From: Cytobacillus oceanisediminis
GTDB taxonomy: Bacteria > Bacillota > Bacilli > Bacillales > Cytobacillaceae
DNA length: 64,000 nt
Assembly (NCBI RefSeq): GCF_004366035.1
Contig: NZ_SOEE01000002.1
Coordinates: forward strand, 310,001 to 374,000
Direction of reading: 5' to 3'
In this document: positions 1-64,000 of the stretch, piece by piece
Numbering within the stretch: position 1 is the first letter of the stretch
How the letters are laid out: every line of letters starts with the position of its first letter
The notes under the pieces: model-generated
What the model saw: only the letters and a program-made list of their open reading frames with translations
What the model was told of the DNA's origin: nothing
Databases searched by the model: none
Position numbers and translations under genes: made by a program

Positions 1-327
1 GAAAAGAATCATAATAACGCCGTGTGTTGTAAAGATTTCATTATAGTGCTGGGAATTCAGAAATTCCATTTCAGGGCGTGCTGTCTGAGCTTTCATCAGC
101 AAACCGTCCATCCCGCCGCGGAAGAACATCAATACTGCGGAGATGATATACATGATACCGATTTTTTTATGATCAACTGTAGTCAGCCATTCTGTCCAGA
201 GGTATTTCCACTTTTTTAAATAAGTGATGGCAGCTACTGCACCAATCATCGTTAATAAAATAGCAATCTGTGAACCTAGTATAAGGGGGTCCCCAGTAAT
301 AAAAAACTCATCCCATTTAATGCCCAT
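1..327 (-). CDS. qoxB: Menaquinol oxidase aa3 subunit I (QoxB), 5' part only
   Basis: This is the start of the haem-copper oxidase subunit I; the rest lies beyond the window edge. Translation from the ATG at 327 begins MGIKWDEFFITGDPLILG and continues into a first membrane segment, then WTEWLTTVDHKKIG, a sequence typical of subunit I N-termini, and ends near TTHGVIMILF. In the family this subunit carries the low-spin haem and the haem-CuB centre that reduces oxygen and pumps protons. The start overlaps the end of qoxA by 11 bases, so the two are translationally linked in the usual qoxAB order. A strong GGAGGTGA ribosome site lies just upstream inside qoxA. Confidence 0.93.
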   Translation of the reverse strand, partial: MGIKWDEFFITGDPLILGSQIAILLTMIGAVAAITYLKKWKYLWTEWLTTVDHKKIGIMYIISAVLMFFRGGMDGLLMKAQTARPEMEFLNSQHYNEIFTTHGVIMILF

Positions 328-1306
328 GATGGTCACCTCCATGGTTTTCTTGACTATCATGGCTATCTTCTTCGCCATGACCTTCAATTACGTTTGGATT
401 CTCATTTTTATAATTGTCATCTTCTTCGAAGGTTTTACCTTGATATCCATGGCCTCTGTAGAGCTCAGGATTTGTATAAGCTTTCGAATTTGGATCAGCA
501 TGGTTAACCCATTCTAAATGAGTATTGGAATATGTCAGCCTTCCTAAATGTGTAGGCTTCAGCAGCCCTTCGTATTCTTTCTCAGTCAGTTTAGGTGCTG
601 TATCTTTAACGTCGTCAACCCATTGGTCAAAATCTTCCTGTGTTTGAGCAAGGACTTCAAACTTCATATCCGCATATCCGCGGCCGTTAAAGTTGGTGTT
701 CTGTCCTTCATATGATCCAGGGTTATCTGCGACAAGATACAGTTCCGTTTCCATTTTGGGCATCGTATATTTCTGTCCGCCTAGTGCAGGCACCCAGAAT
801 GATTGCATGGTGCTGGCAGATGTCATTTTAAAGAGAACCGGCCTATCTTCTGGAATATTGACATAGTTCACTGTTTCAATGCCTTCTTCAGGATAGCTGA
901 AGATCCATTTCCAGTCAGCAGATGTTACATGTATTGTAATAGGTTCTTTTTCTTCATAGCCTTTAGGTGTTTCTTCCAGCGCATAAAGTGTTTTTACTGT
1001 CGGGATTGTTAAGGCGATGACAATTAAAATCGGAATCCCGGTCCAGATAATTTCAAGAAGTGTACTTCCATGCTCCTCAGGGGGTTCATAATCTTTATTC
1101 TCAGGTCGTTCACGGTATTTCCACACAATGTAGCCGAATAATCCAAACACGACTGCAACGACAAGAAGCATCCAGATCAGGGACCAGTTAATTAATTCGG
1201 TAATGCTTCTTGCAACGGGGCCCTGAGGTTCAAACACAACCATATTGCAGCCGCTTAGAACGATTAAGGGCAATAGAGCTGTTAAAGAGAGCAGCATTTT
1301 CTTCAT
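317..1306 (-). CDS. qoxA: Menaquinol oxidase aa3 subunit II (QoxA), lipoprotein
   Basis: This is subunit II of the cytochrome aa3 quinol oxidase, 329 residues. The signal peptide ends in lipobox LSGC with Cys20 as the lipidated residue. Two membrane helices follow (about 38-63 and 80-105), then a periplasm-side cupredoxin-like domain. The CuA ligand Cys pair of cytochrome c oxidases is absent: the region reads NTNFNGRGYADM, as expected for a quinol oxidase. The C-terminal tail is rich in His, Asp and Glu. The ATG at 1306 is preferred because AAAGGAG lies 12 bases upstream; longer in-frame starts have no ribosome site. It heads the qox operon and reads into qoxB. Confidence 0.95.
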   Translation of the reverse strand: MKKMLLSLTALLPLIVLSGCNMVVFEPQGPVARSITELINWSLIWMLLVVAVVFGLFGYIVWKYRERPENKDYEPPEEHGSTLLEIIWTGIPILIVIALTIPTVKTLYALEETPKGYEEKEPITIHVTSADWKWIFSYPEEGIETVNYVNIPEDRPVLFKMTSASTMQSFWVPALGGQKYTMPKMETELYLVADNPGSYEGQNTNFNGRGYADMKFEVLAQTQEDFDQWVDDVKDTAPKLTEKEYEGLLKPTHLGRLTYSNTHLEWVNHADPNSKAYTNPELYRGHGYQGKTFEEDDNYKNENPNVIEGHGEEDSHDSQENHGGDHHGH

Positions 1307-1698
1307 CTTATGTTTCATCTCCTTTTGACAAAAAACTATTGTTAAATAATTCACAAATAATGTGCGGGTTTTCACAAAGATGCAAAAAAAATATATAGCT
1401 GGTAAACATAAACATCCTTAAAACCCTAATTTAACTTAGTTATCACTGTGTAAATGATATTAACATAAGCAAATATGAAAAGTTGTGACAAAAGTTAGAA
1501 GGAAATAAATGTAAGATATTTGGACAGCTGATAATTTTGTGCAAATAGCATTATTACAGGGTTTTGGTCATCAAAACAACTTTTGAACAAATTTTGAACT
1601 TTAATGCAACACCCAAATTATTATATGTTACTTCTATATTCAAACAAAAAACCGCCAATAAGAATCTCCATACATTAATTAAATGGATTCTCTCTTTA

Positions 1699-1727
1699 TT
1701 GAAAAATACTGAATAGTACAGTAACAT
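1699..1727 (+). promoter_or_regulatory. Possible sigma-A promoter of threonine aldolase
   Basis: TTGAAA and TAACAT are separated by 17 bases and lie 33 bases before the ltaA start. The 1307-1759 spacer is otherwise AT-rich and must also hold the divergent qox promoter, which I could not assign. It holds an imperfect inverted repeat near 1661-1693 (AGAATC..CAT / ATGGATTCT). Confidence 0.4.
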
Positions 1728-1759
1728 GGACTAAAAATAGAGAAGGACAGGGTGAGGAA

Positions 1760-2791
1760 ATGATTGATTTAAGAAGTGATACGGTTACAAAGCCAACTGA
1801 AGAAATGAGGAAAGCGGCTTATGAAGCAGAAGTTGGGGATGACGTATATGGAGAGGATCCATCAATAAATAAATTGGAAGAGACCGCTGCTGAGGTGCTT
1901 GGTAAGGAGGCAGCTCTGTTTGTAACGAGCGGCACGCAGGGAAATCAGATTGCCATCTTAACACATTGCCGTCCGGGCAATGAAATTATTCTCGAAGCAG
2001 AAAGCCATATTTTTTATTATGAAAGCGGCGCTTCATCTGCCTTTGCCGGTGTCCAGACAAGGACGCTGAAAGGGACAAGAGGTGTAATGAATCCCTCAGA
2101 AGTGGAGTATGCCATTAGGGGAGAAGATCAGCATTATCCGGAAACAGGATTGATTTGTCTCGAAAATACTCATAATAGAGCTGGCGGTGCCGTAATACCT
2201 ATTGATAATATGAAAGAAATATACAGCATTGCCAAAACGAATAATATTCCCGTACATATTGATGGGGCAAGACTGTTTAATGCAGCCGCAGCCTTAAACC
2301 TGCCGGCTGCTGAATTGGCCAATCATTGCGACACTGTGCAAGTATGCCTCTCAAAGGGGCTCGGAGCACCTGTTGGTTCCATTCTTGCGGGCAGCAGAGA
2401 ATTTATTGCTGCAGCAAGAAAATGGCGCAAAAGATTGGGCGGTGGACTCCGCCAGGCTGGGATCATAGCAGCTCCGGGAATTGTTGCATTAACAAATATG
2501 AGAGAGCGTTTAGCCGAGGATCACGAAAATGCTCAATACCTTGCACAGCAGCTTGGACAAATCAGAGGAATTGAAATCGTAAATCAAGTGGATACAAATA
2601 TCATTGTGGCTGATGTAAAAAACCTTAAAATGAACTCATCGGAATTTGTTGAAAAGTTAAAAGCTGAGGGCGTGCTTTCAGGCACTTTCGGACCTTCTTA
2701 TATCCGTTTTGTCACTCACTATGATGTTACTAAAAACCAGCTTGAAGATGTAATCAAAGCCATACACAGAACAGCTGGTCAAATGATCTAA
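1760..2791 (+). CDS. ltaA: Low-specificity L-threonine aldolase
   Basis: This PLP enzyme of the beta-eliminating lyase fold cleaves L-threonine and L-allo-threonine to glycine and acetaldehyde. The 343 residues begin with the family signature IDLRSDTVTKPT. They contain the cofactor-contacting HIDGAR (Asp168) and the PLP lysine in CLSKGLGAP (Lys199). Length is normal for the family. The gene stands alone, with a weak ribosome site (AGGGTGAGG) and a strong terminator just downstream. The fold and motifs are clear; the stereochemical preference cannot be read from sequence. Confidence 0.93.
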   Translation: MIDLRSDTVTKPTEEMRKAAYEAEVGDDVYGEDPSINKLEETAAEVLGKEAALFVTSGTQGNQIAILTHCRPGNEIILEAESHIFYYESGASSAFAGVQTRTLKGTRGVMNPSEVEYAIRGEDQHYPETGLICLENTHNRAGGAVIPIDNMKEIYSIAKTNNIPVHIDGARLFNAAAALNLPAAELANHCDTVQVCLSKGLGAPVGSILAGSREFIAAARKWRKRLGGGLRQAGIIAAPGIVALTNMRERLAEDHENAQYLAQQLGQIRGIEIVNQVDTNIIVADVKNLKMNSSEFVEKLKAEGVLSGTFGPSYIRFVTHYDVTKNQLEDVIKAIHRTAGQMI

Positions 2792-2795
2792 CTGC

Positions 2796-2829
2796 AAAAA
2801 AACGCATGTTTTCTGCCGCATGCGTTTTT
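2796..2829 (+). terminator. Terminator of ltaA
   Basis: A perfect 11-bp stem AAAAACGCATG / CATGCGTTTTT closes a 10-base loop and ends in a T run. Confidence 0.9.
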
Positions 2830-2853
2830 CCAATAGCACACAAATGGTTATAG

Positions 2854-2890
2854 CTAAAAAAGGAAATCGGCGCATTAGCCGATTTCCTTT
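2854..2890 (-). terminator. Terminator overlapping the end of the 48-codon gene
   Basis: A 13-bp stem AAAGGAAATCGGC / GCCGATTTCCTTT is followed on the minus strand by a T run. Its first arm encodes the last codons and the stop codon of the small minus-strand gene. Confidence 0.85.
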
Positions 2891-3021
2891 TTGTTGATTA
2901 GAGGTTCAAGCTGATTTTTTATATCATCAAGCAATTCATGAATGGTCACTTCATCATCTGTTTGCCCTTTATCAAGAGCTGATTCCAATAGCTTTGCAAA
3001 ATCATTAAAGTTAGTTTTCAT
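2875..3021 (-). CDS. Small acidic protein of unknown function, 48 aa
   Basis: The reading frame starts MKTNFNDFAKLLESAL and ends NKKEIG. A GAAGGTG ribosome site lies 7 bases before the ATG. The protein is acidic and probably helical, without a membrane segment or Cys. I do not recognise the family. The terminator stem begins within the last codons, so the gene is a compact single unit. The good ribosome site together with its own terminator is the main support for it being real. Confidence 0.72.
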   Translation of the reverse strand: MKTNFNDFAKLLESALDKGQTDDEVTIHELLDDIKNQLEPLINKKEIG

Positions 3022-3294
3022 AATAGACACCTTCAAATTGCAATGTATTTTATGACTCTATTCCCTGTTAAGATTTTTTAAAACTCATTATATATTATTA
3101 ATTTCCCAGCTGAGGCGTGACGAAAAGTGAACATCCATTCAACTTGTTCTTTGTATGGGTGTTTAGATCCAAAGAAATCCGGGTAATAAATACTGATTAA
3201 ATTTCTCAGCTGCCCCCATACCTGTCTAATACAAAGCGAATAGTATAGCAGGAAAGAGATTTTAGATTCTTTTATTAAAACAGGAGGTCTGGTT

Positions 3295-3423
3295 ATGAGA
3301 TTGGTGCAAATGGATATTGATCAGCTATTGGAATCTACATCGGAAATTGCCGAAGAAGACCTTGGCTATATGATCAGACATGTAGAAATTGATCATTTAT
3401 TAGAACGAACCCAGGATTGGTAA
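3295..3423 (+). CDS. Small acidic protein of unknown function, 42 aa
   Basis: A 42-codon frame begins MRLVQMDIDQLLESTSEI and ends RTQDW, preceded by an AGGAGGT ribosome site 7 bases before the ATG. It is rich in Asp, Glu and Leu and is probably one or two amphipathic helices. A strong terminator follows within 10 bases. I do not recognise it. The spacer upstream (3022-3294) holds no other frame that I can support. Confidence 0.72.
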   Translation: MRLVQMDIDQLLESTSEIAEEDLGYMIRHVEIDHLLERTQDW

Positions 3424-3432
3424 TATATATGG

Positions 3433-3468
3433 AAACTCCCCGCAGCGAGGAACTGAGGGGAGTTTTTT
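3433..3468 (+). terminator. Terminator, probably bidirectional
   Basis: The stem AAACTCCCC / GGGGAGTTT is followed by T6. It sits between the 42-codon gene and the convergent DMT transporter gene. Confidence 0.85.
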
Positions 3469-4405
3469 ATGCTGAAGACTTATTTTCTTGAACATGATTC
3501 TTAATCCGAAGAGATTTTTTAGAAGATATTACTACCCCCAAGGTGACAATTCCTCCGCCGATTATCTGATACAAATACAATTTTTCCTCCGTAAAACTCA
3601 ATGTAAAGATGATAGCGAAAACAGGAAGAAGATTCAGGAAAATCCCTGCTTTGGCTGCCCCAATTAAGGAAACTCCAAAATTCCAGGATAGGAAAGCCAT
3701 AACTGAAGCCAGGAAACCCACATACAGCAAGATTCCTGCGGAAGGTAATGTGAAGACAGGGCTTCTTTCCATCACTAAATATTCAATAAAGCTTAAAGGC
3801 GCCAATAGTAAAATGCCGATAAATGCGGATGCATAAAAAGAAGTTAGCATCGGCAAAACGTCTGAATATTTTTTGCCAATTACCGAATACGATGCCCACA
3901 TAATGACTGCTGCCAAGACGTATAGATCTCCGGCATTTATTTTCCATGAAAGAAACATTTCTATCGATCCTTTTGAAATAATATATAAAATGCCAAAGAC
4001 TGAGAGGAGAATTCCTGCTGCCTGTCGGGCTAAAAGCTTTTCTCTTAATATAAATATGGCTAGAATGGCGATAAAAAGGGGTGTAGTACTATTTACCACA
4101 GATGCATTAATAGAAGTGGTGTATTGCAGCGCAAAATAAATGATTGTATTGTAGCCGGCTACACCTGTCACCGCCAATAGCAAAAGTATCCGTTTATGGT
4201 GCCAAATAATGTTCCAATCTTTTTTTAGCTGCTTGACCATAAAAGGAGTTAAAAGCAAGAATGCTATAATCCATCGCAAAAGGGAAAAGAGGAGCGGCGG
4301 AAAATAATCGACACCAATTCTCCCAATTACAAAATTACCTCCCCAAATCATGTTAGCTAAAATCAGCAATAAAAAACCATACTTTTTGTTTGTCTCATCC
4401 AGCAT
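3467..4405 (-). CDS. DMT-superfamily permease (two EamA domains)
   Basis: An integral membrane protein of 312 residues with about ten hydrophobic helices arranged as two EamA repeats (about 8-145 and 155-292). The family hallmark ANMIWGGNFVIGR lies in helix 1, and MWASYSVIGKKY is the matching site at the start of the second half. Members export amino acids, metabolites or drugs, and the substrate cannot be deduced here. The protein ends in a basic tail. The ATG has a GGAAGAAGG ribosome site upstream. Neighbours are unrelated small genes, so it is probably monocistronic. Confidence 0.85.
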   Translation of the reverse strand: MLDETNKKYGFLLLILANMIWGGNFVIGRIGVDYFPPLLFSLLRWIIAFLLLTPFMVKQLKKDWNIIWHHKRILLLLAVTGVAGYNTIIYFALQYTTSINASVVNSTTPLFIAILAIFILREKLLARQAAGILLSVFGILYIISKGSIEMFLSWKINAGDLYVLAAVIMWASYSVIGKKYSDVLPMLTSFYASAFIGILLLAPLSFIEYLVMERSPVFTLPSAGILLYVGFLASVMAFLSWNFGVSLIGAAKAGIFLNLLPVFAIIFTLSFTEEKLYLYQIIGGGIVTLGVVISSKKSLRIKNHVQENKSSA

Positions 4406-4552
4406 TTGAGAAAACCTTCTTCCTGCACTGTAATAAATTAAATTTTACCTTTATCGCCAGGAAAATTCATTAATTTCAGAAATTTTATAAATTTTAATTT
4501 GTAACTATTGGAAGAATTAACCCGTCAACTTACTTAAAAAGGGGTGTCTTTC

Positions 4553-6721
4553 ATGAAGAAAAAATGGTTTTTTCTTGCCGGAATCACACTGATCATTATT
4601 TTATTGGCGTCTGTCTCGTTTCTTAACAGATTAAAAATTGTCAGTAGTCTGCCAGAAAATAATGAAGAAGTTACAGTTCTGAATAATAAAGTGTGGGAAG
4701 TTGCGTTTTCAAAAGAACTTAATTCAAATAGTGTTAACAGCAGGTCGGTTTATATTTTGAATGAGAAGGGAGAAAAAGAGCAGGTAAAAATCTCACTGGA
4801 AAATAATAATAAATCCATTGAAATTCAGCCGCCTAATGAAGGATATAATCTAAATTCTCCATACTATACATTGGTTCTTACTAAAGAAATCAAGACAAAG
4901 GGCGGACATAACCTGAATCAATCAGTAAAGACTGCTTTCAAAGTTATAAATACCCTGCCGGCAATCAGCTCAAGAAATAACTTGAACAATTACTTTTCAA
5001 AAATGCTAAATGAAGAAAGGACTTTCCTTGCTGGAAGGGATATGGCAGTGAGTGAGGAGAGCAGCAGTGAAAAGAGCTCAGCAGATTCTGCAGGAGCAGA
5101 CTTTTCCGCGACAAATGTTCAAGTAGCCGGTATAGATGAAGCTGATCTGATAAAAACGGATGGTACGCATATTTACAAAATTACTGATAATAAAGTCCAG
5201 ATTATTAAGGCCTTGCCGGCTGACAAAATGAAGATGGAATCTATATTAACATTTAATCAAGAGTTCTCTCCCTATCAGCTATTTATAGAGGGCAATCAAT
5301 TAATTGTTATGGGCCACAGCTATAAAGATGCTCCTGATCACATAGGAAAACCGGCTTCAAAAAAAATGATTGCACCTGCATTTCATTCCACAAAAACAAT
5401 TGTTTTTAATATCGAAAATAAACAAAAACCAGCACAAATCAGAGAGGCGGAGATCGAAGGCAGTTTGCTCGCTTCCAGGCTAATGGATGGAAGAGTATAT
5501 TTGATTACAAGTTATTATCCCGAATATTGGATTTTAGATAGAAATAAAAATGCAGATCTGCGCCCTCGTTATTTTGATACTGCCGAGAGCAGGGAGCCGC
5601 AGAACGTTGATTATAATGAAATAAAATATTTTCCCGGTTCCCAAAACGCAAACTATATTAATATAGGTGTATTGAATTTAAGAGCCGACAAAGAGCCACT
5701 ATCAGTCACAAGCTACTTAGGCAGCGGAAATGAATTCTATATGTCCAATAATAATCTATACTTATCAGCCGCCAATTACAGTAATGAAACAATCGCAGAC
5801 AGACAGATGCCCCATCCGGATACGAGCATCTATAAGTTCAATATAAAAGACGGAAAAGTAGAGTTCCAGACATCAGCTGAAATAAAAGGCACCGTTTTAA
5901 ATCAGTTTTCAATGGATGAATATAATGAAAACTTCAGAGTGGTAACAACCAAGGGAGAGGCCTGGGACGAGAGAACTCCTTCATCCAACAGCCTTTATAT
6001 TTTGGATAAGAATTTAAAACAGATTGGACAGCTTGAAGACCTGGCTAGAGGGGAACGGATTTATTCTGCAAGGTTTATGAATGACCGTATTTATATGGTT
6101 ACTTTTAAGGAAACGGACCCGCTCTTTGTCATTGATGGGTCAAATCCGGAAAAACCGTCTGTACTGGGTGAATTAAAAATTCCCGGCTTCAGCAATTACC
6201 TGCACCCATTAGACGAAAACCACCTCATAGGCTTTGGACATGATACGAAGATAACAGGAGGCAAAGGACCAGGCAGTCAGCCTGTTATTACAACGGACGG
6301 TGTTAAAATATCTTTATTCGATGTTAGTAATACCAATAAGCCCGTGGAAAAAGATACAGAAATAATAGGAGGACGCGGAACATATTCACCTTTAAATCAC
6401 GATCACAAAGCTCTGTTCATCCATAAAAAGAAAAATCTATATGGATTTCCGGTTTCGATCTATCAAAATAAAGAAGGAAGCCAGTTTGAATCAAATTTCG
6501 ACTACCAGGGTGCGTTATTATACAAAATTACTGCCCAAAATGGAATCGAGCTTCAAAGTCAAATTACCCATCATACAGAAAATGCAATTTATGAAGAATG
6601 GGAAGATGCAATCGAAAGGCTTATCTATATCGAAGACCACATATATAGCATTTCCCCTAAAAAAGTGGAGGCCTACCATATAGATGGATTCAAAAAAGCA
6701 GGAGAACTTGAGTTAAATTAA
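4553..6721 (+). CDS. Secreted beta-propeller protein with N-terminal Ig-like domain
   Basis: A large extracytoplasmic protein of 722 residues. It begins with a signal anchor (KKKWFFLAGITLIIILLASVS). An SbsA/Big_5-type Ig-like domain follows at about 28-130 (SSLPENNEEVTVLNNKVWEV). A Ser/Glu-rich linker leads to a C-terminal propeller of the Beta_propel family, recognised by TNVQVAGIDEADLIKTDGTH. The biochemical role of this family is not established. I chose the ATG at 4553, which lies 8 bases after AAAAAGGGG; a GTG nine bases earlier overlaps that site. A terminator follows directly, so the gene is alone. Confidence 0.85.
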   Translation: MKKKWFFLAGITLIIILLASVSFLNRLKIVSSLPENNEEVTVLNNKVWEVAFSKELNSNSVNSRSVYILNEKGEKEQVKISLENNNKSIEIQPPNEGYNLNSPYYTLVLTKEIKTKGGHNLNQSVKTAFKVINTLPAISSRNNLNNYFSKMLNEERTFLAGRDMAVSEESSSEKSSADSAGADFSATNVQVAGIDEADLIKTDGTHIYKITDNKVQIIKALPADKMKMESILTFNQEFSPYQLFIEGNQLIVMGHSYKDAPDHIGKPASKKMIAPAFHSTKTIVFNIENKQKPAQIREAEIEGSLLASRLMDGRVYLITSYYPEYWILDRNKNADLRPRYFDTAESREPQNVDYNEIKYFPGSQNANYINIGVLNLRADKEPLSVTSYLGSGNEFYMSNNNLYLSAANYSNETIADRQMPHPDTSIYKFNIKDGKVEFQTSAEIKGTVLNQFSMDEYNENFRVVTTKGEAWDERTPSSNSLYILDKNLKQIGQLEDLARGERIYSARFMNDRIYMVTFKETDPLFVIDGSNPEKPSVLGELKIPGFSNYLHPLDENHLIGFGHDTKITGGKGPGSQPVITTDGVKISLFDVSNTNKPVEKDTEIIGGRGTYSPLNHDHKALFIHKKKNLYGFPVSIYQNKEGSQFESNFDYQGALLYKITAQNGIELQSQITHHTENAIYEEWEDAIERLIYIEDHIYSISPKKVEAYHIDGFKKAGELELN

Positions 6722-6726
6722 TTGAA

Positions 6727-6757
6727 GGACCAGCCATTTTCTGGCTGGTTCTTTTTA
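6727..6757 (+). terminator. Terminator of the beta-propeller gene
   Basis: The stem ACCAGCCA / TGGCTGGT has a short loop and is followed by TTCTTTTT. Confidence 0.85.
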
Positions 6758-6881
6758 TATGCGTGCGCAAAAAAACGATAATGGCAATGAATCACCATAT
6801 ATTTGAATGAAAATGTTGAATGAAGGATAATATAATGCTGAAAGTCTATAAATATAATTTTCCTAAACGGCTGGCGAGAAT

Positions 6882-7880
6882 ATGAAAGGCAGCAGGATTC
6901 CTAAATTGATATCGTCCTAATTGGCCATGCTGTGGAATACATATATGGCAGATACTGCAGCAGTCTGCTGCATAAGCACTATATAAAAACAAATGAAGAT
7001 CCAGATGTCCTGCGGGTTTTGAAATACGCGCTATCCATCGCCAAGGATCACATAGACGACATTTCCTCACTCTTTAAAAAAGAAGAATTTCCCTGATGGA
7101 TTTAATGAAAAAGACCTGCACAATGACACACCCAAATTATGTTCAGATGTAACCTATTTAAGATTCATGCATCATTTGGGAAGAACCGGATTGAATGCCT
7201 ATTCTCTTGCTAAATCAGTTTCTGCAAGAAAAGACGTTCGAAGCATGTTTAAAAAATACTATGAACAAACAGAGAAACTTTTTGATATGGCTGCTGAAGT
7301 CATGCAAGAAAAGGGAATTTTCATTCGATCACCATATATTGAATATCCTAAGAAAGTAAGTTATGTATCAGATCCATCGTTTTCTGGGCGGAATTATCGG
7401 CAAAAGACGCCAGCTGCTTGCCATCGAAATCGCCCATCTGGGTACGAATATCGAACTATCCATTATTGCTAAAACCATGCTTTTGGCATTCAGCCAGGCA
7501 GCCGGACAAAAAAATATACGCGATTATTTTAAAAGGGGCTATGAAATGAGCCTGGAGCATGTCGAATATTTTCTCAATGTCTTAAAAATGACGAGGTGGC
7601 ATATCCAAGCACGTGGGATGGGTCCATTACAGACTCAACCATCTCACCTTTTTCGGATAAATTAATGATGTTTCTAATCGCCAGCATAACTGCGGCCGGC
7701 GTAATGGACTTTGGAATAGCCATCGGTGCAAGCGTTAGAAAAGACCTGGCTATTCAGTATGGTAAAATGATGATCAAAGTCGGTGATTTTGCAGATGAAG
7801 GAGCAAAAATTATGATAGACAACGACTGGCTGGAAAAGCCGCCTCAATCACTTGATAGAGAAAAGCTCAGGAATAAATAG
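6882..7880 (+). pseudogene. Broken DUF3231 family gene
   Basis: Joined across frames, the region reads as one DUF3231 protein of about 330 residues. Segments in order: LAMLWNTYMADTAAVCC; TNEDPDVLRVLKYAL to KKEEFP; PDGFNEKDL to YVSDPSF; LGGIIGKRRQLLAIEI to EYFLNVLK; then AYPSTWDG to LEKPPQSLDREKLRNK. An in-frame TAA lies at 6918. Frame changes fall near 6985, 7093, 7382 and 7590, each next to a short run of A, C or T. The two halves carry the repeated four-helix character of the family, whose function is unknown. Either the gene has decayed or the assembly has run-length errors; the in-frame stop favours decay. Confidence 0.85.
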
Positions 7881-7883
7881 CTG

Positions 7884-7915
7884 AAGCACCTTTTTACAGG
7901 TGCTTTATTTTTTTA
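7884..7915 (+). terminator. Terminator after the DUF3231 remnant
   Basis: The stem AAGCACCT / AGGTGCTT is followed by a T-rich run. Confidence 0.85.
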
Positions 7916-7987
7916 TTATGAATGCAGATCAAAATTTGGGGTAATAGATTACTAGCTTAGAAGAATTAAAAAAGGAGATGATCAGAT

Positions 7988-8395
7988 ATGCGTAAATGGA
8001 TGCTTGCTTTTACCGCCTGCATTCTGATGACAGCATGCAGTGCAGAGGAAGAAAATAGTGGAGAAGCAAAGAATGATTCAACTAATAGCCAGGAATATAA
8101 TGAAGCTACTAATACAGAAGGTGAAGAAAAGCCTCTCTCAGTTGCTGAATTGGAAGATCGTATTAATGAGGGAATGAATATTGATACTTACTCGGCCGAA
8201 GTTCAATCATGGGCGGAAAAAGGACAGCTTGAAATGGAAGAAACAGTTATCGTCGAAGAGGAAAACACATCATCTGCTGATATCCTGCAGCTTGCTGATG
8301 GATTTCTCGGAGTAGCTTATGATGAAAAAGAGGTGACAGAAGTTAAAATGTTCCAGTCAGCAGAACATGCCAAAGAATATTTTGAATCTCTATAA
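7988..8395 (+). CDS. Small acidic lipoprotein of unknown function
   Basis: A 135-residue protein with a short signal peptide MRKWMLAFTACILMTAC; Cys17 is the probable lipidated residue. A low-complexity Glu/Asn/Ser spacer (18-50) precedes a compact acidic domain that ends EHAKEYFESL. AAAGGAG lies ahead of the ATG. I do not recognise the domain. It is flanked by terminators and is probably anchored on the outer face of the membrane. Confidence 0.75.
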   Translation: MRKWMLAFTACILMTACSAEEENSGEAKNDSTNSQEYNEATNTEGEEKPLSVAELEDRINEGMNIDTYSAEVQSWAEKGQLEMEETVIVEEENTSSADILQLADGFLGVAYDEKEVTEVKMFQSAEHAKEYFESL

Positions 8396-8455
8396 CTGGA
8401 AAAGTGCTGGAGTTTGCCTGTCTGAATTTTAAATATTCTAATCCAACTGATAGTA

Positions 8456-8480
8456 GACCTTCCGGATGGAAGGTCTTATC
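8456..8480. terminator. Hairpin between convergent genes
   Basis: The perfect 9-bp stem AGACCTTCC / GGAAGGTCT has a 4-base loop and sits between the lipoprotein and globin genes. The T tract is weak in both directions. Confidence 0.6.
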
Positions 8481-8864
8481 TCATTCTGGGCTATTTACCA
8501 TAATGGCCGCCACCTGCATTAGTCGATCATAGAACAGAGCCGATGCAGGGTTTTGATCCAGCCCCGATTCCTTAAAGGCCTCTTTCATGCAGGCAAGCCA
8601 TCTTTGTGCTCTCAAAGGTGTAATCTCAAATGGCAGATGCCTTTGCTTCATGGCCGGCGGTCCAAACTCCTGGCTGTAAAGAGGCGGTCCTCCAAGAAAT
8701 TGTGTAAGAAACATCCTCTGTTTTCGCTTAATTTCCTCTATATCTCCTTCAAAAAGGGGACTTAATACCGGATCTTCATAAACACGGGGATAAAACGCCT
8801 CCACTAGCTTTTCAATGGTTTCAGTTCCGCCTATTTCATCAAAAAGCGTTTTAAAATCCTTCAC
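8481..8864 (-). CDS. yjbI: Truncated haemoglobin, group II (TrHbO, YjbI-like)
   Basis: A single-domain 2-on-2 globin of 127 residues. Seen in the sequence: B10 Tyr in AFYPRVYED (Tyr25), the proximal His in MKQRHLPFEI (His76) and the group II signature Trp in QRWLACM (Trp89). Group II globins bind oxygen very tightly and are linked to oxygen or NO chemistry; the exact role here is not shown. In B. subtilis yjbI sits beside the spx-mecA region, but here it is a lone gene. A palindrome of FNR type with a good -10 lies upstream at the class II position, suggesting induction at low oxygen. Confidence 0.92.
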   Translation of the reverse strand: MKDFKTLFDEIGGTETIEKLVEAFYPRVYEDPVLSPLFEGDIEEIKRKQRMFLTQFLGGPPLYSQEFGPPAMKQRHLPFEITPLRAQRWLACMKEAFKESGLDQNPASALFYDRLMQVAAIMVNSPE

Positions 8865-8897
8865 GATTCTTCACCTGCTTGAATTAAATTTTAATTC

Positions 8898-8940
8898 ATT
8901 ATATAGAAGTTATACTAACTTAAATGTGATTTAAATCACA
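8898..8940 (-). promoter_or_regulatory. FNR-type promoter of the truncated haemoglobin gene
   Basis: The perfect palindrome TGTGATTTAAATCACA (8925-8940) is centred at 8932.5. A consensus -10, TATAAT, reads on the minus strand at 8903-8898, predicting a start at about 8891. That places the palindrome at -41.5, the class II position of FNR/Crp activators. There is no separate -35, as expected. Confidence 0.7.
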
Positions 8941-9010
8941 GTATGATAATTGGCGAAACTTTTTTTATCTGTGAACGTACATTAAAGAAAGAAATCGGAA
9001 GGGTGAAAAG

Positions 9011-9217
9011 ATGGATAAAAAAGGCTGTATTAAATGCGGCAGCAATGATGCCGGTCAAAAAGAAGTTGCTATGACTGGTACAGGACTTTCCAAAATGTTT
9101 GATATTCAGCATAACCGCTTTCTGGTAGTTTACTGTAAAAACTGTGGATACTCAGAATTCTATAATAAAAACTCTTCCAATGCAGGAAATGTTTTGGACT
9201 TTTTCTTCGGCGGATAA
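9011..9217 (+). CDS. Zinc-ribbon protein of unknown function, 68 aa
   Basis: Two CxxC knuckles (CIKCG at residues 6-9, CKNCGYSEFY at about 49-52) frame a short basic and aromatic stretch, as in small zinc-ribbon nucleic-acid-binding proteins. The tail NVLDFFFGG is hydrophobic. The ribosome site GGAAGGG lies just upstream. It is divergent from the globin gene. No specific partner is suggested by the context. Confidence 0.8.
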   Translation: MDKKGCIKCGSNDAGQKEVAMTGTGLSKMFDIQHNRFLVVYCKNCGYSEFYNKNSSNAGNVLDFFFGG

Positions 9218-9230
9218 AAGTAAATGTTCA

Positions 9231-9262
9231 TGCATTGCCCAACATGCGGCAATGTTTTTCTT
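9231..9262 (+). terminator. Terminator of the zinc-ribbon gene
   Basis: The stem CATTGCC / GGCAATG is followed by T5CT6. Confidence 0.8.
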
Positions 9263-9342
9263 TTTTAGGCAAAAAATTTTGTTAGCTGAAAGGAATGTGA
9301 GAAAATTATCCAGTATCCTAATTAATAAAAAGAGGTGAAAGA

Positions 9343-10170
9343 ATGGAAAATTTACAATCTGCTGCACCATTACATAACGGTGTCAAAATGCCGTGGCTGG
9401 GACTGGGGGTTTTTAAGGTTAAGGATGGAGACGAAGTTGTCCAGTCAGTGAAATCAGCCATTAAAGCAGGATATAAAAGCATTGATACGGCAGCAGTCTA
9501 TCAGAATGAAGAAGGTGTAGGCCAGGCAATCAAGGAAGCAGGCGTACCTCGTGAAGAACTTTTTATTACCACAAAAGTTTGGAATTCTGACCAGGGCTAT
9601 GATTCCACAATCAATGCATTTGAAACCAGCCTTAAAAAGCTGGGTCTCGATTATATCGACCTTTACCTGATTCATTGGCCTGTGAAGGGGAAATATAAAG
9701 AAACATGGAAAGCCCTTGAAACTCTTTATAAAGAGAAAAGAGTAAAGGCAATTGGTGTGAGCAACTTCCAGATCCATCACCTTGAAGATCTGATGCAGGA
9801 GGCTGAAATAAACCCTATGGTTAACCAGGTTGAGCTTCATCCTTTGCTGAACCAGGCTGAGCTAAGGGACTTCTGCAAGAAACAGGACATTCAAATAGAA
9901 GCATGGTCACCACTGGCACAGGGGGAGCTTCTTGAAAACGCAGTATTGAAGGAAATTGCCCAAAAGTACAGCAAATCGGTTGCACAAGTTATCTTAAGAT
10001 GGGATCTTCAGAACGAAATTGTTACAATACCCAAGTCAGTAAAAGAACATCGCATCATTGAAAATGCTGATGTATTTGACTTTGAGCTTTCTTCAGAAGA
10101 TATGGACAAAATCAGCGGCTTAAATGAAAATAGACGAGTAGGTCCGGACCCTGATAACTTCGATTTCTAA
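9343..10170 (+). CDS. Aldo/keto reductase (YvgN/glyoxal-reductase type)
   Basis: An NADPH-dependent reductase of the AKR5-like group, 275 residues, a TIM barrel. The catalytic tetrad is visible: Asp in [11 protein letters not shown], Tyr six residues on, Lys in TTKVW and His in LIHWPVKG. The C-terminal [13 protein letters not shown] binds the cofactor phosphate. Close B. subtilis relatives (YvgN, YtbE) reduce glyoxal and methylglyoxal, so a detoxifying role is plausible. An AGAGGTGAAAGA ribosome site precedes the ATG. The gene stands alone before a strong terminator. Confidence 0.9.
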
Positions 10171-10180
10171 ATAATGCAGC

Positions 10181-10213
10181 AAACCGGCAGGCAAAAGGCC
10201 TGCCGGTTTCATT
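10181..10213 (+). terminator. Terminator, bidirectional
   Basis: The stem AAACCGGCAGGC / GCCTGCCGGTTT is followed by T-rich sequence and lies between convergent genes. Confidence 0.85.
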
Positions 10214-10414
10214 TTATTCCTCAAAATATTCCCTAAATTCTTCTGTATCCGTTTCGGCTTTATTCTTAAAGTAAGGATTATCTTCAGTCGAATTTTCTGG
10301 ATCTAGATTTGTCTTTATCACAAGTGTTGGCCCCGAAGTATGCCCGGCAATCATCCGATCATTCAGTTCTTCGAAATCCGGCAGCTTTTTGCTTCCTGGT
10401 TTTATTGGATCCAC
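10214..10414 (-). CDS. Small acidic protein of unknown function, 66 aa
   Basis: The frame begins at a GTG (10414) seven bases after GGGAGG; a longer in-frame TTG start would overlap that site. The protein begins (V)DPIKPGSKKLPDFEELN, contains MIAGHTSGPT and ends EEFREYFEE. It is polar and acidic, without Cys or a membrane segment. I do not recognise a family. It is convergent with the aldo/keto reductase gene and shares its terminator. Confidence 0.65.
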   Translation of the reverse strand: MDPIKPGSKKLPDFEELNDRMIAGHTSGPTLVIKTNLDPENSTEDNPYFKNKAETDTEEFREYFEE

Positions 10415-10574
10415 GGCTGCACCTCCCAATCAATAGCGTGCAATGAGCAGGCGGATTTTATTCACTCATATTCCTTGATAACTAAATAATGTTTGCACAG
10501 GAGGAAAAAAGGATATTAGGGAAGAAAACATTCTTTGGTATTTACATCACCCTGTTTTGATGGAGGAAGAAACA

Positions 10575-11147
10575 ATGAGTATTTTCGAGAATATTTTGGA
10601 TATCCTGGAGAAAAAGGGAGCTATATCAATTCCTTCCTTGCTTGACGAAATGAATAGACTAAGCAACTTTCAGAATTCCAACCAGAAACCGCTTGAATTA
10701 TCACATGTAAAATCTGTCATCAGCAGAAAAAGAGAAATTTTCCATATAAAAAATAATATTGTCACGATTGACCCTGATAAAGACCCCATCCTATTGAGTG
10801 TCAGCCTCGGCGGTTATCCCGGGCCGTGGTACAAAATTGAAGTAGATTTTATCAATGGACGATTTGTCTATTTTGAATGGCATTTAAGTTCATTCTCACC
10901 TCGAAATGCTCTCCCTGCAGCATCAGGCAGCATTGAGGAATTTAAGAAGGAATTATATAGGCTTAAATTTTGGAAGTGGCAAAAGGAATACCAAAACCCA
11001 GGAATCATACTAGATAGTGTGACATGGTCCATAAAGCTGATTACAAAGGAGAATATTTTTGAGAGTCAGGGGTTACAGGCATTCCCTAAGGGCTGGGAAA
11101 AGTTTTGCAAGGCACTTTCAAAGCTGACAGGAAAATATATCTGCTGA
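10575..11147 (+). CDS. Hypothetical cytoplasmic protein, 190 aa
   Basis: The start at 10575 lies 8 bases after GGAGG. The first 70 residues look like a winged-helix or HARE-HTH-like helical region (IFENILDILEKKGAISIPSLLDEM ... VKSVISRKREIFHI). A beta-rich domain with YPGPWYKIEVDF follows. The frame stays open upstream of the ATG (REENILWYLHH), so an earlier non-canonical start is possible. I do not recognise the family. The N-terminal pattern suggests, but does not prove, nucleic-acid binding. Confidence 0.7.
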   Translation: MSIFENILDILEKKGAISIPSLLDEMNRLSNFQNSNQKPLELSHVKSVISRKREIFHIKNNIVTIDPDKDPILLSVSLGGYPGPWYKIEVDFINGRFVYFEWHLSSFSPRNALPAASGSIEEFKKELYRLKFWKWQKEYQNPGIILDSVTWSIKLITKENIFESQGLQAFPKGWEKFCKALSKLTGKYIC

Positions 11148-11180
11148 AAAGCTGCTGCTAAGGAACTAGCTGCAGCTTTC
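11148..11180 (+). terminator. Weak hairpin between convergent genes
   Basis: The stem AAAGCTGC / GCAGCTTT encloses a 16-base loop and is followed by a short T-containing stretch. Confidence 0.4.
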
Positions 11181-11489
11181 TTAGTGTTCTGAAATTATCT
11201 TAAGGACAAAACTCTTATCCTCCTCATCAATGAAAAGGCAATATTCTTCTTTCTCCGTTATGTCAAGAAGAAGCTGAAGTTCTTTTGGAATATGAATAGA
11301 ACCATTTTCAGATACAAGTCTTTTATTATGGGTTGATTCCAAATCGGCCTTCTCAATAATAATTTGATCGTGGTCGAAGCGAAGATCAGCCAGTTTTCCC
11401 GGCAAAAGCCCAAACTGGCTGCGCCACTTGCCTGGGAGCAGGATTTTACCAGTTTTATTGAAATTTTTGCATTTATACATTGTTAACAT
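11181..11489 (-). CDS. Tandem SpoVT/AbrB-like swapped-hairpin protein
   Basis: A 102-residue protein with two apparent swapped-hairpin units: TGKILLPGKWRSQFGLLPG (about 13-31) and NGSIHIPKELQLLLDI (about 62-77). Each has the pattern Gly-x-Ile-x-(Leu/Ile)-Pro followed by a helix, typical of AbrB/MazE DNA-binding folds. Two units in one chain would form a pseudo-dimer. AAGGAG lies 8 bases before the ATG. A transcription-factor role is inferred from the fold; no target is indicated. Confidence 0.7.
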   Translation of the reverse strand: MLTMYKCKNFNKTGKILLPGKWRSQFGLLPGKLADLRFDHDQIIIEKADLESTHNKRLVSENGSIHIPKELQLLLDITEKEEYCLFIDEEDKSFVLKIISEH

Positions 11490-11644
11490 ACTGATCAGCT
11501 CCTTCTATGCTTGTTAATCTATTACACATATTGGAATGTTCAAAACACATATTTAAAAGGAATGTTAAAAATATCTGCCCTTCACGCGGAAAGAATGAAT
11601 AAATTTCCTATAAATACAAAACCTTTAAAAAAAGGTGGGGTAAG

Positions 11645-12169
11645 ATGAAAAAGAAGCTATATTTAGTGCTTATAATTCTCCTTTCCTGGCTGACCGTTCC
11701 GTTCATAGGCAAAAGGGATTTTAAACGTTTTTATCCAGCAGCCATTTTTATGTGCCTTTATGTTTTGATAGAAGGATTTATCGCTGAAAAAAACAAATGG
11801 TGGACTATTAAAGAAAGACTTCTTCCAAAGCTCAGTGGTGATTTGCCAATGATATTAGGGCCGTTTTTTGCGGGATCTATATGGATATTAAAATTAACTT
11901 ATGGCAGGCCCTTGCTGTATATCCTTTTGAATACAGTTGTTGACGCCTTTTTCGCCTACCCTTTTTATACTTGGTTCAAAAAGATCGGGATTTGGAAGCT
12001 TCTCCGTTTTTCACAGCTTAAGCTATTTATGCTGTTCTTGATGAAATCCATATTCATGTATGTTTTTCATTTGGCATTTGTGGATAAAAAAATGTTATCG
12101 GCGGCAGTTGGCGGATTTAGAAATTACTTTAATAAATCCCGAATGAATAAGAGAGAGGAGAGAGGATAA
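11645..12169 (+). CDS. Membrane protein of unknown function, 174 aa
   Basis: Several hydrophobic helices are seen (about 4-20, 30-47, 67-84, 92-108 and 128-147), joined by basic loops; the tail KSRMNKREERG is strongly basic. The ribosome site AAAGGTGGGG precedes the ATG. The stop TAA overlaps the ATG of the next small gene by one base (TAATG), so the two are translationally coupled. I do not recognise the family. Confidence 0.7.
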   Translation: MKKKLYLVLIILLSWLTVPFIGKRDFKRFYPAAIFMCLYVLIEGFIAEKNKWWTIKERLLPKLSGDLPMILGPFFAGSIWILKLTYGRPLLYILLNTVVDAFFAYPFYTWFKKIGIWKLLRFSQLKLFMLFLMKSIFMYVFHLAFVDKKMLSAAVGGFRNYFNKSRMNKREERG

Positions 12170-12309
12170 TGGAAAAAAAGGACATGTCCTGTACAGATGA
12201 TAAAGATATTCTTCATCATCTAATGGAAGAACAAATTGCTTATATCTGTGTAGAGGAGGAAGAAGAAAGGATGAAGGAAGAAACCATGAATAACGGGAAT
12301 AACGATTAA
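12169..12309 (+). CDS. Small acidic protein, 46 aa, coupled to the gene before it
   Basis: The start ATG shares its A with the previous stop codon, and GAGAGGAGAGGA is the ribosome site. The product starts MEKKDMSCTDDKDILHHL, has a run of seven acidic residues around EEEEER and ends NNGNND. It has two Cys and no membrane segment. Function unknown. Tight coupling suggests that it works with or regulates the upstream membrane protein. Confidence 0.7.
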   Translation: MEKKDMSCTDDKDILHHLMEEQIAYICVEEEEERMKEETMNNGNND

Positions 12310-12334
12310 GATTTTTTACTGAAAGAGGTATAAA

Positions 12335-12670
12335 ATGAAAAAAATAATTATCAGCCTTATGGTTTTGAGCGCTTTATCAGAATACATTCCCATTCGGGCA
12401 TTGTACGTAGAAGCCCATGCTGAAAGACCAGAGCCAGCCTATGCTAAATGGGGAAGACTTGCTATGGAAACAGCAAAAAAGAAATACCCAAAAGCTAAAA
12501 TTCTTGACTACTTGCATATCGGCAGAGAAAAAAGACAAACGACAGACATCGAAAAGTTCAAGCTATGGATAGAGGATGAGGGCAAGGAATTCGGTTTATA
12601 CATTGATATTGAATTTGATTCAAAAACTGACAGAGTAATCAGGATCAATACGCGAAGATCAGTTAATTAA
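12335..12670 (+). CDS. Exported DUF3889 family protein (YqzG/YhdC-like)
   Basis: The 111-residue protein has a signal peptide (1-29, ending near VEAHA) and then the family core AYAKWGRLAMETAKKKYP and FKLWIEDEGKEFGLYIDIEFD. DUF3889 proteins are small secreted Bacillus proteins of unknown role. GAAAGAGG precedes the ATG, and it lies 25 bases after the acidic small gene, so the three genes may be one transcript ending at the terminator at 12685. Confidence 0.8.
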   Translation: MKKIIISLMVLSALSEYIPIRALYVEAHAERPEPAYAKWGRLAMETAKKKYPKAKILDYLHIGREKRQTTDIEKFKLWIEDEGKEFGLYIDIEFDSKTDRVIRINTRRSVN

Positions 12671-12684
12671 CTTGATCGGAATAA

Positions 12685-12720
12685 ACCAGGGACTTTATCA
12701 AATTGAAGTCCCTGGTTCCT
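12685..12720 (+). terminator. Terminator, convergent genes
   Basis: A perfect 11-bp stem ACCAGGGACTT / AAGTCCCTGGT is followed by TCCTTATTT. Confidence 0.85.
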
Positions 12721-13274
12721 TATTTCTCAAATTCAAATTTTGAATAACAATCAATCGTGAAATCTGCATAGGGGTTAGGGTTGCGGAATGAACAGGTGCT
12801 GATGCCGATCTGTCTGGCAGGCATTAAATCTGTATCCTGGTCGCCAATGGCCAAATCAATATGATAGCGCCGATGAAGATATTCATAGGATTCGGGATCC
12901 GGCTTTAAGGAGAAACCATCAAATTCAGGACAGATAACTTCTTCAAAATAGGAAGTGAGTTTCCAATACTCGAGCAGCTCCTCAGTAGATTGCCGATTCC
13001 GATGGGTTACCAGCACGTTTACATTATTTTGTTCTAATATTTGTCTGACATATGGAAATAATGGCTTCTCATCATGCTTAAAAGTTGCTTCCATTTGACG
13101 AAAATCAGCAATTTTTTCCGGAGAAACATTAAATTTCTGATATGCTGTCCCGTTTTTAAGAGGCATAAGAACTTCACGAGGATTCAGCTCTTTGCCGGAT
13201 ATGCGAATAAAAGCCTGAACCAATGTGGGCCATGTATCTAGAATAGTGCCATCTAAATCCCAGAGAACATTCAT
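12720..13274 (-). CDS. HAD-family hydrolase (phosphoglycolate-phosphatase-like)
   Basis: The 184-residue protein has HAD motif I LWDLDGTILDT at residues 4-14, motif II in VLVTHRN, a motif III-like Lys in SLKPDPESY and motif IV AIGDQDTDL. A small helical cap lies between motifs I and II. It is a phosphatase-type HAD; the substrate cannot be told. The ATG at 13274 has AAGGAGGGGAG upstream; the longer frame has none. It lies after the metH terminator on the same strand, so some readthrough is possible. Confidence 0.85.
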   Translation of the reverse strand: MNVLWDLDGTILDTWPTLVQAFIRISGKELNPREVLMPLKNGTAYQKFNVSPEKIADFRQMEATFKHDEKPLFPYVRQILEQNNVNVLVTHRNRQSTEELLEYWKLTSYFEEVICPEFDGFSLKPDPESYEYLHRRYHIDLAIGDQDTDLMPARQIGISTCSFRNPNPYADFTIDCYSKFEFEK

Positions 13275-13331
13275 AAAAATCTCCCCTCCTTGGAATATAA
13301 CCATTGTAAAGGTTTTAAAAGGGGAAAGGCA

Positions 13332-13360
13332 AATACCCGGCAAATTATTTGCCGGGTATT
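13332..13360 (-). terminator. Terminator of the methionine operon
   Basis: The palindrome AATACCCGGCAAAT / ATTTGCCGGGTATT lies directly after metH. The T run is poor, so termination may be partial. Confidence 0.7.
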
Positions 13361-13363
13361 ATA

Positions 13364-16300
13364 CTATCTTAATACATTAAAATATCTTGCTTCGGGATGG
13401 GCAAAGACCATTGCAGATACAGAGGCTTCCGGTTCCATCATGCATTCTTCTGTTAGCTTAATACCGATATCCTCAGGCTGTATAAGCCTAAATAGCTTTT
13501 TCTGGTCCTCCAGATCAGGGCACGCAGGATATCCATAAGAAAAGCGCTGTCCCTGGTACTTCGCCGCAAAACGGTCTTTCATAGTCATTTCAACTGGATC
13601 AGGGAATCCCCAGCGATCCCGTATCTGACGATGGATCAGCTCGGCAAGCCCTTCAGCTGTCTCCAAAGCCAGCGACTGCAGGGCATGACTTTCCAGGAAT
13701 CTGCCTGCGGCTTTTAAACGGTCTGCTATACCGCGTATACCCTTCCCGGCTGTTACAGTAAAGAAGGCAGCATAATCCATTTGACCGCTTTCTTTTGATT
13801 TAAGGAAGTCTGCCAGACATAGGAATGGCTCCGTTTCCTGGCGCGGGAACTCAAACGTTTCAATGACCGTTTTTTCATCTTCATCATAGATATACACCTT
13901 ATCGCCATCTGACTGGGCAGGGAAGAATTGATAAACTGCTTTTGGTTCAATCCAGTTTTTCTCTTTTGCTTCAGCAATCAGTTCATCCACCATTGTGTTA
14001 ATCTTTATCGCTTTTTCATCTTTTTCTGCAAGCAGCTTTTGCAGGTTTCCTTTTAAGCCAAGGTGATGGCCAATCAGCATTTGCTTATTAATATACGGCT
14101 CGACATGTGAGAGGGAATATGTTTTCAGCAAATGCCGCTTTAAGTCTTTTGGAACAAAAACTGGCACTTTAGTGCTGACTGTTGGTTTAGGCTTTACTGC
14201 AACTGCAACCGATCCGCGGTCAAAAGGGACTGCATTCAGCACGGCTGCCTGTTTTTCTGCCTGCTGAATCCTCAGTTTCTCAGCTTCTTCGGGCTCCTGA
14301 AGCTGATTGGCTAGAGCTAGTCCATTCATGGCATCCTTGGCATATAGTACAAGTCCATCATATTCCTTTGAGATCTTAGTATCTGTAAACTTTCTTGACA
14401 GAGCAGCGCCGCCTACTAATATCGGAATATCGATTCCTGCCTGTTTCATGTCATGCGCCGTAATGACCATCTGCTGTGCGGATTTAACAAGCAGACCTGA
14501 AAGGCCGACCATATCCGGATCCTCACGCCTGATTTTTTCAATCAGTTCAGCAGGGGAGACCTTGATTCCCAGGTCTATCACTTCATATCCATTATTGCTT
14601 AAAATAATATCCACAAGGTTTTTCCCTATATCATGGACATCCCCCTTAACGGTTGCGAGGATGATTTTCCCCTTGGATGAAGATTGTGCAGCATCTTTTT
14701 CCATATAAGGTTCCAGGTATGCAACAGATGCTTTCATAACCTCCGCACTTTGAAGGACTTCTGCAACAATCAGCTGGTTATCATTGAACAATCTTCCTAC
14801 TTCTTTCATTCCATTCATTAATGGTCCATTAATGATGTCAAGCGGAGCAGGGTAAGCTTGCAGGGCCAGATCAAGATCAGGCAGCAGCCCTTCTTTTGTT
14901 CCCTCCAGAATATAATAGGCGAGGCGTTCCTCAAGGGTCATATCCGGGAGAACACTTTTGCTTTCTTTCTTCTTATCCCGGTAAAAATCAGTGAAAATGG
15001 CAAGTGATTCATCAGTAGTTTCGAAAAGGAGCTTTTCAGCCATTAAAACCTCTTCCTTTGAAATGGAGGCAAATCTTTCAAGTTTTTCCGTATTCACTAT
15101 CGCATAGTCGAGTCCTGCTTGAGTACAGTGATACAGGAATACTGAATTTAATATCTCCCTGCCGACAGGAGGGAGGCCAAATGAAACATTACTGATTCCT
15201 AATATGGTTTGAACCTCCGGGAAAGCCTCTTTAATAAGTCTTATCCCATCTACCGTTGCCTTTGCAGACCCGATGTATTGCTCATCCCCTGTGCCGACGG
15301 GGAAGACGAGGGGGTCAAAAATAAGATCCTCAGGTGGAATTTGATACTTATTTACAAGTAAATCATACGAACGCTTTGCAATTTCAAGTTTTCTTTCCGC
15401 CGTAACACCCATTCCGACTTCATCAATTGTACCTACTACCACAGCTGCACCATATCGATGGATCAGTGGAGCAATAGCTTCGAATCTTTCTTCGCCATCC
15501 TCCAGATTAATGGAATTTATGATGGCTTTACCCTGTGAATAAGTGAGGGCCTTCTCGATAACCGTTTCGTCAGTTGAATCAATGACCAGCGGAACCTTAA
15601 TTTTTTTTACTAACTCCTTGATAAATTTTTCAACATCCTGCATTTCTTCACGGTCAGGATCTGCAAGGCAAATATCAATAACGTGGGCTCCGCCTTTTAC
15701 CTGTGCCCGGCCTATTTCAGCAGCTTCCTCGAACTTTCCTTCAGCAATCAGCCTTTTAAACTTGCGAGAGCCAATTACATTTGTACGCTCGCCGACCATA
15801 ATAGGCCTTAATGTCGGGTCATCATAAATCAGAGGTTCAATTCCAGAAACTTTATGGAGTGAATTCCCCTCATAATTCCTGGGTTTATATTCTTTAACCG
15901 ACTCAGCAATCGCCTGGATATGTTCAGGGGTGGTTCCGCAGCAGCCGCCTACGATATTCAGCCAGCCTTCCTTGGCAAAGCCCTCAAGCTTGCTCGCCAG
16001 TGATTCCGGAGTTTCATGGTACTGTCCTTCTTCATCAGGCAATCCTGCATTGGGATAGCAGCTGACTGCAGTAGATGCCAATCCTGACAAAGAACGGATA
16101 TGGTCCTGCATGAATTCGGGCCCTGTCGCACAGTTGAGTCCGACTGCCAGTGGTTTCATGTGTTCCAGCGAAATATAAAATGCTTCAATCGATTGGCCTG
16201 CCAGAGTCGTGCCCATCGGTTCAATCGTTCCCGAAACGATGAGCGGAAGTTTAATTCCCGTCTTTTTTGATGCATTTTCAATGCCGATAAAACCAGCCTT

Positions 16301-16810
16301 CACATTCAGCATGTCCTGGCTGGTTTCCAGGAGGAGAAGATCGGCTCCACCGTCAATTAACCCTCTGGCTTGTTCTTCATAAGCCTCTATCATTTCTTCA
16401 AATGTAGACCCGCCTGTTACACTCAGCGTCTTCGTCGTAGGTCCCATGGCACCAGCCACATACCTCGGCCATTCAGGAGTTGAAATGCGGTCTGCAGCTT
16501 CTCTGGCAATTTCAACAGCAATTTTATTTAGATCATAAGCTTTTTCTTCCAGGTCGTAATCTGCCAGAACAATGCTGGTTGCGCCAAAAGTATTGGTTTC
16601 AATAATATCTGCGCCGGCTTTTAAATATTCAAGGTGAATATGTTCTATCACCGAAGGAGCTGTTATATTTAAATTCTCGTTGCAGCCTTCATATTCTTCA
16701 CCGCCAAAGTCATCCGCGGTAAGATTGGCCCTCTGCAGCATGGTGCCCATTGCTCCATCCATGATCAGGATTTTCTTTTTTAGCTGCTCCTGCAGTGATG
16801 GTTTATGCAT
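13364..16810 (-). CDS. metH: Cobalamin-dependent methionine synthase
   Basis: The 1148-residue modular enzyme transfers a methyl group from methyl-tetrahydrofolate via cobalamin to homocysteine. Modules in order: homocysteine domain (about 10-320, Zn ligands in LNCATG and GGCCGTTP), pterin domain (about 340-600), cobalamin cap and Rossmann domain (about 640-880, with the lower-ligand motif GDVHDIGKN) and the AdoMet reactivation domain (about 890-1148). The ATG at 16810 has AAGGAGGAAACAAC before it and overlaps the end of yitJ by 8 bases. It is the last gene of the S-box operon, so SAM should repress it. Confidence 0.97.
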
Positions 16811-18653
16811 GTTGTTTCCTCCTTGAAAGCCGCTCGGTTGTCTCACGGGCATAGTTTGATAGTTCAACAGTCATTTCATAGCGCATAAATGGAGTGATGA
16901 GGTAAATGCCATTAAACAGCTCTGCCGCGGCATCGATCAGCGACTTGGCAATGGCTATGCCTTCAGCTCCAGCCTGTGCAGGATCATCCTTTAATGAAGC
17001 CATACGGTTTCTAATGCTGTCCGAAATTTTGATTCCAGGAACTTCATTATGCAGAAACTCAGCATTCCGGCTTCCGGTAAGAGGCATTAGGCCTATATAA
17101 ACAGGTGCTTTTAAATCTTTCACAGCCTCATGAACTTCCAGCAGCTTCTCTTCAGAAAAAACAGGCTGCGAGATGAAATAATCCGCACCATGTTCAATTT
17201 TCTTTTCAAGCCGTCCAACAGCTTTTTCCAATGAGCGGACATTGGGGTTAAAAGCGCCTGCAACTGAAAAGGCAGCTTTCTGGCCGAGATCTTTCCCTGA
17301 AAAAGATAACCCTTCATTTAACTGCTTGATCATACTGATCAATTCAAATGATGAGACATCATATACAGAAGATGCTCCTGGAAAATCACCGACACGTGCA
17401 GGATCACCTGTTACGGCTAGAATATCATTTAATCCAAGTGCGTGCAGACCCATTAAATGGGATTGCAGTCCAATTATATTCCTATCCCTGCAGGTCACAT
17501 GAACAAGCGGGCGCAATCCAGTCTGCTGCTTGACGAGATAGCCAAGCGCAGAGTTGCAAACCCGGGGGGAAGCAAGGGAGTTATCTGCAAGTGTAATCGA
17601 ATCTATTCCGGCTTCCTTCAATGCTTTTGCACCTTCAAAAAAGCGTGAAGTATCAAGCTTCCTTGGGGGATCCAATTCAACAATGACGGAAGGCCTTTCC
17701 CTGACAATATCATGAAGGGGAGGGAGCTCTCTTGATGATGACGGCTTTTCGGAAACAATGACTTTATTGATTGCCCTTGTCTCTTTTTCCTCGATTGGCG
17801 CAAGCCCTTTTAATTCGTCAGAAAACGCCTTAATATGGTCAGGTGTTGTTCCACAGCAGCCTCCAAGCAGGCGGACACCCTGATTTCGGAATTCAATCGC
17901 TGACTGCCGGAAATATTCTGCATCTCCTTCATAATGAAATTTGCCGTCCGTATAGGCTGGAATACTGGCGTTCGGATAAGCAGATAGATAGGCATGCTTT
18001 GGCAAAGGTACACTTTCCAGAGTTTTCAGCATATGATGCGGACCAAGCCTGCAGTTGAGTCCCACAACATCCGCACCAATTCCTTCAAGCCTTGTTAAAG
18101 CATCACCGATAGAGGTCTGGTTCTGAAGAACTCCTGCTTCCTGAAGAGACACCTGTGCGATAATCGGCAAATCAGTTTCCTTTCTGGCTATGGCAAGGAC
18201 CGTCTCAAGTTCTTCCAGATCATAATAGGTTTCAAGCAAAATACCATCTACATTCTCAAGCAGCAGGCAATATAGCTGCTCTCTGAAGCTTCTTTTTATT
18301 TCTTCAAGTGTAATCATGTTGGGCTTGAATCCTCTAATCCCGCCGATTGTACCAGCAACATATGCGCGGCCCTTGGCAGCTTTTTTGGCAATCCTTGCTG
18401 CAGCACTGTTAATCTCCTTAACGGAGTCCTCCAGTCCATAACGCTGCAGCTTCAGATAATTCGCCGCATACGTATTTGTTTGGATTAATTCAGCCCCTGC
18501 GCCTATGTAAGCTTCATGGATGTGCTGGATCTGTTCAGATTGTGATAGATTTAATTCCTCAAAACAGCTGTCGGTACCATAGGAGTACAGAAGAGTTCCC
18601 ATCGCGCCATCTGCTATGATGATTTCATTCTTTAATTTTTTTAGGAAACTCAA
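16803..18653 (-). CDS. yitJ: Bifunctional homocysteine S-methyltransferase / methylene-THF reductase
   Basis: The 616-residue fusion has an N-terminal homocysteine S-methyltransferase domain (about 1-290, with [12 protein letters not shown] and Zn motif GGCCGTTP). A C-terminal methylenetetrahydrofolate reductase TIM barrel follows (about 320-600, with VELDPPR and DNSLASPRV). The reductase makes the methyl donor used by MetH next door. The start is a TTG with GGGGGTGAT upstream, five bases after the metC stop. The fusion is the normal Bacillus arrangement. Which methyl donor the N-terminal half uses is uncertain. Confidence 0.95.
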
Positions 18654-18657
18654 AAGA

Positions 18658-19842
18658 TCACCCCCGCTGTAAAATCGAATGTTTTGTTTGTCCGGCAGCA
18701 GATAAAGCTGCCTTGAAATCTTCTATAATATCATCTGCGCTCTCCAGGCCAACAGATAGACGAAGAAGACTGTCCGTTATTCCGCGCTGATCCCGTTCGG
18801 ATGCAGGCATGGCTGCATGTGACATTTTTGCAGGGTAGGAGAGGATGGATTCAACAGCTCCCAGACTTACGGCAAAAACAGGTATTTTGGCATTCTCAAC
18901 AAATGTTCTCATCGATAGCTCATCTTCAAGCTCAAAAGATAGGACAGCACCTGCGTTCACAGCCTGCTTTTTCTGGATTTCATATCCGGGATGATCTGCA
19001 AAACCTGGATAATGCACCTTCTTAACAGATGGGTGATCATTAAGGAAGCCGGCAATTTTCTCAGCTGATTTGACAGACTGATCAAGCCTTACCTGCAGCG
19101 TTTTAATGCCTCTCAGCACAAGCCAGGCATCCTGAACACCCAGAACAGCTCCAAAGGAATTCTGGAGAAAAGCAAGCCTTGCACCCAATTCCGGATCTTT
19201 CACAACCGCCAGGCCAGCAACGACGTCGCTGTGTCCGGATAAAAATTTGGTTGCACTGTGCAGCACTATATCTGCACCTAACGAGAGCGGTTTTTGAAGG
19301 GCAGGGGTCAGGAATGTATTATCCACAAATGTCAGGGCTCCATGCTGTCTTGCAAGTGAACTGATGGCCTGTATATCAGTCACTTTCAGCAGCGGGTTGG
19401 AAGGAGTCTCTACATAGAAAACTTTAGTGCTGGGACGGATTGCTTCTTTTACTTCCTCAAGATTTGTCATATCAACAAATGTGTGCTCAATTCCAAAACG
19501 GGACAGGACTTCTGTTGTCATACGATAGGTTCCGCCATATACGTCTTCTGTAATGACAACATGATCTCCCTGTGATAAGAGGAGGAATGCTGTAGAAATC
19601 GCAGCCATTCCAGAAGAAAAGGCAAACCCTCTAATACCTTCTTCAAGCTCCGCTATGACTTCTTCAAGTGCTTCCCTTGTTGGATTCAGGCTGCGGCTGT
19701 AATCATATTTTCCGAACGCATCAATATCTTTTTGATGAAAAGTGGAGGCATGCTGGATCGGTACACTGACAGCTCCTGTTTCCGGGTCGAATTTTTGATT
19801 ATTGTGAAGTAATTTGGTTTGGAATGTGTAATTCGAACTCAT
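18658..19842 (-). CDS. metC: Cystathionine beta-lyase
   Basis: A PLP enzyme of the Cys/Met metabolism family, 394 residues. It converts cystathionine to homocysteine, pyruvate and ammonia. [12 protein letters not shown] and the PLP lysine in [13 protein letters not shown] are visible. Its start ATG overlaps the metI stop in an ATGA arrangement. Sequence alone separates beta-lyase from gamma-synthase poorly; the assignment rests on the metI-metC order known in B. subtilis and on the [11 protein letters not shown] form. Confidence 0.92.
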
Positions 19843-20951
19843 CGTACTGCCTCCTTAACAACCCTTGCAAAAGCATGTTCAAGATCCGCCTTCAAATCTT
19901 CTGCACTTTCTATTCCAACCGAGAAACGCAGAAGCCTATTACAGACACCGGTTTCAATGCGGATTTCTTCAGGAATGTCGGCATGTGTCTGGGTTGCTGG
20001 ATAAGTTATGAAACTCTCGACTCCGCCAAGGCTTTCTGCAAAGGAGATAAGGGAGAGGCTCTGCAGAAATGGGTTCACCCAGGATTCATCCTTGATTCGG
20101 AAAGATATCATGCCTCCTTTGCCGGGATATAGGACATCCGTTACTGCATCGTGGCCCGATAAAAATTCTGCTAATACCTTCGCATTTTCTCCATGCCGTT
20201 CCATGCGGAGAGAGAGTGTCTTCATCCCTCTGATCAGCAGCCATGAATCAAAAGGGCTAAGGACAGCACCTGCGGCATTGTGGTTCATAGCCAGTGCATC
20301 ACATAACTCTTTGCCTTTTGCAGCAATTAATCCGGCAAGGACATCATTATGTCCGCCAAGATACTTTGTTGCACTATGGATGACAATATCAGCTCCAAGC
20401 TTTAACGGCTGCTGAAGGAGAGGGGTATAAAACGTGTTATCAACGATAAGGAGGATATTATGCTTTTGGGCAATGTCTGCTATCAATTGAATGTCAGTCT
20501 GTTCCATCAGCGGATTAGTTGGTGTCTCCAGAAATATTGCCTTGGTCTTTTCCGTGATTAAAATTTCAACATCTTCGGGATTGCTGGTATTTACATATTT
20601 GCACTGAAGTCCCCACTTCTTGAAGCCCTGTTCAAGCAGACGATATGTACCGCCATATAAATCCTTGGATACAATCCATTCATCTCCGGATTTAAAAAGA
20701 GAAAGAATGGTAAGAATTGCGGCCATTCCAGAACTGCATGCATAGCCTTGGTCGCCTTCTTCCAGATCGGCGATCGCCTTTTCAAGCAGCTGGCGGGTGG
20801 GGTTGCCTGTTCTGCTATAGTCATATCCAGTTGACTGCCCAATACCTTCATGGCGATATGCCGTGGAAAAATATACAGGCGGATTGACAGCACCTGTTGC
20901 TGACTCGCTCCTGTTTCCGATTTGCGCTAATCTTGTGTCAATATTATACAT
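19839..20951 (-). CDS. metI: Cystathionine gamma-synthase / O-acetylhomoserine thiolyase
   Basis: The first gene of the S-box operon, 370 residues, PLP-dependent. It joins O-acetylhomoserine to cysteine (or sulfide). Family motifs: YDYSRTGNPTRQ, TNPLMEQTD and the PLP lysine in HSATKYLGGHNDV. I chose the ATG at 20951, about 10 bases after AAGGAG; a GTG at 20963 lies too close to that site. Transcription is expected to be controlled by the SAM riboswitch and terminator in the leader. Confidence 0.93.
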   Translation of the reverse strand: MYNIDTRLAQIGNRSESATGAVNPPVYFSTAYRHEGIGQSTGYDYSRTGNPTRQLLEKAIADLEEGDQGYACSSGMAAILTILSLFKSGDEWIVSKDLYGGTYRLLEQGFKKWGLQCKYVNTSNPEDVEILITEKTKAIFLETPTNPLMEQTDIQLIADIAQKHNILLIVDNTFYTPLLQQPLKLGADIVIHSATKYLGGHNDVLAGLIAAKGKELCDALAMNHNAAGAVLSPFDSWLLIRGMKTLSLRMERHGENAKVLAEFLSGHDAVTDVLYPGKGGMISFRIKDESWVNPFLQSLSLISFAESLGGVESFITYPATQTHADIPEEIRIETGVCNRLLRFSVGIESAEDLKADLEHAFARVVKEAVR

Positions 20952-20979
20952 GCTTGTAACCACTCCTTAGTAAAAATAA

Positions 20980-21010
20980 AAAAAGCCTTCTATAAGAAGA
21001 AGACTTTTTA
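20980..21010 (-). terminator. Riboswitch-controlled terminator
   Basis: On the minus strand AAAAGTCTTCT pairs with AGAAGGCTTTT (with a G-U pair) and is followed by a T-rich tract, between the SAM aptamer and metI. Confidence 0.8.
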
Positions 21011-21026
21011 ATGTGATCAGCCATTC

Positions 21027-21142
21027 TTCTTATCTTTCAAGTTTTTAGAAACTTGCAGGAATTAGCACCTTTTCAATCAAAAAAATGATTGCTGGTTGCT
21101 GAGGCGTCATCGGGCCTTACCCTCGACCTCTCTGGATAAGAA
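21027..21142 (-). promoter_or_regulatory. SAM-I (S-box) riboswitch aptamer
   Basis: On the minus strand the P1 stem TTCTTATC / GATAAGAA closes the aptamer. Inside are the conserved cores AGAGAGGTCGAGGG, GATGACGCCTCAGCAACC, the AAGGTGCTAATTCC junction and the P4 hairpin CAAGTTTCTAAAAACTTG. SAM binding stabilises P1 and so favours the downstream terminator, shutting off metI-metC-yitJ-metH. Confidence 0.96.
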
Positions 21143-21165
21143 ATCAAATATTAAATTTTCTCTAA

Positions 21166-21195
21166 ACTTTACTACAGTAAACCGTAAATCGTCAA
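21166..21195 (-). promoter_or_regulatory. Sigma-A promoter of the methionine operon
   Basis: TTGACG (-35) and TAAAGT (-10) are separated by 18 bases and lie about 25 bases before the aptamer. Confidence 0.55.
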
Positions 21196-21300
21196 CACTT
21201 TTTTGAATATTTTATGTTATAAAAAATATCCGATAAGGTGTTTTCAGTCCTTTTAACCTAAGTGTCCGTTTTCAATGGGGAATGAGGAAGATTATGAACA

Positions 21301-21333
21301 AAAAAACTTCCCATCACATACTGGGAAGTTTTT
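21301..21333 (-). terminator. Terminator of sspH
   Basis: The stem AAAACTTCCCA / TGGGAAGTTTT lies just after the sspH stop codon, with a T run on the minus strand. Confidence 0.85.
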
Positions 21334-21341
21334 AAGGGTAT

Positions 21342-21521
21342 TCATTCTTCAATCAATTCGTTAACCGGCACATCCATTTCTTTTTCAGAATCTGCTTTTG
21401 TGTAAATACGTGCTGTCTTAGTCTGTTCATCTACATGCTGAATGATGATCTGGATGCCATTGAAAGTAACACTGTGCATTTCAGCAGACTCGGCAATCTC
21501 TTTTGCTCTGCCAATATTCAT
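21342..21521 (-). CDS. sspH: Small acid-soluble spore protein H
   Basis: The 59-residue product begins MNIGRAKEIAESAEMHSVTF and contains IQIIIQHVDEQTKTARIYTK, matching the H-type SASP pattern MNxxRAKEIAES...VTYNG...IQHVDE. SspH is a minor DNA-associated or core spore protein made in the forespore. AGGAGG precedes the ATG. A GAATA motif and a CATTAAA motif upstream resemble a sigma-G promoter, but their spacing (20) is too long to call. Confidence 0.92.
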   Translation of the reverse strand: MNIGRAKEIAESAEMHSVTFNGIQIIIQHVDEQTKTARIYTKADSEKEMDVPVNELIEE

Positions 21522-21685
21522 GGAAAAACCTCCTGATTTTGAATAATTTTAATGTGTCTTAAATATACACTAATTATTCTTTTGAAAAAAACCTGGCATA
21601 AAATGTTAGAAGTGGATCACTTCAAAGTTCAGAATATTTGTTTTATAATGAAGGCAAATGAAATTTTTCTTGGAGGGAAGCTAAT

Positions 21686-21925
21686 ATGCGTGAACATAGC
21701 CACTGCCGCCACCGGTTTTCGGAATCCGAAGGACCAGCAGTATTCCAGACCATGGATGGCATTGAAGTAAATGTTTCTGGTTCCATGTTCGAAAAATGTA
21801 CAACTTGCGGCCATTTTGATTTTCCTGTGGAAACGAGAGAAGCAATTGAATCTTCCCTAAAAGAAAACAGAAAAAATTCGAATGCAGCGAAACAAATCTA
21901 TATTAACTTAGTTGAGACTTTTTAA
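21686..21925 (+). CDS. Small protein with CxxC motif, 79 aa
   Basis: The frame begins MREHSHCRHRFSESEGPAVF and contains KCTTCGHFDFPVETREAIE, so one CTTC knuckle with an upstream HxHCxH cluster could bind a metal. TTGGAGGG lies 9 bases before the ATG and a terminator overlaps the stop. I do not recognise the family. It is divergent from sspH. Confidence 0.7.
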   Translation: MREHSHCRHRFSESEGPAVFQTMDGIEVNVSGSMFEKCTTCGHFDFPVETREAIESSLKENRKNSNAAKQIYINLVETF

Positions 21926-21955
21926 AGCCGAACAGCATTTCGGCTTTTTATTTTT
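21924..21955 (+). terminator. Terminator of the CxxC gene
   Basis: The stem AAAGCCGAA / TTCGGCTTT is followed by a T-rich tract. Confidence 0.88.
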
Positions 21956-22085
21956 GCCTCTTCTAAAAACCACCCAGTTATTTCTTATTTATAATTGTTT
22001 AACATTTAACAAAACATTTTATTAGAATAAGTAATTACTAAAAAAATTTTTTTAATAGTTTTCCACTATATTCATGTTTTTATCT

Positions 22086-22133
22086 TTGTACAACTAGATT
22101 TTCCGTGTTAGAATAACTGTGGAAACGTTTTAT
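22086..22133 (+). promoter_or_regulatory. odhAB promoter with possible cre site
   Basis: TTGTAC (22086) and TAGAAT (22109) are 17 bases apart. TGGAAACGTTTTAT (22120-22133) just downstream matches the CcpA cre consensus at most positions and would lie over the start site. The rest of the 21926-22260 spacer is very AT-rich with no frame that I can support. Confidence 0.5.
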
Positions 22134-22260
22134 CCTCTGAAAAATATTATTATTCGTAAAAATAAAACGTTAATGCATCTTATAGACGGGTATTGTATTT
22201 TCAGGGGAGAAAAATGCATTTGAATTATTTACTTAAAAACAGTTATGGAGGTAATTTTCC

Positions 22261-25098
22261 ATGAAAAAGCCATCGAATGGTGAGGGACCTTTTGAACAAG
22301 GATTTCATGGCCCCAACCTTGGCTACGTTATTGAACTATATGAAAGATACTTAGAGGATCCATCTTCTATCGATCCTGAAATGAAAGACTACTTTGAAAG
22401 AAATGGTTCCCCTCTAGCGAGTGAAGGAACTCCGCAAATGGCTTCATCAGCAAATCAGCCAATGAATGCCGGACAGCTTGAAAAAACACTTGCTGCAATT
22501 CGCCTTGCTGATAATATCCGCACATATGGCCACTTGGCTGCAGATATTTATCCGCTGGGTAACCATAAATCTGAAAGTGCATTATTCGAACTGAGCAAAT
22601 ATGGCTTATCTGAAAATGATTTAAAAGAGATTCCTGCCGGTGTGATTACTAAAGACGCCACGTATCCTTTACGCAACGGACTCGAAGCAATTGAATTCCT
22701 GAAAAGCGCTTATATGGGACCAATTGCGTTTGAATTCCAGCATATATTTGATGAAAACGAAAAAGACTGGCTTCGCCGTAAAATAGGGGCCAACAGCCAC
22801 AAACTGTCAATGCAGAAGGCGGAAAAACTGAAAGTTTTAAGAAGACTGACTGAAGTTGAGGAATTTGAAAAGTTCCTTCATAAAACATTCGTTGGACAGA
22901 AAAGATTCTCAATTGAGGGTCTAGATACAATGGTTCCATTACTGGATGAAATTGTTTCTGAATCCGTTTCTGATGGTGCCAAAACGATTAACATCGGAAT
23001 GGCCCACCGCGGAAGGTTAAATGTTCTCGCTCATGTGCTAGGAAAGCCGTATGAAATGATCTTCGCGGAATTCCAGCATGCTCCAAATAAAGAACTGGTT
23101 CCTTCCGAAGGCTCTATCGGAATCAATTACGGATGGACAGGCGACGTTAAATATCACCTAGGCCTTGATAAACAGATCAAAGATGAGAATACGACCATAG
23201 CCAGACTGACATTAGCTAACAATCCGAGCCATCTTGAATTTGTAGGTTCACTGGTTGAGGGCTACACAAGAGCTTCACAGGATAATAGAACAAAGGCCGG
23301 ATATCCTGAAGTGGATCCAAAAGCTGCTTTAGCCATTATCATTCATGGAGACGCAGCATTCCCAGGACAGGGAATTGTAGCAGAAACACTGAACCTCGGA
23401 CAGCTGACTGGCTATAATACAGGCGGATCGATCCATATCATCGCCAATAATACAATTGGCTTCACAACAGAATCACATGATTCACGTTCTACCAGATATG
23501 CAAGTGATCTTGCCAAAGGTTATGAAATGCCAATTCTGCATGTTAATGCAGATGAACCTGAAGCAGTAGTTGCAGCGGCAAGAATTGCGTGTGAATATCG
23601 TGCAAAATTCCAAAAGGATATCCTTATCGACTTAATCGGATACCGCAGATTTGGGCACAACGAGATGGACGAGCCTATGACGACTAATCCACTTATGTAT
23701 AATATTATTCGCAAGCGTCCAACCGTGAAAGCGCTGTATGCTGATAAGCTTTTAAATGAAAAGATCATTTCAAAAGAGGAAGCAGAAGGCATTCACCATG
23801 ATGTACTGGAAAAAATGAAGGCTGCCTATGAAAAAGTGCCAAAAGAAAAGAAAGAGGCGGAGTTAACCGATCCCCCTGAAACAGTTGAAAAGGGTCTGCC
23901 AAATATTAAAACAGCTGTGTCTGTCGATAAATTAAAGCAAATTAACGAAGAATTATTAAAATGGCCAGAGAATTTCAACGTGTTTGATAAACTCGGCAAA
24001 ATCTTGCAGCGCAGATTGGAAGCGCTTGAAGGAGACGGCAAGATTGATTGGGGACTTGCCGAAACACTTGCTTTTGCAACCATTTTATCTGATGGTACCC
24101 CTGTCAGACTGACTGGCCAGGATTCTGAGAGAGGTACATTTGCACAAAGAAACGTTGTTCTGCACGATCATACAACTGGAAAAGCGTATTCACCTTTGCA
24201 CAAGCTTTCAACAGCCAAAGCATCTTTCGATGTCCATAACAGCCCATTATCTGAGGCTGCTGTAGTAGGCTTTGAATATGGATATAATGTATTCGCTCCG
24301 GAAACGCTTGTTCTATGGGAAGCTCAGTATGGTGATTTTGCCAATGCGGCACAGGTAATGTTTGACCAGTTTATTGCTGCTGGCCGTGCGAAATGGGGCC
24401 AAAAATCAGGTCTTGTCATGCTTCTTCCACATGGCTATGAAGGACAGGGACCTGAACATTCAAGTGCCCGCCTGGAAAGATTCCTGACTCTTGCGGCAGA
24501 AAACAACTGGACAGTAGCCAATCTATCTTCTTCAGCACAGTACTTCCATATCTTAAGAAGACAGGCTGCCATCCTCGGAAAAGAGGAAGTTCGCCCGTTA
24601 GTGATCATGTCACCTAAGAGTCTGCTGCGCAATCCAAATGTCGCTTCAAATGGACGGGAATTGAGCGAAGGAGAATTCAAGTCTGTTATTGAACAGCCTG
24701 GTTTAGGCCAAAATCACAAAAAAGTGAAACGCATAATTCTTGGAACAGGTAAGATCACAATTGATTTATCCGAAAACCTGAAAAACTACCAGGATCAGGA
24801 TTGGTTCCATATTTTACGAGTGGAAGAAATCTATCCGTTCCCAATGAATCAAATTAAAGAAATTTTAACCCGCTATCCTAATGTAGAAGAAATCGTCTGG
24901 ATTCAGGAAGAACCAAAAAATATGGGTGCATGGAATTTCGTTGAACCTAGACTGAAAGAAATCGCAGGAAGCGATATCGATGTCAGCTACATTGGAAGAA
25001 GACGCCGTTCAAGCCCTGCTGAAGGTGACCCGACTGTTCATAAGAAAGAACAAGCACGGATAATAGATGAGACCCTATCGCAGTCTCACGGGCAGTAA
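22261..25098 (+). CDS. odhA: 2-oxoglutarate dehydrogenase E1 component
   Basis: The thiamine-diphosphate-dependent E1 of the TCA-cycle complex, 945 residues, decarboxylates 2-oxoglutarate and passes the succinyl group to OdhB. Seen: the N-terminal [21 protein letters not shown] region, the ThDP pocket [15 protein letters not shown], the GDAAFPGQG...[11 protein letters not shown] diphosphate-Mg motif and the transketolase-like C-terminal half ([22 protein letters not shown]). ATGGAGGTAATTTTCC is the ribosome site. Length matches Bacillus OdhA. It is followed after 158 bases by odhB. Confidence 0.97.
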
Positions 25099-25140
25099 GC
25101 CTCGCGCATTAAGACTCAGATAGATGAATTGAAACAGAAT

Positions 25141-25229
25141 TAGCGGGAGTCAAACTCCCCGTAGAGGCCCGATTGGTGCAACTAACAATCAGCAGGAAAA
25201 ATCCCCCGCTGATTGAAGTTTCACTTTAA
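25141..25229 (+). other. Structured spacer between odhA and odhB
   Basis: The spacer holds GGGAGT-caa-ACTCCC, then GATTG...CAATC. The same CAATCAGC arm can instead pair with GCTGATTG downstream, so two hairpins are mutually exclusive. It may be an intergenic repeat or an RNA control element; no frame crosses it. Confidence 0.5.
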
Positions 25230-25256
25230 CACGCAAGCAAGAAGGAGGAAATTAAG

Positions 25257-26510
25257 GTGGCAGAAATCAAAGTTCCAGAATTGGCGGAATCCATTACAGA
25301 AGGTACGGTAGCACAGTGGCTAAAACAGCCTGGTGACACAGTAAATAAAGGTGATTATGTAGTAGAACTTGAAACAGATAAAGTAAATGTTGAAATCATT
25401 TCTGAACATAGCGGTGTTTTACAGGAAATTAAAGCACAGGAAGGCGACACGGTTAATGTAGGTGAAACCATTGCTATCGTTAATGAAAGCGGACAAGCTG
25501 CACCTGCTCCGGAAAAAACGGAAGAAAAACCTGAGGCTCCTAAAGCTGAACAGCCTAATACAGAGGCTCAGCCCGAACAGCCAGCGGCTGATGAAAAGAC
25601 TGGCGGACAGCGTCCGATCGCTTCTCCGGCAGCACGCAAGCTGGCAAGAGAAAAAGGGATTGACCTAAGCCAGGTGCCGACAGCTGATCCACTGGGCAGA
25701 ATCAGAACCCAGGATGTTGAATCCTTCAATCCAAATCAGGCAAAACAGCAAGCTCAGACACCAAAACCGGCAGCAGCTTCTAAACCTGCTGAACAGCCAG
25801 CCGGCGGAAAAGAAGTCGAACGAATCAAAATGTCACGCCGCCGCCAGACCATTGCAAACCGCCTTGTAGAAGTTCAGCAAACAGCTGCGATGCTGACAAC
25901 ATTCAATGAAGTGGACATGACAAATGTGATGAACCTTCGTAAGAACCGCAAAGATAAATTCTTTGAAGAAAATGATGTTAAGCTTGGCTTCATGTCATTT
26001 TTCACAAAAGCGGTAGTAGCAGCCCTTAAGAAAAACCCTTATTTAAATGCGGAAATTCAAGGTAATGAAATTGTTCTTAAAAAATTCTATGACATTGGTA
26101 TTGCCGTGTCAGCTCCAGAAGGTCTTGTCGTTCCGGTTGTACGTGATGCAGACCGCAAAAACTTTGCTGAAATCGAAAAGGATATCATGGACCTTGCGGT
26201 TAAGGCCAGAGACAACAAACTTGCCTTATCAGATCTTCAGGGTGGAAGCTTCACTATCACAAATGGCGGTGTATTTGGCTCCATGATGTCTACGCCAATC
26301 CTGAACGGACCACAGGTTGGTATTCTTGGAATGCATTCTATCCAATTGCGTCCGGTTGCAATTGATGCTGAAAAAATGGAAAACCGCCCAATGATGTATA
26401 TCGCACTTTCCTATGACCACCGAATTGTTGACGGTAAAGAAGCTGTCACATTCCTGAAACGCGTCAAGGAACTGATCGAGGATCCTGAAAGCCTGCTTTT
26501 TGAAGCATAA
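25257..26510 (+). CDS. odhB: Dihydrolipoamide succinyltransferase (E2) of 2-oxoglutarate dehydrogenase
   Basis: The 417-residue core of the complex carries an N-terminal lipoyl domain with the lipoylated Lys42 in ETDKVNVE. An Ala/Pro/Glu/Gln-rich linker follows, then an E1/E3-binding domain ([16 protein letters not shown]) and the catalytic acyltransferase domain with active His388 in DHRIVDG. The start is a GTG with AAGGAGGAAATTAAG upstream. It is co-directional with odhA and probably co-transcribed through the structured spacer. Confidence 0.97.
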
Positions 26511-26519
26511 TAAAATTAG

Positions 26520-26550
26520 AAACCAGAGCGGAATTCGCTCTGGTTTTATT
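26520..26550 (+). terminator. Terminator of odhAB
   Basis: The stem AAACCAGAGCG / CGCTCTGGTTT is followed by T-rich sequence. Confidence 0.9.
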
Positions 26551-26630
26551 TTTTTCTTTATTGAAAATTATTTGCATTAAGGAAACATTGTACTTGTTAT
26601 TCATATTATATTAAAAAGCAGGTGATGAGC

Positions 26631-26759
26631 TTGAGAAGAAGACAAATGAAGATACTGCAATACAGTACGGTTTTAAAGAAACTCGGTGTTCTCAGTGAAC
26701 AGGAATATGAAAATATTAAAAAGGCAAATAAACTTTCAGCATACTTGAGGAAATATTAA
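26631..26759 (+). CDS. Small basic protein of unknown function, 42 aa
   Basis: The frame MRRRQMKILQYSTVLKKLGVL ... KLSAYLRKY is very basic and helical. I chose the TTG at 26631, placed after the AGGTGATG ribosome-site-like sequence; the ATG at 26625 lies inside that site. I do not recognise it. No clear promoter separates it from odhB other than AT-rich DNA. Confidence 0.6.
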   Translation: MRRRQMKILQYSTVLKKLGVLSEQEYENIKKANKLSAYLRKY

Positions 26760-26783
26760 AAAAAGCGGGAGTATCTCCCGCTC
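26757..26783 (-). terminator. Terminator of the Sda-like gene
   Basis: The stem GCGGGAG-ata-CTCCCGC is followed by T7 on the minus strand; on the plus strand the T tract is missing. Confidence 0.75.
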
Positions 26784-26827
26784 TACATATCCACTAAGTA
26801 TTTGGCAAATTAATATTAAGTTGAAAC

Positions 26828-26959
26828 TTAATCTTTAAACGGCTTCAGTCCCCGTTTTTGAATTTCAGTTTTTAATATCCTAATCCATTCCTTTTCAGAC
26901 CCTGACTTCAATGCATCACGATACGAGACGACCAGCTGTTCATTACTCATAATTTTCAT
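26828..26959 (-). CDS. Sda-like sporulation checkpoint protein, 43 aa
   Basis: The product starts MKIMSNEQLVVSYRDALKSG and continues EWIRILKTEIQKRGLKPF. This follows the Sda pattern (LSDELLxxSYxxAxxxxLxxxFIxLIxxEIxRRxL): a short helical hairpin with conserved Leu, Tyr and Glu-Ile-x-x-Arg. Sda binds the sporulation kinase KinA and blocks its phosphorelay after DNA damage. AGGAGGT lies 7 bases before the ATG. B. subtilis Sda is 46 aa, so the size fits. It may be the true Sda or a paralogue. Confidence 0.62.
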   Translation of the reverse strand: MKIMSNEQLVVSYRDALKSGSEKEWIRILKTEIQKRGLKPFKD

Positions 26960-27168
26960 TATGCATACCTCCTGGTTAAATGGATTGAATATTCTATTTT
27001 TAATTATTGTAAAGGTTTTTTAAGTTTTTGTGAACCCTTTATAAAGAAAAGATTTATTTCATTATGATGACATTTTTTGTGGGGGCTTTTCAGCAGCTGA
27101 TAGTGGACTCGAATACAAACCGAAGGTAAGATTTATATAAATAGATTGCAAAAAGGAGGAAGCCGCTA

Positions 27169-27963
27169 ATGAATCTGGCACTAGACCACCTCGTCCACTT
27201 TATTAAAGCTGAACCATCTGAAGCAGTGGAGAAATGGGAGAATGCAGGATATAAAGCAGTAATGGGAGGAAGCCACGAAAACTGGGGTACCTATAACAGC
27301 CTTTTATATATTGGACAGTCATACATTGAATTCTTATCAATTGAATCAAATCATATTGCCTCTGCTGCTCAAAACCCGCTCATTAAACAGCTGACAGAGG
27401 AACTCCCGTTAGGAGAAGGCATCGGGCAGTTCTGCTTCCGAACCAGTAATATTGAAGGTCTAAAGGCTGAATTAAAGAGGAAAGGCTTTGAAACCCTTCC
27501 AATTTTTGAAGGAAGCAGAAGGAGGCAGGATGGAAGCATGCTTTCGTGGAAAATGCTGTTCTTTAAAGAAAACCCCGATTATAAATATCCTTTCTTTATT
27601 GACTGGGGAGTGGAAGACGATAGAAGATTTGAAGAACTGCGGCATCTTGGCTTTATTGATGAAAACCTTGAAAATAAAAAAATGGAAGAAATCTTTATAG
27701 CCTCCATTGACTGTGAAAAATCTGCAGATTCATGGCAGGCGATTATGCCGATTTCCATGGCTGATGTTTACATAAGCAGTGACGGAAAGGAGAAGAGAGC
27801 ATCCATTGGAATTGGCTCAGTAAAACTCACCTTTTGCCAGCCATTGCAGGATGAAGGAAGAGCTTTGGAAGTTCTGAAAAAAAGAGGAGAAAAGCCCTTT
27901 TCTGTTCAGTTTTCGCCTGGTCTTGAAAAAGAATTAATCCTATTTGAAGCTGTTTATTTTTAA
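27169..27963 (+). CDS. VOC family protein with glyoxalase-like domain
   Basis: The 264-residue protein starts [19 protein letters not shown] with the typical metal-site His, followed by [20 protein letters not shown] and the second-half motif FFIDWG. It resembles the Glyoxalase_3-type group of the VOC superfamily, whose substrates are unknown. AAAAAGGAGGAAGCCGCTA precedes the ATG. The yjbQ-like gene starts 14 bases after its stop, so they form an operon. Confidence 0.82.
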
Positions 27964-27976
27964 AGGAGGGTGCCCA

Positions 27977-28375
27977 TTGTTAAGGAAATTCACTGTAAAC
28001 ACTTCTGAACGAGACCAGTTTCTCGAAATAACTTCAGAAGTACAGGCATACATTAACCAGTGTGGAATCGCTGAAGGAGCAGCAATTGTCTATTGCCCGC
28101 ATACAACTGCCGGCATCACCATAAATGAGAATGCAGATCCGGATGTTAAGACTGATATGATCCGACGATTCGATGAAGTATATCCGTGGGATCAGCAAGC
28201 AGACCTTCATATGGAAGGGAATACCGCAGCGCATATGAAAGCGGGCACTGTCGGTTCCTCACAGCATATCATCATAACAGAAGGACAGCTGCTGCTGGGC
28301 ACCTGGCAGGGTATTTACTTCTGTGAATTTGATGGACCAAGGACGAGAACATTTTATGTGAAAGTTTTAGAATGA
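27977..28375 (+). CDS. YjbQ family protein (secondary thiamine-phosphate synthase type)
   Basis: A 132-residue UPF0047/YjbQ protein. The conserved core is [18 protein letters not shown] with the metal-site His cluster, then [13 protein letters not shown] and [17 protein letters not shown]. coli YjbQ has weak thiamine-phosphate synthase activity, but the physiological role is unclear. A TTG start seven bases after AAAGGAGG is preferred; the frame extends upstream into the preceding gene. Confidence 0.9.
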
Positions 28376-28382
28376 ACAAAGG

Positions 28383-28413
28383 AAGCTGCTCTTATATTAA
28401 AGGGCAGTTTTTT
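28383..28413 (+). terminator. Terminator of the VOC-yjbQ operon
   Basis: The stem CTGCTCTT / AAGGGCAG (one mismatch) is followed by T7. Confidence 0.65.
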
Positions 28414-28525
28414 TATTATGAAAGAGTACACATTTGATGAATCTATCCTTAAGATAATGAAGCCAGAAAATAAGCTATCAATATATGAAAATATTGAATA
28501 TTCAGCAATATATGATAACATAAAA

Positions 28526-28539
28526 TGTAAGCGTTTTAT
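28526..28539 (+). promoter_or_regulatory. Possible CcpA cre site before the acyl-CoA synthetase gene
   Basis: TGTAAGCGTTTTAT matches the cre consensus TGWAARCGYTWNCW except near its end and lies 65 bases before the start codon. Carbon repression of fatty-acid use would make sense. Confidence 0.4.
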
Positions 28540-28603
28540 ATCAGCATCTTAGAGAACTCTTTACACAATGATTAGATCATCACATACCGAGGAGGATTTC
28601 TGG

Positions 28604-30256
28604 ATGACGGAATTATTGAATCTAACAGTAGGGAAGCTCCTGGAGGAGAAAGCCGGCCTTCACCCTAATCACGAAGCTGTAGTTTACGCAGATCGCGGGC
28701 TCCGAATGAGTTATAAGGAGTTTAATGAATATTGCAGGCTTGCTGCCAAAGGGTTTATGAAGCTGGGTCTTGAAAAAGGAGAGCATATTGCGGCATGGTC
28801 AACCAATACGCCCGAATGGCTTACATGCCAGTTCTCAACAGGCAAAATGGGTGCTGTCCTTGTAACCGTTAATACAAACTATCAAGCCGCTGAGCTTGAA
28901 TATCTATTAAAGCAATCTGACAGTACAACTATTGTTCTGATGGAAAAGTTCAGAGAAACCTCATACATAGAAATGCTATACAGTATTGTCCCGGAACTTA
29001 AGGATTCTGAGCCAGGTCAGCTGAAAAGCAAAAGACTTCCTTTCTTAAAAAATGTTATCGTGATGGGAGAGAAACGTTTTCCAGGAACTTACAGCTGGGA
29101 AGATATAATCAAGATGGGCGAATCAGTCACTGATGCAGAACTCAATGATCGTATGGGGAGCCTGGACCCGGACGATGCCATCAATATGCAATATACATCA
29201 GGGACGACAGGCTTTCCAAAAGGGGTTATGCTCACACATAACAACATTGTTAACAATGGCTATAATATTGCAAATTGCATGCGTTTAACAAAAGATGACC
29301 GCTTATGTATTCCTGTTCCGTTTTTCCATTGTTTCGGGTGCGTGCTGGGAACGATGGCATGCATATCCGTCGGCGCAACCATTGTGCCGGTGCAGGAGTT
29401 CAGTCCTAAAGCTGTTCTGCAGACGGTCCAGGATGAGAAATGTACAGGCCTGCATGGGGTGCCGACAATGTTTATTGCAGAGCTGAATGATCCCGACTTC
29501 TCAAAGTATGATCTATCGACTCTCCGTACTGGCATAATGGCTGGATCCAATTGCCCTATTGAAGTCATGAAAGGCGTTATTGAAAGAATGGGTGCAAGTG
29601 AAATAACCATTGCTTACGGACAAACAGAATCCTCTCCAGTCATTACGCAGACACGGACGGATGATCCGGTTGAGCTGAGAGTGGAATCTGTGGGAAGAGC
29701 ACTGCCTAATGTGGAAGTGAAAATTGTGGAACCAGGCACCAATAACGAAGTACCGTCTGGAAAACAAGGGGAATTGTGTACAAGGGGCTATCATGTCATG
29801 AAGGGATATTATAAAAATCCGGATGCTACGAAAGAAGCCATTGATGAAGAAGGCTGGCTCCATACAGGTGATCTCGCTGTAATGGATGAGAACGGGTACT
29901 GTAAAATCACTGGAAGACTGAAGGATATGATCATTCGCGGAGGAGAGAATATATATCCCCGCGAAATCGAAGAATTTCTTTATACTCATCCAGCGATCCT
30001 GGACGTTCAGGTGGTTGGAGTCCCAGATGCCGTCTATGGTGAGGAAGTGGTCGCCTGGATAATCCTTAAAGAAGACACTGAATTAACACCAGCCAACCTT
30101 CGGGAATACTGCAAAGGGAAAATCTCACGCCATAAAATCCCTCGCTATATTGAGTTTACTAAGGAGTATCCAATGACAGCTTCTGGAAAAATCCAGAAAT
30201 TCAAATTGCGGGAACAGGCTAAAGAAGTCATTGAAAAAGCAAATACTTTAAAATAA
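28604..30256 (+). CDS. Acyl-CoA synthetase, AMP-binding (YngI-like)
   Basis: The 550-residue ANL-superfamily enzyme activates a carboxylic acid with ATP to acyl-AMP, then to acyl-CoA. Motifs: P-loop YTSGTTGFPKG, YGQTESSP, the hinge GDLAVMDENGYCKITGR and the C-terminal catalytic Lys in TASGKIQKF. It resembles medium or long-chain fatty acyl-CoA ligases such as B. subtilis YngI. GAGGAGG lies 9 bases before the ATG at 28604. It has its own promoter region with a possible cre site and its own terminator. Confidence 0.9.
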   Translation: MTELLNLTVGKLLEEKAGLHPNHEAVVYADRGLRMSYKEFNEYCRLAAKGFMKLGLEKGEHIAAWSTNTPEWLTCQFSTGKMGAVLVTVNTNYQAAELEYLLKQSDSTTIVLMEKFRETSYIEMLYSIVPELKDSEPGQLKSKRLPFLKNVIVMGEKRFPGTYSWEDIIKMGESVTDAELNDRMGSLDPDDAINMQYTSGTTGFPKGVMLTHNNIVNNGYNIANCMRLTKDDRLCIPVPFFHCFGCVLGTMACISVGATIVPVQEFSPKAVLQTVQDEKCTGLHGVPTMFIAELNDPDFSKYDLSTLRTGIMAGSNCPIEVMKGVIERMGASEITIAYGQTESSPVITQTRTDDPVELRVESVGRALPNVEVKIVEPGTNNEVPSGKQGELCTRGYHVMKGYYKNPDATKEAIDEEGWLHTGDLAVMDENGYCKITGRLKDMIIRGGENIYPREIEEFLYTHPAILDVQVVGVPDAVYGEEVVAWIILKEDTELTPANLREYCKGKISRHKIPRYIEFTKEYPMTASGKIQKFKLREQAKEVIEKANTLK

Positions 30257-30265
30257 AGTACATGT

Positions 30266-30297
30266 AACCTGTTGGGACTTTTCCAGCAGGTTTTTTA
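30266..30297 (+). terminator. Terminator of the acyl-CoA synthetase gene
   Basis: The stem AACCTGTTGG / CCAGCAGGTT (one G-U pair) is followed by T6. Confidence 0.85.
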
Positions 30298-30415
30298 TGG
30301 AACTCAGCCTTCCTTCATTCATTAGTCTTAATAAATCTCAATCTCCCAACCAATGTTTTACTGCGTGAAAGTATATAAAATGAGATTAAAGATAAATGGA
30401 AGGGAGAAATAGAAA

Positions 30416-30574
30416 ATGTACGAGGACATTTATGTCATAGAAGTTTTAAATAAAGCTAAGCTTAAGGAACTAGCAGAAAAAAGCCAGATTAATCCGTATC
30501 AAGAAAATACAAAGGAAAAATTGTGCTGCAAGCTGCCTATAGTAAAAAAGTTCACAGTATGCCAATGCAGCTAG
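30416..30574 (+). CDS. Small Cys-containing protein, 52 aa
   Basis: The frame MYEDIYVIEVLNKAKLKELA ... LCCKLPIVKKFTVCQCS has AAGGGAG before its ATG. It carries a CC pair and a C-terminal CQC, so metal or redox chemistry is possible. The terminator stem starts within its stop codon. I do not recognise the family. Confidence 0.65.
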   Translation: MYEDIYVIEVLNKAKLKELAEKSQINPYQENTKEKLCCKLPIVKKFTVCQCS

Positions 30575-30606
30575 GATGGAGAATATTCTCCATCCTATTT
30601 TTTTGA
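30571..30606 (+). terminator. Terminator overlapping the stop codon
   Basis: A perfect palindrome of 13 bp per arm, TAGGATGGAGAAT / ATTCTCCATCCTA, is followed by T7. Confidence 0.92.
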
Positions 30607-30683
30607 AAAGAATCTTCAGAAAATGATAGTATAATAAACAAAAGTTAATAAACAAAAGAGAACAAAAAGGGGAGCAAGTGCTA

Positions 30684-31553
30684 ATGACATTACAAAATCT
30701 GTTTGTTTATGGAACCTTAAGAAAACATGAGTCAAATCACTTTGTTTTAAAAGGCAGTCCCTGCATTGCAGAGCAGGCATGGGTATATGGGGAGTTATAT
30801 GATACAGGACTCGGCTACCCCTCTATGAAACCATCACTTGACCAAAAAGTGTACGGAGAACTTTATGAAGTGCACTTAGATCATTTCACTGACCTGGATG
30901 AGCTTGAGGATTATATCCCGGGCAGAAAAGATAATTTATATGACCGGGTGGAACAGACTGTTCATACGGATACTGGAGAAGTAAAGGCACTGGTATATGT
31001 CTCCTGCCGGGATGATCTTTTAGCCGAACCCATTCTTCATGGAGATTGGAAGCTTTACCGTTTAATGAAGGATAAGCCGGAAAAGACCTTTTATTTTGCT
31101 TACGGTTCCTGCATGGATGATGAGCGGTTTTGTGTGGCAAAGGTAGATCATCATTTTAAAACCATTGTCGGTGGGGGAACGCTGGCCGGTTATTCGATGC
31201 AATACCTATTTTCCAGAGATGATGGAGGAAGGGCAGACATTATTGAAAATGGCGGCGTCACGGAAGGAGTTCTATATGAACTTCCTTATGAAGGAGTTGA
31301 ATACCTGTTCCATAGAGAAGGGTTTTATGGTCAATGGTATCGTCCTGCCTTTGTGAATGTCAAGGTTGGAGAAAAGTTTTATGAAGACGTCCTGACTTTT
31401 CATGTTTATAATAAAAAAGGCGAGCTGCCCCCGCCTGACCATTACGCCCTTGAAATTCTCCGGGGAGCAAGAGGGAGAGTAAGTGACGATTATTACAGAA
31501 AGCTTGAACAGCAGCTGGAAAAACTGGGTGTTCAAATTAGATTGGATGCATAG
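30684..31553 (+). CDS. ykqA: Two-domain gamma-glutamylcyclotransferase-like protein (YkqA)
   Basis: The 289-residue protein has two GGCT/AIG2-like folds in tandem. The first begins NLFVYGTLRKHESN (residues 5-18, family P-loop YGTLR) and the second FYFAYGSCMDDERF at about 136-149. B. subtilis YkqA has the same layout; its substrate is not known. The ATG at 30684 is nine bases after GGGGAG; a GTG six bases earlier lies too close. A terminator follows. Confidence 0.85.
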   Translation: MTLQNLFVYGTLRKHESNHFVLKGSPCIAEQAWVYGELYDTGLGYPSMKPSLDQKVYGELYEVHLDHFTDLDELEDYIPGRKDNLYDRVEQTVHTDTGEVKALVYVSCRDDLLAEPILHGDWKLYRLMKDKPEKTFYFAYGSCMDDERFCVAKVDHHFKTIVGGGTLAGYSMQYLFSRDDGGRADIIENGGVTEGVLYELPYEGVEYLFHREGFYGQWYRPAFVNVKVGEKFYEDVLTFHVYNKKGELPPPDHYALEILRGARGRVSDDYYRKLEQQLEKLGVQIRLDA

Positions 31554-31565
31554 CAGCATAAGACT

Positions 31566-31596
31566 TAAGGATGAGCAAAAGTTCATCCTTTTTTCT
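31566..31596 (+). terminator. Terminator of ykqA
   Basis: The stem AAGGATGA / TTCATCCTT ends in a T run. Confidence 0.85.
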
Positions 31597-31662
31597 ATAT
31601 TGTATGGTCCTGATTCTTCTGTGATAAAGCAGTTAATATGGAATAGGAGGACCATACAATCC

Positions 31663-32097
31663 ATGAAGCAAAATTATATGAAGCACATCTTGATTCAGCC
31701 AATTTTGAAAGAAGCATTAAGTTTTATGGAAACCTTGGCTTTAAAGCAGCGTACACAATAGAAGACAAGAAAGCAGCATTTTTCTTTCTGGGGGAAAATA
31801 CATGCTGGGCATCTGGGAAACAAAAGTCACCCCGATTTAGAGAAGTCATTGCATTTTCCGTTTCGGCAGACAAGCTGCGGGGAATTATAACTTTTTTAAT
31901 GGAAAAAGGAATCGGGGTGAGGAAAAGCTTTGGCCTATCTCCGAAAGAACAGCTTGTCCATACTTGGATGCCAGCTGCTTCGGTATATTTTTTATGATCC
32001 AGACGGCCATTCATTAGAGTATAAAGCTGTCTTAGAGGATGAAGCAAGACCTTACTTGGATCCAATGTACTTAAGTGAATGGGAAGGAATAAAATAA
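31663..32097 (+). pseudogene. Broken VOC family (glyoxalase-like) gene
   Basis: Read across frames, the region gives one VOC protein: EAKLYEAHLDSANFERSIKF, GFKAAYTIEDKKAAFFFLG, MLGIWETKV, then REVIAFSVSADKLRG, GLSPKEQLVHTWMPAASVYF and YDPDGHSLEYKAVLEDEA up to the stop at 32095. Frame changes are needed just after the ATG (a missing G), near 31790 and 31840, and at the T6 run near 31992. AGGAGG remains upstream. The final product would be about 145 residues. Confidence 0.82.
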
Positions 32098-32182
32098 TGC
32101 AAAATTTTTAATTGGTGGTTTGAAACAGGCTAAGCGGGTGGTATATTACCCTTGCCATCATCTTAGAAAGAAGGTCATCAAA

Positions 32183-32425
32183 ATGAAAATTATAGCAGAT
32201 AATGGCTTTTATGAAGTGGAATATGATAACGAACATTATGATCATTTAGAGTTTATACGAATAGACCAAATCTGTGAAATTACGTATGTAACAATGAAAA
32301 ACACACTAACTGGAGAAGTCTATACATTTGAGGCGGATAAAATCAGGAGATTCCGCAAAATAATGAAGTTAATTCCAGCAGTAAAAGAGAATCTAGTTGC
32401 AGACAGCAGTTCGTATTCTTTATAA
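32183..32425 (+). CDS. Hypothetical protein, 80 aa
   Basis: It starts MKIIADNGFYEVEYDNEHYD and is mostly beta strands with acidic and aromatic residues; EVYTFEADKIRRFRKIMKLIP forms a basic helix near the end. AGAAGG lies about 9 bases before the ATG at 32183; the longer frame has no ribosome site. I do not recognise the family. The DUF6501 gene follows after 47 bases and may be co-transcribed. Confidence 0.7.
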   Translation: MKIIADNGFYEVEYDNEHYDHLEFIRIDQICEITYVTMKNTLTGEVYTFEADKIRRFRKIMKLIPAVKENLVADSSSYSL

Positions 32426-32472
32426 TAAATACTAACCATATAAAGTTTGCAGACTGTGAAGGAGTGGCAATT

Positions 32473-32676
32473 TTGATTCATTTAAAATGGCATGAACGAG
32501 AAACATTGAAAAAAGTAAAATGCGTGCATACAGATGCAGCAAAATACATTGTTGACCGGGCATTAACGGCAGGGAATATCTATGATGTAAAAAATGAAAC
32601 TGAAGAATTCTATTTTATCCTAGACAATACCGGAAAAGTAAGCGGATTTTATAAAGACTATTTCCAGGATGCTTAG
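32473..32676 (+). CDS. DUF6501-like small protein, 67 aa
   Basis: The sequence IHLKWHERETLKKVKCVHTD ... YDVKNETEEFYFILDNTGKV is like a Bacillus-specific small family (DUF6501) of unknown role. The TTG at 32473 lies 8 bases after GAAGGAG; the GTG at 32464 overlaps that site. A strong terminator follows nine bases after the stop. Confidence 0.72.
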   Translation: MIHLKWHERETLKKVKCVHTDAAKYIVDRALTAGNIYDVKNETEEFYFILDNTGKVSGFYKDYFQDA

Positions 32677-32684
32677 TTCATTAA

Positions 32685-32719
32685 AGAAAACGGCTATTTG
32701 ATAGCCGTTTTCTTTTTTC
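32685..32719 (+). terminator. Terminator, bidirectional
   Basis: The stem AGAAAACGGCTA / TAGCCGTTTTCT is followed by T6. Confidence 0.9.
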
Positions 32720-33274
32720 TTACCTCTGTGTTGGGAAAATTCTGCGGACAGTTTCTGTAAATTCATCAAAAAATCCTTCAATTGGCTGACCAGCTCGAAT
32801 GTCCTCTGTATATCCTGTCATTCGATCATAAAAGTCCGGGTTAACAGAAACATATACATTATCAATATCCTGATCGACCGCTTTGACCTGATCTGAAATC
32901 TTCCCCTCGACATCCTTAGTCAATTCTCCATTTCCGTCACTCAAGCGTGCGGCAACATAGGCATTATTGTCTGTTACGATTACATTCGCAGACTCAACCT
33001 CTGGAATAGAGGTAATTTTATCTACAGCTTTATCAGCAACCTCCATTCGCGGGGATTCATTGCGATTCTCATTGTTCGTTCCCGTGCGGGTAAGATCAAT
33101 CCCCGGTTCAGTGGTGCGCCCATTTTCGCCATAGTTGCTGTCGTTCACTTTTGTAGGCTCTGTCAAGTCTCTGTTTCTTTGAGCTGTCTCATTCATATCA
33201 GCGTTATTCATAGCACATCCTGCAAGCAACGCAGCTGAAAGAGCCCCTGCCATAAATAATTTACCTTTGATCAT
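32720..33274 (-). CDS. YhcN/YlaJ family sporulation lipoprotein
   Basis: A 184-residue lipoprotein. The lipobox is LLAGC with Cys20, followed by a disordered Asn/Thr/Glu-rich spacer (about 21-75). The YhcN/YlaJ domain ADKAVDKITSIPEVESANVIVTDNN ... VYVSVNPDFYDRM comes next. Family members are spore membrane lipoproteins, and B. subtilis YhcN affects outgrowth. GGAAGGAGG lies ahead of the ATG. It is convergent with the DUF6501 gene. Confidence 0.9.
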   Translation of the reverse strand: MIKGKLFMAGALSAALLAGCAMNNADMNETAQRNRDLTEPTKVNDSNYGENGRTTEPGIDLTRTGTNNENRNESPRMEVADKAVDKITSIPEVESANVIVTDNNAYVAARLSDGNGELTKDVEGKISDQVKAVDQDIDNVYVSVNPDFYDRMTGYTEDIRAGQPIEGFFDEFTETVRRIFPTQR

Positions 33275-33351
33275 TCACTTTCCTCCTTCCGTTTTTCCCC
33301 CTTATCTTTCCAAGAATAGGCGCTGTTATTCCAATTTCTTTTATCTGTAAA

Positions 33352-33386
33352 CAAAAAAAAGGAGCATGGCATTTAGCCTGCTCCCC
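33352..33386 (-). terminator. Terminator of yidC2
   Basis: On the minus strand GGAGCAGGC pairs with GCCaTGCTCC (one bulged base), followed by T8. Confidence 0.85.
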
Positions 33387-33392
33387 ATGTGA

Positions 33393-34181
33393 TTATGACT
33401 CTGACATGAACTGCACGGTATCAGATTTATCTTTTGTATATAACCTTCTGCTAAGCCATGATTGAAAAACTAAAAATATTCCGCCCGCAGTCCAATATAG
33501 CGGCAAAGCGGCAGGGGCATTTAAAGAAACCAGCATAATCATTACAGGAGACAATAAACCAATCAATTTCATTTGCTTTGGCGTTTGCGCAGTCATATTA
33601 GTTAAAGTGAACCGGTACTGAAGATAGTACACAATTCCTGCAATTATAGTGATCCAAATATCAGAATGACCAAGATTGAACCAGAGAAACGAATGTGCAG
33701 CAATTTCCTGATTCCCTCTTATGGCATAATAGAACCCCATCAGAATGGGCATTTGAATAAAGATTGGCAGACATCCCGCAGCATTCAAAGGATTTACTCC
33801 ATGAGATTGATACAAACCGAACATTTCCTGCTGCAGCTTTTGCTGCTCCTGCGGTTTTTTCGCTGTTTTCAGCTTTTGCTGGATTTTATCAAGTTCAGGT
33901 TTTAACTTATCCATTTTTTCCTTCATTAAGCTTTGATTTTTATATTGTTTCAGCATTAATGGCATCAGTATCAGCCTTATCATTAAGGTAATGAAGATAA
34001 TGGCCAAGCCGAAATTGCCATGAAAGAAAACGGCGGTTCCGTGAATTGCCCATGCAAACGGATCGACAAAATAATGGTGGAAAAAGCCTGTTCCTTGACC
34101 TCCTTGAGCCTGACAGGCGGTTAAGAATATTGGCATTACAGTAATTATGATAATGGTTAATAACAGTTTAATTTTTCTCAT
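33393..34181 (-). CDS. yidC2: YidC2-type membrane protein insertase
   Basis: The 262-residue Oxa1/YidC/Alb3 insertase folds membrane proteins with or without SecYEG. A signal peptide ends at lipobox LTAC (Cys23). Five membrane segments follow, with the basic cytoplasmic loop MKEKMDKLKPELDKIQQKL, the conserved NPLNAAGCLPIFIQMPILMGFYYAI and the end PLYWTAGGIFLVFQSW. The ATG at 34181 is chosen over a TTG three codons earlier that touches the ribosome site. That ribosome site (GGGAGG) is paired in a hairpin next to an upstream MifM-like frame. This is the layout of the inducible YidC2 (YqjG), not of SpoIIIJ. Confidence 0.93.
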   Translation of the reverse strand: MRKIKLLLTIIIITVMPIFLTACQAQGGQGTGFFHHYFVDPFAWAIHGTAVFFHGNFGLAIIFITLMIRLILMPLMLKQYKNQSLMKEKMDKLKPELDKIQQKLKTAKKPQEQQKLQQEMFGLYQSHGVNPLNAAGCLPIFIQMPILMGFYYAIRGNQEIAAHSFLWFNLGHSDIWITIIAGIVYYLQYRFTLTNMTAQTPKQMKLIGLLSPVMIMLVSLNAPAALPLYWTAGGIFLVFQSWLSRRLYTKDKSDTVQFMSES

Positions 34182-34184
34182 ATA

Positions 34185-34229
34185 GGTCAAACCTCCCGCT
34201 TTATTTTTTCTTCAAATAGGGGAGAGACC
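34185..34229 (-). promoter_or_regulatory. Hairpin that sequesters the yidC2 ribosome site
   Basis: GGTC-TCTCCC pairs with GGGAGG-ttt-GACC on the minus strand, hiding GGGAGG, the only ribosome site of yidC2. The 5' arm lies inside the last codons of the MifM-like frame. A ribosome stalled there would free the site. Confidence 0.72.
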
Positions 34230-34493
34230 TTCAGGCTCATCACTTTGTTCGCCTTTTTTTAGTATAAGTTTGGCAATCCAGGACTGAATCGAATCGCAAA
34301 TAAAGCCCCGATCCATGCGGAACCCTGAAAGGCTTTCATATTCTCTTTGTTCTTTCTCAATATATCTGGTACTGTATAAAGTCGTCTCTATTTTCCAAAT
34401 GATTAACAGCTTTGCAGCTAAACCAATGATATATGTTAAATAAAGAGTATATTCTGATGAAATAAAAGACGATTCAGTTATTAATTCAAAGAT
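34212..34493 (-). CDS. mifM: MifM-like regulatory arrest peptide, 93 codons, non-canonical start
   Basis: The frame directly upstream of yidC2 has no stop for 93 codons. It reads IFELITESSF, one membrane segment (YTLYLTYIIGLAAKLLIIW, 15-33), a charged helix (YIEKEQREYESL), then IQSWIAKLILKKGEQSDEPEG and three final residues. B. subtilis MifM has the same plan: 95 aa, one N-terminal membrane segment, and a C-terminal arrest region with IxTWIRK followed by an acidic DEED cluster. Its stalling opens the yidC2 hairpin when insertase is limiting. No ATG, GTG or TTG is in frame; GAGGTGA lies 6 bases before ATC (34493-34491). A TTG nearby is out of frame. Confidence 0.75.
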   Translation of the reverse strand: MFELITESSFISSEYTLYLTYIIGLAAKLLIIWKIETTLYSTRYIEKEQREYESLSGFRMDRGFICDSIQSWIAKLILKKGEQSDEPEGLSPI

Positions 34494-34520
34494 ATTATTT
34501 CACCTCTATTCACAGATTTA

Positions 34521-34549
34521 AGTATAATTGAATGCCGCATTGAAAACAA
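34521..34549 (-). promoter_or_regulatory. Promoter of the mifM-yidC2 transcript
   Basis: TTGTTT and TATACT are separated by exactly 17 bases on the minus strand, just upstream of the leader frame. Confidence 0.6.
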
Positions 34550-34718
34550 TTGCAGATGTAAACCAATTGCAAAAAAGTTATCGTTTGTTCATTCTATTGT
34601 ACCTATGCAGGAATATAATAGGAGAAAGTATATATAATATCGACTTTAGTATGATACACTCTATCAGGGAGATTAATTAATCATTATCTCTAGTTCAATA
34701 CATGAATGGTGGGGTATT

Positions 34719-35654
34719 TTGTCTTTGTTAAAACAAAAACCAATTATAACGCTTGCCAAACTCCTAGTACCCTTATTCATTTTGCTGTTTGTCATGGTGG
34801 AGGCAAAAGGGATATTCAATGATTTTAATTGGGCTCTCCTTGAGCTTTATGTTGACCGGCTAACCTTCCGAAGGCTATTTTTTATCCTTTTATTGGGACT
34901 GGCTGCACTTTTTCCAATGTATTTTTATGATGAAATACTCCAAAGGCTTTTCAGAATTAGAGTGCCTAAAAAAAAGCTGTTATTTTATTCTTTATCTGCC
35001 AACGCATTCTCTAACTTCATCGGATTTGGGGGCGTGGCCGGAGCTACACTCAGGTCCTATTTTTATAAGGATTACCTGACTGGCAATACTCCGTATATCA
35101 AAGTAATTGCCAAGCTGTCGCTATTTTACCTAACAGGCTTGTCCATATTGTCATGGATCGTCCTTTTTACAGATTTACATTTATACGATGATGTTAAACT
35201 TATAAAGATTGCAGTCTGGGCCGTTGCGGCTTATACACCTCTGCTGCTGGGCCTTTACTTTTTTAAGTCGTCTTTTTGGAATACGAAACACATCAAAAAA
35301 GGATTTGCAGGGGAATTGCTGGCTGTTTCTTTATCGGAGTGGCTATTTATTATTATATGTATCTGGGGAATAGCCCGGGCCCTTGATGTATCGATTTCAT
35401 TTTTTGTTCTATTTCCCATTGTCATCATTTCAGCTTGCGCTGGCATTGCGAGTATGATCCCTGGAGGCATTGGATCCTTTGATTTTGTATTTTTAATCGG
35501 ACTGGAATCACAAGGTGTTCCCACCGAATTGGGGCTCTTGATTCTAATGTTCTACCGTCTCAGCTATTATGTAGTTCCTGTGTTTATCGGCACGCCGTTT
35601 GTCATGAACCAGTTATGGAATAACAGAATACCGAAAAACAGCTTCAAAATATAA
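34719..35654 (+). CDS. MprF-like flippase-domain membrane protein (UPF0104)
   Basis: A membrane protein of 311 residues with about eight helices, matching the N-terminal flippase part of lysyl-phosphatidylglycerol synthase. The family signature SANAFSNFIGFGGVAGATLRSYFY lies at about 91-114, and IASMIPGGIGSFDFVFLIGL at about 242-261. The aminoacyl-transferase half of MprF is absent, so it cannot make lysyl-PG alone. A lipid-flipping role is an inference. The start is TTG after GGTGGGG. Confidence 0.85.
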   Translation: MSLLKQKPIITLAKLLVPLFILLFVMVEAKGIFNDFNWALLELYVDRLTFRRLFFILLLGLAALFPMYFYDEILQRLFRIRVPKKKLLFYSLSANAFSNFIGFGGVAGATLRSYFYKDYLTGNTPYIKVIAKLSLFYLTGLSILSWIVLFTDLHLYDDVKLIKIAVWAVAAYTPLLLGLYFFKSSFWNTKHIKKGFAGELLAVSLSEWLFIIICIWGIARALDVSISFFVLFPIVIISACAGIASMIPGGIGSFDFVFLIGLESQGVPTELGLLILMFYRLSYYVVPVFIGTPFVMNQLWNNRIPKNSFKI

Positions 35655-35680
35655 AAGAGCCTTTGCGGGCTCTTTATTCT
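35652..35680 (+). terminator. Terminator of the UPF0104 gene
   Basis: The stem AAAGAGCC / GGCTCTTT is followed by ATTCTT. Confidence 0.75.
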
Positions 35681-35684
35681 TGCT

Positions 35685-36010
35685 GTCTAGCTCCAGCGCC
35701 TATCCCCTCGGGGTCATAAGCCGTTTCCTTACAGAAGGAAAAAAGACTTCTATACAGTAACCGTCTTATGCCTGTCGTTCCTTGGCAGTCGCCTCCACAT
35801 TTCGAGCAATCCTCCCAAAAAGGCAAAGGAAGCCTTTCGGATAGGCTCGTCTCGTGCTTGAGACCCCCAGGACAAGGGAGGCTCCGTCAGCATAATCTTC
35901 GCATGACCAAAAGCAGCAGTTTTTAGGAGGATGGGGGACATGCTGATGTTGCCGCAGAACCTGGCGTTCTTAATCTCCGATCATTCGCGGGCATGGCGCT
36001 TCCGCGTTTC
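35685..36010 (-). repeat. Dispersed intergenic repeat, long copy
   Basis: On the minus strand it starts AAACGCGGAAGCGCCATGCCC, has GCCAGGTTCTGCGGCAAC and CATGTCCCCCATCC, and ends GAGGGGATAGGCGCTGGAG. The same blocks, in the same order, occur at 44930-45052 on the plus strand. This copy has about 210 extra bases inside the CCCCC / GGGGG loop, including a long hairpin (CATAAGACGG / CCGTCTTATG-type). No supported frame crosses it; an open frame at 35750-35941 is part of the repeat. Confidence 0.75.
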
Positions 36011-36014
36011 TTAC

Positions 36015-37097
36015 TCACCAAAGGACATCAAGTATATCTTTATTGAATAAATTTGTATCAATATTGCATGCCTTCGCGTCAATTCCATACTGCCAGCCTG
36101 CAATCAATGAATTTGCAGGAGCTTCAGGTTTATATCCAGGCGCCTGTTCCTGCTCAGTAATTCCTGCATTTGGCGCAGCTGTCCATATGAATGTGTTTTC
36201 AAGAAGGGAAGAATCTTTGGCTGCTGCTTGACTGAAAGATTTAGTCAGGGCCTGTTCCTTATCAAAAATTCCATATATGCCAGGATGATAGGGTGACTCT
36301 TCCATTGCTTGATACCAGCCTTCAATAAAGGAAGAATCAACAGGATAATTTGGCTCAATATCCGCAAAAATCGCTACACCCTCCGGTATTCCCAGATCCT
36401 GTGCCAATTGGATAGCCGCTTTCGCCTCACTCTGTCCATTTTCTATGCCTGTTGCCTCATTAAATCGATTCCAAATCACGAGTAATTTAATATCATTGCT
36501 TTGCAGAAATTCAGCCTCTTGAGGTGTAATACCTGCTGATACACCTTCTTTATCACCTAAATAGCGTCCCCACACTTTAGGCGACCCGAAGTTTTCCTGT
36601 ACGCAAGAAAGCAAGTCGCTTGTGGTGAGACTTGCAGAGTCTACACCCCAAACGACTTCATCATCCTCTGATTTTCCACCCTGGTCATTTTTCGCACCTT
36701 TGTCTCCGCTGCTGTCTTCGATGCCGCTGTTTTCATTTTCATTTCCATTTCCTGTTTGACCGGAGTCCTGATTTTTATCAGCCTTATTTTTGATTGTATT
36801 TGATACATTAACATCCACATTTACCTCAATATCATTCGTAACATTATTGTCAATTCGGCTATCTTCATCATTATTCAAATTGTTGTCGATTGAGTTATTA
36901 ACTTTAGCTTTATTTCCTTTTATATTATTTTTTACTTGATTAGTGATATCACTGTCATTGCTTTTGCTTTGGCCATCTGGAATGGTCTGGGTTTTTGGAG
37001 CGTCATCCTTTGAATCCATCAGGGAGAATGCAAAGAGCGAAATCACTACAGCAAAAAATGCGGTCACAACGAAAGGCAAAAGGCCCCGTCTTTCCAT
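36015..37097 (-). CDS. Membrane-anchored DUF1906 glycoside-hydrolase-like protein
   Basis: The 360-residue protein has an N-terminal anchor (RRGLLPFVVTAFFAVVISLF). A long disordered Asn/Asp/Lys/Ser-rich linker (about 30-145) follows, and then a TIM-barrel DUF1906 (Rv2525c-like) domain starting VVWGVDSASLTTSDLL. Seen in the domain: WGRYLG, LLVIWNRF, the acidic strand VAIFADIEP (likely catalytic-site residues) and GWQYGID. The domain is thought to bind or cut cell-wall glycans; activity is unproven. The Asn-rich linker probably spans the wall. Confidence 0.82.
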   Translation of the reverse strand: MERRGLLPFVVTAFFAVVISLFAFSLMDSKDDAPKTQTIPDGQSKSNDSDITNQVKNNIKGNKAKVNNSIDNNLNNDEDSRIDNNVTNDIEVNVDVNVSNTIKNKADKNQDSGQTGNGNENENSGIEDSSGDKGAKNDQGGKSEDDEVVWGVDSASLTTSDLLSCVQENFGSPKVWGRYLGDKEGVSAGITPQEAEFLQSNDIKLLVIWNRFNEATGIENGQSEAKAAIQLAQDLGIPEGVAIFADIEPNYPVDSSFIEGWYQAMEESPYHPGIYGIFDKEQALTKSFSQAAAKDSSLLENTFIWTAAPNAGITEQEQAPGYKPEAPANSLIAGWQYGIDAKACNIDTNLFNKDILDVLW

Positions 37098-37503
37098 ATC
37101 TCACAACCCTCCTTGTCAATTCATGACATCCTATGCGGAGGGCAGAAAGTTGGTGATTGCCGTAATAGGGAAGTGCATCCCGAGGGAATATTCAGGCTTC
37201 TTATCGCAATATAATATCGCAGCATGTGATATTCGGGAAATAATTTTAAAGTGTTATAACAGCATAATACCGCTGTTCAACATAACGAACAATCACAAAG
37301 GAATGTGTAAAAAAATCCTTAACGGGTAAATACCCGTATGGCTGTAGGTTGAAAAATTTGATAAAGGCGAAAAACTTCACTACTATTAAAAATAATAGCC
37401 AAATATTTCATCTATTTAAGATGATAAAAACTGGAATGGGGGATAATAGCAGATAACAGATTTTTAAAAGGAATTGTAATATTTGTCAAAGGAGGTTGCG
37501 ATA
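37098..37503 (+). promoter_or_regulatory. Spacer before pncB with a palindrome
   Basis: This 400-base divergent spacer has no supported frame. It holds the palindrome ACGGGTAAATACCCGT (37322-37337), which could be an operator for pncB-nadE. No clear sigma-A promoter is visible. Confidence 0.35.
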
Positions 37504-38961
37504 ATGCAGAGGGAATTTACGGATGATAGTATAGCTTTACATACTGATTTGTACCAAATAAATATGGCTCAGACTTACTGGGAAGACAACATACATAATA
37601 AAAAGGCGGTCTTTGAAGTGTTCTTCAGGAAGCTGCCTTTTGGCAACGGCTATGGAATTTTTGCCGGCCTGGAAAGAGTTATTGAATATATTGAAAACTT
37701 CAGATTTACAGACAGTGATCTGCAGTACTTAAAAAACGAATTGAATTATAAAGAAGGTTTCCTCGAATACTTGAAAAACATGAGGTTTTCAGGGACCATC
37801 AAATCAATGGAAGAAGGTGAGCTTGTATTCGGCAATGAGCCAATTTTGCGTGTAGAAGCTCCGCTGGCCGAAGCCCAGATTATTGAAACAGCTATTTTGA
37901 ATATCATTAACTACCAGACATTGATTGCTACAAAAGCAACTCGAATCAGAGAAGTAATTGGCGATGGAACAGCCATGGAATTTGGTTCAAGAAGAGCCCA
38001 TGAAATGGACGCAGCTATCTGGGGTACAAGAGCTGCCTATATCGGCGGCTTTGATGCCACTTCCAACGTTAGAGCAGGCAAGAAGTTTGGCATTCCGGTT
38101 GCAGGGACACATGCCCATTCATTTGTACAGGCTTACCGGGACGAGTATAAAGCTTTTAAGAAATATGCTCAGACCCATAAGGACTGTGTTTTTCTCGTCG
38201 ATACGTATGACACTCTTAAATCCGGAGTACCGAATGCAATTAAAGTGGCGAAGGAAATGCGGGGTCAAATTAACTTTAAAGGGATAAGGCTTGATAGCGG
38301 GGACTTGGCTTACCTTTCTAAAAAGGCAAGAAAAATGCTGGATGATGCAGGTTTTCCTGAAGCAAAGATTATTGCTTCCAATGATCTGGATGAATACACC
38401 ATCATAAACCTGAAAGCTCAAGGAGCCAAAATCGATATTTGGGGCATTGGCACAAAACTCATTACGGCGTACGAACAGGCTGCATTAGGGGCTGTTTATA
38501 AACTCGTTTCAATAGAAGATGAAAATGGAAAAATGGCTGACACTATAAAAATAAGCGGCAACCCGGAAAAAGTGACAACTCCCGGATTAAAGAGGGTATA
38601 TCGGATTATTAACAGAGATAACCATAAATCAGAAGGGGACTATATTGCTCTGGATCATGAAAATCCTCAAGCTGAACCAAAGCTTAAGATGTTCCACCCT
38701 GTTCACACGTTTATAAGCAAGTTCGTTACAAATTTCGAAGCCAGAGAACTTCATAAAGTGATATTTCAGGAAGGCAAGCTTACCTATAAAGTTCCATCTT
38801 TAAAAGAGATGCAAAGCTTTGCAAAGGATAATCTCAATGTATTATGGGATGAGTACCGCCGTTCTCTAAATCCAGAGGAATACCCAGTCGACCTTAGCCA
38901 GAAGTGCTGGGATAATAAGATGAAAATGATCAGCCAGGTGAAAGAAAATATAAAAGGCTGA
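37504..38961 (+). CDS. pncB: Nicotinate phosphoribosyltransferase
   Basis: The 485-residue enzyme makes nicotinate mononucleotide from nicotinate and PRPP, with ATP, in NAD salvage. Motifs: LHTDLYQINMAQTYW at the N-terminus, EFGSRRAHEMDAAIWGTRAA, the phosphorylated-His region PVAGTHAHSFVQAY, and IRLDSGDLAYLSKKAR. The ATG at 37504 has AAAGGAGGTTGCGATA before it. nadE follows 27 bases later, so the two form an NAD-salvage operon as in B. subtilis relatives. Confidence 0.95.
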   Translation: MQREFTDDSIALHTDLYQINMAQTYWEDNIHNKKAVFEVFFRKLPFGNGYGIFAGLERVIEYIENFRFTDSDLQYLKNELNYKEGFLEYLKNMRFSGTIKSMEEGELVFGNEPILRVEAPLAEAQIIETAILNIINYQTLIATKATRIREVIGDGTAMEFGSRRAHEMDAAIWGTRAAYIGGFDATSNVRAGKKFGIPVAGTHAHSFVQAYRDEYKAFKKYAQTHKDCVFLVDTYDTLKSGVPNAIKVAKEMRGQINFKGIRLDSGDLAYLSKKARKMLDDAGFPEAKIIASNDLDEYTIINLKAQGAKIDIWGIGTKLITAYEQAALGAVYKLVSIEDENGKMADTIKISGNPEKVTTPGLKRVYRIINRDNHKSEGDYIALDHENPQAEPKLKMFHPVHTFISKFVTNFEARELHKVIFQEGKLTYKVPSLKEMQSFAKDNLNVLWDEYRRSLNPEEYPVDLSQKCWDNKMKMISQVKENIKG

Positions 38962-38988
38962 TGCTTTAATACGAGGGAGGAACCTGCA

Positions 38989-39810
38989 ATGAATCTGCAA
39001 AAAGAAATTATGGAAAGTTTAAATGTAAATCCGAATATCAATCCGAAGGAAGAAATAAAGAAGAGAATTGAGTTTCTAAAGGATTATCTTGTTAAAACAA
39101 ATTCAAAAGGCTATGTACTGGGCATAAGCGGCGGCCAGGATTCCACTCTTGCAGGAAGACTTGCGCAGCTTGCGGTTGAAGAGCTTCGAAAAGAGGGGAA
39201 GGATGCAACATTTATAGCAGTCCGCCTTCCGTACGGCGTTCAGCAGGATGAGAAGGATGCACAGCTTGCCCTATCCTTTATTCAGGCCGACAAAGAAGTG
39301 GTCTTTAATATTAAAAATGCAGTCGATGAAGTGAAAACCGAGTATGATCGTATAATTCCGGAGGAACCTCTGAAGGATTATCATAAAGGCAATGTTAAAG
39401 CCCGCTTAAGAATGATTGCCCAATATGCGATTGGAGGCCAATACGGCTTGCTGGTCATCGGCACGGATCATGCTGCAGAAGCAGTGACTGGATTCTTCAC
39501 AAAATATGGCGATGGCGGTGCAGATGTCCTGCCGCTGTCCGGACTGACAAAAAGACAGGGAAAAGCACTTCTTAAAGAGCTTGGGGCAGAAGAAAGACTA
39601 TACTTAAAAGTGCCTACAGCAGATCTTCTTGACCAGAAACCCGGACAGGCTGATGAAACTGAATTAGGTATCTCATACGATGAATTGGATGACTACCTTG
39701 AAGGGAAATCAGTCAATCCGGATGCTGCAGAGAAAATCGAAAAACGCTACCTGGTTTCTGAACACAAGCGCCAGCTGCCTGCATCAATGCACGATAACTG
39801 GTGGAAATAA
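38989..39810 (+). CDS. nadE: Ammonia-dependent NAD synthetase
   Basis: The 273-residue enzyme converts nicotinate adenine dinucleotide to NAD with ATP and ammonia. The PP-loop [14 protein letters not shown] (about 46-59), [23 protein letters not shown] and the C-terminal [14 protein letters not shown] are all in place. There is no glutaminase domain. It has a GGGAGG ribosome site and is second in the pncB-nadE operon. Confidence 0.96.
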
Positions 39811-39819
39811 GCCTGCTTG

Positions 39820-39856
39820 AAAAGGAAAATCCATTAAGGGATTTTCCTTTTATTTT
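39820..39856. terminator. Terminator shared by nadE and the convergent remnant
   Basis: The stem AAAAGGAAAATCC / GGATTTTCCTTTT ends in TATTTTT. Confidence 0.85.
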
Positions 39857-40903
39857 TGGTTCAGCCTCATAAGCATTTCCTCGTAAGACCGTTCTGGTTC
39901 ATCCACATTCAGCAGATGCGGCTGGCCTTTCTTTTTAAGCCATACATTTATTCATAAACCAGGGGATCTTTTAGCAGAATTTCGAACATCGGCTTTTTTA
40001 TGAATTAAATCAGGCACCCTGGCATCAAATAAATTTCTTTTAATATTTTTCAATGGAAGGTACATCCTTTTTGAGAATTCGGACTGCAGCAGCAAGTGAG
40101 ATTCCGTAACACAAAAGGTGTTAAGCGGGTGGCGTTTTTCTCGGCCAGAAAGTACAAAGCACCAGAAACATTTGCTATTAATACGATATATGCAGCAACA
40201 GCATTCCATGAATGAAGCCAATAATGCAGTCCGATTGATTCAATGGCAATCGCATGGATCATCAAAATATATACAGCATTTATACTTGTTTTTTGATGGT
40301 AGGTAAAAGCATCGCCATGAGTTATCGAAGTTTGCTTTTCCATGAAAACAGGGCGTAATTAAACATTGCGAGTTCAGCCACAAAAAAAGACCCTATTTTA
40401 TGATTGGGTAAATGCTTATCCGCCGATCTCTTAGCATTAAAGAGAAAAAGCGAATTGATTTCATTCAGCCTGCGGTATTCTCTCAAAAGTCCTGGCAAAT
40501 TAGTAAGATCTTATAGGCAATAAACAGCTCCAGCCCAATAAAAAACATTTCGGAAAAACGCTTAAATAGGGAAAATAGGAAAAATGCGGGAAATCCCTGA
40601 CAGGAATACTAAATTAAGCAGCACGGTTTCCTGCTAAAATGACTGCACCAAAATACTTCAGCGAATATCTCTAGCGCAGTATAAGGAATACACCAATAGC
40701 GGTACAACGACCATAAAATCAAGCAGGGAGCCAACCGCCTCTTCGTGTGGAACCGGATCAAAAAGGGTGGTTCTATATAGAGTATAGTTGGAAAGCAGGA
40801 TCAAGCATGTTAGTAAACCAAACCAAAGCCATTTAGGCCTCTTTAAAGAATTTGTAAAATTTATCCACCGCTTTTTCAGTATCTTACACAGGTAACAAAT
40901 CAC
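39850..40903 (-). pseudogene. Broken multi-pass membrane protein gene
   Basis: Read on the minus strand in changing frames it gives a membrane protein: WLWFGLLTCLILLSNYTLYR, LFDPVPHEEAVGSLLDFMVV, later RLNEINSLFLFNAKRSADKH, AMFNYALFSWKSK, HTYHQKT-like AFTYHQKTSINAVYILMIHA, IESIGLHYWLHSWNAVAAY, LTPFVL, and at the end WLKKKGQPHLLNVDEPERSY before the stop. This resembles a Bacillus integral membrane family often mislabelled beta-carotene monooxygenase. Several frame changes are needed; at least two (near 39945 and 40335) look like single lost bases in runs. Confidence 0.75.
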
Positions 40904-40906
40904 ACT

Positions 40907-40941
40907 AAAAAGTCAGTTCCAGCAACCGGAACTGACTTTTT
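40907..40941. terminator. Terminator after pflA, bidirectional
   Basis: The perfect stem AAAAAGTCAGTTCC / GGAACTGACTTTTT has a 7-base loop. Confidence 0.92.
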
Positions 40942-40942
40942 A

Positions 40943-41671
40943 TTATTCTCCAGTAAGAATTTGATAAGCCCATTCTGCCGCTTCCTCACTTGGCGGCTCA
41001 ATCTCCTTCAGCGGATATTCCAATCCGAGAGCTTCCCATTTATATACACCAAGCTTGTGGTAGGGAAGGACCTCAATCTTTTTTACATTTTTCAACTCTC
41101 TAATGAAACGTCCCATTTGTTCCAGATCACTTACATCATCAGATATTGTAGGGACAAGTACGTGGCGGATCCATACAGGCACCTGATTATCAGATAGATG
41201 CTGGGCAAATTGAAGTATATGTTCATTTGTAAGACCTGTCAGTTTTTTATGCTTTTCCCTATCAATATGCTTTAAATCCAGCAGCACCAGGTCCGTATAG
41301 TCCAGGAGCTCTTTCAGCTGGGTTTGAAAAAACGGTGAGGTGGAATAGCAGCCTCCCGATGAATCTATTGCCGTGTGAATGCCAAGTTTCTTGCATTCTT
41401 TAAAAAGTTCTATAAGAAAAGGAATCTGAAGCAAAGGTTCACCGCCGCTTACTGTAATGCCGCCTCCGGAAGCCGACAAAAAAGGGAGATAGGATTGCAG
41501 ATCATTCATGATTTCTGTAACGGACATTTGTTTTCCTGACCCAATCTCCCAAGTGTCTGCATTATGGCAAAATTGACAGCGAAGTAGGCACCCCTGTGTA
41601 AAAATGACATAACGAATGCCAGGCCCATCTACTGTACCGAATGTCTCAATTGAATGAATGTTGCCGTCCAT
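40943..41671 (-). CDS. pflA: Pyruvate formate-lyase activating enzyme
   Basis: A radical-SAM enzyme of 242 residues that places the glycyl radical on PflB. The cluster motif CLLRCQFC (CxxxCxxC) is in QGCLLRCQFCHNADTW; the SAM-binding GGITVSGGEPLLQ follows, then DLKHIDREKH. The third ATG of a run (41671) is chosen because AAAGGAAG lies 6 bases ahead. It sits 105 bases after pflB and shares its FNR-type promoter. Confidence 0.95.
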   Translation of the reverse strand: MDGNIHSIETFGTVDGPGIRYVIFTQGCLLRCQFCHNADTWEIGSGKQMSVTEIMNDLQSYLPFLSASGGGITVSGGEPLLQIPFLIELFKECKKLGIHTAIDSSGGCYSTSPFFQTQLKELLDYTDLVLLDLKHIDREKHKKLTGLTNEHILQFAQHLSDNQVPVWIRHVLVPTISDDVSDLEQMGRFIRELKNVKKIEVLPYHKLGVYKWEALGLEYPLKEIEPPSEEAAEWAYQILTGE

Positions 41672-41776
41672 CATCATCTTCCTTTCCAAAAGCAGCCGGC
41701 GCCGGCGGAGCCGCATCACCTTTGCTCAAGCTTTTTTAAGGAGGGGGCCACTTCTAAGGGCCCGCCATCCTATTGG

Positions 41777-44002
41777 TTACATTGATTCATGGAATGTTCT
41801 ATTGATAACATCAAGCTGCTGCTCTTTAGTCAGTTTAATGAAGTTCACAGCATAGCCTGATACCCTAATGGTTAACTGTGGATATTCCTCCGGGTGTTCC
41901 ATGGCATCCAGAAGCGTTTCTTTATTGAATACATTTACATTTAGGTGATGTCCTGACTTTATGGCATATCCATCCAGTATAGATACAAGATTGCGAATTC
42001 GGCTATCAGCATCCTTTCCGAGTGCTTTAGGGACAATGGAGAAGGTGTTGCTGATGCCATCCAGCGCATATTTGTAGGGTAATTTTGCAACAGAAGACAG
42101 GGAAGCAAGCGTTCCTTTCGAATCTCTCCCGTGCATCGGATTGGCTCCTGGGGCGAATGGCTCGCCGGCACGCCGTCCATCAGGCGTATTGCCGGTTTTC
42201 TTGCCATATACCACATTGGATGTAATGGTTAAAATAGACATCGTATGCATAGAGTTTCTGTATGTCGGATGCTTGCGGAGCTTTTTCATAAACCTTTCAA
42301 CCAGGTCTATAGCTATGCTGTCAACGCGATCATCATTATTGCCGTATTTCGGGAAATCTCCTTCTGTAATAAAATCAATCACTAGCCCTTTCTCATCACG
42401 GATTGCCTTAACAGTTGCATATTTGATCGCACTTAGTGAATCGGCCGCTACACTTAAACCCGCAATGCCAGTGGCCATTGTTCTGAGAATTCCGGAGTCA
42501 TGCAGAGCCATTTCGATCCGTTCGTAGCTATATTTATCATGCATGTAATGAATGATATTCAGCGTATTAATATAGAGATCTGCCAGCCATTCCATCATTA
42601 AATCAAACTTCTCCATCACTTCTTCATATTGAAGGATGTCTGAGGAAATTGGGGCATAGGAAGGGCCGACCTGGACGCTGAGTTTTTCATCCTTGCCGCC
42701 ATTAATGCTATATAACAGGGCCTTTGCAAGGTTTGCTCTTGCACCGAAAAATTGCATTTGTTTCCCAATCTCCATAGCAGAAACACAGCAGGCAATTCCA
42801 TAATCATCCCCATATTCAGGAAGCATGATATCATCGTTTTCATATTGAATTGAACTTGTTTCTATTGACATCCTTGCACAATATTTTTTGAAATTCTCCG
42901 GAAGCTTGCTGGACCATAATACTGTTAAATTCGGTTCAGGTGCCGGACCCAGATTATTCAAAGTATGAAGGAACCGATAAGAATTTTTCGTGACTAGCGG
43001 GCGTCCATCATGCGCCATCCCGCCAATGGACTCTGTAACCCATGTAGGATCGCCGCTGAATAATTCATTATAGTCAGGCGTTCTCGAAAATTTAACTAGG
43101 CGAAGCTTCATTACAAAGTGATCGACCAGTTCCTGGGCTTCCTTCTCGGTAAGCATGCCCTTCTGGATGTCTCTTTCTATGAAAATATCAAGGAAAGTCG
43201 AAACACGGCCAAGGCTCATAGCTGCTCCATTTTGTTCTTTGATGGCAGCAAGATAGGCGAAGTACAGCCATTGGAAAGCCTCAAGAGCATTTCCAGCAGG
43301 CATTGAAATATCAAAACCATAGCTGTTTGCCAGCTGCTTCAGTTCATTCAGAGACCTGATTTGTTCTGAAATCTCTTCTCTAAGGCGAATATTGTCTTCC
43401 GTCATCACACTTGAAGTTGATTTCAAATCTGCCTTTTTGGCTTCAATCAAGCGGTCAACTCCATAAAGAGCAACCCTGCGGTAATCACCGATAATCCTGC
43501 CTCGGCCATATGCATCTGGCAGGCCAGTAATAATGCCGGCTTTGCGGGCAAGTTTCATTTCATCGGTATAGGCATCAAACACGCCTTGGTTATGTGTTTT
43601 GCGGTAGTCTGTAAATATCTTTTCCATCTCTTTGCTGGCTTCATAGCCGTATGCTTCACAGGCTGCCACAGCCATTCTGACTCCGCCAAATGGCTGAAGA
43701 GAGCGCTTAAACGGAAGGTCAGTCTGAACACCCACAATTTTTTCTTTTATTTGGTCCAGGTAACCAGGTCCATGTGAGGTAATGGCTGAGACGATTTCTG
43801 TGTCCATATCGAGCACGCCGCCATTATCACGTTCCTTTTTCGTGAGCTCCATTACTTGTTCCCATAATGAAGAAGTAGCTCCTGTTGGACCCTCCAAAAA
43901 CAATTCATCCCCGAAAAAAGGTGAGTAATTCTTCAATATAAAGTCTCTAACATCAATTTCACGTATCCAAATGCCTTTTTTAAAGCCCTTCCAACTTTCC
44001 AT
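41777..44002 (-). CDS. pflB: Formate C-acetyltransferase (pyruvate formate-lyase)
   Basis: The 741-residue glycyl-radical enzyme splits pyruvate with CoA into acetyl-CoA and formate during fermentation. Seen: the catalytic Cys pair in [14 protein letters not shown] and the radical Gly716 in [11 protein letters not shown]. subtilis 168 lacks this enzyme, so its presence indicates mixed-acid fermentation under anaerobic conditions. AGGTGAAC precedes the ATG. A TGTGA-N6-TCACA palindrome with a -10 at the class II distance lies upstream. Confidence 0.97.
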
Positions 44003-44050
44003 ATTAGTTCACCTCATATAATTAATGTGTATAACAGTTATTACAACTTA

Positions 44051-44093
44051 ACTATACATTCAATATAACAGATTAAATGTGAAATAAATCACA
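44051..44093 (-). promoter_or_regulatory. FNR-type promoter of pflBA
   Basis: TGTGAAATAAATCACA (44078-44093, centre 44085.5) lies above the -10 TATAGT (44056-44051), giving a start near 44044 and an operator at -41.5. The flanks (TTTGTGA on the minus strand) also fit a Rex-type site, but the position favours an activator. The rest of the 44003-44297 spacer is AT-rich. Confidence 0.72.
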
Positions 44094-44297
44094 AACATTT
44101 TGAACGTAATGTGAAATATAGTAAATCCGTATTTAATAACGCTTATGTGTACTATAAAACCTATCGTACTTTTGAACTGTTATATAGAGATTGAAAATCA
44201 AACTAAAAGAAAAGGGAAGAGGAGGTCATGAAATTCTTTCAATCAGCGCCAACAATTACCTGTTTAATAGAATAAGAGATTTTGATTAAATATAAAT

Positions 44298-44924
44298 ATG
44301 AAAACATTATCAAAAATTTCATTCATTCTGATGTTGTCTGTCGCACTTGTCTTTGGATTCAATTTCGATGCAAAAGCATCAACAGTACATACCGTTCAGC
44401 CAGGGGATACAATGTGGAAGATCGCCCTGAAGTATCAGGTGGGAGTTCCTGAAATCATTAATGCCAACGGGCAGATTTCAAATCCGAACTTCATTTATCC
44501 TGGGCAAAAGGTGAATATCCCTACTTTATCAAAAGCTACCACAAGTGTGGAAGAGCAGGTAGTTCAGCTCGTAAACCAGGAAAGGGCAAAGTATGGATTA
44601 AAGCCCTTAAAATCAAATTGGGAGCTTGCGAGAGTGGCAAGATACAAATCTCAGGATATGATCAATAAGAAGTATTTCGATCACAACTCTCCTACATACG
44701 GAAGCCCGTTTGATATGATGAAGAGCTTTGGAATCACTTACAGAACCGCTGGAGAAAACATTGCTGCAGGTCAAAAAACACCTCAGGAAGTTGTAACAGC
44801 ATGGATGAACAGTGAGGGTCACCGCAAGAACATCCTATCAGCCAATTTCACAGAAATCGGTGTTGGATATGCACAGGGCGGTTATTATGGCCATTACTGG
44901 ACACAGATGTTTATTGGGAGGTAA
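44298..44924 (+). CDS. Secreted LysM-CAP domain protein (YkwD-like)
   Basis: The 208-residue exported protein has a signal peptide (1-28, ending DAKAS), one LysM wall-binding domain (VHTVQPGDTMWKIALKYQ, about 30-75) and a CAP/SCP domain (about 85-207). The CAP domain has LVNQERAKYGLKPL, the site His in KYFDHNSP, GENIAAG and the second site His in MNSEGHRKNIL. CAP proteins of bacilli are spore-coat or wall associated. The start lacks a ribosome site; a strong one (GAGGAGG) 75 bases upstream precedes a 15-codon frame. Confidence 0.88.
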   Translation: MKTLSKISFILMLSVALVFGFNFDAKASTVHTVQPGDTMWKIALKYQVGVPEIINANGQISNPNFIYPGQKVNIPTLSKATTSVEEQVVQLVNQERAKYGLKPLKSNWELARVARYKSQDMINKKYFDHNSPTYGSPFDMMKSFGITYRTAGENIAAGQKTPQEVVTAWMNSEGHRKNILSANFTEIGVGYAQGGYYGHYWTQMFIGR

Positions 44925-44929
44925 GAAAA

Positions 44930-45052
44930 AAGGCAGAAGCGCCTTGCCCACGAAGGAAAGCAGACTAAGAACGCCACGTCATGTGGCAACGTCTGCATGG
45001 CCCCCATCCTGGGGGCCTCGTTTCGAGGGGATAGGCTGCTTGCGCTAAACAG
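44930..45052 (+). repeat. Dispersed intergenic repeat, short copy
   Basis: Blocks GGCAGAAGCGCCTTGCCCAC, GCCAC-gtcat-GTGGC (44973-44987), GGCCCCC-atcct-GGGGGCC (44999-45017) and CGAGGGGATAGGCTGCTTG appear in this order. They match the longer copy at 35685-36010 in opposite orientation. No gene is supported in it. Confidence 0.8.
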
Positions 45053-45084
45053 TTTTCAAAGTAAAAGTTTTCTATTTATTTAAG

Positions 45085-45119
45085 AAAAGCACCGGATTAT
45101 CCGGTGCTTTTGCTTTTCT
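45085..45119. terminator. Terminator, bidirectional
   Basis: The stem AAAAGCACCGG / CCGGTGCTTTT has a 4-6 base loop and T-rich flanks. Confidence 0.9.
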
Positions 45120-45121
45120 CA

Positions 45122-45574
45122 TTAGTCTACTACAATATAAGCAATCATTGGTCCGCTATTATCCTTATCCGGGTGAGTAAGACACACTAGACGGTAAACG
45201 CCTTCTTTATCAAATTGAAGTGGGACAACCGTCTCTTCTGCTTTTTTAACCACACCTTTAATATCAGTCCCTTCTATGATGTATGGATGTTCCATTCCAT
45301 TTACTCCCCAAATCTTCAGATTTACCTTTTCACCTTTTTCCAGAAAAATAGTTCCAGGATCCCAGCGATAAGCTTCAATTTCTTTGCCATCAGGCAGCTT
45401 AGCCTTAAATTCTCCTGTAACCATATGAATTTCCCGGACTTTTTCGCCCTCCTTCTGGTTGAATACTGTCACACTATCAGATTTTGAAAAAAACCATACT
45501 GATGCAGAAACGATTACTGAAAATATGATGACAAATGCAATGATGCTGCGTTTCTTTAATACAAGAAAAGGCAT
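45122..45574 (-). CDS. Membrane-anchored cupredoxin-like protein
   Basis: The 150-residue protein has an N-terminal anchor (IIAFVIIFSVIVSASVWFF) and a cupredoxin domain. Likely type-1 copper ligands are His in GMEHPYIIEG and Cys, His and Met in LVCLTHPDKDNSGPM. It may carry electrons or copper outside the membrane. The second ATG (45574) has AAGGAG at a 7-base distance; the first touches it. Confidence 0.8.
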   Translation of the reverse strand: MPFLVLKKRSIIAFVIIFSVIVSASVWFFSKSDSVTVFNQKEGEKVREIHMVTGEFKAKLPDGKEIEAYRWDPGTIFLEKGEKVNLKIWGVNGMEHPYIIEGTDIKGVVKKAEETVVPLQFDKEGVYRLVCLTHPDKDNSGPMIAYIVVD

Positions 45575-45722
45575 GCTCATACTCCTTCCAAATTGGTTGT
45601 CCCTATATAGATATGCAGGAAGGGCATCATTACTTGTCTAATATTTCTGAGATTTTTACGATAATTTCTTTACATCTGCCAAAATATTATTTCATAATAG
45701 AATTAAAAAAGGATGTGGCAGC

Positions 45723-47207
45723 ATGTACAAAGTACTTGTGGCCAATCGGGATGAGTACGATACGAAAGGCATAGAGTGGCTTCTTAAATCTTCTATGAAC
45801 GCATGGCAGGTAGAGTCTGCCCAAAATGAATCAGGACTTATTAAGAAGCTTGAAACTTTTCAGCCAGACCTATTGATTTTTGAACTTGATCTGATAAATG
45901 AAGAAAGTTATGATTCATTTTTAAAAACCACTCAGATCATAGGGCCGGATTTGATTGCCTTAACAATGGAAGCGACCTTCTCACAAGCAAAAAGAGCAAT
46001 CGACATGGGTGTATCCGATTTAATACTTAAGCCGATTTCAGCAGATATTTTATTGAAATCAGCGCGAAAGATTCATAGGCGCAATCAGATGATTAGTCGG
46101 ACTGCTGAACAAAACTTCAGTAAGAAAGCTGAAAAAGACTTCAATTACCAGGATTTATTTATAGAAGAATCTGATTCGGCTCAACCTCTTGTATCTATCG
46201 GAATTAAGTCCAAAAACCCGCTGGAGCTTCCTGAGCTTTTTAAATTTCTTGAAAGCTATACTTTCCAAAAAGCAGTTCACTATTTTATTTTGAGTGATAT
46301 GATTTTGATTATTGCAGAAAAATCTGATGTGGCCTGGAAAGAGGAGAGCCTCAGGTTTATGAGAGACTGGCAGGAAACGTCAGCAGAACAAATTGCCATC
46401 AGCATTTATACGGGTAAGGAGGACAGCGGAACCGTCAGAAGCCACTATCTTGCCAACAGGAAACTGATGGAGGTAACGTTTTACAGGGGATTTAATCAGA
46501 TAATTGAGGACAGCTCATTGCCTAAATGGCTATCAATTGATCCATTCTTAACCCCTGAGGAACAGAGCAGGTGGATTGATTTCCTGAATCAGTCTGATTT
46601 AGAAGCGCTGAAGTCTTGGTTTTACGAGGAGTTTCTTACTTTGGCAGACCCTTATCCGGAACCGGGACTCATCAGAATTCGGCTGACCAGTATTCTTGCG
46701 CAAATTCGCAGGCATATGAAGACTTTCCGGCTGGCAGACGGTGATATGGAGAAAGAATATCTTCGTTTATTCCAGACTATCCTTTATTCCCCTTTGATCT
46801 ACCAGGTCATTAACGAAATGATTAGCTTCATTTCCTATATTTTTGAAACCATACGCTCTGATAAAAAGCTGAAGCTGGAACTTACTGACCGAGTCCTATT
46901 CTTTATAGAGACGAATTACTGGGACCCTAAGGTTACCCTTGAAAGGGCAGCTGAATATGCAGACCGAAACCCGAATTATATCAGCTCCATGCTCGCAAAA
47001 AAATGCGGCAAGTCGTTCCGGGAGCTGCTTAATGAAACGCGGATTAGGCAATCTGCCAAGCTTTTGATCGAATCAGAAATAAGCATTAAGGAGATCGCGT
47101 CTGTCTGCGGTTTTCGCAATCAGCAATATTTCAATAAAGTTTTCAGTAAGATTAAAGGAATGCCGCCAAATCAATTTAGAAAGATCATGCATAAAACCTC
47201 CGTGTAA
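45723..47207 (+). CDS. AraC-type response regulator with altered receiver
   Basis: The 494-residue regulator lies directly before the hut genes. Residues 1-115 have receiver shape: VLVANRDEYDTKG for the acidic pocket, Thr81 and Lys103 (LILKPIS). The site where the phosphorylated Asp is expected reads LLIFELDL, with Glu54 there and Asp56 two residues later. A long middle region (about 140-390) has no recognised domain. An AraC HTH closes the protein: VTLERAAEYADRNPNYISSML and IKEIASVCGFRNQQYFNKVFS. No kinase gene is adjacent. Control of hutU-hutI-hutG is inferred from position. Confidence 0.85.
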   Translation: MYKVLVANRDEYDTKGIEWLLKSSMNAWQVESAQNESGLIKKLETFQPDLLIFELDLINEESYDSFLKTTQIIGPDLIALTMEATFSQAKRAIDMGVSDLILKPISADILLKSARKIHRRNQMISRTAEQNFSKKAEKDFNYQDLFIEESDSAQPLVSIGIKSKNPLELPELFKFLESYTFQKAVHYFILSDMILIIAEKSDVAWKEESLRFMRDWQETSAEQIAISIYTGKEDSGTVRSHYLANRKLMEVTFYRGFNQIIEDSSLPKWLSIDPFLTPEEQSRWIDFLNQSDLEALKSWFYEEFLTLADPYPEPGLIRIRLTSILAQIRRHMKTFRLADGDMEKEYLRLFQTILYSPLIYQVINEMISFISYIFETIRSDKKLKLELTDRVLFFIETNYWDPKVTLERAAEYADRNPNYISSMLAKKCGKSFRELLNETRIRQSAKLLIESEISIKEIASVCGFRNQQYFNKVFSKIKGMPPNQFRKIMHKTSV

Positions 47208-47226
47208 CCGGGGGTTTATTTTTTTA
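47194..47226 (+). terminator. Terminator of the regulator gene
   Basis: The stem AAACCTCCG / CGGGGGTTT (one G-U pair) is followed by ATT and T6. Confidence 0.7.
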
Positions 47227-47379
47227 CTCTAATTATAAAAATACTTACATTTATATAAAATTTACAGAAAAACACTATTAAAACCTAATAAAATTATAAA
47301 AAATCAAACTTAATTATTATACTTTTCAGACAGTTCTTATTATAAAATCTAAATATGAGATAACATTGGAGGGATAACA

Positions 47380-49041
47380 ATGAAAGCGAAAACAAAAAGA
47401 GAAATAAAAAACTATCAAGGCAGTGAGCTTCATGCTAAAGGCTGGATTCAGGAAGCAGCACTCCGCATGCTAATGAATAACTTAGACAAAGAAGTTGCAG
47501 AAATCCCTGAAGAGCTGGTTGTTTACGGCGGGATTGGGAAGGCAGCACGAAATTGGGACTGCTATGACGCAATTGTCAAAACATTGCTTGAATTAGAAGA
47601 CGATGAAACACTTCTTGTTCAATCAGGAAAGCCGGTTGCGGTCTTTAAATCACATAAAGATGCACCGAAGGTATTGATCGCCAACTCGAATCTTGTGCCA
47701 GCATGGGCAAATTGGGATACCTTCCATGAGCTTGATAAGAAAGGCCTGATGATGTATGGCCAAATGACAGCTGGAAGCTGGATTTACATCGGCAGTCAGG
47801 GAATCGTACAAGGTACCTATGAAACATTTGCCGAGCTTGGCAGACAGCACTTCTCCGGCTCACTGAAACAGACCATTACTCTAACCGCAGGCCTCGGCGG
47901 AATGGGGGGCGCTCAGCCGCTTGCTGTAACAATGAATGATGGTGTCTGCATTGCTATTGATGTAGATGAACACCGCATTGACCGCAGACTTGAAACCAAA
48001 TATCTGGATACAAAAGTTTATTCAATTGAAGAGGCAATTAAATTAGCAGGAGAGGCAAAACATGAAGGCCGCCCGCTTTCTATCGGTCTTTTAGGCAATG
48101 CAGCTGAAATTCTGCCAAAAATGCTGGAAATGAACTTCATCCCTGATGTCCTGACTGACCAGACTTCTGCACATGATCCTTTAAATGGCTATGTTCCGAT
48201 CGGCTATTCTTTAGAAAAAGCAGCTGTTCTGCGAGAGAAAAATGCTGCTGAATATGTTCAGAAATCAAAGGCCAGCATGGCTGTCCATGTTCAGGCTATG
48301 CTGGACATGCAAAAGAAAGGTGCAGTCACATTTGATTACGGAAACAATATCCGTCAGGTGGCAAAAGATGAAGGTGTTGAGAAGGCTTTTGATTTCCCTG
48401 GATTCGTGCCTGCCTACATCCGGCCGCAATTCTGTGAAGGAAAGGGACCTTTCCGCTGGGTAGCACTATCAGGAGATCCTGAAGATATCTATAAAACAGA
48501 TGAAGTGATTCTGCGCGAATTTGCTGATAATGAACACCTTTGCAAATGGATCAAGATGGCACAGGAGAAAATTCAATTCCAGGGACTGCCTTCAAGAATT
48601 TGCTGGCTTGGATATGGGGAGCGCGCCAAATTTGGAAAAATAATTAATGACATGGTGGCAAAAGGTGAATTGAAAGCACCGATTGTTATCGGCCGCGACC
48701 ATCTCGATTCTGGTTCCGTTGCATCACCAAACCGTGAGACAGAAAGCATGAAGGACGGCAGCGATGCAGTGGCAGACTGGCCGATCCTGAATGCACTGAT
48801 CAATGCGGTCGGCGGTGCGAGCTGGGTATCCGTCCACCATGGAGGCGGCGTAGGAATGGGCTACTCACTTCATGCAGGAATGGTTATCGTGGCAGACGGC
48901 ACAAAGGAAGCAGAACAGCGCCTTGAACGGGTACTTACATCTGATCCGGGCATGGGAATTGTGCGCCATGTTGATGCAGGCTATGATCTTGCTATCAAAA
49001 CAGCAAAAGAAAAAGGCGTAAACATTCCGATGATGAAATAA
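47380..49041 (+). CDS. hutU: Urocanate hydratase
   Basis: The second step of histidine degradation: urocanate to imidazolone propionate, with NAD as bound cofactor. The 553 residues include [19 protein letters not shown], the NAD-binding [20 protein letters not shown] and [26 protein letters not shown] precedes the ATG. The upstream 47227-47379 spacer is AT-rich with a -10-like TATAAA but no good -35, which fits an activator-dependent promoter. hutH is not in this cluster. Confidence 0.96.
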
Positions 49042-49069
49042 AGATTTTCTATTGTATTTTATGAACTTT

Positions 49070-49178
49070 GCAAATAATGGCGGAAAACAAGCAAAGAAAA
49101 CACCAAATCAGCAAAAAAACCAAGCCAATTTGCAAAGAAGCCAGTTTAATTCTGCAAAAAAACTCTTAAACTGGCAAA
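49070..49178 (+). repeat. Six GCAAA motifs at about 21-base spacing between hutU and hutI
   Basis: GCAAA starts at 49070, 49091, 49111, 49132, 49154 and 49174 (steps 21, 20, 21, 22, 20). Most copies continue (A/G)AA(A/G). A 10-bp inverted repeat GCCAGTTTAA / TTAAACTGGC (49140-49149, 49166-49175) overlaps the last copies. No frame crosses the spacer. Confidence 0.7.
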
Positions 49179-49263
49179 TAACCTTTTATATTTTTTAATA
49201 GGAAGCACTCCAATTCATGATTATTATGGATTGGAACTTCCATTTTTTAAGGAGGAGCACATT

Positions 49264-50550
49264 ATGCACTCAAAACCTATTTTTATCAAACATGCAAATC
49301 AAATGATTACATTAAAGGGCAGCTCCGTACAGCCGCTGACAAAAGAAAAAATGAGCGAACTTCACATCATAGAAGACGGGGCGGTATGGATTGAAGAAGA
49401 CATTATCAAATCAGCAGGTACAACAGCGGAACTTGAAGCTGACTATAAAAGCCGGCTTCATGATGCTGAAATCATTGATGCCTCAGGGAAAATTCTCCTT
49501 CCAGGACTTGTTGACCCGCATACACATCTAGTTTATGCAGGCAGCAGGGAAGAGGAATTCAATATGCGTCTGAACGGGGCGACGTATATGGAAATTATGA
49601 ACAATGGCGGCGGAATTCACGCCACCACTTCAATGACCAGAAAAGCATCTGAAGAGGAATTGGTAGAAGCGAGCCTTGTCCGTCTTGATCGCTTTCTTAA
49701 ACACGGTGTAACCACAATAGAGGCAAAAAGCGGATATGGCCTGGATTGGGAAACGGAGCGCAAGCAGCTGACTGCAGCCCGGAAAGCGGACGAACTGCAT
49801 CCGGTGGATGTTGTCCGCACCTTTATGGGTGCACATGCGGTTCCCGCAGAATACAAAGAGAATCCAGACGCTTTTGTTGATTTGGTCATTGAAGAAATGC
49901 TTCCGAAAGTAGCAGAAGAAAAGCTTGCTGAATTCAACGATATTTTCTGTGAAAGGGGCGTATTCACTCCAGAACAGTCCAGAAAGCTGCTCGAAGCAGG
50001 GAAGAAGCTTGGCCTGATTCCGAAAATCCATGCTGATGAGATCGAACCATATGAGGGGGCAGAACTTGCCGCTGAAGTCGGTGCTATCTCTGCAGATCAT
50101 TTGCTTAGAGCATCTGATAAAGGAATGGAGATGATGGCTGAAAAGGGAGTAATAGGTGTGCTTCTTCCAGGCACAGCTTTCTTCTTGATGGCTGAAGCCG
50201 CCAGGGGCCGCCGGATGATCGATAAAGGTGTGCCGGTTGCTTTATCAACGGATTGCAACCCCGGCTCTTCGCCAACCTGCTCCATGCCTTTTATGATGAA
50301 TCTTGCTTGTATGCACATGGGTTTAACACCGGCAGAAGCCATTACTGCCGCTACAATTAATGCAGCACATGCCATCAATCGGGCAAAAGAAGTGGGGAGT
50401 ATTGAAGCCGGGAAAAAGGCTGATCTGCTTCTGCTCAATGTTCCAAACTACATGCAAATGCAATATCACTACGGAATGAACCATACAGACACAGTGATTA
50501 AAAATGGGAAAGTGGTCGTTAAAGGAGGAAGCTTATGCTGCCAACAATAA
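49264..50550 (+). CDS. hutI: Imidazolonepropionase
   Basis: The third step: hydrolysis of imidazolone propionate to N-formimino-glutamate. The 428-residue metal-dependent amidohydrolase has the metal-site VDPHTHLVYAGSREEEF, the substrate region ATTSMTRKA, IPKIHADEIEPYEGAEL and ALSTDCNPGSSPT. The ATG at 49264 has AAGGAGG 8 bases before it. The 3' end overlaps hutG by 16 bases, so the two are coupled. Confidence 0.96.
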   Translation: MHSKPIFIKHANQMITLKGSSVQPLTKEKMSELHIIEDGAVWIEEDIIKSAGTTAELEADYKSRLHDAEIIDASGKILLPGLVDPHTHLVYAGSREEEFNMRLNGATYMEIMNNGGGIHATTSMTRKASEEELVEASLVRLDRFLKHGVTTIEAKSGYGLDWETERKQLTAARKADELHPVDVVRTFMGAHAVPAEYKENPDAFVDLVIEEMLPKVAEEKLAEFNDIFCERGVFTPEQSRKLLEAGKKLGLIPKIHADEIEPYEGAELAAEVGAISADHLLRASDKGMEMMAEKGVIGVLLPGTAFFLMAEAARGRRMIDKGVPVALSTDCNPGSSPTCSMPFMMNLACMHMGLTPAEAITAATINAAHAINRAKEVGSIEAGKKADLLLLNVPNYMQMQYHYGMNHTDTVIKNGKVVVKGGSLCCQQ

Positions 50551-51515
50551 ATCCTCCCGGGTTCTTTTGGCCGCAAGCCGAATTAGGAACTGACATAAAG
50601 GTGAATGAATGGATTCGTCAAATCCAAAGGGAAGAGGAGCTGAAAAAAGAAAAATGGGATGTCGTGCTATTCGGTGTCCCCCTTTCCCGCTCATCCATAA
50701 GCGCATCAGGAGCATCTGAATTCCCTGAATCATTCAGGAGATCCTGGAAAGGCTTTTCCACGTACAATCTGGATTTTGAAAGTGATCTTCAAAAGATGAA
50801 GGTTGCAGATCTTGGCGATGTAAAAATGCATTTCACGGATATTCCGCAATGCCATTCCAATATTAAACAGACAATGAAAGATGTAAGAAAACAATTTCCT
50901 CATTCATTTCCAATTGCGATTGGGGGAGACCACTCCATTACAGCCATGCTCGTCAGCGGCCTGAAAGAACTGGAGCCAGAAAAAGAAATCGGCATACTCC
51001 AGCTGGATACTCACCTTGATCTCAGAAGCCTTGAAGACCACGGGCCGACTAATGGGACACCAATCCGCAACCTGATACAGAACAGCATGATTAAAGGGGA
51101 AAATGTCTATAATATTGGCCTTCATGGCTTTTTTAACAGCCAGTCACTTATCAGGTATGCAAAAGAGCACAAACTCAATTATATTACGCTTAAAGAAGCC
51201 AGGAGACGGGGAATTGAAGAAACGGTTCAAGAAGCACTTTTGCAGCTGGAGTCAAAAGTGGATAAAATTTATGTCACGATTGACATGGACGTACTTGATA
51301 TCGGCTTTGCTCCTGGGGTTCCTGCATCCACACCAGGCGGCATGAGCACAGAAGAATTATTCAATGCGGTATATGCGGCAGGACTTTCTTCCAAAACGGC
51401 AGCCATGGATATAGTTTGCCTCGATCCAACAAGAGATCACAAGGCACAGCCAACGGTAAAAGCAGGTACGTACACTTTTCTGACCTTTTTGACAGCATTA
51501 ATGAACAGAAGGTAA
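50535..51515 (+). CDS. hutG: Formimidoylglutamase
   Basis: The last step: N-formimino-glutamate to glutamate and formamide. It is an arginase/ureohydrolase-fold, Mn-dependent enzyme of 326 residues, with metal ligands in GGDHSIT, LQLDTHLDLR and TIDMDVLDIGFAPG. The ribosome site GGAGGAAGCTT lies inside hutI. The overlap with hutI and the next membrane gene 46 bases on suggest one transcript. Confidence 0.96.
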   Translation: MLPTINPPGFFWPQAELGTDIKVNEWIRQIQREEELKKEKWDVVLFGVPLSRSSISASGASEFPESFRRSWKGFSTYNLDFESDLQKMKVADLGDVKMHFTDIPQCHSNIKQTMKDVRKQFPHSFPIAIGGDHSITAMLVSGLKELEPEKEIGILQLDTHLDLRSLEDHGPTNGTPIRNLIQNSMIKGENVYNIGLHGFFNSQSLIRYAKEHKLNYITLKEARRRGIEETVQEALLQLESKVDKIYVTIDMDVLDIGFAPGVPASTPGGMSTEELFNAVYAAGLSSKTAAMDIVCLDPTRDHKAQPTVKAGTYTFLTFLTALMNRR

Positions 51516-51561
51516 GGGGCTGACTTTGCTCCTTACCTCTAAATTACTAGGGGGAATGAGA

Positions 51562-52905
51562 ATGGAAAAAGAAACTGCAGTGAATCAATCTCACCAGCCT
51601 GAGCTCAAGAATCCAAATGCAGCTTTGAAAAATAAGGTTAAATTTTTTCTTTTCAGCGCAATTGGCATATTTATGTTTTTTGTTCCTGTCACCGTTAATG
51701 AGAAATCCTCCATCATGCTTGACCATATTGTCACAGCCATTCAGACTTCCATACCTGCAGCTGTCCCTTATTATGCCTTACTCATCATCATGCTTGGCGC
51801 CATTTATCCTTTCTATACAAAATCCTGGAACAAGAACAAAGTAAATATTGTATTCTCCATTTTTAAAGTGATTGGGTTATTTGTCGCCATAATGATCGTC
51901 TCCGGCTATGGCCCTGACTGGCTATTCAACCCGAGTATGGGACCGTTTTTGTTTGACAAACTCGTCGTGCCAGTCGGGCTGCTTGTTCCAATCGGCTCCG
52001 TTTTTCTGGCACTGCTGGTTGGATATGGCCTCCTTGAATTTTTCGGTGTCATAATGCAGCCGATTATGAAGCCGATCTGGAAGACACCCGGGAAATCTGC
52101 AATCGATGCGGTGGCATCCTTTGTAGGAAGCTATTCAATCGGGTTGCTCATTACAAACAGGGTATTCAAAGAAGGGAAATACAGTATTAAGGAAGCCGCC
52201 ATTATTGCTACCGGATTCTCAACCGTCTCCGCAACTTTTATGATTGTTGTTGCCAAAACACTTGGATTGATGGAAATCTGGAACACATATTTTTGGACGA
52301 CCTTTGCTGTAACCTTCATCGTAACGGCTATTACAGTAAGAATCTGGCCTCTTAGATCAATGAGCGAAGAATATTACAATGGACAGCAGCCTCCAATGGA
52401 AAGCTTTTCAGGGAGCCGTCTGCAGGAAGCCTGGAAAGAAGCGATGGATACAGCCGCACAGTCCCCGGTTTTATGGAAAAACATCAGAGATAATTTAAAA
52501 GATGGGATTGTCATGACGATGTCCATTTTGCCATCCATTATGTCTGTAGGCTTATTAGGATTGGTTCTAGCAGAATTCACTCCTGTTTTCGACTGGCTTG
52601 GATATATCTTTTATCCATTTACTGCTCTGGTGCAGCTGCCTGAGCCATTATTAGCAGCAAAAGCAAGTGCAGTGGGGATAGCTGAAATGTTTTTGCCGGC
52701 ATTGCTTGCAGCAGAGGCAGCACTGGCCACTAAATTTGTTATCGGAGTCGTTTCAGTATCAGCTATCATATTCTTTTCTGCACTTGTCCCGTGTATTTTA
52801 TCAACAGAGATCCCGATCACCATTCCGCAGCTGCTGGTCATCTGGGCAGAAAGAACCATTTTAACCATACTGATTGCTGCGCCTCTGGCCTATATATTGC
52901 TTTAA
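51562..52905 (+). CDS. YjiH family membrane protein (nucleoside-recognition/Gate domains)
   Basis: The 447-residue protein has about ten helices. The gate-like motif FVGSYSIGLLITNRVFKEGKYSIKEAAIIATGFSTV lies at about 190-225, and a second gate lies in LPALLAAEAALATKFVIG. The family is of unknown transport function but recurs beside hut genes in Bacillus, so uptake of histidine or urocanate, or export of a product, is plausible. The ATG at 51562 follows GGGGGAATGAGA; an ATG six bases earlier is too close. Confidence 0.85.
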   Translation: MEKETAVNQSHQPELKNPNAALKNKVKFFLFSAIGIFMFFVPVTVNEKSSIMLDHIVTAIQTSIPAAVPYYALLIIMLGAIYPFYTKSWNKNKVNIVFSIFKVIGLFVAIMIVSGYGPDWLFNPSMGPFLFDKLVVPVGLLVPIGSVFLALLVGYGLLEFFGVIMQPIMKPIWKTPGKSAIDAVASFVGSYSIGLLITNRVFKEGKYSIKEAAIIATGFSTVSATFMIVVAKTLGLMEIWNTYFWTTFAVTFIVTAITVRIWPLRSMSEEYYNGQQPPMESFSGSRLQEAWKEAMDTAAQSPVLWKNIRDNLKDGIVMTMSILPSIMSVGLLGLVLAEFTPVFDWLGYIFYPFTALVQLPEPLLAAKASAVGIAEMFLPALLAAEAALATKFVIGVVSVSAIIFFSALVPCILSTEIPITIPQLLVIWAERTILTILIAAPLAYILL

Positions 52906-52907
52906 CC

Positions 52908-52941
52908 GGAAAATCCCCGTTGATTGCAGCGGGGATTTTCC
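52908..52941 (+). terminator. Hairpin closing the hut operon
   Basis: The perfect 12-bp stem GGAAAATCCCCG / CGGGGATTTTCC lies after the YjiH gene; the T tract is missing. Confidence 0.65.
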
Positions 52942-53007
52942 GCATAGAATTTTCCTGCACATCCAAACTAGTAGAGGAATGAGTCTAAGAATAGCAGGTG
53001 ATTGAAA

Positions 53008-54198
53008 TTGTACAGGCTGTATACACATAATGACCTTGATGGCGTCGGATGCGGCATCATTGCAAAGATTGCTTTTGGAAAAGATGTCGAGGTACGCTAT
53101 AACTCTGTAATGGGACTTGATCATCAGATTGAAAAATTGTTCGAAAATGAAAAAAATTTGAAGGATGACTTTTTAATTATCACGGATTTATCTGTTAATG
53201 ATGAAAACTTGATTAGGCTTGATGATCTGGAAAAAAGCGGCGGCAAAGTCAGATTAATTGACCATCACAAAACAGCCCTGCACTTTAATGATTACAGCTG
53301 GGGCAGAGTGAAGGTTCAATATGATGATGGCAGGCTCACCGCTGCAACCTCTTTGCTGTATGAGTATCTCCTGGAACATAAACTGATTAAATCATCCCTG
53401 GCTCTGGACGAATTCGTAGAACTTGTCCGCCAGTATGATACTTGGGAATGGGATCAAAATGAGAATATTAAAGCAAAGAATCTGAATGATCTATTCTTTA
53501 TGGTTTCCATTGAAGAATTCGAAGAAAAAATGACGGAAAGAATTATAAACTCAGACCATTTCGAATTTGATGATTTTGAACAAAAATTACTGGAAATGGA
53601 AGAGGAAAAGATTGAGCGTTATGTTAGACGGAAGAAGCGGGAAATTGTCCAAACTTTCATTGGTGAATTTTGTGCTGGCATCGTCCATGCTGAATCCTAT
53701 CATTCTGAATTAGGTAATGAACTTGGCAAAGATTTTCCCCATTTGGATTATATCGCTATCTTAAACCTGGGGGGCAAAAAAATCAGTTTCAGGACCATTC
53801 ATGACCACGTTGATGTATCTGCCGTCGCCGGAAAGTTTGGAGGAGGAGGACATGCAAAAGCATCAGGCTGTTCCATGGGAAAAGATGCTTATAAACTATT
53901 CGTTCAGGATATTTTTCCTCTGGATCCCATGAGGCAGGATGCATTCAGGAACAAATACAATAATAAAAGTTCTATGCAGGGATCTCTTTACGAAAATAAG
54001 AAAGGAGACAAATTTTTTATTTTTGCTGCAGGCGAGAACGATTGGATTCTGGAAATGAACGGAAAGCCAATCCGCGAACCCTATCAGAACTTTCAGCAGG
54101 CAGAAAATTTTATTAAAAGAAAATACCAGGCATGGCTTGTTCATGATGATATTTATGTAGAATTTTTAAAGCGTTTTTATATAAAGACAAAAAATTAG
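53008..54198 (+). CDS. nrnB: DHH-family nanoRNase NrnB (YngD-like)
   Basis: The 396-residue DHH/DHHA1 phosphoesterase degrades very short RNAs or pNp in B. subtilis. The metal-site motifs are YTHNDLDGVGCGI, IITDLSVND, LIDHHKT (DHH) and the DHHA1 substrate motif GKFGGGGHAKASGC. The TTG at 53008 is placed after AGGTGATTGAAA, in line with the B. subtilis start; the TTG two codons earlier overlaps that site. A terminator follows. Confidence 0.88.
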   Translation: MYRLYTHNDLDGVGCGIIAKIAFGKDVEVRYNSVMGLDHQIEKLFENEKNLKDDFLIITDLSVNDENLIRLDDLEKSGGKVRLIDHHKTALHFNDYSWGRVKVQYDDGRLTAATSLLYEYLLEHKLIKSSLALDEFVELVRQYDTWEWDQNENIKAKNLNDLFFMVSIEEFEEKMTERIINSDHFEFDDFEQKLLEMEEEKIERYVRRKKREIVQTFIGEFCAGIVHAESYHSELGNELGKDFPHLDYIAILNLGGKKISFRTIHDHVDVSAVAGKFGGGGHAKASGCSMGKDAYKLFVQDIFPLDPMRQDAFRNKYNNKSSMQGSLYENKKGDKFFIFAAGENDWILEMNGKPIREPYQNFQQAENFIKRKYQAWLVHDDIYVEFLKRFYIKTKN

Positions 54199-54202
54199 CA
54201 AT

Positions 54203-54228
54203 GCCGCCTTATTAGGCGGTTTTTTTTT
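54203..54228 (+). terminator. Terminator of nrnB
   Basis: The stem GCCGCCT-tatt-AGGCGGT is followed by T8. Confidence 0.92.
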
Positions 54229-54299
54229 CAAACCCACCCTGCTAAATATTGTAAATTTCATATATAATTGAAATATATATAGATTGGGGGAGGTTCTAT

Positions 54300-55256
54300 A
54301 TGGAAATATTTTTGTTTATTTTTGGTGTGATTTTCGCTGCCATATTCATTAAAGTTCTAATTACTGGTTCAAAAAGAGATCCCTTTATTAAAGATGAGCC
54401 ACTTCCTGAACATCTGGGAATGCAGTCAGACGACTATCTTCCACTGATTCAAAAATTAGAAAAATTTTTGCCTGAAGGGTACAGGGAGAATATAAAAAAT
54501 CGTGTACTGAGAGAGCACCCGAAATGGAAAGACTACGCATATGATTGGACATTTTTTGAGCTGAAAAGATATTTTGTGATGAATGCCATACTGAAAACAG
54601 TGCCTATGTTCAGCAGTAAAGCGGATGAAATATGGCATGAAATGCTCATGTTTACCCGTGATTATGATCAGTTTTCAAAAAACTTCTTTGGGGAATACCT
54701 GCACCATTCCCCAAATATGGACAGCAACCCCATCCCAGGGGAAAGGGCTTTTTTTGACTGGGTGTACTTAAGTCTTTTTGAAGCAGGCCATAATAGCAGA
54801 AGAATTTGGGGAAGGTTTTTGCAAAATCCGATTAAAAAGGAAATACTTGAGGATTTCAGAAGCATGAATGAGACTGAACTGCTAAATAAGTATTTCAGGG
54901 CAGGAACTGATTGGCTTGAATTGAAAAAGAGAATGATAGAAAAACTGAAGCATGAAATATCTGAATCAGAATCAATGAAGCTTGGGAAAAAGCCGCTTGA
55001 ATTTACGGAGCCCGCATCTGTAAGCCAGTATTCCTCTCTGTTGTTTCCAGCCGTGTATTTTTCGGTTTATGACCCAGATGGGTTCGAGGACCATATGAAT
55101 GAACTTCTTCCCCCGGAACTCGCAAAAGACAGTGCTGCAGGAATGGTTTACTGCACCGGGTTCTCTTGCAGCAGCCATGGTGATCATGATTCCGGAGGAG
55201 GACATGATTCAGGCGGCTCCAGCTGTTCGAGCTGTGGAGGAGGATGCTCCAGCTAA
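54300..55256 (+). CDS. Membrane-anchored glycine-rich-domain-like protein with Cys tail
   Basis: The 318-residue protein has one N-terminal helix (EIFLFIFGVIFAAIFIKVL). A middle domain has DEIWHEMLMFTRDYDQFSKN and FFGEYLHHSP, like the helical core of GRDP-like glycine-rich-domain proteins. The last 35 residues are Cys/Ser/Gly/His-rich: FSCSSHGDHDSGGG and SSCSSCGGGCSS. The tail resembles those of TIGR04222-type membrane proteins. The role is unknown. GGGGGAGG precedes the ATG. Confidence 0.72.
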   Translation: MEIFLFIFGVIFAAIFIKVLITGSKRDPFIKDEPLPEHLGMQSDDYLPLIQKLEKFLPEGYRENIKNRVLREHPKWKDYAYDWTFFELKRYFVMNAILKTVPMFSSKADEIWHEMLMFTRDYDQFSKNFFGEYLHHSPNMDSNPIPGERAFFDWVYLSLFEAGHNSRRIWGRFLQNPIKKEILEDFRSMNETELLNKYFRAGTDWLELKKRMIEKLKHEISESESMKLGKKPLEFTEPASVSQYSSLLFPAVYFSVYDPDGFEDHMNELLPPELAKDSAAGMVYCTGFSCSSHGDHDSGGGHDSGGSSCSSCGGGCSS

Positions 55257-55289
55257 AAAGCAGTCCAATTGGATTGCTTTTTTGTTTTT
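55256..55289 (+). terminator. Terminator after the Cys-tail gene
   Basis: AAAAAGCAGTCCAATT pairs with AATTGGATTGCTTTTT with one mismatch and is followed by GTTTTT. Confidence 0.8.
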
Positions 55290-55472
55290 CAAAATTTTAA
55301 GTTCTTGCTGTTTTGGAAAAGATAGAAACAGGGCATTACCTTTCATTATCATTCTTCACAAAATACGGCATTAAATTTTCAATTATGTAACAATTTATAA
55401 ATATCATATAAGCATGCTTGAATTGTCTGGTACAATCAGTAATGATTATCGGTTTGAATTGGATGTGTATTC

Positions 55473-56645
55473 ATGAAGAAATTGCTTGCTTTCATCCTGC
55501 TTTTATTCAGTTTTCCGACTGCATATGCAGCAGCTGAAAAAACAAAAGACCCTGAAATTATCAGTGAAGCCGCAATCGTAACAGATTCTGAATCAGATGC
55601 AGTTCTGTATGCAAAAAATGCGGATAAAAAGATGTACCCGGCCAGTTTGACAAAAATAGCAACAGCCATATATGCCATTGAAAATGGAGACTTAAAGGAC
55701 ATAGCAACTATAAGCAAGAAAGCATCAGAGGTTGAAGGAACACGAGTTTATTTGGAGGAAGGAGAAAAAGTGCCTTTAATAAAACTCATACAGGGAATGC
55801 TGATTAATTCAGGAAATGATGCCGCCTGGAGCATTGCTGAGCATCTGGACGGCAATACGAAAGCATTCTCTGAGAATCTTAATCGCTATCTGGAAGATAG
55901 TGCAGGATTAAAAAATACTCACTTTGTTAATCCTCATGGCTTGTATGATGAAAACCACTATACAACGGCAGGGGACCTTGCAAAATTAACTAATTACGCC
56001 CTGAAAAATGAGACCTTTAGGGAAATATATGGAACAAAGGAAATGAAGTGGGCAGGAAAGTCATGGGACACCACCATCTTTACTCATCACAGGATGCTTA
56101 AAGGTGAGGTTCCATTCAAAGGAGTGACAGGGGGAAAAACCGGTTTCGTTGATGAAGCGAAGCAGACCCTCGCCACTTCTGCCGAAAACGATTCAATAAA
56201 GTTAACGGCCATTGTATTAAAAGCTGAATTTAAGCGGGATATTTATAATGATACAAAAAACCTTTTGAACTATGGGTTCAGCAACTTTGAAACTTCTACA
56301 CTTAGCAGCACTGACGTTTTTCCTTCCGATGGAAAAACCTATACAACTGGCGGTGAAAATGTAGCCATAACATTACCAAAAGGAATCTACGAAGAAGACA
56401 TTACAGCAAAAGGAAAGCTGCAGATTAAGAATGAAAACGGAAGGATCATTCAATCTGTTAAGCTTCTGGAAGACAAACAAGATGAAGTGGCTTCCAGCCA
56501 GCTGAAAACAGATAAGGAGCCTGAGAAAGAGACAACTGGATACTATGGCAGAGTCGGGTTAACGATATTTTTATTTGGGATCTTTATGCTAATATTGAGG
56601 AAAAATCTAAAGGAAAAAGCCAGAAGAAGAAGAAGACGGGTTTAA
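55473..56645 (+). CDS. D-alanyl-D-alanine carboxypeptidase, DacF/PBP5 type
   Basis: A class C penicillin-binding protein of 390 residues trims the terminal D-Ala from peptidoglycan stems. The signal peptide ends near TAYAAA; the active-site SLTK has Ser58 and Lys61; SGN is at 113-115; GGKTGFVD is at about 224. A C-terminal helix (GLTIFLFGIFMLIL) and a basic end (KEKARRRRRRV) replace the usual amphipathic anchor. The ribosome site is weak (TTGGATG). It stands alone. Confidence 0.9.
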   Translation: MKKLLAFILLLFSFPTAYAAAEKTKDPEIISEAAIVTDSESDAVLYAKNADKKMYPASLTKIATAIYAIENGDLKDIATISKKASEVEGTRVYLEEGEKVPLIKLIQGMLINSGNDAAWSIAEHLDGNTKAFSENLNRYLEDSAGLKNTHFVNPHGLYDENHYTTAGDLAKLTNYALKNETFREIYGTKEMKWAGKSWDTTIFTHHRMLKGEVPFKGVTGGKTGFVDEAKQTLATSAENDSIKLTAIVLKAEFKRDIYNDTKNLLNYGFSNFETSTLSSTDVFPSDGKTYTTGGENVAITLPKGIYEEDITAKGKLQIKNENGRIIQSVKLLEDKQDEVASSQLKTDKEPEKETTGYYGRVGLTIFLFGIFMLILRKNLKEKARRRRRRV

Positions 56646-56671
56646 TGTTTAATGCCCGTCTATTTTTTTTT
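56634..56671 (+). terminator. Terminator of the carboxypeptidase gene
   Basis: The stem AGACGGG / CCCGTCT is followed by A and T9; its first arm lies in the last codons. Confidence 0.8.
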
Positions 56672-56672
56672 G

Positions 56673-56705
56673 AAAAAAGACTAAAGAATTTCTCTTTAGT
56701 CTTTG
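56673..56705 (-). terminator. Terminator of ykuS
   Basis: The stem AAAGACTAAAGA / TCTTTAGTCTTT is followed by T-rich sequence on the minus strand. Confidence 0.85.
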
Positions 56706-56714
56706 GACAGTCTT

Positions 56715-56960
56715 TTATTGCATTCTTTGCTCCACCTGACGGCATACCTCATCCGCAGATAGGCCGCTTGCTTCAATGACAGAAGCCTTTGTAGAAACAT
56801 CCTGCATACCCATCACATTTGAATCAACACCGCTCACTACACAGCAGGAGCAGTTCTCAGCATCATGCGCCGACTTCATATCAACCACTTCATATCCTTT
56901 TTGGCGAAGCGCTTCCGAAACATTTGTTAAGGATTGTTCAACCGCTACTCTTTTCGTCAA
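56715..56960 (-). CDS. ykuS: YkuS family protein (UPF0180)
   Basis: The 81-residue protein matches YkuS in length and pattern: VAVEQSLTNVSEALRQKGY, the conserved CSCCVVSGVDSNVMG and VIEASGLSADEVCRQVEQR. Function is unknown; the Cys motif suggests redox or metal binding. The TTG at 56960 is 8 bases after GGAGG and agrees with the family N-terminus; the GTG at 56969 touches the ribosome site. Confidence 0.88.
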   Translation of the reverse strand: MTKRVAVEQSLTNVSEALRQKGYEVVDMKSAHDAENCSCCVVSGVDSNVMGMQDVSTKASVIEASGLSADEVCRQVEQRMQ

Positions 56961-57064
56961 TGTTAACACCTCCTCCGTTTGTTAGATTGGCTTTTGTTCT
57001 CCATTTTTATTCCATGGATAAAAATAGCCTTAACACGAAACAGTAAGAAAGGAGGTGTTTAATA

Positions 57065-57202
57065 ATGAGCAAACGCAAAAAAGACCCTTCAAAGGCTGGA
57101 CTAAGTTCCCCAAACATCGAAGGGCAAGGTACAACCAATATGGAAACGGGCAGCAGGACGGCTTCTTCTGCACGACATAAAAAGAAAAAACAAGATTTTT
57201 AA
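57065..57202 (+). CDS. Small basic hydrophilic protein, 45 aa
   Basis: MSKRKKDPSKAGLSSPNIEG ... RTASSARHKKKKQDF follows AGGAGGTG with a short spacer. Lys, Ser and Gly dominate, as in minor small acid-soluble or spore-associated proteins, but I cannot match it to a named SASP. It is divergent from ykuS and convergent with the ABC-F gene. Confidence 0.72.
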   Translation: MSKRKKDPSKAGLSSPNIEGQGTTNMETGSRTASSARHKKKKQDF

Positions 57203-57208
57203 CAAAAC

Positions 57209-57239
57209 TAAAAGCAGGAGGTTATTTCCTCCTGCTTTT
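57209..57239. terminator. Terminator, bidirectional
   Basis: The perfect 12-bp stem AAAAGCAGGAGG / CCTCCTGCTTTT is flanked by T-rich and A-rich ends. Confidence 0.88.
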
Positions 57240-57244
57240 ACTGT

Positions 57245-58894
<1,650 letters not shown>

Positions 58895-59044
58895 TTAAAA
58901 GTATACCACTTTTAGCACGTAATCGCGAATTCTTCATAATGCAATCTGCCGGCTTCATAAAAGTTAAGAAAATTAAAAGGAAGCGGCAGGTAAAAGTCGA
59001 ATACATAAAGATTATAAACATAATGAGAGGAAGTGCTTTTTGTA

Positions 59045-59491
59045 ATGGAATCTCTTTTAAAAGAAGATGTAAAACTAAAACCTTTCCGCTTCACAATTGA
59101 GAGGGGAAAAATCAGGGAATTTGCTATGGCAATTGGAGACAGGAATCCTATTTATTATGATGCGGACATTGCGAGAAAAGAGGGGTACCGGGACATCCCC
59201 ATTCCGCCCACATTTCCGACGGCCATAGAGATGTGGGGAGGATTGGATTTCGAAACCCTAATCAGCCTATTCGGCCTTGACCCCCTTAAGGTTCTTCACG
59301 GAGGTCAGGAATATCGCTATTTAGGGGAATTATGTGCTGGCGATACAATAACTGCCGGTCCTCAGTTAATCTCAGCATTTGAAAAGAGGAATCTCCGTTT
59401 TATCACTATAGGAATTCATTACAAAAACAGTGAAGGAATCAAGGTTCTATATTCGGAATCTACCATTATCGAAAGAAGGGGAACAGAATAA
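59045..59491 (+). CDS. MaoC-like dehydratase, N-terminal-type subunit
   Basis: A hotdog-fold protein of 148 residues, the FAS1-like/MaoC N-terminal type: RGKIREFAMAIGDRNPIYYD, GYRDIPIPPTFPTAI and LHGGQEYRYLGELCAGDTI. Such subunits lack the catalytic Asp-His and pair with a C-terminal-type partner to hydrate enoyl thioesters, as in mycobacterial HadAB. The ATG at 59045 is 14 bases from GAGAGG; a GTG at 59033 is the alternative. The partner gene overlaps its stop. Confidence 0.85.
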   Translation: MESLLKEDVKLKPFRFTIERGKIREFAMAIGDRNPIYYDADIARKEGYRDIPIPPTFPTAIEMWGGLDFETLISLFGLDPLKVLHGGQEYRYLGELCAGDTITAGPQLISAFEKRNLRFITIGIHYKNSEGIKVLYSESTIIERRGTE

Positions 59492-59874
59492 TGAGCGATT
59501 TAACAGCAATTCACAAACCCGAAATCACACATACACAGCTGGTCAAATATGCAGGAGCATCCGGTGATTTTAATCCAATTCATACAGTAGTACCGGTTGG
59601 GGAAAAAGCGGGATTGGACGGTGTGATCGCCCATGGGATGCTCATTATGGGAATGGCAGGCGAAGCACTGGCTGATTGGTTTCCGAGAAAAAACCTGAGA
59701 AAGTTCAAAGTGCGCTTCAGCAAAATGACGCGTCCTGGCGAGAAACTGACAATAGAAGGAAAAGTGACAGGGGAGAGAATGGAAGAAGATGAGAAGAGAC
59801 TGACAGGAGAAGTTTCAGTTAAAAATGAAGCTGGTCAATTAAAGCTCTCCGGACAGTTCGAAGTAAAAATATAA
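59491..59874 (+). CDS. MaoC-like dehydratase, catalytic subunit
   Basis: The second hotdog subunit, 127 residues, with the hydratase motif YAGASGDFNPIHTV containing the catalytic Asp and His, then GVIAHGMLIMGMAGEAL. The start ATG overlaps the stop of the first subunit (TAATG). Together they probably act as an (R)-specific enoyl hydratase/dehydratase; the acyl chain is unknown. Confidence 0.87.
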   Translation: MSDLTAIHKPEITHTQLVKYAGASGDFNPIHTVVPVGEKAGLDGVIAHGMLIMGMAGEALADWFPRKNLRKFKVRFSKMTRPGEKLTIEGKVTGERMEEDEKRLTGEVSVKNEAGQLKLSGQFEVKI

Positions 59875-59892
59875 TATAAAGGAAGGATTTCT

Positions 59893-62262
59893 ATGGGAGG
59901 TCATATTGGAGTCCAGCTCAAGCCAAAATCAAAGTGGAAGAAATACTCACTATGGGGCTTTGCAATCCTATTAGTGTTATTGGCTGCGGCATTTTTCGTT
60001 ATGTTTGGTTATTTATCGCGCTCAATCCCTAAAACAGAAGGAGAGGTCAAAATTGGATCCATAACTGCGGATGTTAGGGTAAATCGCGACGGCAATGGCA
60101 TTCCCCACATACTTGCGGATAATGAACGAGACCTCTTTATTGCACAGGGATATGTGCAAGCTCAGGATCGCCTTTTTCAAATGGATTTAAGCAGGCGGCA
60201 GGCATCTGGGAGATTAAGTGAAGTGATCGGGGAAGGAGCCGTTGAAAATGATAAATACTTTAGGACACTTGGGCTGAGAAGGGCTGCAGAAGCATCCTAT
60301 GAAGCCTACTCCCCGGAAGCAAAGCAGATTTTAGGCTGGTTTGCAGAAGGAGTAAATCTATATATTAAAGAGGTCAAAGAAAATGGAAAATGGCCGCCTG
60401 AATTTTCCATACTTGGCTATAAGCCTGAAGAATGGACTCCCGTGGATTCACTTACTATAGGCAAATATATGGCATATGATCTTGGAGGACACTGGGAAAG
60501 CCAGGCATTCCGCTATTATCTCCTTCAGCATTTTCCGGAAGAAAAAGCGTATGAATTATTCCCCTCATATCCGGAAGAAGCCCCATACATAATAGGAAAA
60601 CACGACTTAAATATTGAAGAAAGCTTTGCAAATGCAATCACTCCACCGGAATTTAACGGAAGCAATAACTGGGTTGCAGCCGGCAGCAAAACGGCATCCG
60701 GAAAGCCAATTCTTGCAGATGATCCGCATTTATCACTCAGCACACCTTCCATATGGTATCAGATGCATTTGCAATCCCCGGAAATGAACGTCAGCGGAGT
60801 CATTTTTGCAGGTATTCCGGGCATTATTCTCGGTCACAATGAGAACATTGCATGGGGAGTAACCAATACAGGACCAGATGTCCAGGATTTGTATATTGAA
60901 AAAAGGAATCCTTCCAATAAAAATGAGTTTCTATTCAATGGAAAATGGGAAAAGGCAGAAGTAATTGAAGAACCAATTAAGGTAAAAGACAAGGAGACAA
61001 TTAGCTATCAAGTAACGATTACACGCCACGGACCTGTAATTTCGGAATTTGCTGCAGACAGCGGCAAAGATACCGTTCTTTCTTTGCAATGGACTGCCCT
61101 TGAACCTTCAAAAGAACTGGAAGCCATTCTAAAAATGAATAAATCATCGGACTGGAATCAATTTGAAGAAGCATTGGAGTTATTTCATACACCCGCACAG
61201 AACTTTGTATTTGCCTCGCCAGATGGAACAATAGCCTATAAAGCAAACGGGAAAATCCCCATCAGAAAGAAAGGAGACGGATTACTGCCAGTACCTGGCT
61301 GGTCGGATGAATACGGCTGGGAGGGCTATATACCTTATGATCATCTGCCAAAAGCGATTAATCCAAAAGAAGGATACATCTCAACTGCAAACAATAAGGT
61401 TATGGATGACAGCTATGCTTACCATATAAGTCATGATTGGGCACAGCCCTATAGGCAAATGCGCATTCAGGAGTTCCTGAAAAGCAAAAATGATCTTATA
61501 GCAGAAGACATGATGACCCTGCAGATGGATCAGAAGAACCTGCAGGCAGAGGAATTTATACCCGTTTTCCTGTCTGAAATTAGAAAGCCATCTTCCAATC
61601 TTGAAAAGGAAGCTTTATCAGCCTTGAGTAAATGGGATTATAACGACAGTAAGGATGGAGCAGCCCCTCTCATTTTCAATCTTTGGATGAAAAACATTTC
61701 CGATGTTCTTTTTGAAGATGAGATATCAGCAGAAATGAGGAAGCTTTTTAAAGGGCAAAAGCAGGCAGTGGATGAATTATTGAGAAATGCAGCAAAAGGC
61801 AGGGAAAGCCGCTGGATAGAAGAAAAGGGGGGACTGGAGGAAGTCCTTTCTCGATCATTGAGTTCAGCAGTAAAGAAAGCTGCAGAACTTCAAGGAAATA
61901 ATCTGTCTGAATGGAAATGGGGAGACTATCACCAATTAGCCTTTTCCCATCCGCTTTCAAGTGTAAAACCTTTAAACTTCTTGTTTAATAGAGAAGGGCA
62001 GATTCCTGTTGGCGGAAGTTCAGTCACTGTTCAGGCCGCAGCTAATAAAGAAGATGGTACAGTAAATCATGGGGGCTCGTGGAGATTTGTGGTGGATACG
62101 CAAAACATGAATACTGCCTATCATCTTGTTGGACCGGGACAATCCGGACATCCTCTAAGCCCATGGTATCATGACCAGATGAGCAGCTGGGCAGAAGGGA
62201 ACTATCATAAGACAGCTCTCAATGAAGAGAGGACCAAGCATACACTTTTATTAAAACCTTAA
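59893..62262 (+). CDS. Penicillin-acylase family N-terminal nucleophile hydrolase
   Basis: The 789-residue Ntn hydrolase is anchored by one helix (LWGFAILLVLLAAAFFVMF). After self-cleavage the new N-terminus would be Ser257 in NGSNNWVAAG. Other family motifs: VNRDGNGIPHILADNERDLF, AQGYVQAQDRLFQMDLSRR, GVTNTGPDVQDLY and the C-terminal PVGGSSVTV. Substrates could be N-acyl homoserine lactones or other amides; penicillin activity is not implied. It lies 18 bases after the MaoC pair, so it may be co-transcribed. Confidence 0.9.
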   Translation: MGGHIGVQLKPKSKWKKYSLWGFAILLVLLAAAFFVMFGYLSRSIPKTEGEVKIGSITADVRVNRDGNGIPHILADNERDLFIAQGYVQAQDRLFQMDLSRRQASGRLSEVIGEGAVENDKYFRTLGLRRAAEASYEAYSPEAKQILGWFAEGVNLYIKEVKENGKWPPEFSILGYKPEEWTPVDSLTIGKYMAYDLGGHWESQAFRYYLLQHFPEEKAYELFPSYPEEAPYIIGKHDLNIEESFANAITPPEFNGSNNWVAAGSKTASGKPILADDPHLSLSTPSIWYQMHLQSPEMNVSGVIFAGIPGIILGHNENIAWGVTNTGPDVQDLYIEKRNPSNKNEFLFNGKWEKAEVIEEPIKVKDKETISYQVTITRHGPVISEFAADSGKDTVLSLQWTALEPSKELEAILKMNKSSDWNQFEEALELFHTPAQNFVFASPDGTIAYKANGKIPIRKKGDGLLPVPGWSDEYGWEGYIPYDHLPKAINPKEGYISTANNKVMDDSYAYHISHDWAQPYRQMRIQEFLKSKNDLIAEDMMTLQMDQKNLQAEEFIPVFLSEIRKPSSNLEKEALSALSKWDYNDSKDGAAPLIFNLWMKNISDVLFEDEISAEMRKLFKGQKQAVDELLRNAAKGRESRWIEEKGGLEEVLSRSLSSAVKKAAELQGNNLSEWKWGDYHQLAFSHPLSSVKPLNFLFNREGQIPVGGSSVTVQAAANKEDGTVNHGGSWRFVVDTQNMNTAYHLVGPGQSGHPLSPWYHDQMSSWAEGNYHKTALNEERTKHTLLLKP

Positions 62263-62365
62263 AAATGCTTCCAAAAATCATAAAATGTTTCTTTTTGTTC
62301 ATAGTTTTTTCATATTTTTCATGTAAAATATTAATCATACAGGCAGGGAAAAAGGAGTTTTTCAA

Positions 62366-62500
62366 ATGGCTAAAAAGCAGCTGGTTGATTTGGTAAACAG
62401 ATTAAAAAAATCCGGTATTAAAGTAAGCTTTTCAAAGCCAAGATCAAAAACTTTAATACTCATTAACCAAAACAAAAATTTATCTTCTTCTGCGAATTAG
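62366..62500 (+). CDS. Small basic protein of unknown function, 44 aa
   Basis: MAKKQLVDLVNRLKKSGIKV ... NQNKNLSSSAN is preceded by AAAAAGGAG at a normal distance. It is basic with a helix (KKQLVDLVNRLKKSG) and a strand (KTLILINQN), which might bind nucleic acid. I do not recognise the family. A strong terminator follows the stop. Confidence 0.7.
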   Translation: MAKKQLVDLVNRLKKSGIKVSFSKPRSKTLILINQNKNLSSSAN

Positions 62501-62503
62501 GTT

Positions 62504-62539
62504 AAAAAAAGTGGCGGATCCAGAATCCGCCACTTTTTA
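62504..62539. terminator. Terminator, bidirectional
   Basis: The stem AAAAAGTGGCGGAT / ATCCGCCACTTTTT is perfect. Confidence 0.92.
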
Positions 62540-63139
62540 TTATATTTGCTTCATAATCTTATTGAAAACATCATTCTTATCAAAGTCTTCTCCCATGGGG
62601 AACTTCTTAATAAACTTGTTATTCTCGTCAAGCAAATAGACAAAGGTGCTATGAACGTAAAAACCATCACCGGGATCACGGTATTGAAATTGAAACGTGT
62701 TAGCGAGATCTTGAATTTCAGACTGATCTTTTTTCAGTTTATCAGGCTCTGCAGTAAGAAAGACCCAATTGCCATCATTTTCGATTTCAAAGGTATTTCT
62801 ATATTTTCGAAGGACCTCCGCGGTGTCTCTATAGGGGTCGATCGTTACAGTAATGAATTGCACCTTCTCCCCAAAAACACCTTCCTTGCTAAGATCACCC
62901 TTCAGCAGATTCATCCTTTGTGTAGTAGTCGGACAAATATCCGGACAGTGCGTATAAATAAATTCAACAAGCTTCAGTTTTTTATCCGACTCTGCAAAGT
63001 CATATACCTTCTCATCATCTGTTAAAAGTGTAATATGATCAGGTATCTTGGCAGTCATATCACGAATAATAAAAAAAGAAATGCCGGCTGCTATGCCTAA
63101 TATTACGATAATAGCGGATATAATATAAACTTTTTTCAT
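62540..63139 (-). CDS. SCO1/SenC family copper chaperone-like protein
   Basis: A membrane-anchored thioredoxin-fold protein of 199 residues that helps build the CuA site of cytochrome c oxidase. The anchor is VYIISAIIVILGIAAGISFF. Copper ligands: Cys65 and Cys69 in THCPDICP, and the distal His in FYVHSTFVYLL. The ATG at 63139 has GGGAGGGG 7 bases before; a TTG five codons earlier touches that site. It resembles B. subtilis YpmQ (BsSco). It is alone and convergent with the 44-residue gene. Confidence 0.92.
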   Translation of the reverse strand: MKKVYIISAIIVILGIAAGISFFIIRDMTAKIPDHITLLTDDEKVYDFAESDKKLKLVEFIYTHCPDICPTTTQRMNLLKGDLSKEGVFGEKVQFITVTIDPYRDTAEVLRKYRNTFEIENDGNWVFLTAEPDKLKKDQSEIQDLANTFQFQYRDPGDGFYVHSTFVYLLDENNKFIKKFPMGEDFDKNDVFNKIMKQI

Positions 63140-63353
63140 TATTTCCCCTCCCAATATAAGGATAAATAATATCCATCAAAAATCCTATGGATAATCTGTG
63201 AACTTATTCTTAATACAGGGGAAATCAAAGTGAAGCAATAAGAAAAGCAGCCGATTTACGTCATGCTTACAACCTTTCCTCCTAAGATCGAAAGGTTATT
63301 TTAATAAATGAAGAAGAAAAATAGGAAAAAGCTAGTTTGAAAAGGGGAGTCGT

Positions 63354-64000
63354 ATGAAAGCAACCGATTTACTTGTTCAATGCTTAGAAAATGAGGGCGT
63401 AGAGTATATTTTTGGTATTGTGGGGAAGGAAACCCTTGATCTGATTGATTCATTGTCAAAATCGAAACAAATTCAGTTTGTAAATGTTCGTCATGAACAA
63501 GGAGCAGCTTTTATGGCGGATGTTTACAGCAGATTATCAAAAAAGGCTGGTGTGTGCACAGCGACATTAGGACCTGGTGCCACAAACCTTTTGACTGGAA
63601 TTTCGAGTGCAAATTTGGACCATTCTTCAGTTGTAGCCATAACAGGACAAGCTGGCTTTAATAGGCAGCACCAGGAATCCCATCAATATTTGGATATCGT
63701 CAAAATATTTGAACCTGTAACAAAGTGGAGTGTTCAAATAAAAGATTCAAGTACCATTCCAATGATCATTCGCAAGGCCTTTAGATTAGCTCAAATGGAA
63801 AAACCTGGTGCTATTTTAATTGAATTTCCAGAGAATCTTTCTTCACAGATGATTTCTAATCACACATTACCTGTGACACCTATTCCAAGAAGTACACCAA
63901 GTTCACAAGCTTTAGAGAGTGCATGTACTATATTAGGTCAATACCAGAAACCACTTGTCATAGCAGGCAACGGTATAATAAGACAAGAAGCTGTTTCGGA
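63354..64000 (+). CDS. Acetolactate-synthase-like thiamine-diphosphate enzyme, 5' part
   Basis: The first 215 codons of a ThDP-dependent large subunit; the rest is outside the window. Seen: MKATDLLVQCLENEGVEYIF, the cofactor-activating Glu in VRHEQGAAFMAD, LGPGATNLLTGI, AITGQAGFNRQHQESHQ and GAILIEFPENL. This matches acetolactate synthases of the biosynthetic IlvB or catabolic AlsS type, but related ThDP enzymes (pyruvate oxidase) share the N-terminus. AAAGGGGAG is the ribosome site. Confidence 0.85.
   Translation, partial: MKATDLLVQCLENEGVEYIFGIVGKETLDLIDSLSKSKQIQFVNVRHEQGAAFMADVYSRLSKKAGVCTATLGPGATNLLTGISSANLDHSSVVAITGQAGFNRQHQESHQYLDIVKIFEPVTKWSVQIKDSSTIPMIIRKAFRLAQMEKPGAILIEFPENLSSQMISNHTLPVTPIPRSTPSSQALESACTILGQYQKPLVIAGNGIIRQEAVS

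Follow-up and report, generated by a model that had tools for sequence, protein, structure and literature searches.

A conserved MifM-like leader of yidC2 in Cytobacillus oceanisediminis that most likely starts at an ATC codon

In Cytobacillus oceanisediminis, the gene yidC2 is directly preceded by an open frame that the initial annotation read as a MifM-type nascent-chain sensor with no canonical start codon, which raises the questions of whether this frame is a true leader and, if so, where its translation begins. We addressed them in the window, that is, the whole 64,000-nucleotide stretch of DNA analysed, and in related genomes. The gene yidC2 (33393–34181, minus strand) has an ATG start and encodes a membrane protein insertase of 262 aa, which matched PF02096 at 7.9e-43 and TIGR03592 at 1.5e-50. 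It is one of the two YidC genes of the host genome, the second being located elsewhere (G000:C5).

Anatomy and conservation of the leader frame

The leader frame occupies positions 34212–34493 of the minus strand, from an ATC at 34493–34491 to a TGA at 34214–34212, and comprises 93 codons plus the stop; yidC2 starts 31 nt past that stop. An in-frame TGA (34502–34500), formed by the last three bases of the putative Shine-Dalgarno sequence GAGGTGA (34500–34506, minus strand), lies just 5′ of the leader, so the frame cannot start further upstream. Hydropathy analysis revealed one hydrophobic segment at about residues 15–35 (best 19-residue mean 1.72, at 17–35), from which a membrane segment was predicted at approximately codons 16–34 (34392–34448, minus strand); dN over codons 2–34 was 0.034. 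Close to the C-terminus lie IQSWIAKL and SDEPEG; an arrest region is predicted at codons 68–88 (S I QS W I AKLILKKGEQS D E P E; 34230–34292, minus strand), supported by profile-profile alignment with the MifM leaders of genus g68. The 93-codon frame, its single hydrophobic segment and both C-terminal motifs were thus confirmed, whereas the earlier count of three residues after the acidic cluster has to be corrected, as five (GLSPI) follow E88. Searches of Pfam and NCBIfam assigned no family to the leader, and no RNA family matched the region 33300–35000 up to an E-value of 1.

Upstream of the leader, a promoter-like pair (34521–34549, minus strand) consists of TTGTTT (34549–34544) and TATACT (34526–34521) separated by 17 nt. 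It fell below the threshold of our consensus scan and is absent from the list of that scan, yet the 17-spaced promoter proposed earlier gains support from relatives: TTGnnn-N17-TATACT was found at 15/15 loci of the clade to which the window belongs, and TTGnnn-N17-TATAAT at all ten of the ATG-start Cytobacillus loci checked. Near 34541, an ATG that is out of frame with the leader was rejected as a start, as it lies within the promoter spacer and would be untranscribed if the promoter is right. A divergent gene with multiple membrane spans, represented by a 311-codon frame (34719–35654, plus strand), begins about 170 bases from this promoter.

Homologues of the leader were detected by homology search in 25 of 36 genomes of the genus, by profile A1 in 167 of 193 genomes of the family, and by profile A2 in 69 of 397 genomes drawn from the order. 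Eight Cytobacillus genomes gave no match to profile A1, of which five have a single YidC; in the other three (G015, G016 and G023) yidC2 is present and preceded by leaders of another subtype (L265, L266 and L267), which end in RRKESPDDSDE or KRKEAPDDSDE and were missed by the profile. The clade of the window comprises 15 genomes, including C. oceanisediminis 2691, C. firmus and Sporosarcina globispora DSM 4. Selection was analysed at 13 of these 15 loci, L016 and L017 being left out. The results showed that the leader has a dN/dS of 0.29 overall, with 0.20 for codons 2–34, 0.41 for codons 35–67 and 0.12 for codons 68–93, the part containing the predicted arrest region. The membrane half is therefore kept as protein. 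Homologues across genus and family together with purifying selection indicate that the frame is more than a chance open frame, and the conservation that the initial annotation had proposed to look for, both of the frame among relatives and at the codon level, was found.

Some leader copies deviate from this pattern. In G003 (L017 / L033) the leader is split into two overlapping frames with the break at approximately codons 45–54 while yidC2 is intact, which may be an error or a case in which the sensor was lost naturally. The leader of G024 has a shifted tail. In C. firmus AMY 5.1.1 (L014 / L071) the tail is frame-shifted, giving 183 codons that run beyond the start of yidC2 in a frame other than that of the gene.

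The start codon

The aligned start column of the 15 clade loci contains ATC at 14 and ATT at one, whereas the other, more distant Cytobacillus leaders have ATG at this position, which is the start position of the family. At every clade locus GAGGTGA precedes the start codon with a constant spacing of 9 nt, measured from the end of the aligned GGAGG. In the codon table of 13 rows, ATC was found in 13/13 rows and leader conservation begins at this codon, while the two codons between the Shine-Dalgarno sequence and ATC vary (AAT AAT, ACT GAC, ACT TAC, ATG GGC and ATT GTC). Over codons 1–12, dS was 0.034, about a tenth of the 0.41–0.42 in yidC2 (in which the row of L006 covers 21 codons); dN/dS of these codons alone was 2.2 because dS is almost zero there. 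The variable preceding codons, the invariant ATC and the low dS of codons 1–12 argue that ATC is a start rather than an ordinary isoleucine codon. A YidC2 tree of 29 rows explains the ATC/ATT group of 15 by one change with a support of 100/100, so the group has a single origin, after which the codon was kept. These data uphold the earlier choice of ATC as the best-placed codon after GAGGTGA, and we consider initiation at ATC 34493–34491 most likely on the basis of sequence comparison.

At L014 and L017, two of the 15 loci, an additional ATG lies two codons ahead of ATC; at a spacing of 3 nt from the Shine-Dalgarno sequence, it looks too close for use. An out-of-frame GTG mini-frame overlapping ATC was discarded as well, as it has three codons in L010 and is absent in L016.

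The low dS of 0.034 over codons 1–12 might alternatively be due to RNA folding that controls initiation on the leader, and not to the start context itself, and in the window the leader Shine-Dalgarno sequence can indeed pair with codons 10–13. This pairing did not go beyond that of random synonymous recodings at 13 loci (fraction at least as paired, 0.06–0.77), predicted folds differ between clade members, and the fold of the window has a z of only −0.90, which leaves this explanation with a small probability. Slightly less probable still is a start at an in-frame ATG, codon 60 (34314–34316, minus strand), whose presence contradicts the earlier statement that no ATG, GTG or TTG lies in frame. 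This ATG occurs in 13/13 rows of the codon table, and it would give a 34-residue peptide lacking the membrane segment and stalling constitutively, much as arrest is constitutive for MifM residues 35–95, from which the membrane segment is missing (PMC6037786). As codon 60 comes after the membrane segment, it cannot explain the protein-level selection on the membrane half (dN/dS 0.20 over codons 2–34); moreover, no strong Shine-Dalgarno sequence precedes it and L016 lacks it, whereas ATC has the Shine-Dalgarno sequence and the spacing of the family.

A similarly slim chance attaches to a decaying leader, which would have lost its start and its control over yidC2 in this clade. The broken copy in G003 and the shifted one in G024 are what such decay would produce, yet the dN/dS of 0.29, and of 0.12 in the arrest region, was obtained among 13 members that already share ATC, and the Shine-Dalgarno sequence, the promoter and the hairpin described below have been kept. 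Finally, a sequencing or assembly error concealing a true ATG, or a small indel hiding the start, would be conceivable from one genome by itself, but has a negligible probability given ATC in 14/15 clade genomes, including isolates of C. oceanisediminis, C. firmus and Sporosarcina globispora; the shared ATC also makes the resequencing of the start region suggested earlier unnecessary.

Hairpin and proposed mechanism

Between the leader and yidC2, a hairpin (34184–34230, minus strand; −15.6 kcal/mol) has its 5′ arm in the last leader codons and its 3′ arm over the yidC2 ribosome site, the Shine-Dalgarno sequence GGGAGG (34192–34197, minus strand) lying within the 3′ arm. Taken alone, the hairpin of the window is not significant (z −1.11; 27 of 200 shuffles were as stable), and its support comes from recurrence in relatives across genera rather than from the window fold itself. 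The yidC2 Shine-Dalgarno sequence pairs with the last 12 leader codons at 176 of 192 loci, compared with 2244 of 3840 shuffled arms, the shuffles keeping base composition only; the remaining 16 loci show no pairing to the leader end. The mean z of the hairpin was −2.5 over 71 loci and −1.9 over 11 clade loci. Both the 192- and the 71-locus sets leave out loci with a long gap or without a yidC2 start call, and the latter holds at most two loci per genus plus the clade without L006 and L014. Covariation in the clade (alignment A4, 13 rows, one of them with ATT) was uninformative, the arms being nearly invariant. The hairpin reported earlier at 34185–34229 is thus present with marginally different limits and recurs in relatives, although it does not stand out from shuffled sequence in the window alone; it is predicted to mask the yidC2 Shine-Dalgarno sequence. 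In L006 (G006), the hairpin, the ribosome site and the first yidC2 codons are doubled in tandem, and an intact 262-codon yidC2 follows the second copy.

Taking these lines together, we propose, with a probability of about 0.82, that 34493–34212 is a conserved MifM-like leader of yidC2, most likely starting at ATC, on which the ribosome is predicted to stall near codons 85–89 when the membrane segment is not inserted, opening a hairpin able to occlude the ribosome site of yidC2. In this model, initiation at ATC would be rare and the leader would carry few ribosomes. Insertion of the membrane segment by YidC would leave yidC2 shut after a short stall; failed insertion would lead to a lasting stall at the acidic cluster, and a ribosome halted at codons 85–88 would cover the 5′ arm, leaving the hairpin open and yidC2 on. 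ATC would keep the translation of the sensor itself low. A weak start of this kind may keep basal yidC2 expression low and ribosome queues few, while a stall of long duration would be enough to open the hairpin. Put simply, the open fraction would be kT/(1+kT), where k is the initiation rate and T the stall lifetime, so that a smaller k would give a larger fold induction. What appeared to be a missing start may be regarded as a design idea, namely an arrest sensor with deliberately poor initiation, which would bear on the ways in which leaders of this type escape leak and ribosome queues.

Weak starts are also found beyond the clade. Of the 167 family genomes matched by profile A1, 149 were surveyed for leader starts under a rule preferring ATG, GTG or TTG at 5–11 nt over other codons; four of the other 18 (G128, G134, G139 and G140) were inspected separately. 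The survey gave TTG in 75, ATG in 50, ATC in 14, GTG in three, ATT in one, ATA in one and no start call in five, and the leader of G003 was frame-broken. In G051, ATA is the only well-placed start, and its 93 codons contain no ATG, GTG or TTG. Among the leaders of the other subtype, ATG is the start in G015 and G016, while that of G023 has an ATA 8 nt past AGGAGG, again the sole well-placed start, and its first canonical codon, a TTG, at codon 28. The leader of genus g24 has TTG in 58/60 cases and the adjoining yidC2 has ATG in 59/60; this yidC2 control admits only ATG, GTG and TTG by design and left 10 of 209 loci without a call. Some other genera show a leader ATG and a yidC2 TTG. A further 61 order-level loci, read by eye without a tally, yielded no clear further non-canonical start. 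Weak leader starts are therefore frequent in parts of the family, with ATC, ATT and ATA as the extreme, and several genera have ATG.

These observations led us to a speculative extension, which we regard as possible but rather doubtful: start codons subject to rejection by IF3 may have arisen repeatedly among YidC-monitoring leaders (ATC/ATT in the Cytobacillus oceanisediminis-firmus group, ATA in G051 and G023). Induction of yidC2 would then respond to two inputs, with the stall reporting failed insertion and the start codon reporting how stringent initiation is (IF3, initiator tRNA, growth state).

The ATC start is probably what keeps this leader out of gene catalogues. When the window leader was used as a query against a catalogue of 5.8 billion proteins, a search that needs shared 5-residue words and similar protein length, three relatives were retrieved: P0006, of 96 aa with an extra upstream ATG, and two shortened forms of the leader, P0018 (77 aa, begun at the TTG of codon 17) and P0019 (69 aa). 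A large survey of YidC-monitoring leaders began from annotated GFF genes (PMC10987492), and annotation-based surveys have a blind spot for sensors with non-canonical starts. On the speculative reading given above, arrest sensors that gene finders overlook on account of their start codons may be widespread.

Comparison with MifM and other systems

To place the leader among known sensors, profiles and motifs were compared. The leaders of genus g68, which read as ATG starts, match the MifM chain of PDB entry 3j9w at 3e-28. Profile A2 detected these g68 leaders with E-values of 4e-5 to 6e-5, and hhalign aligned A2 with them over 30 C-terminal columns at a probability of 91.7 (E-value 7.9e-7 for the single pair); for A1 the probability was 73.5. 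When the PDB was searched directly with the leader, A1 and A2, MifM was missed and the only matches were weak ones to unrelated molecules. By these comparisons the predicted arrest region is homologous to MifM at the profile level. Against the published arrest motif RIxxWIxxxxxMNxxxxDEED (PMC7897499), the leader has the same spacing and keeps I, W, I, D and E, with E for the last D, and has S, K, K and P in place of R, M, N and one E. The distance from the end of the hydrophobic segment at about residues 34–35 to the acidic cluster at 85–88 is approximately 50 residues by hydropathy, which agrees with the reported median distance of about 54 residues between membrane segment and arrest site (PMC10987492). 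The reading as a MifM-type sensor put forward in the initial annotation is thus supported by the position next to yidC2, the second YidC, the hydrophobic segment, the profile-level arrest region and the recurrent hairpin, even though direct PDB searches missed MifM.

In B. subtilis, MifM (YqzJ) is the leader of yidC2 (yqjG) and has 95 codons with a predicted membrane segment at codons 10–34, arrest mainly at 89–92 and a stem-loop over the yidC2 Shine-Dalgarno sequence (PMC6037786). The leader described here shares with it the position before yidC2, a length of about 93–95 codons, the N-terminal membrane segment, the I/W/I/acidic spacing, the hairpin over the yidC2 Shine-Dalgarno sequence and the presence of a second YidC, and differs from it in low sequence similarity, in the replacement of R, M, N and one acidic residue, and in the ATC start. 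We found no report of a MifM with an ATC start in the open-access texts available to us, supplements aside. What is known is MifM-type sensing; the new aspect is that a predicted YidC-monitoring arrest leader probably initiates at a non-canonical codon. The arrest motifs of CliM (Clostridia) and ApcA (actinomycetes) are other than that of MifM, and the CliM paper states no sequence similarity of CliM to MifM (PMC13183943, PMC10987492, PMC7897499).

With regard to initiation, the leader shares a trait of genes whose starts are discriminated by IF3, that is, a conserved codon other than ATG, GTG or TTG behind a strong Shine-Dalgarno sequence. By our reading of the sequence, infC of the host genome itself appears to start with ATT behind GGAGGTG. 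For S. aureus in poor medium, expression from AUU and AUA starts was about 10% of that from AUG, AUC not being among the codons measured in the parts of that report available to us (PMC13009471). The gene infC, and in S. aureus ccpN, cvfC1 and citZ, have, like the leader, a strong Shine-Dalgarno sequence followed by a conserved non-AUG start of the AUN kind, but these genes encode ordinary proteins with AUU or AUA starts (PMC13009471), whereas the frame upstream of yidC2 would be a ribosome-arrest leader starting with ATC.
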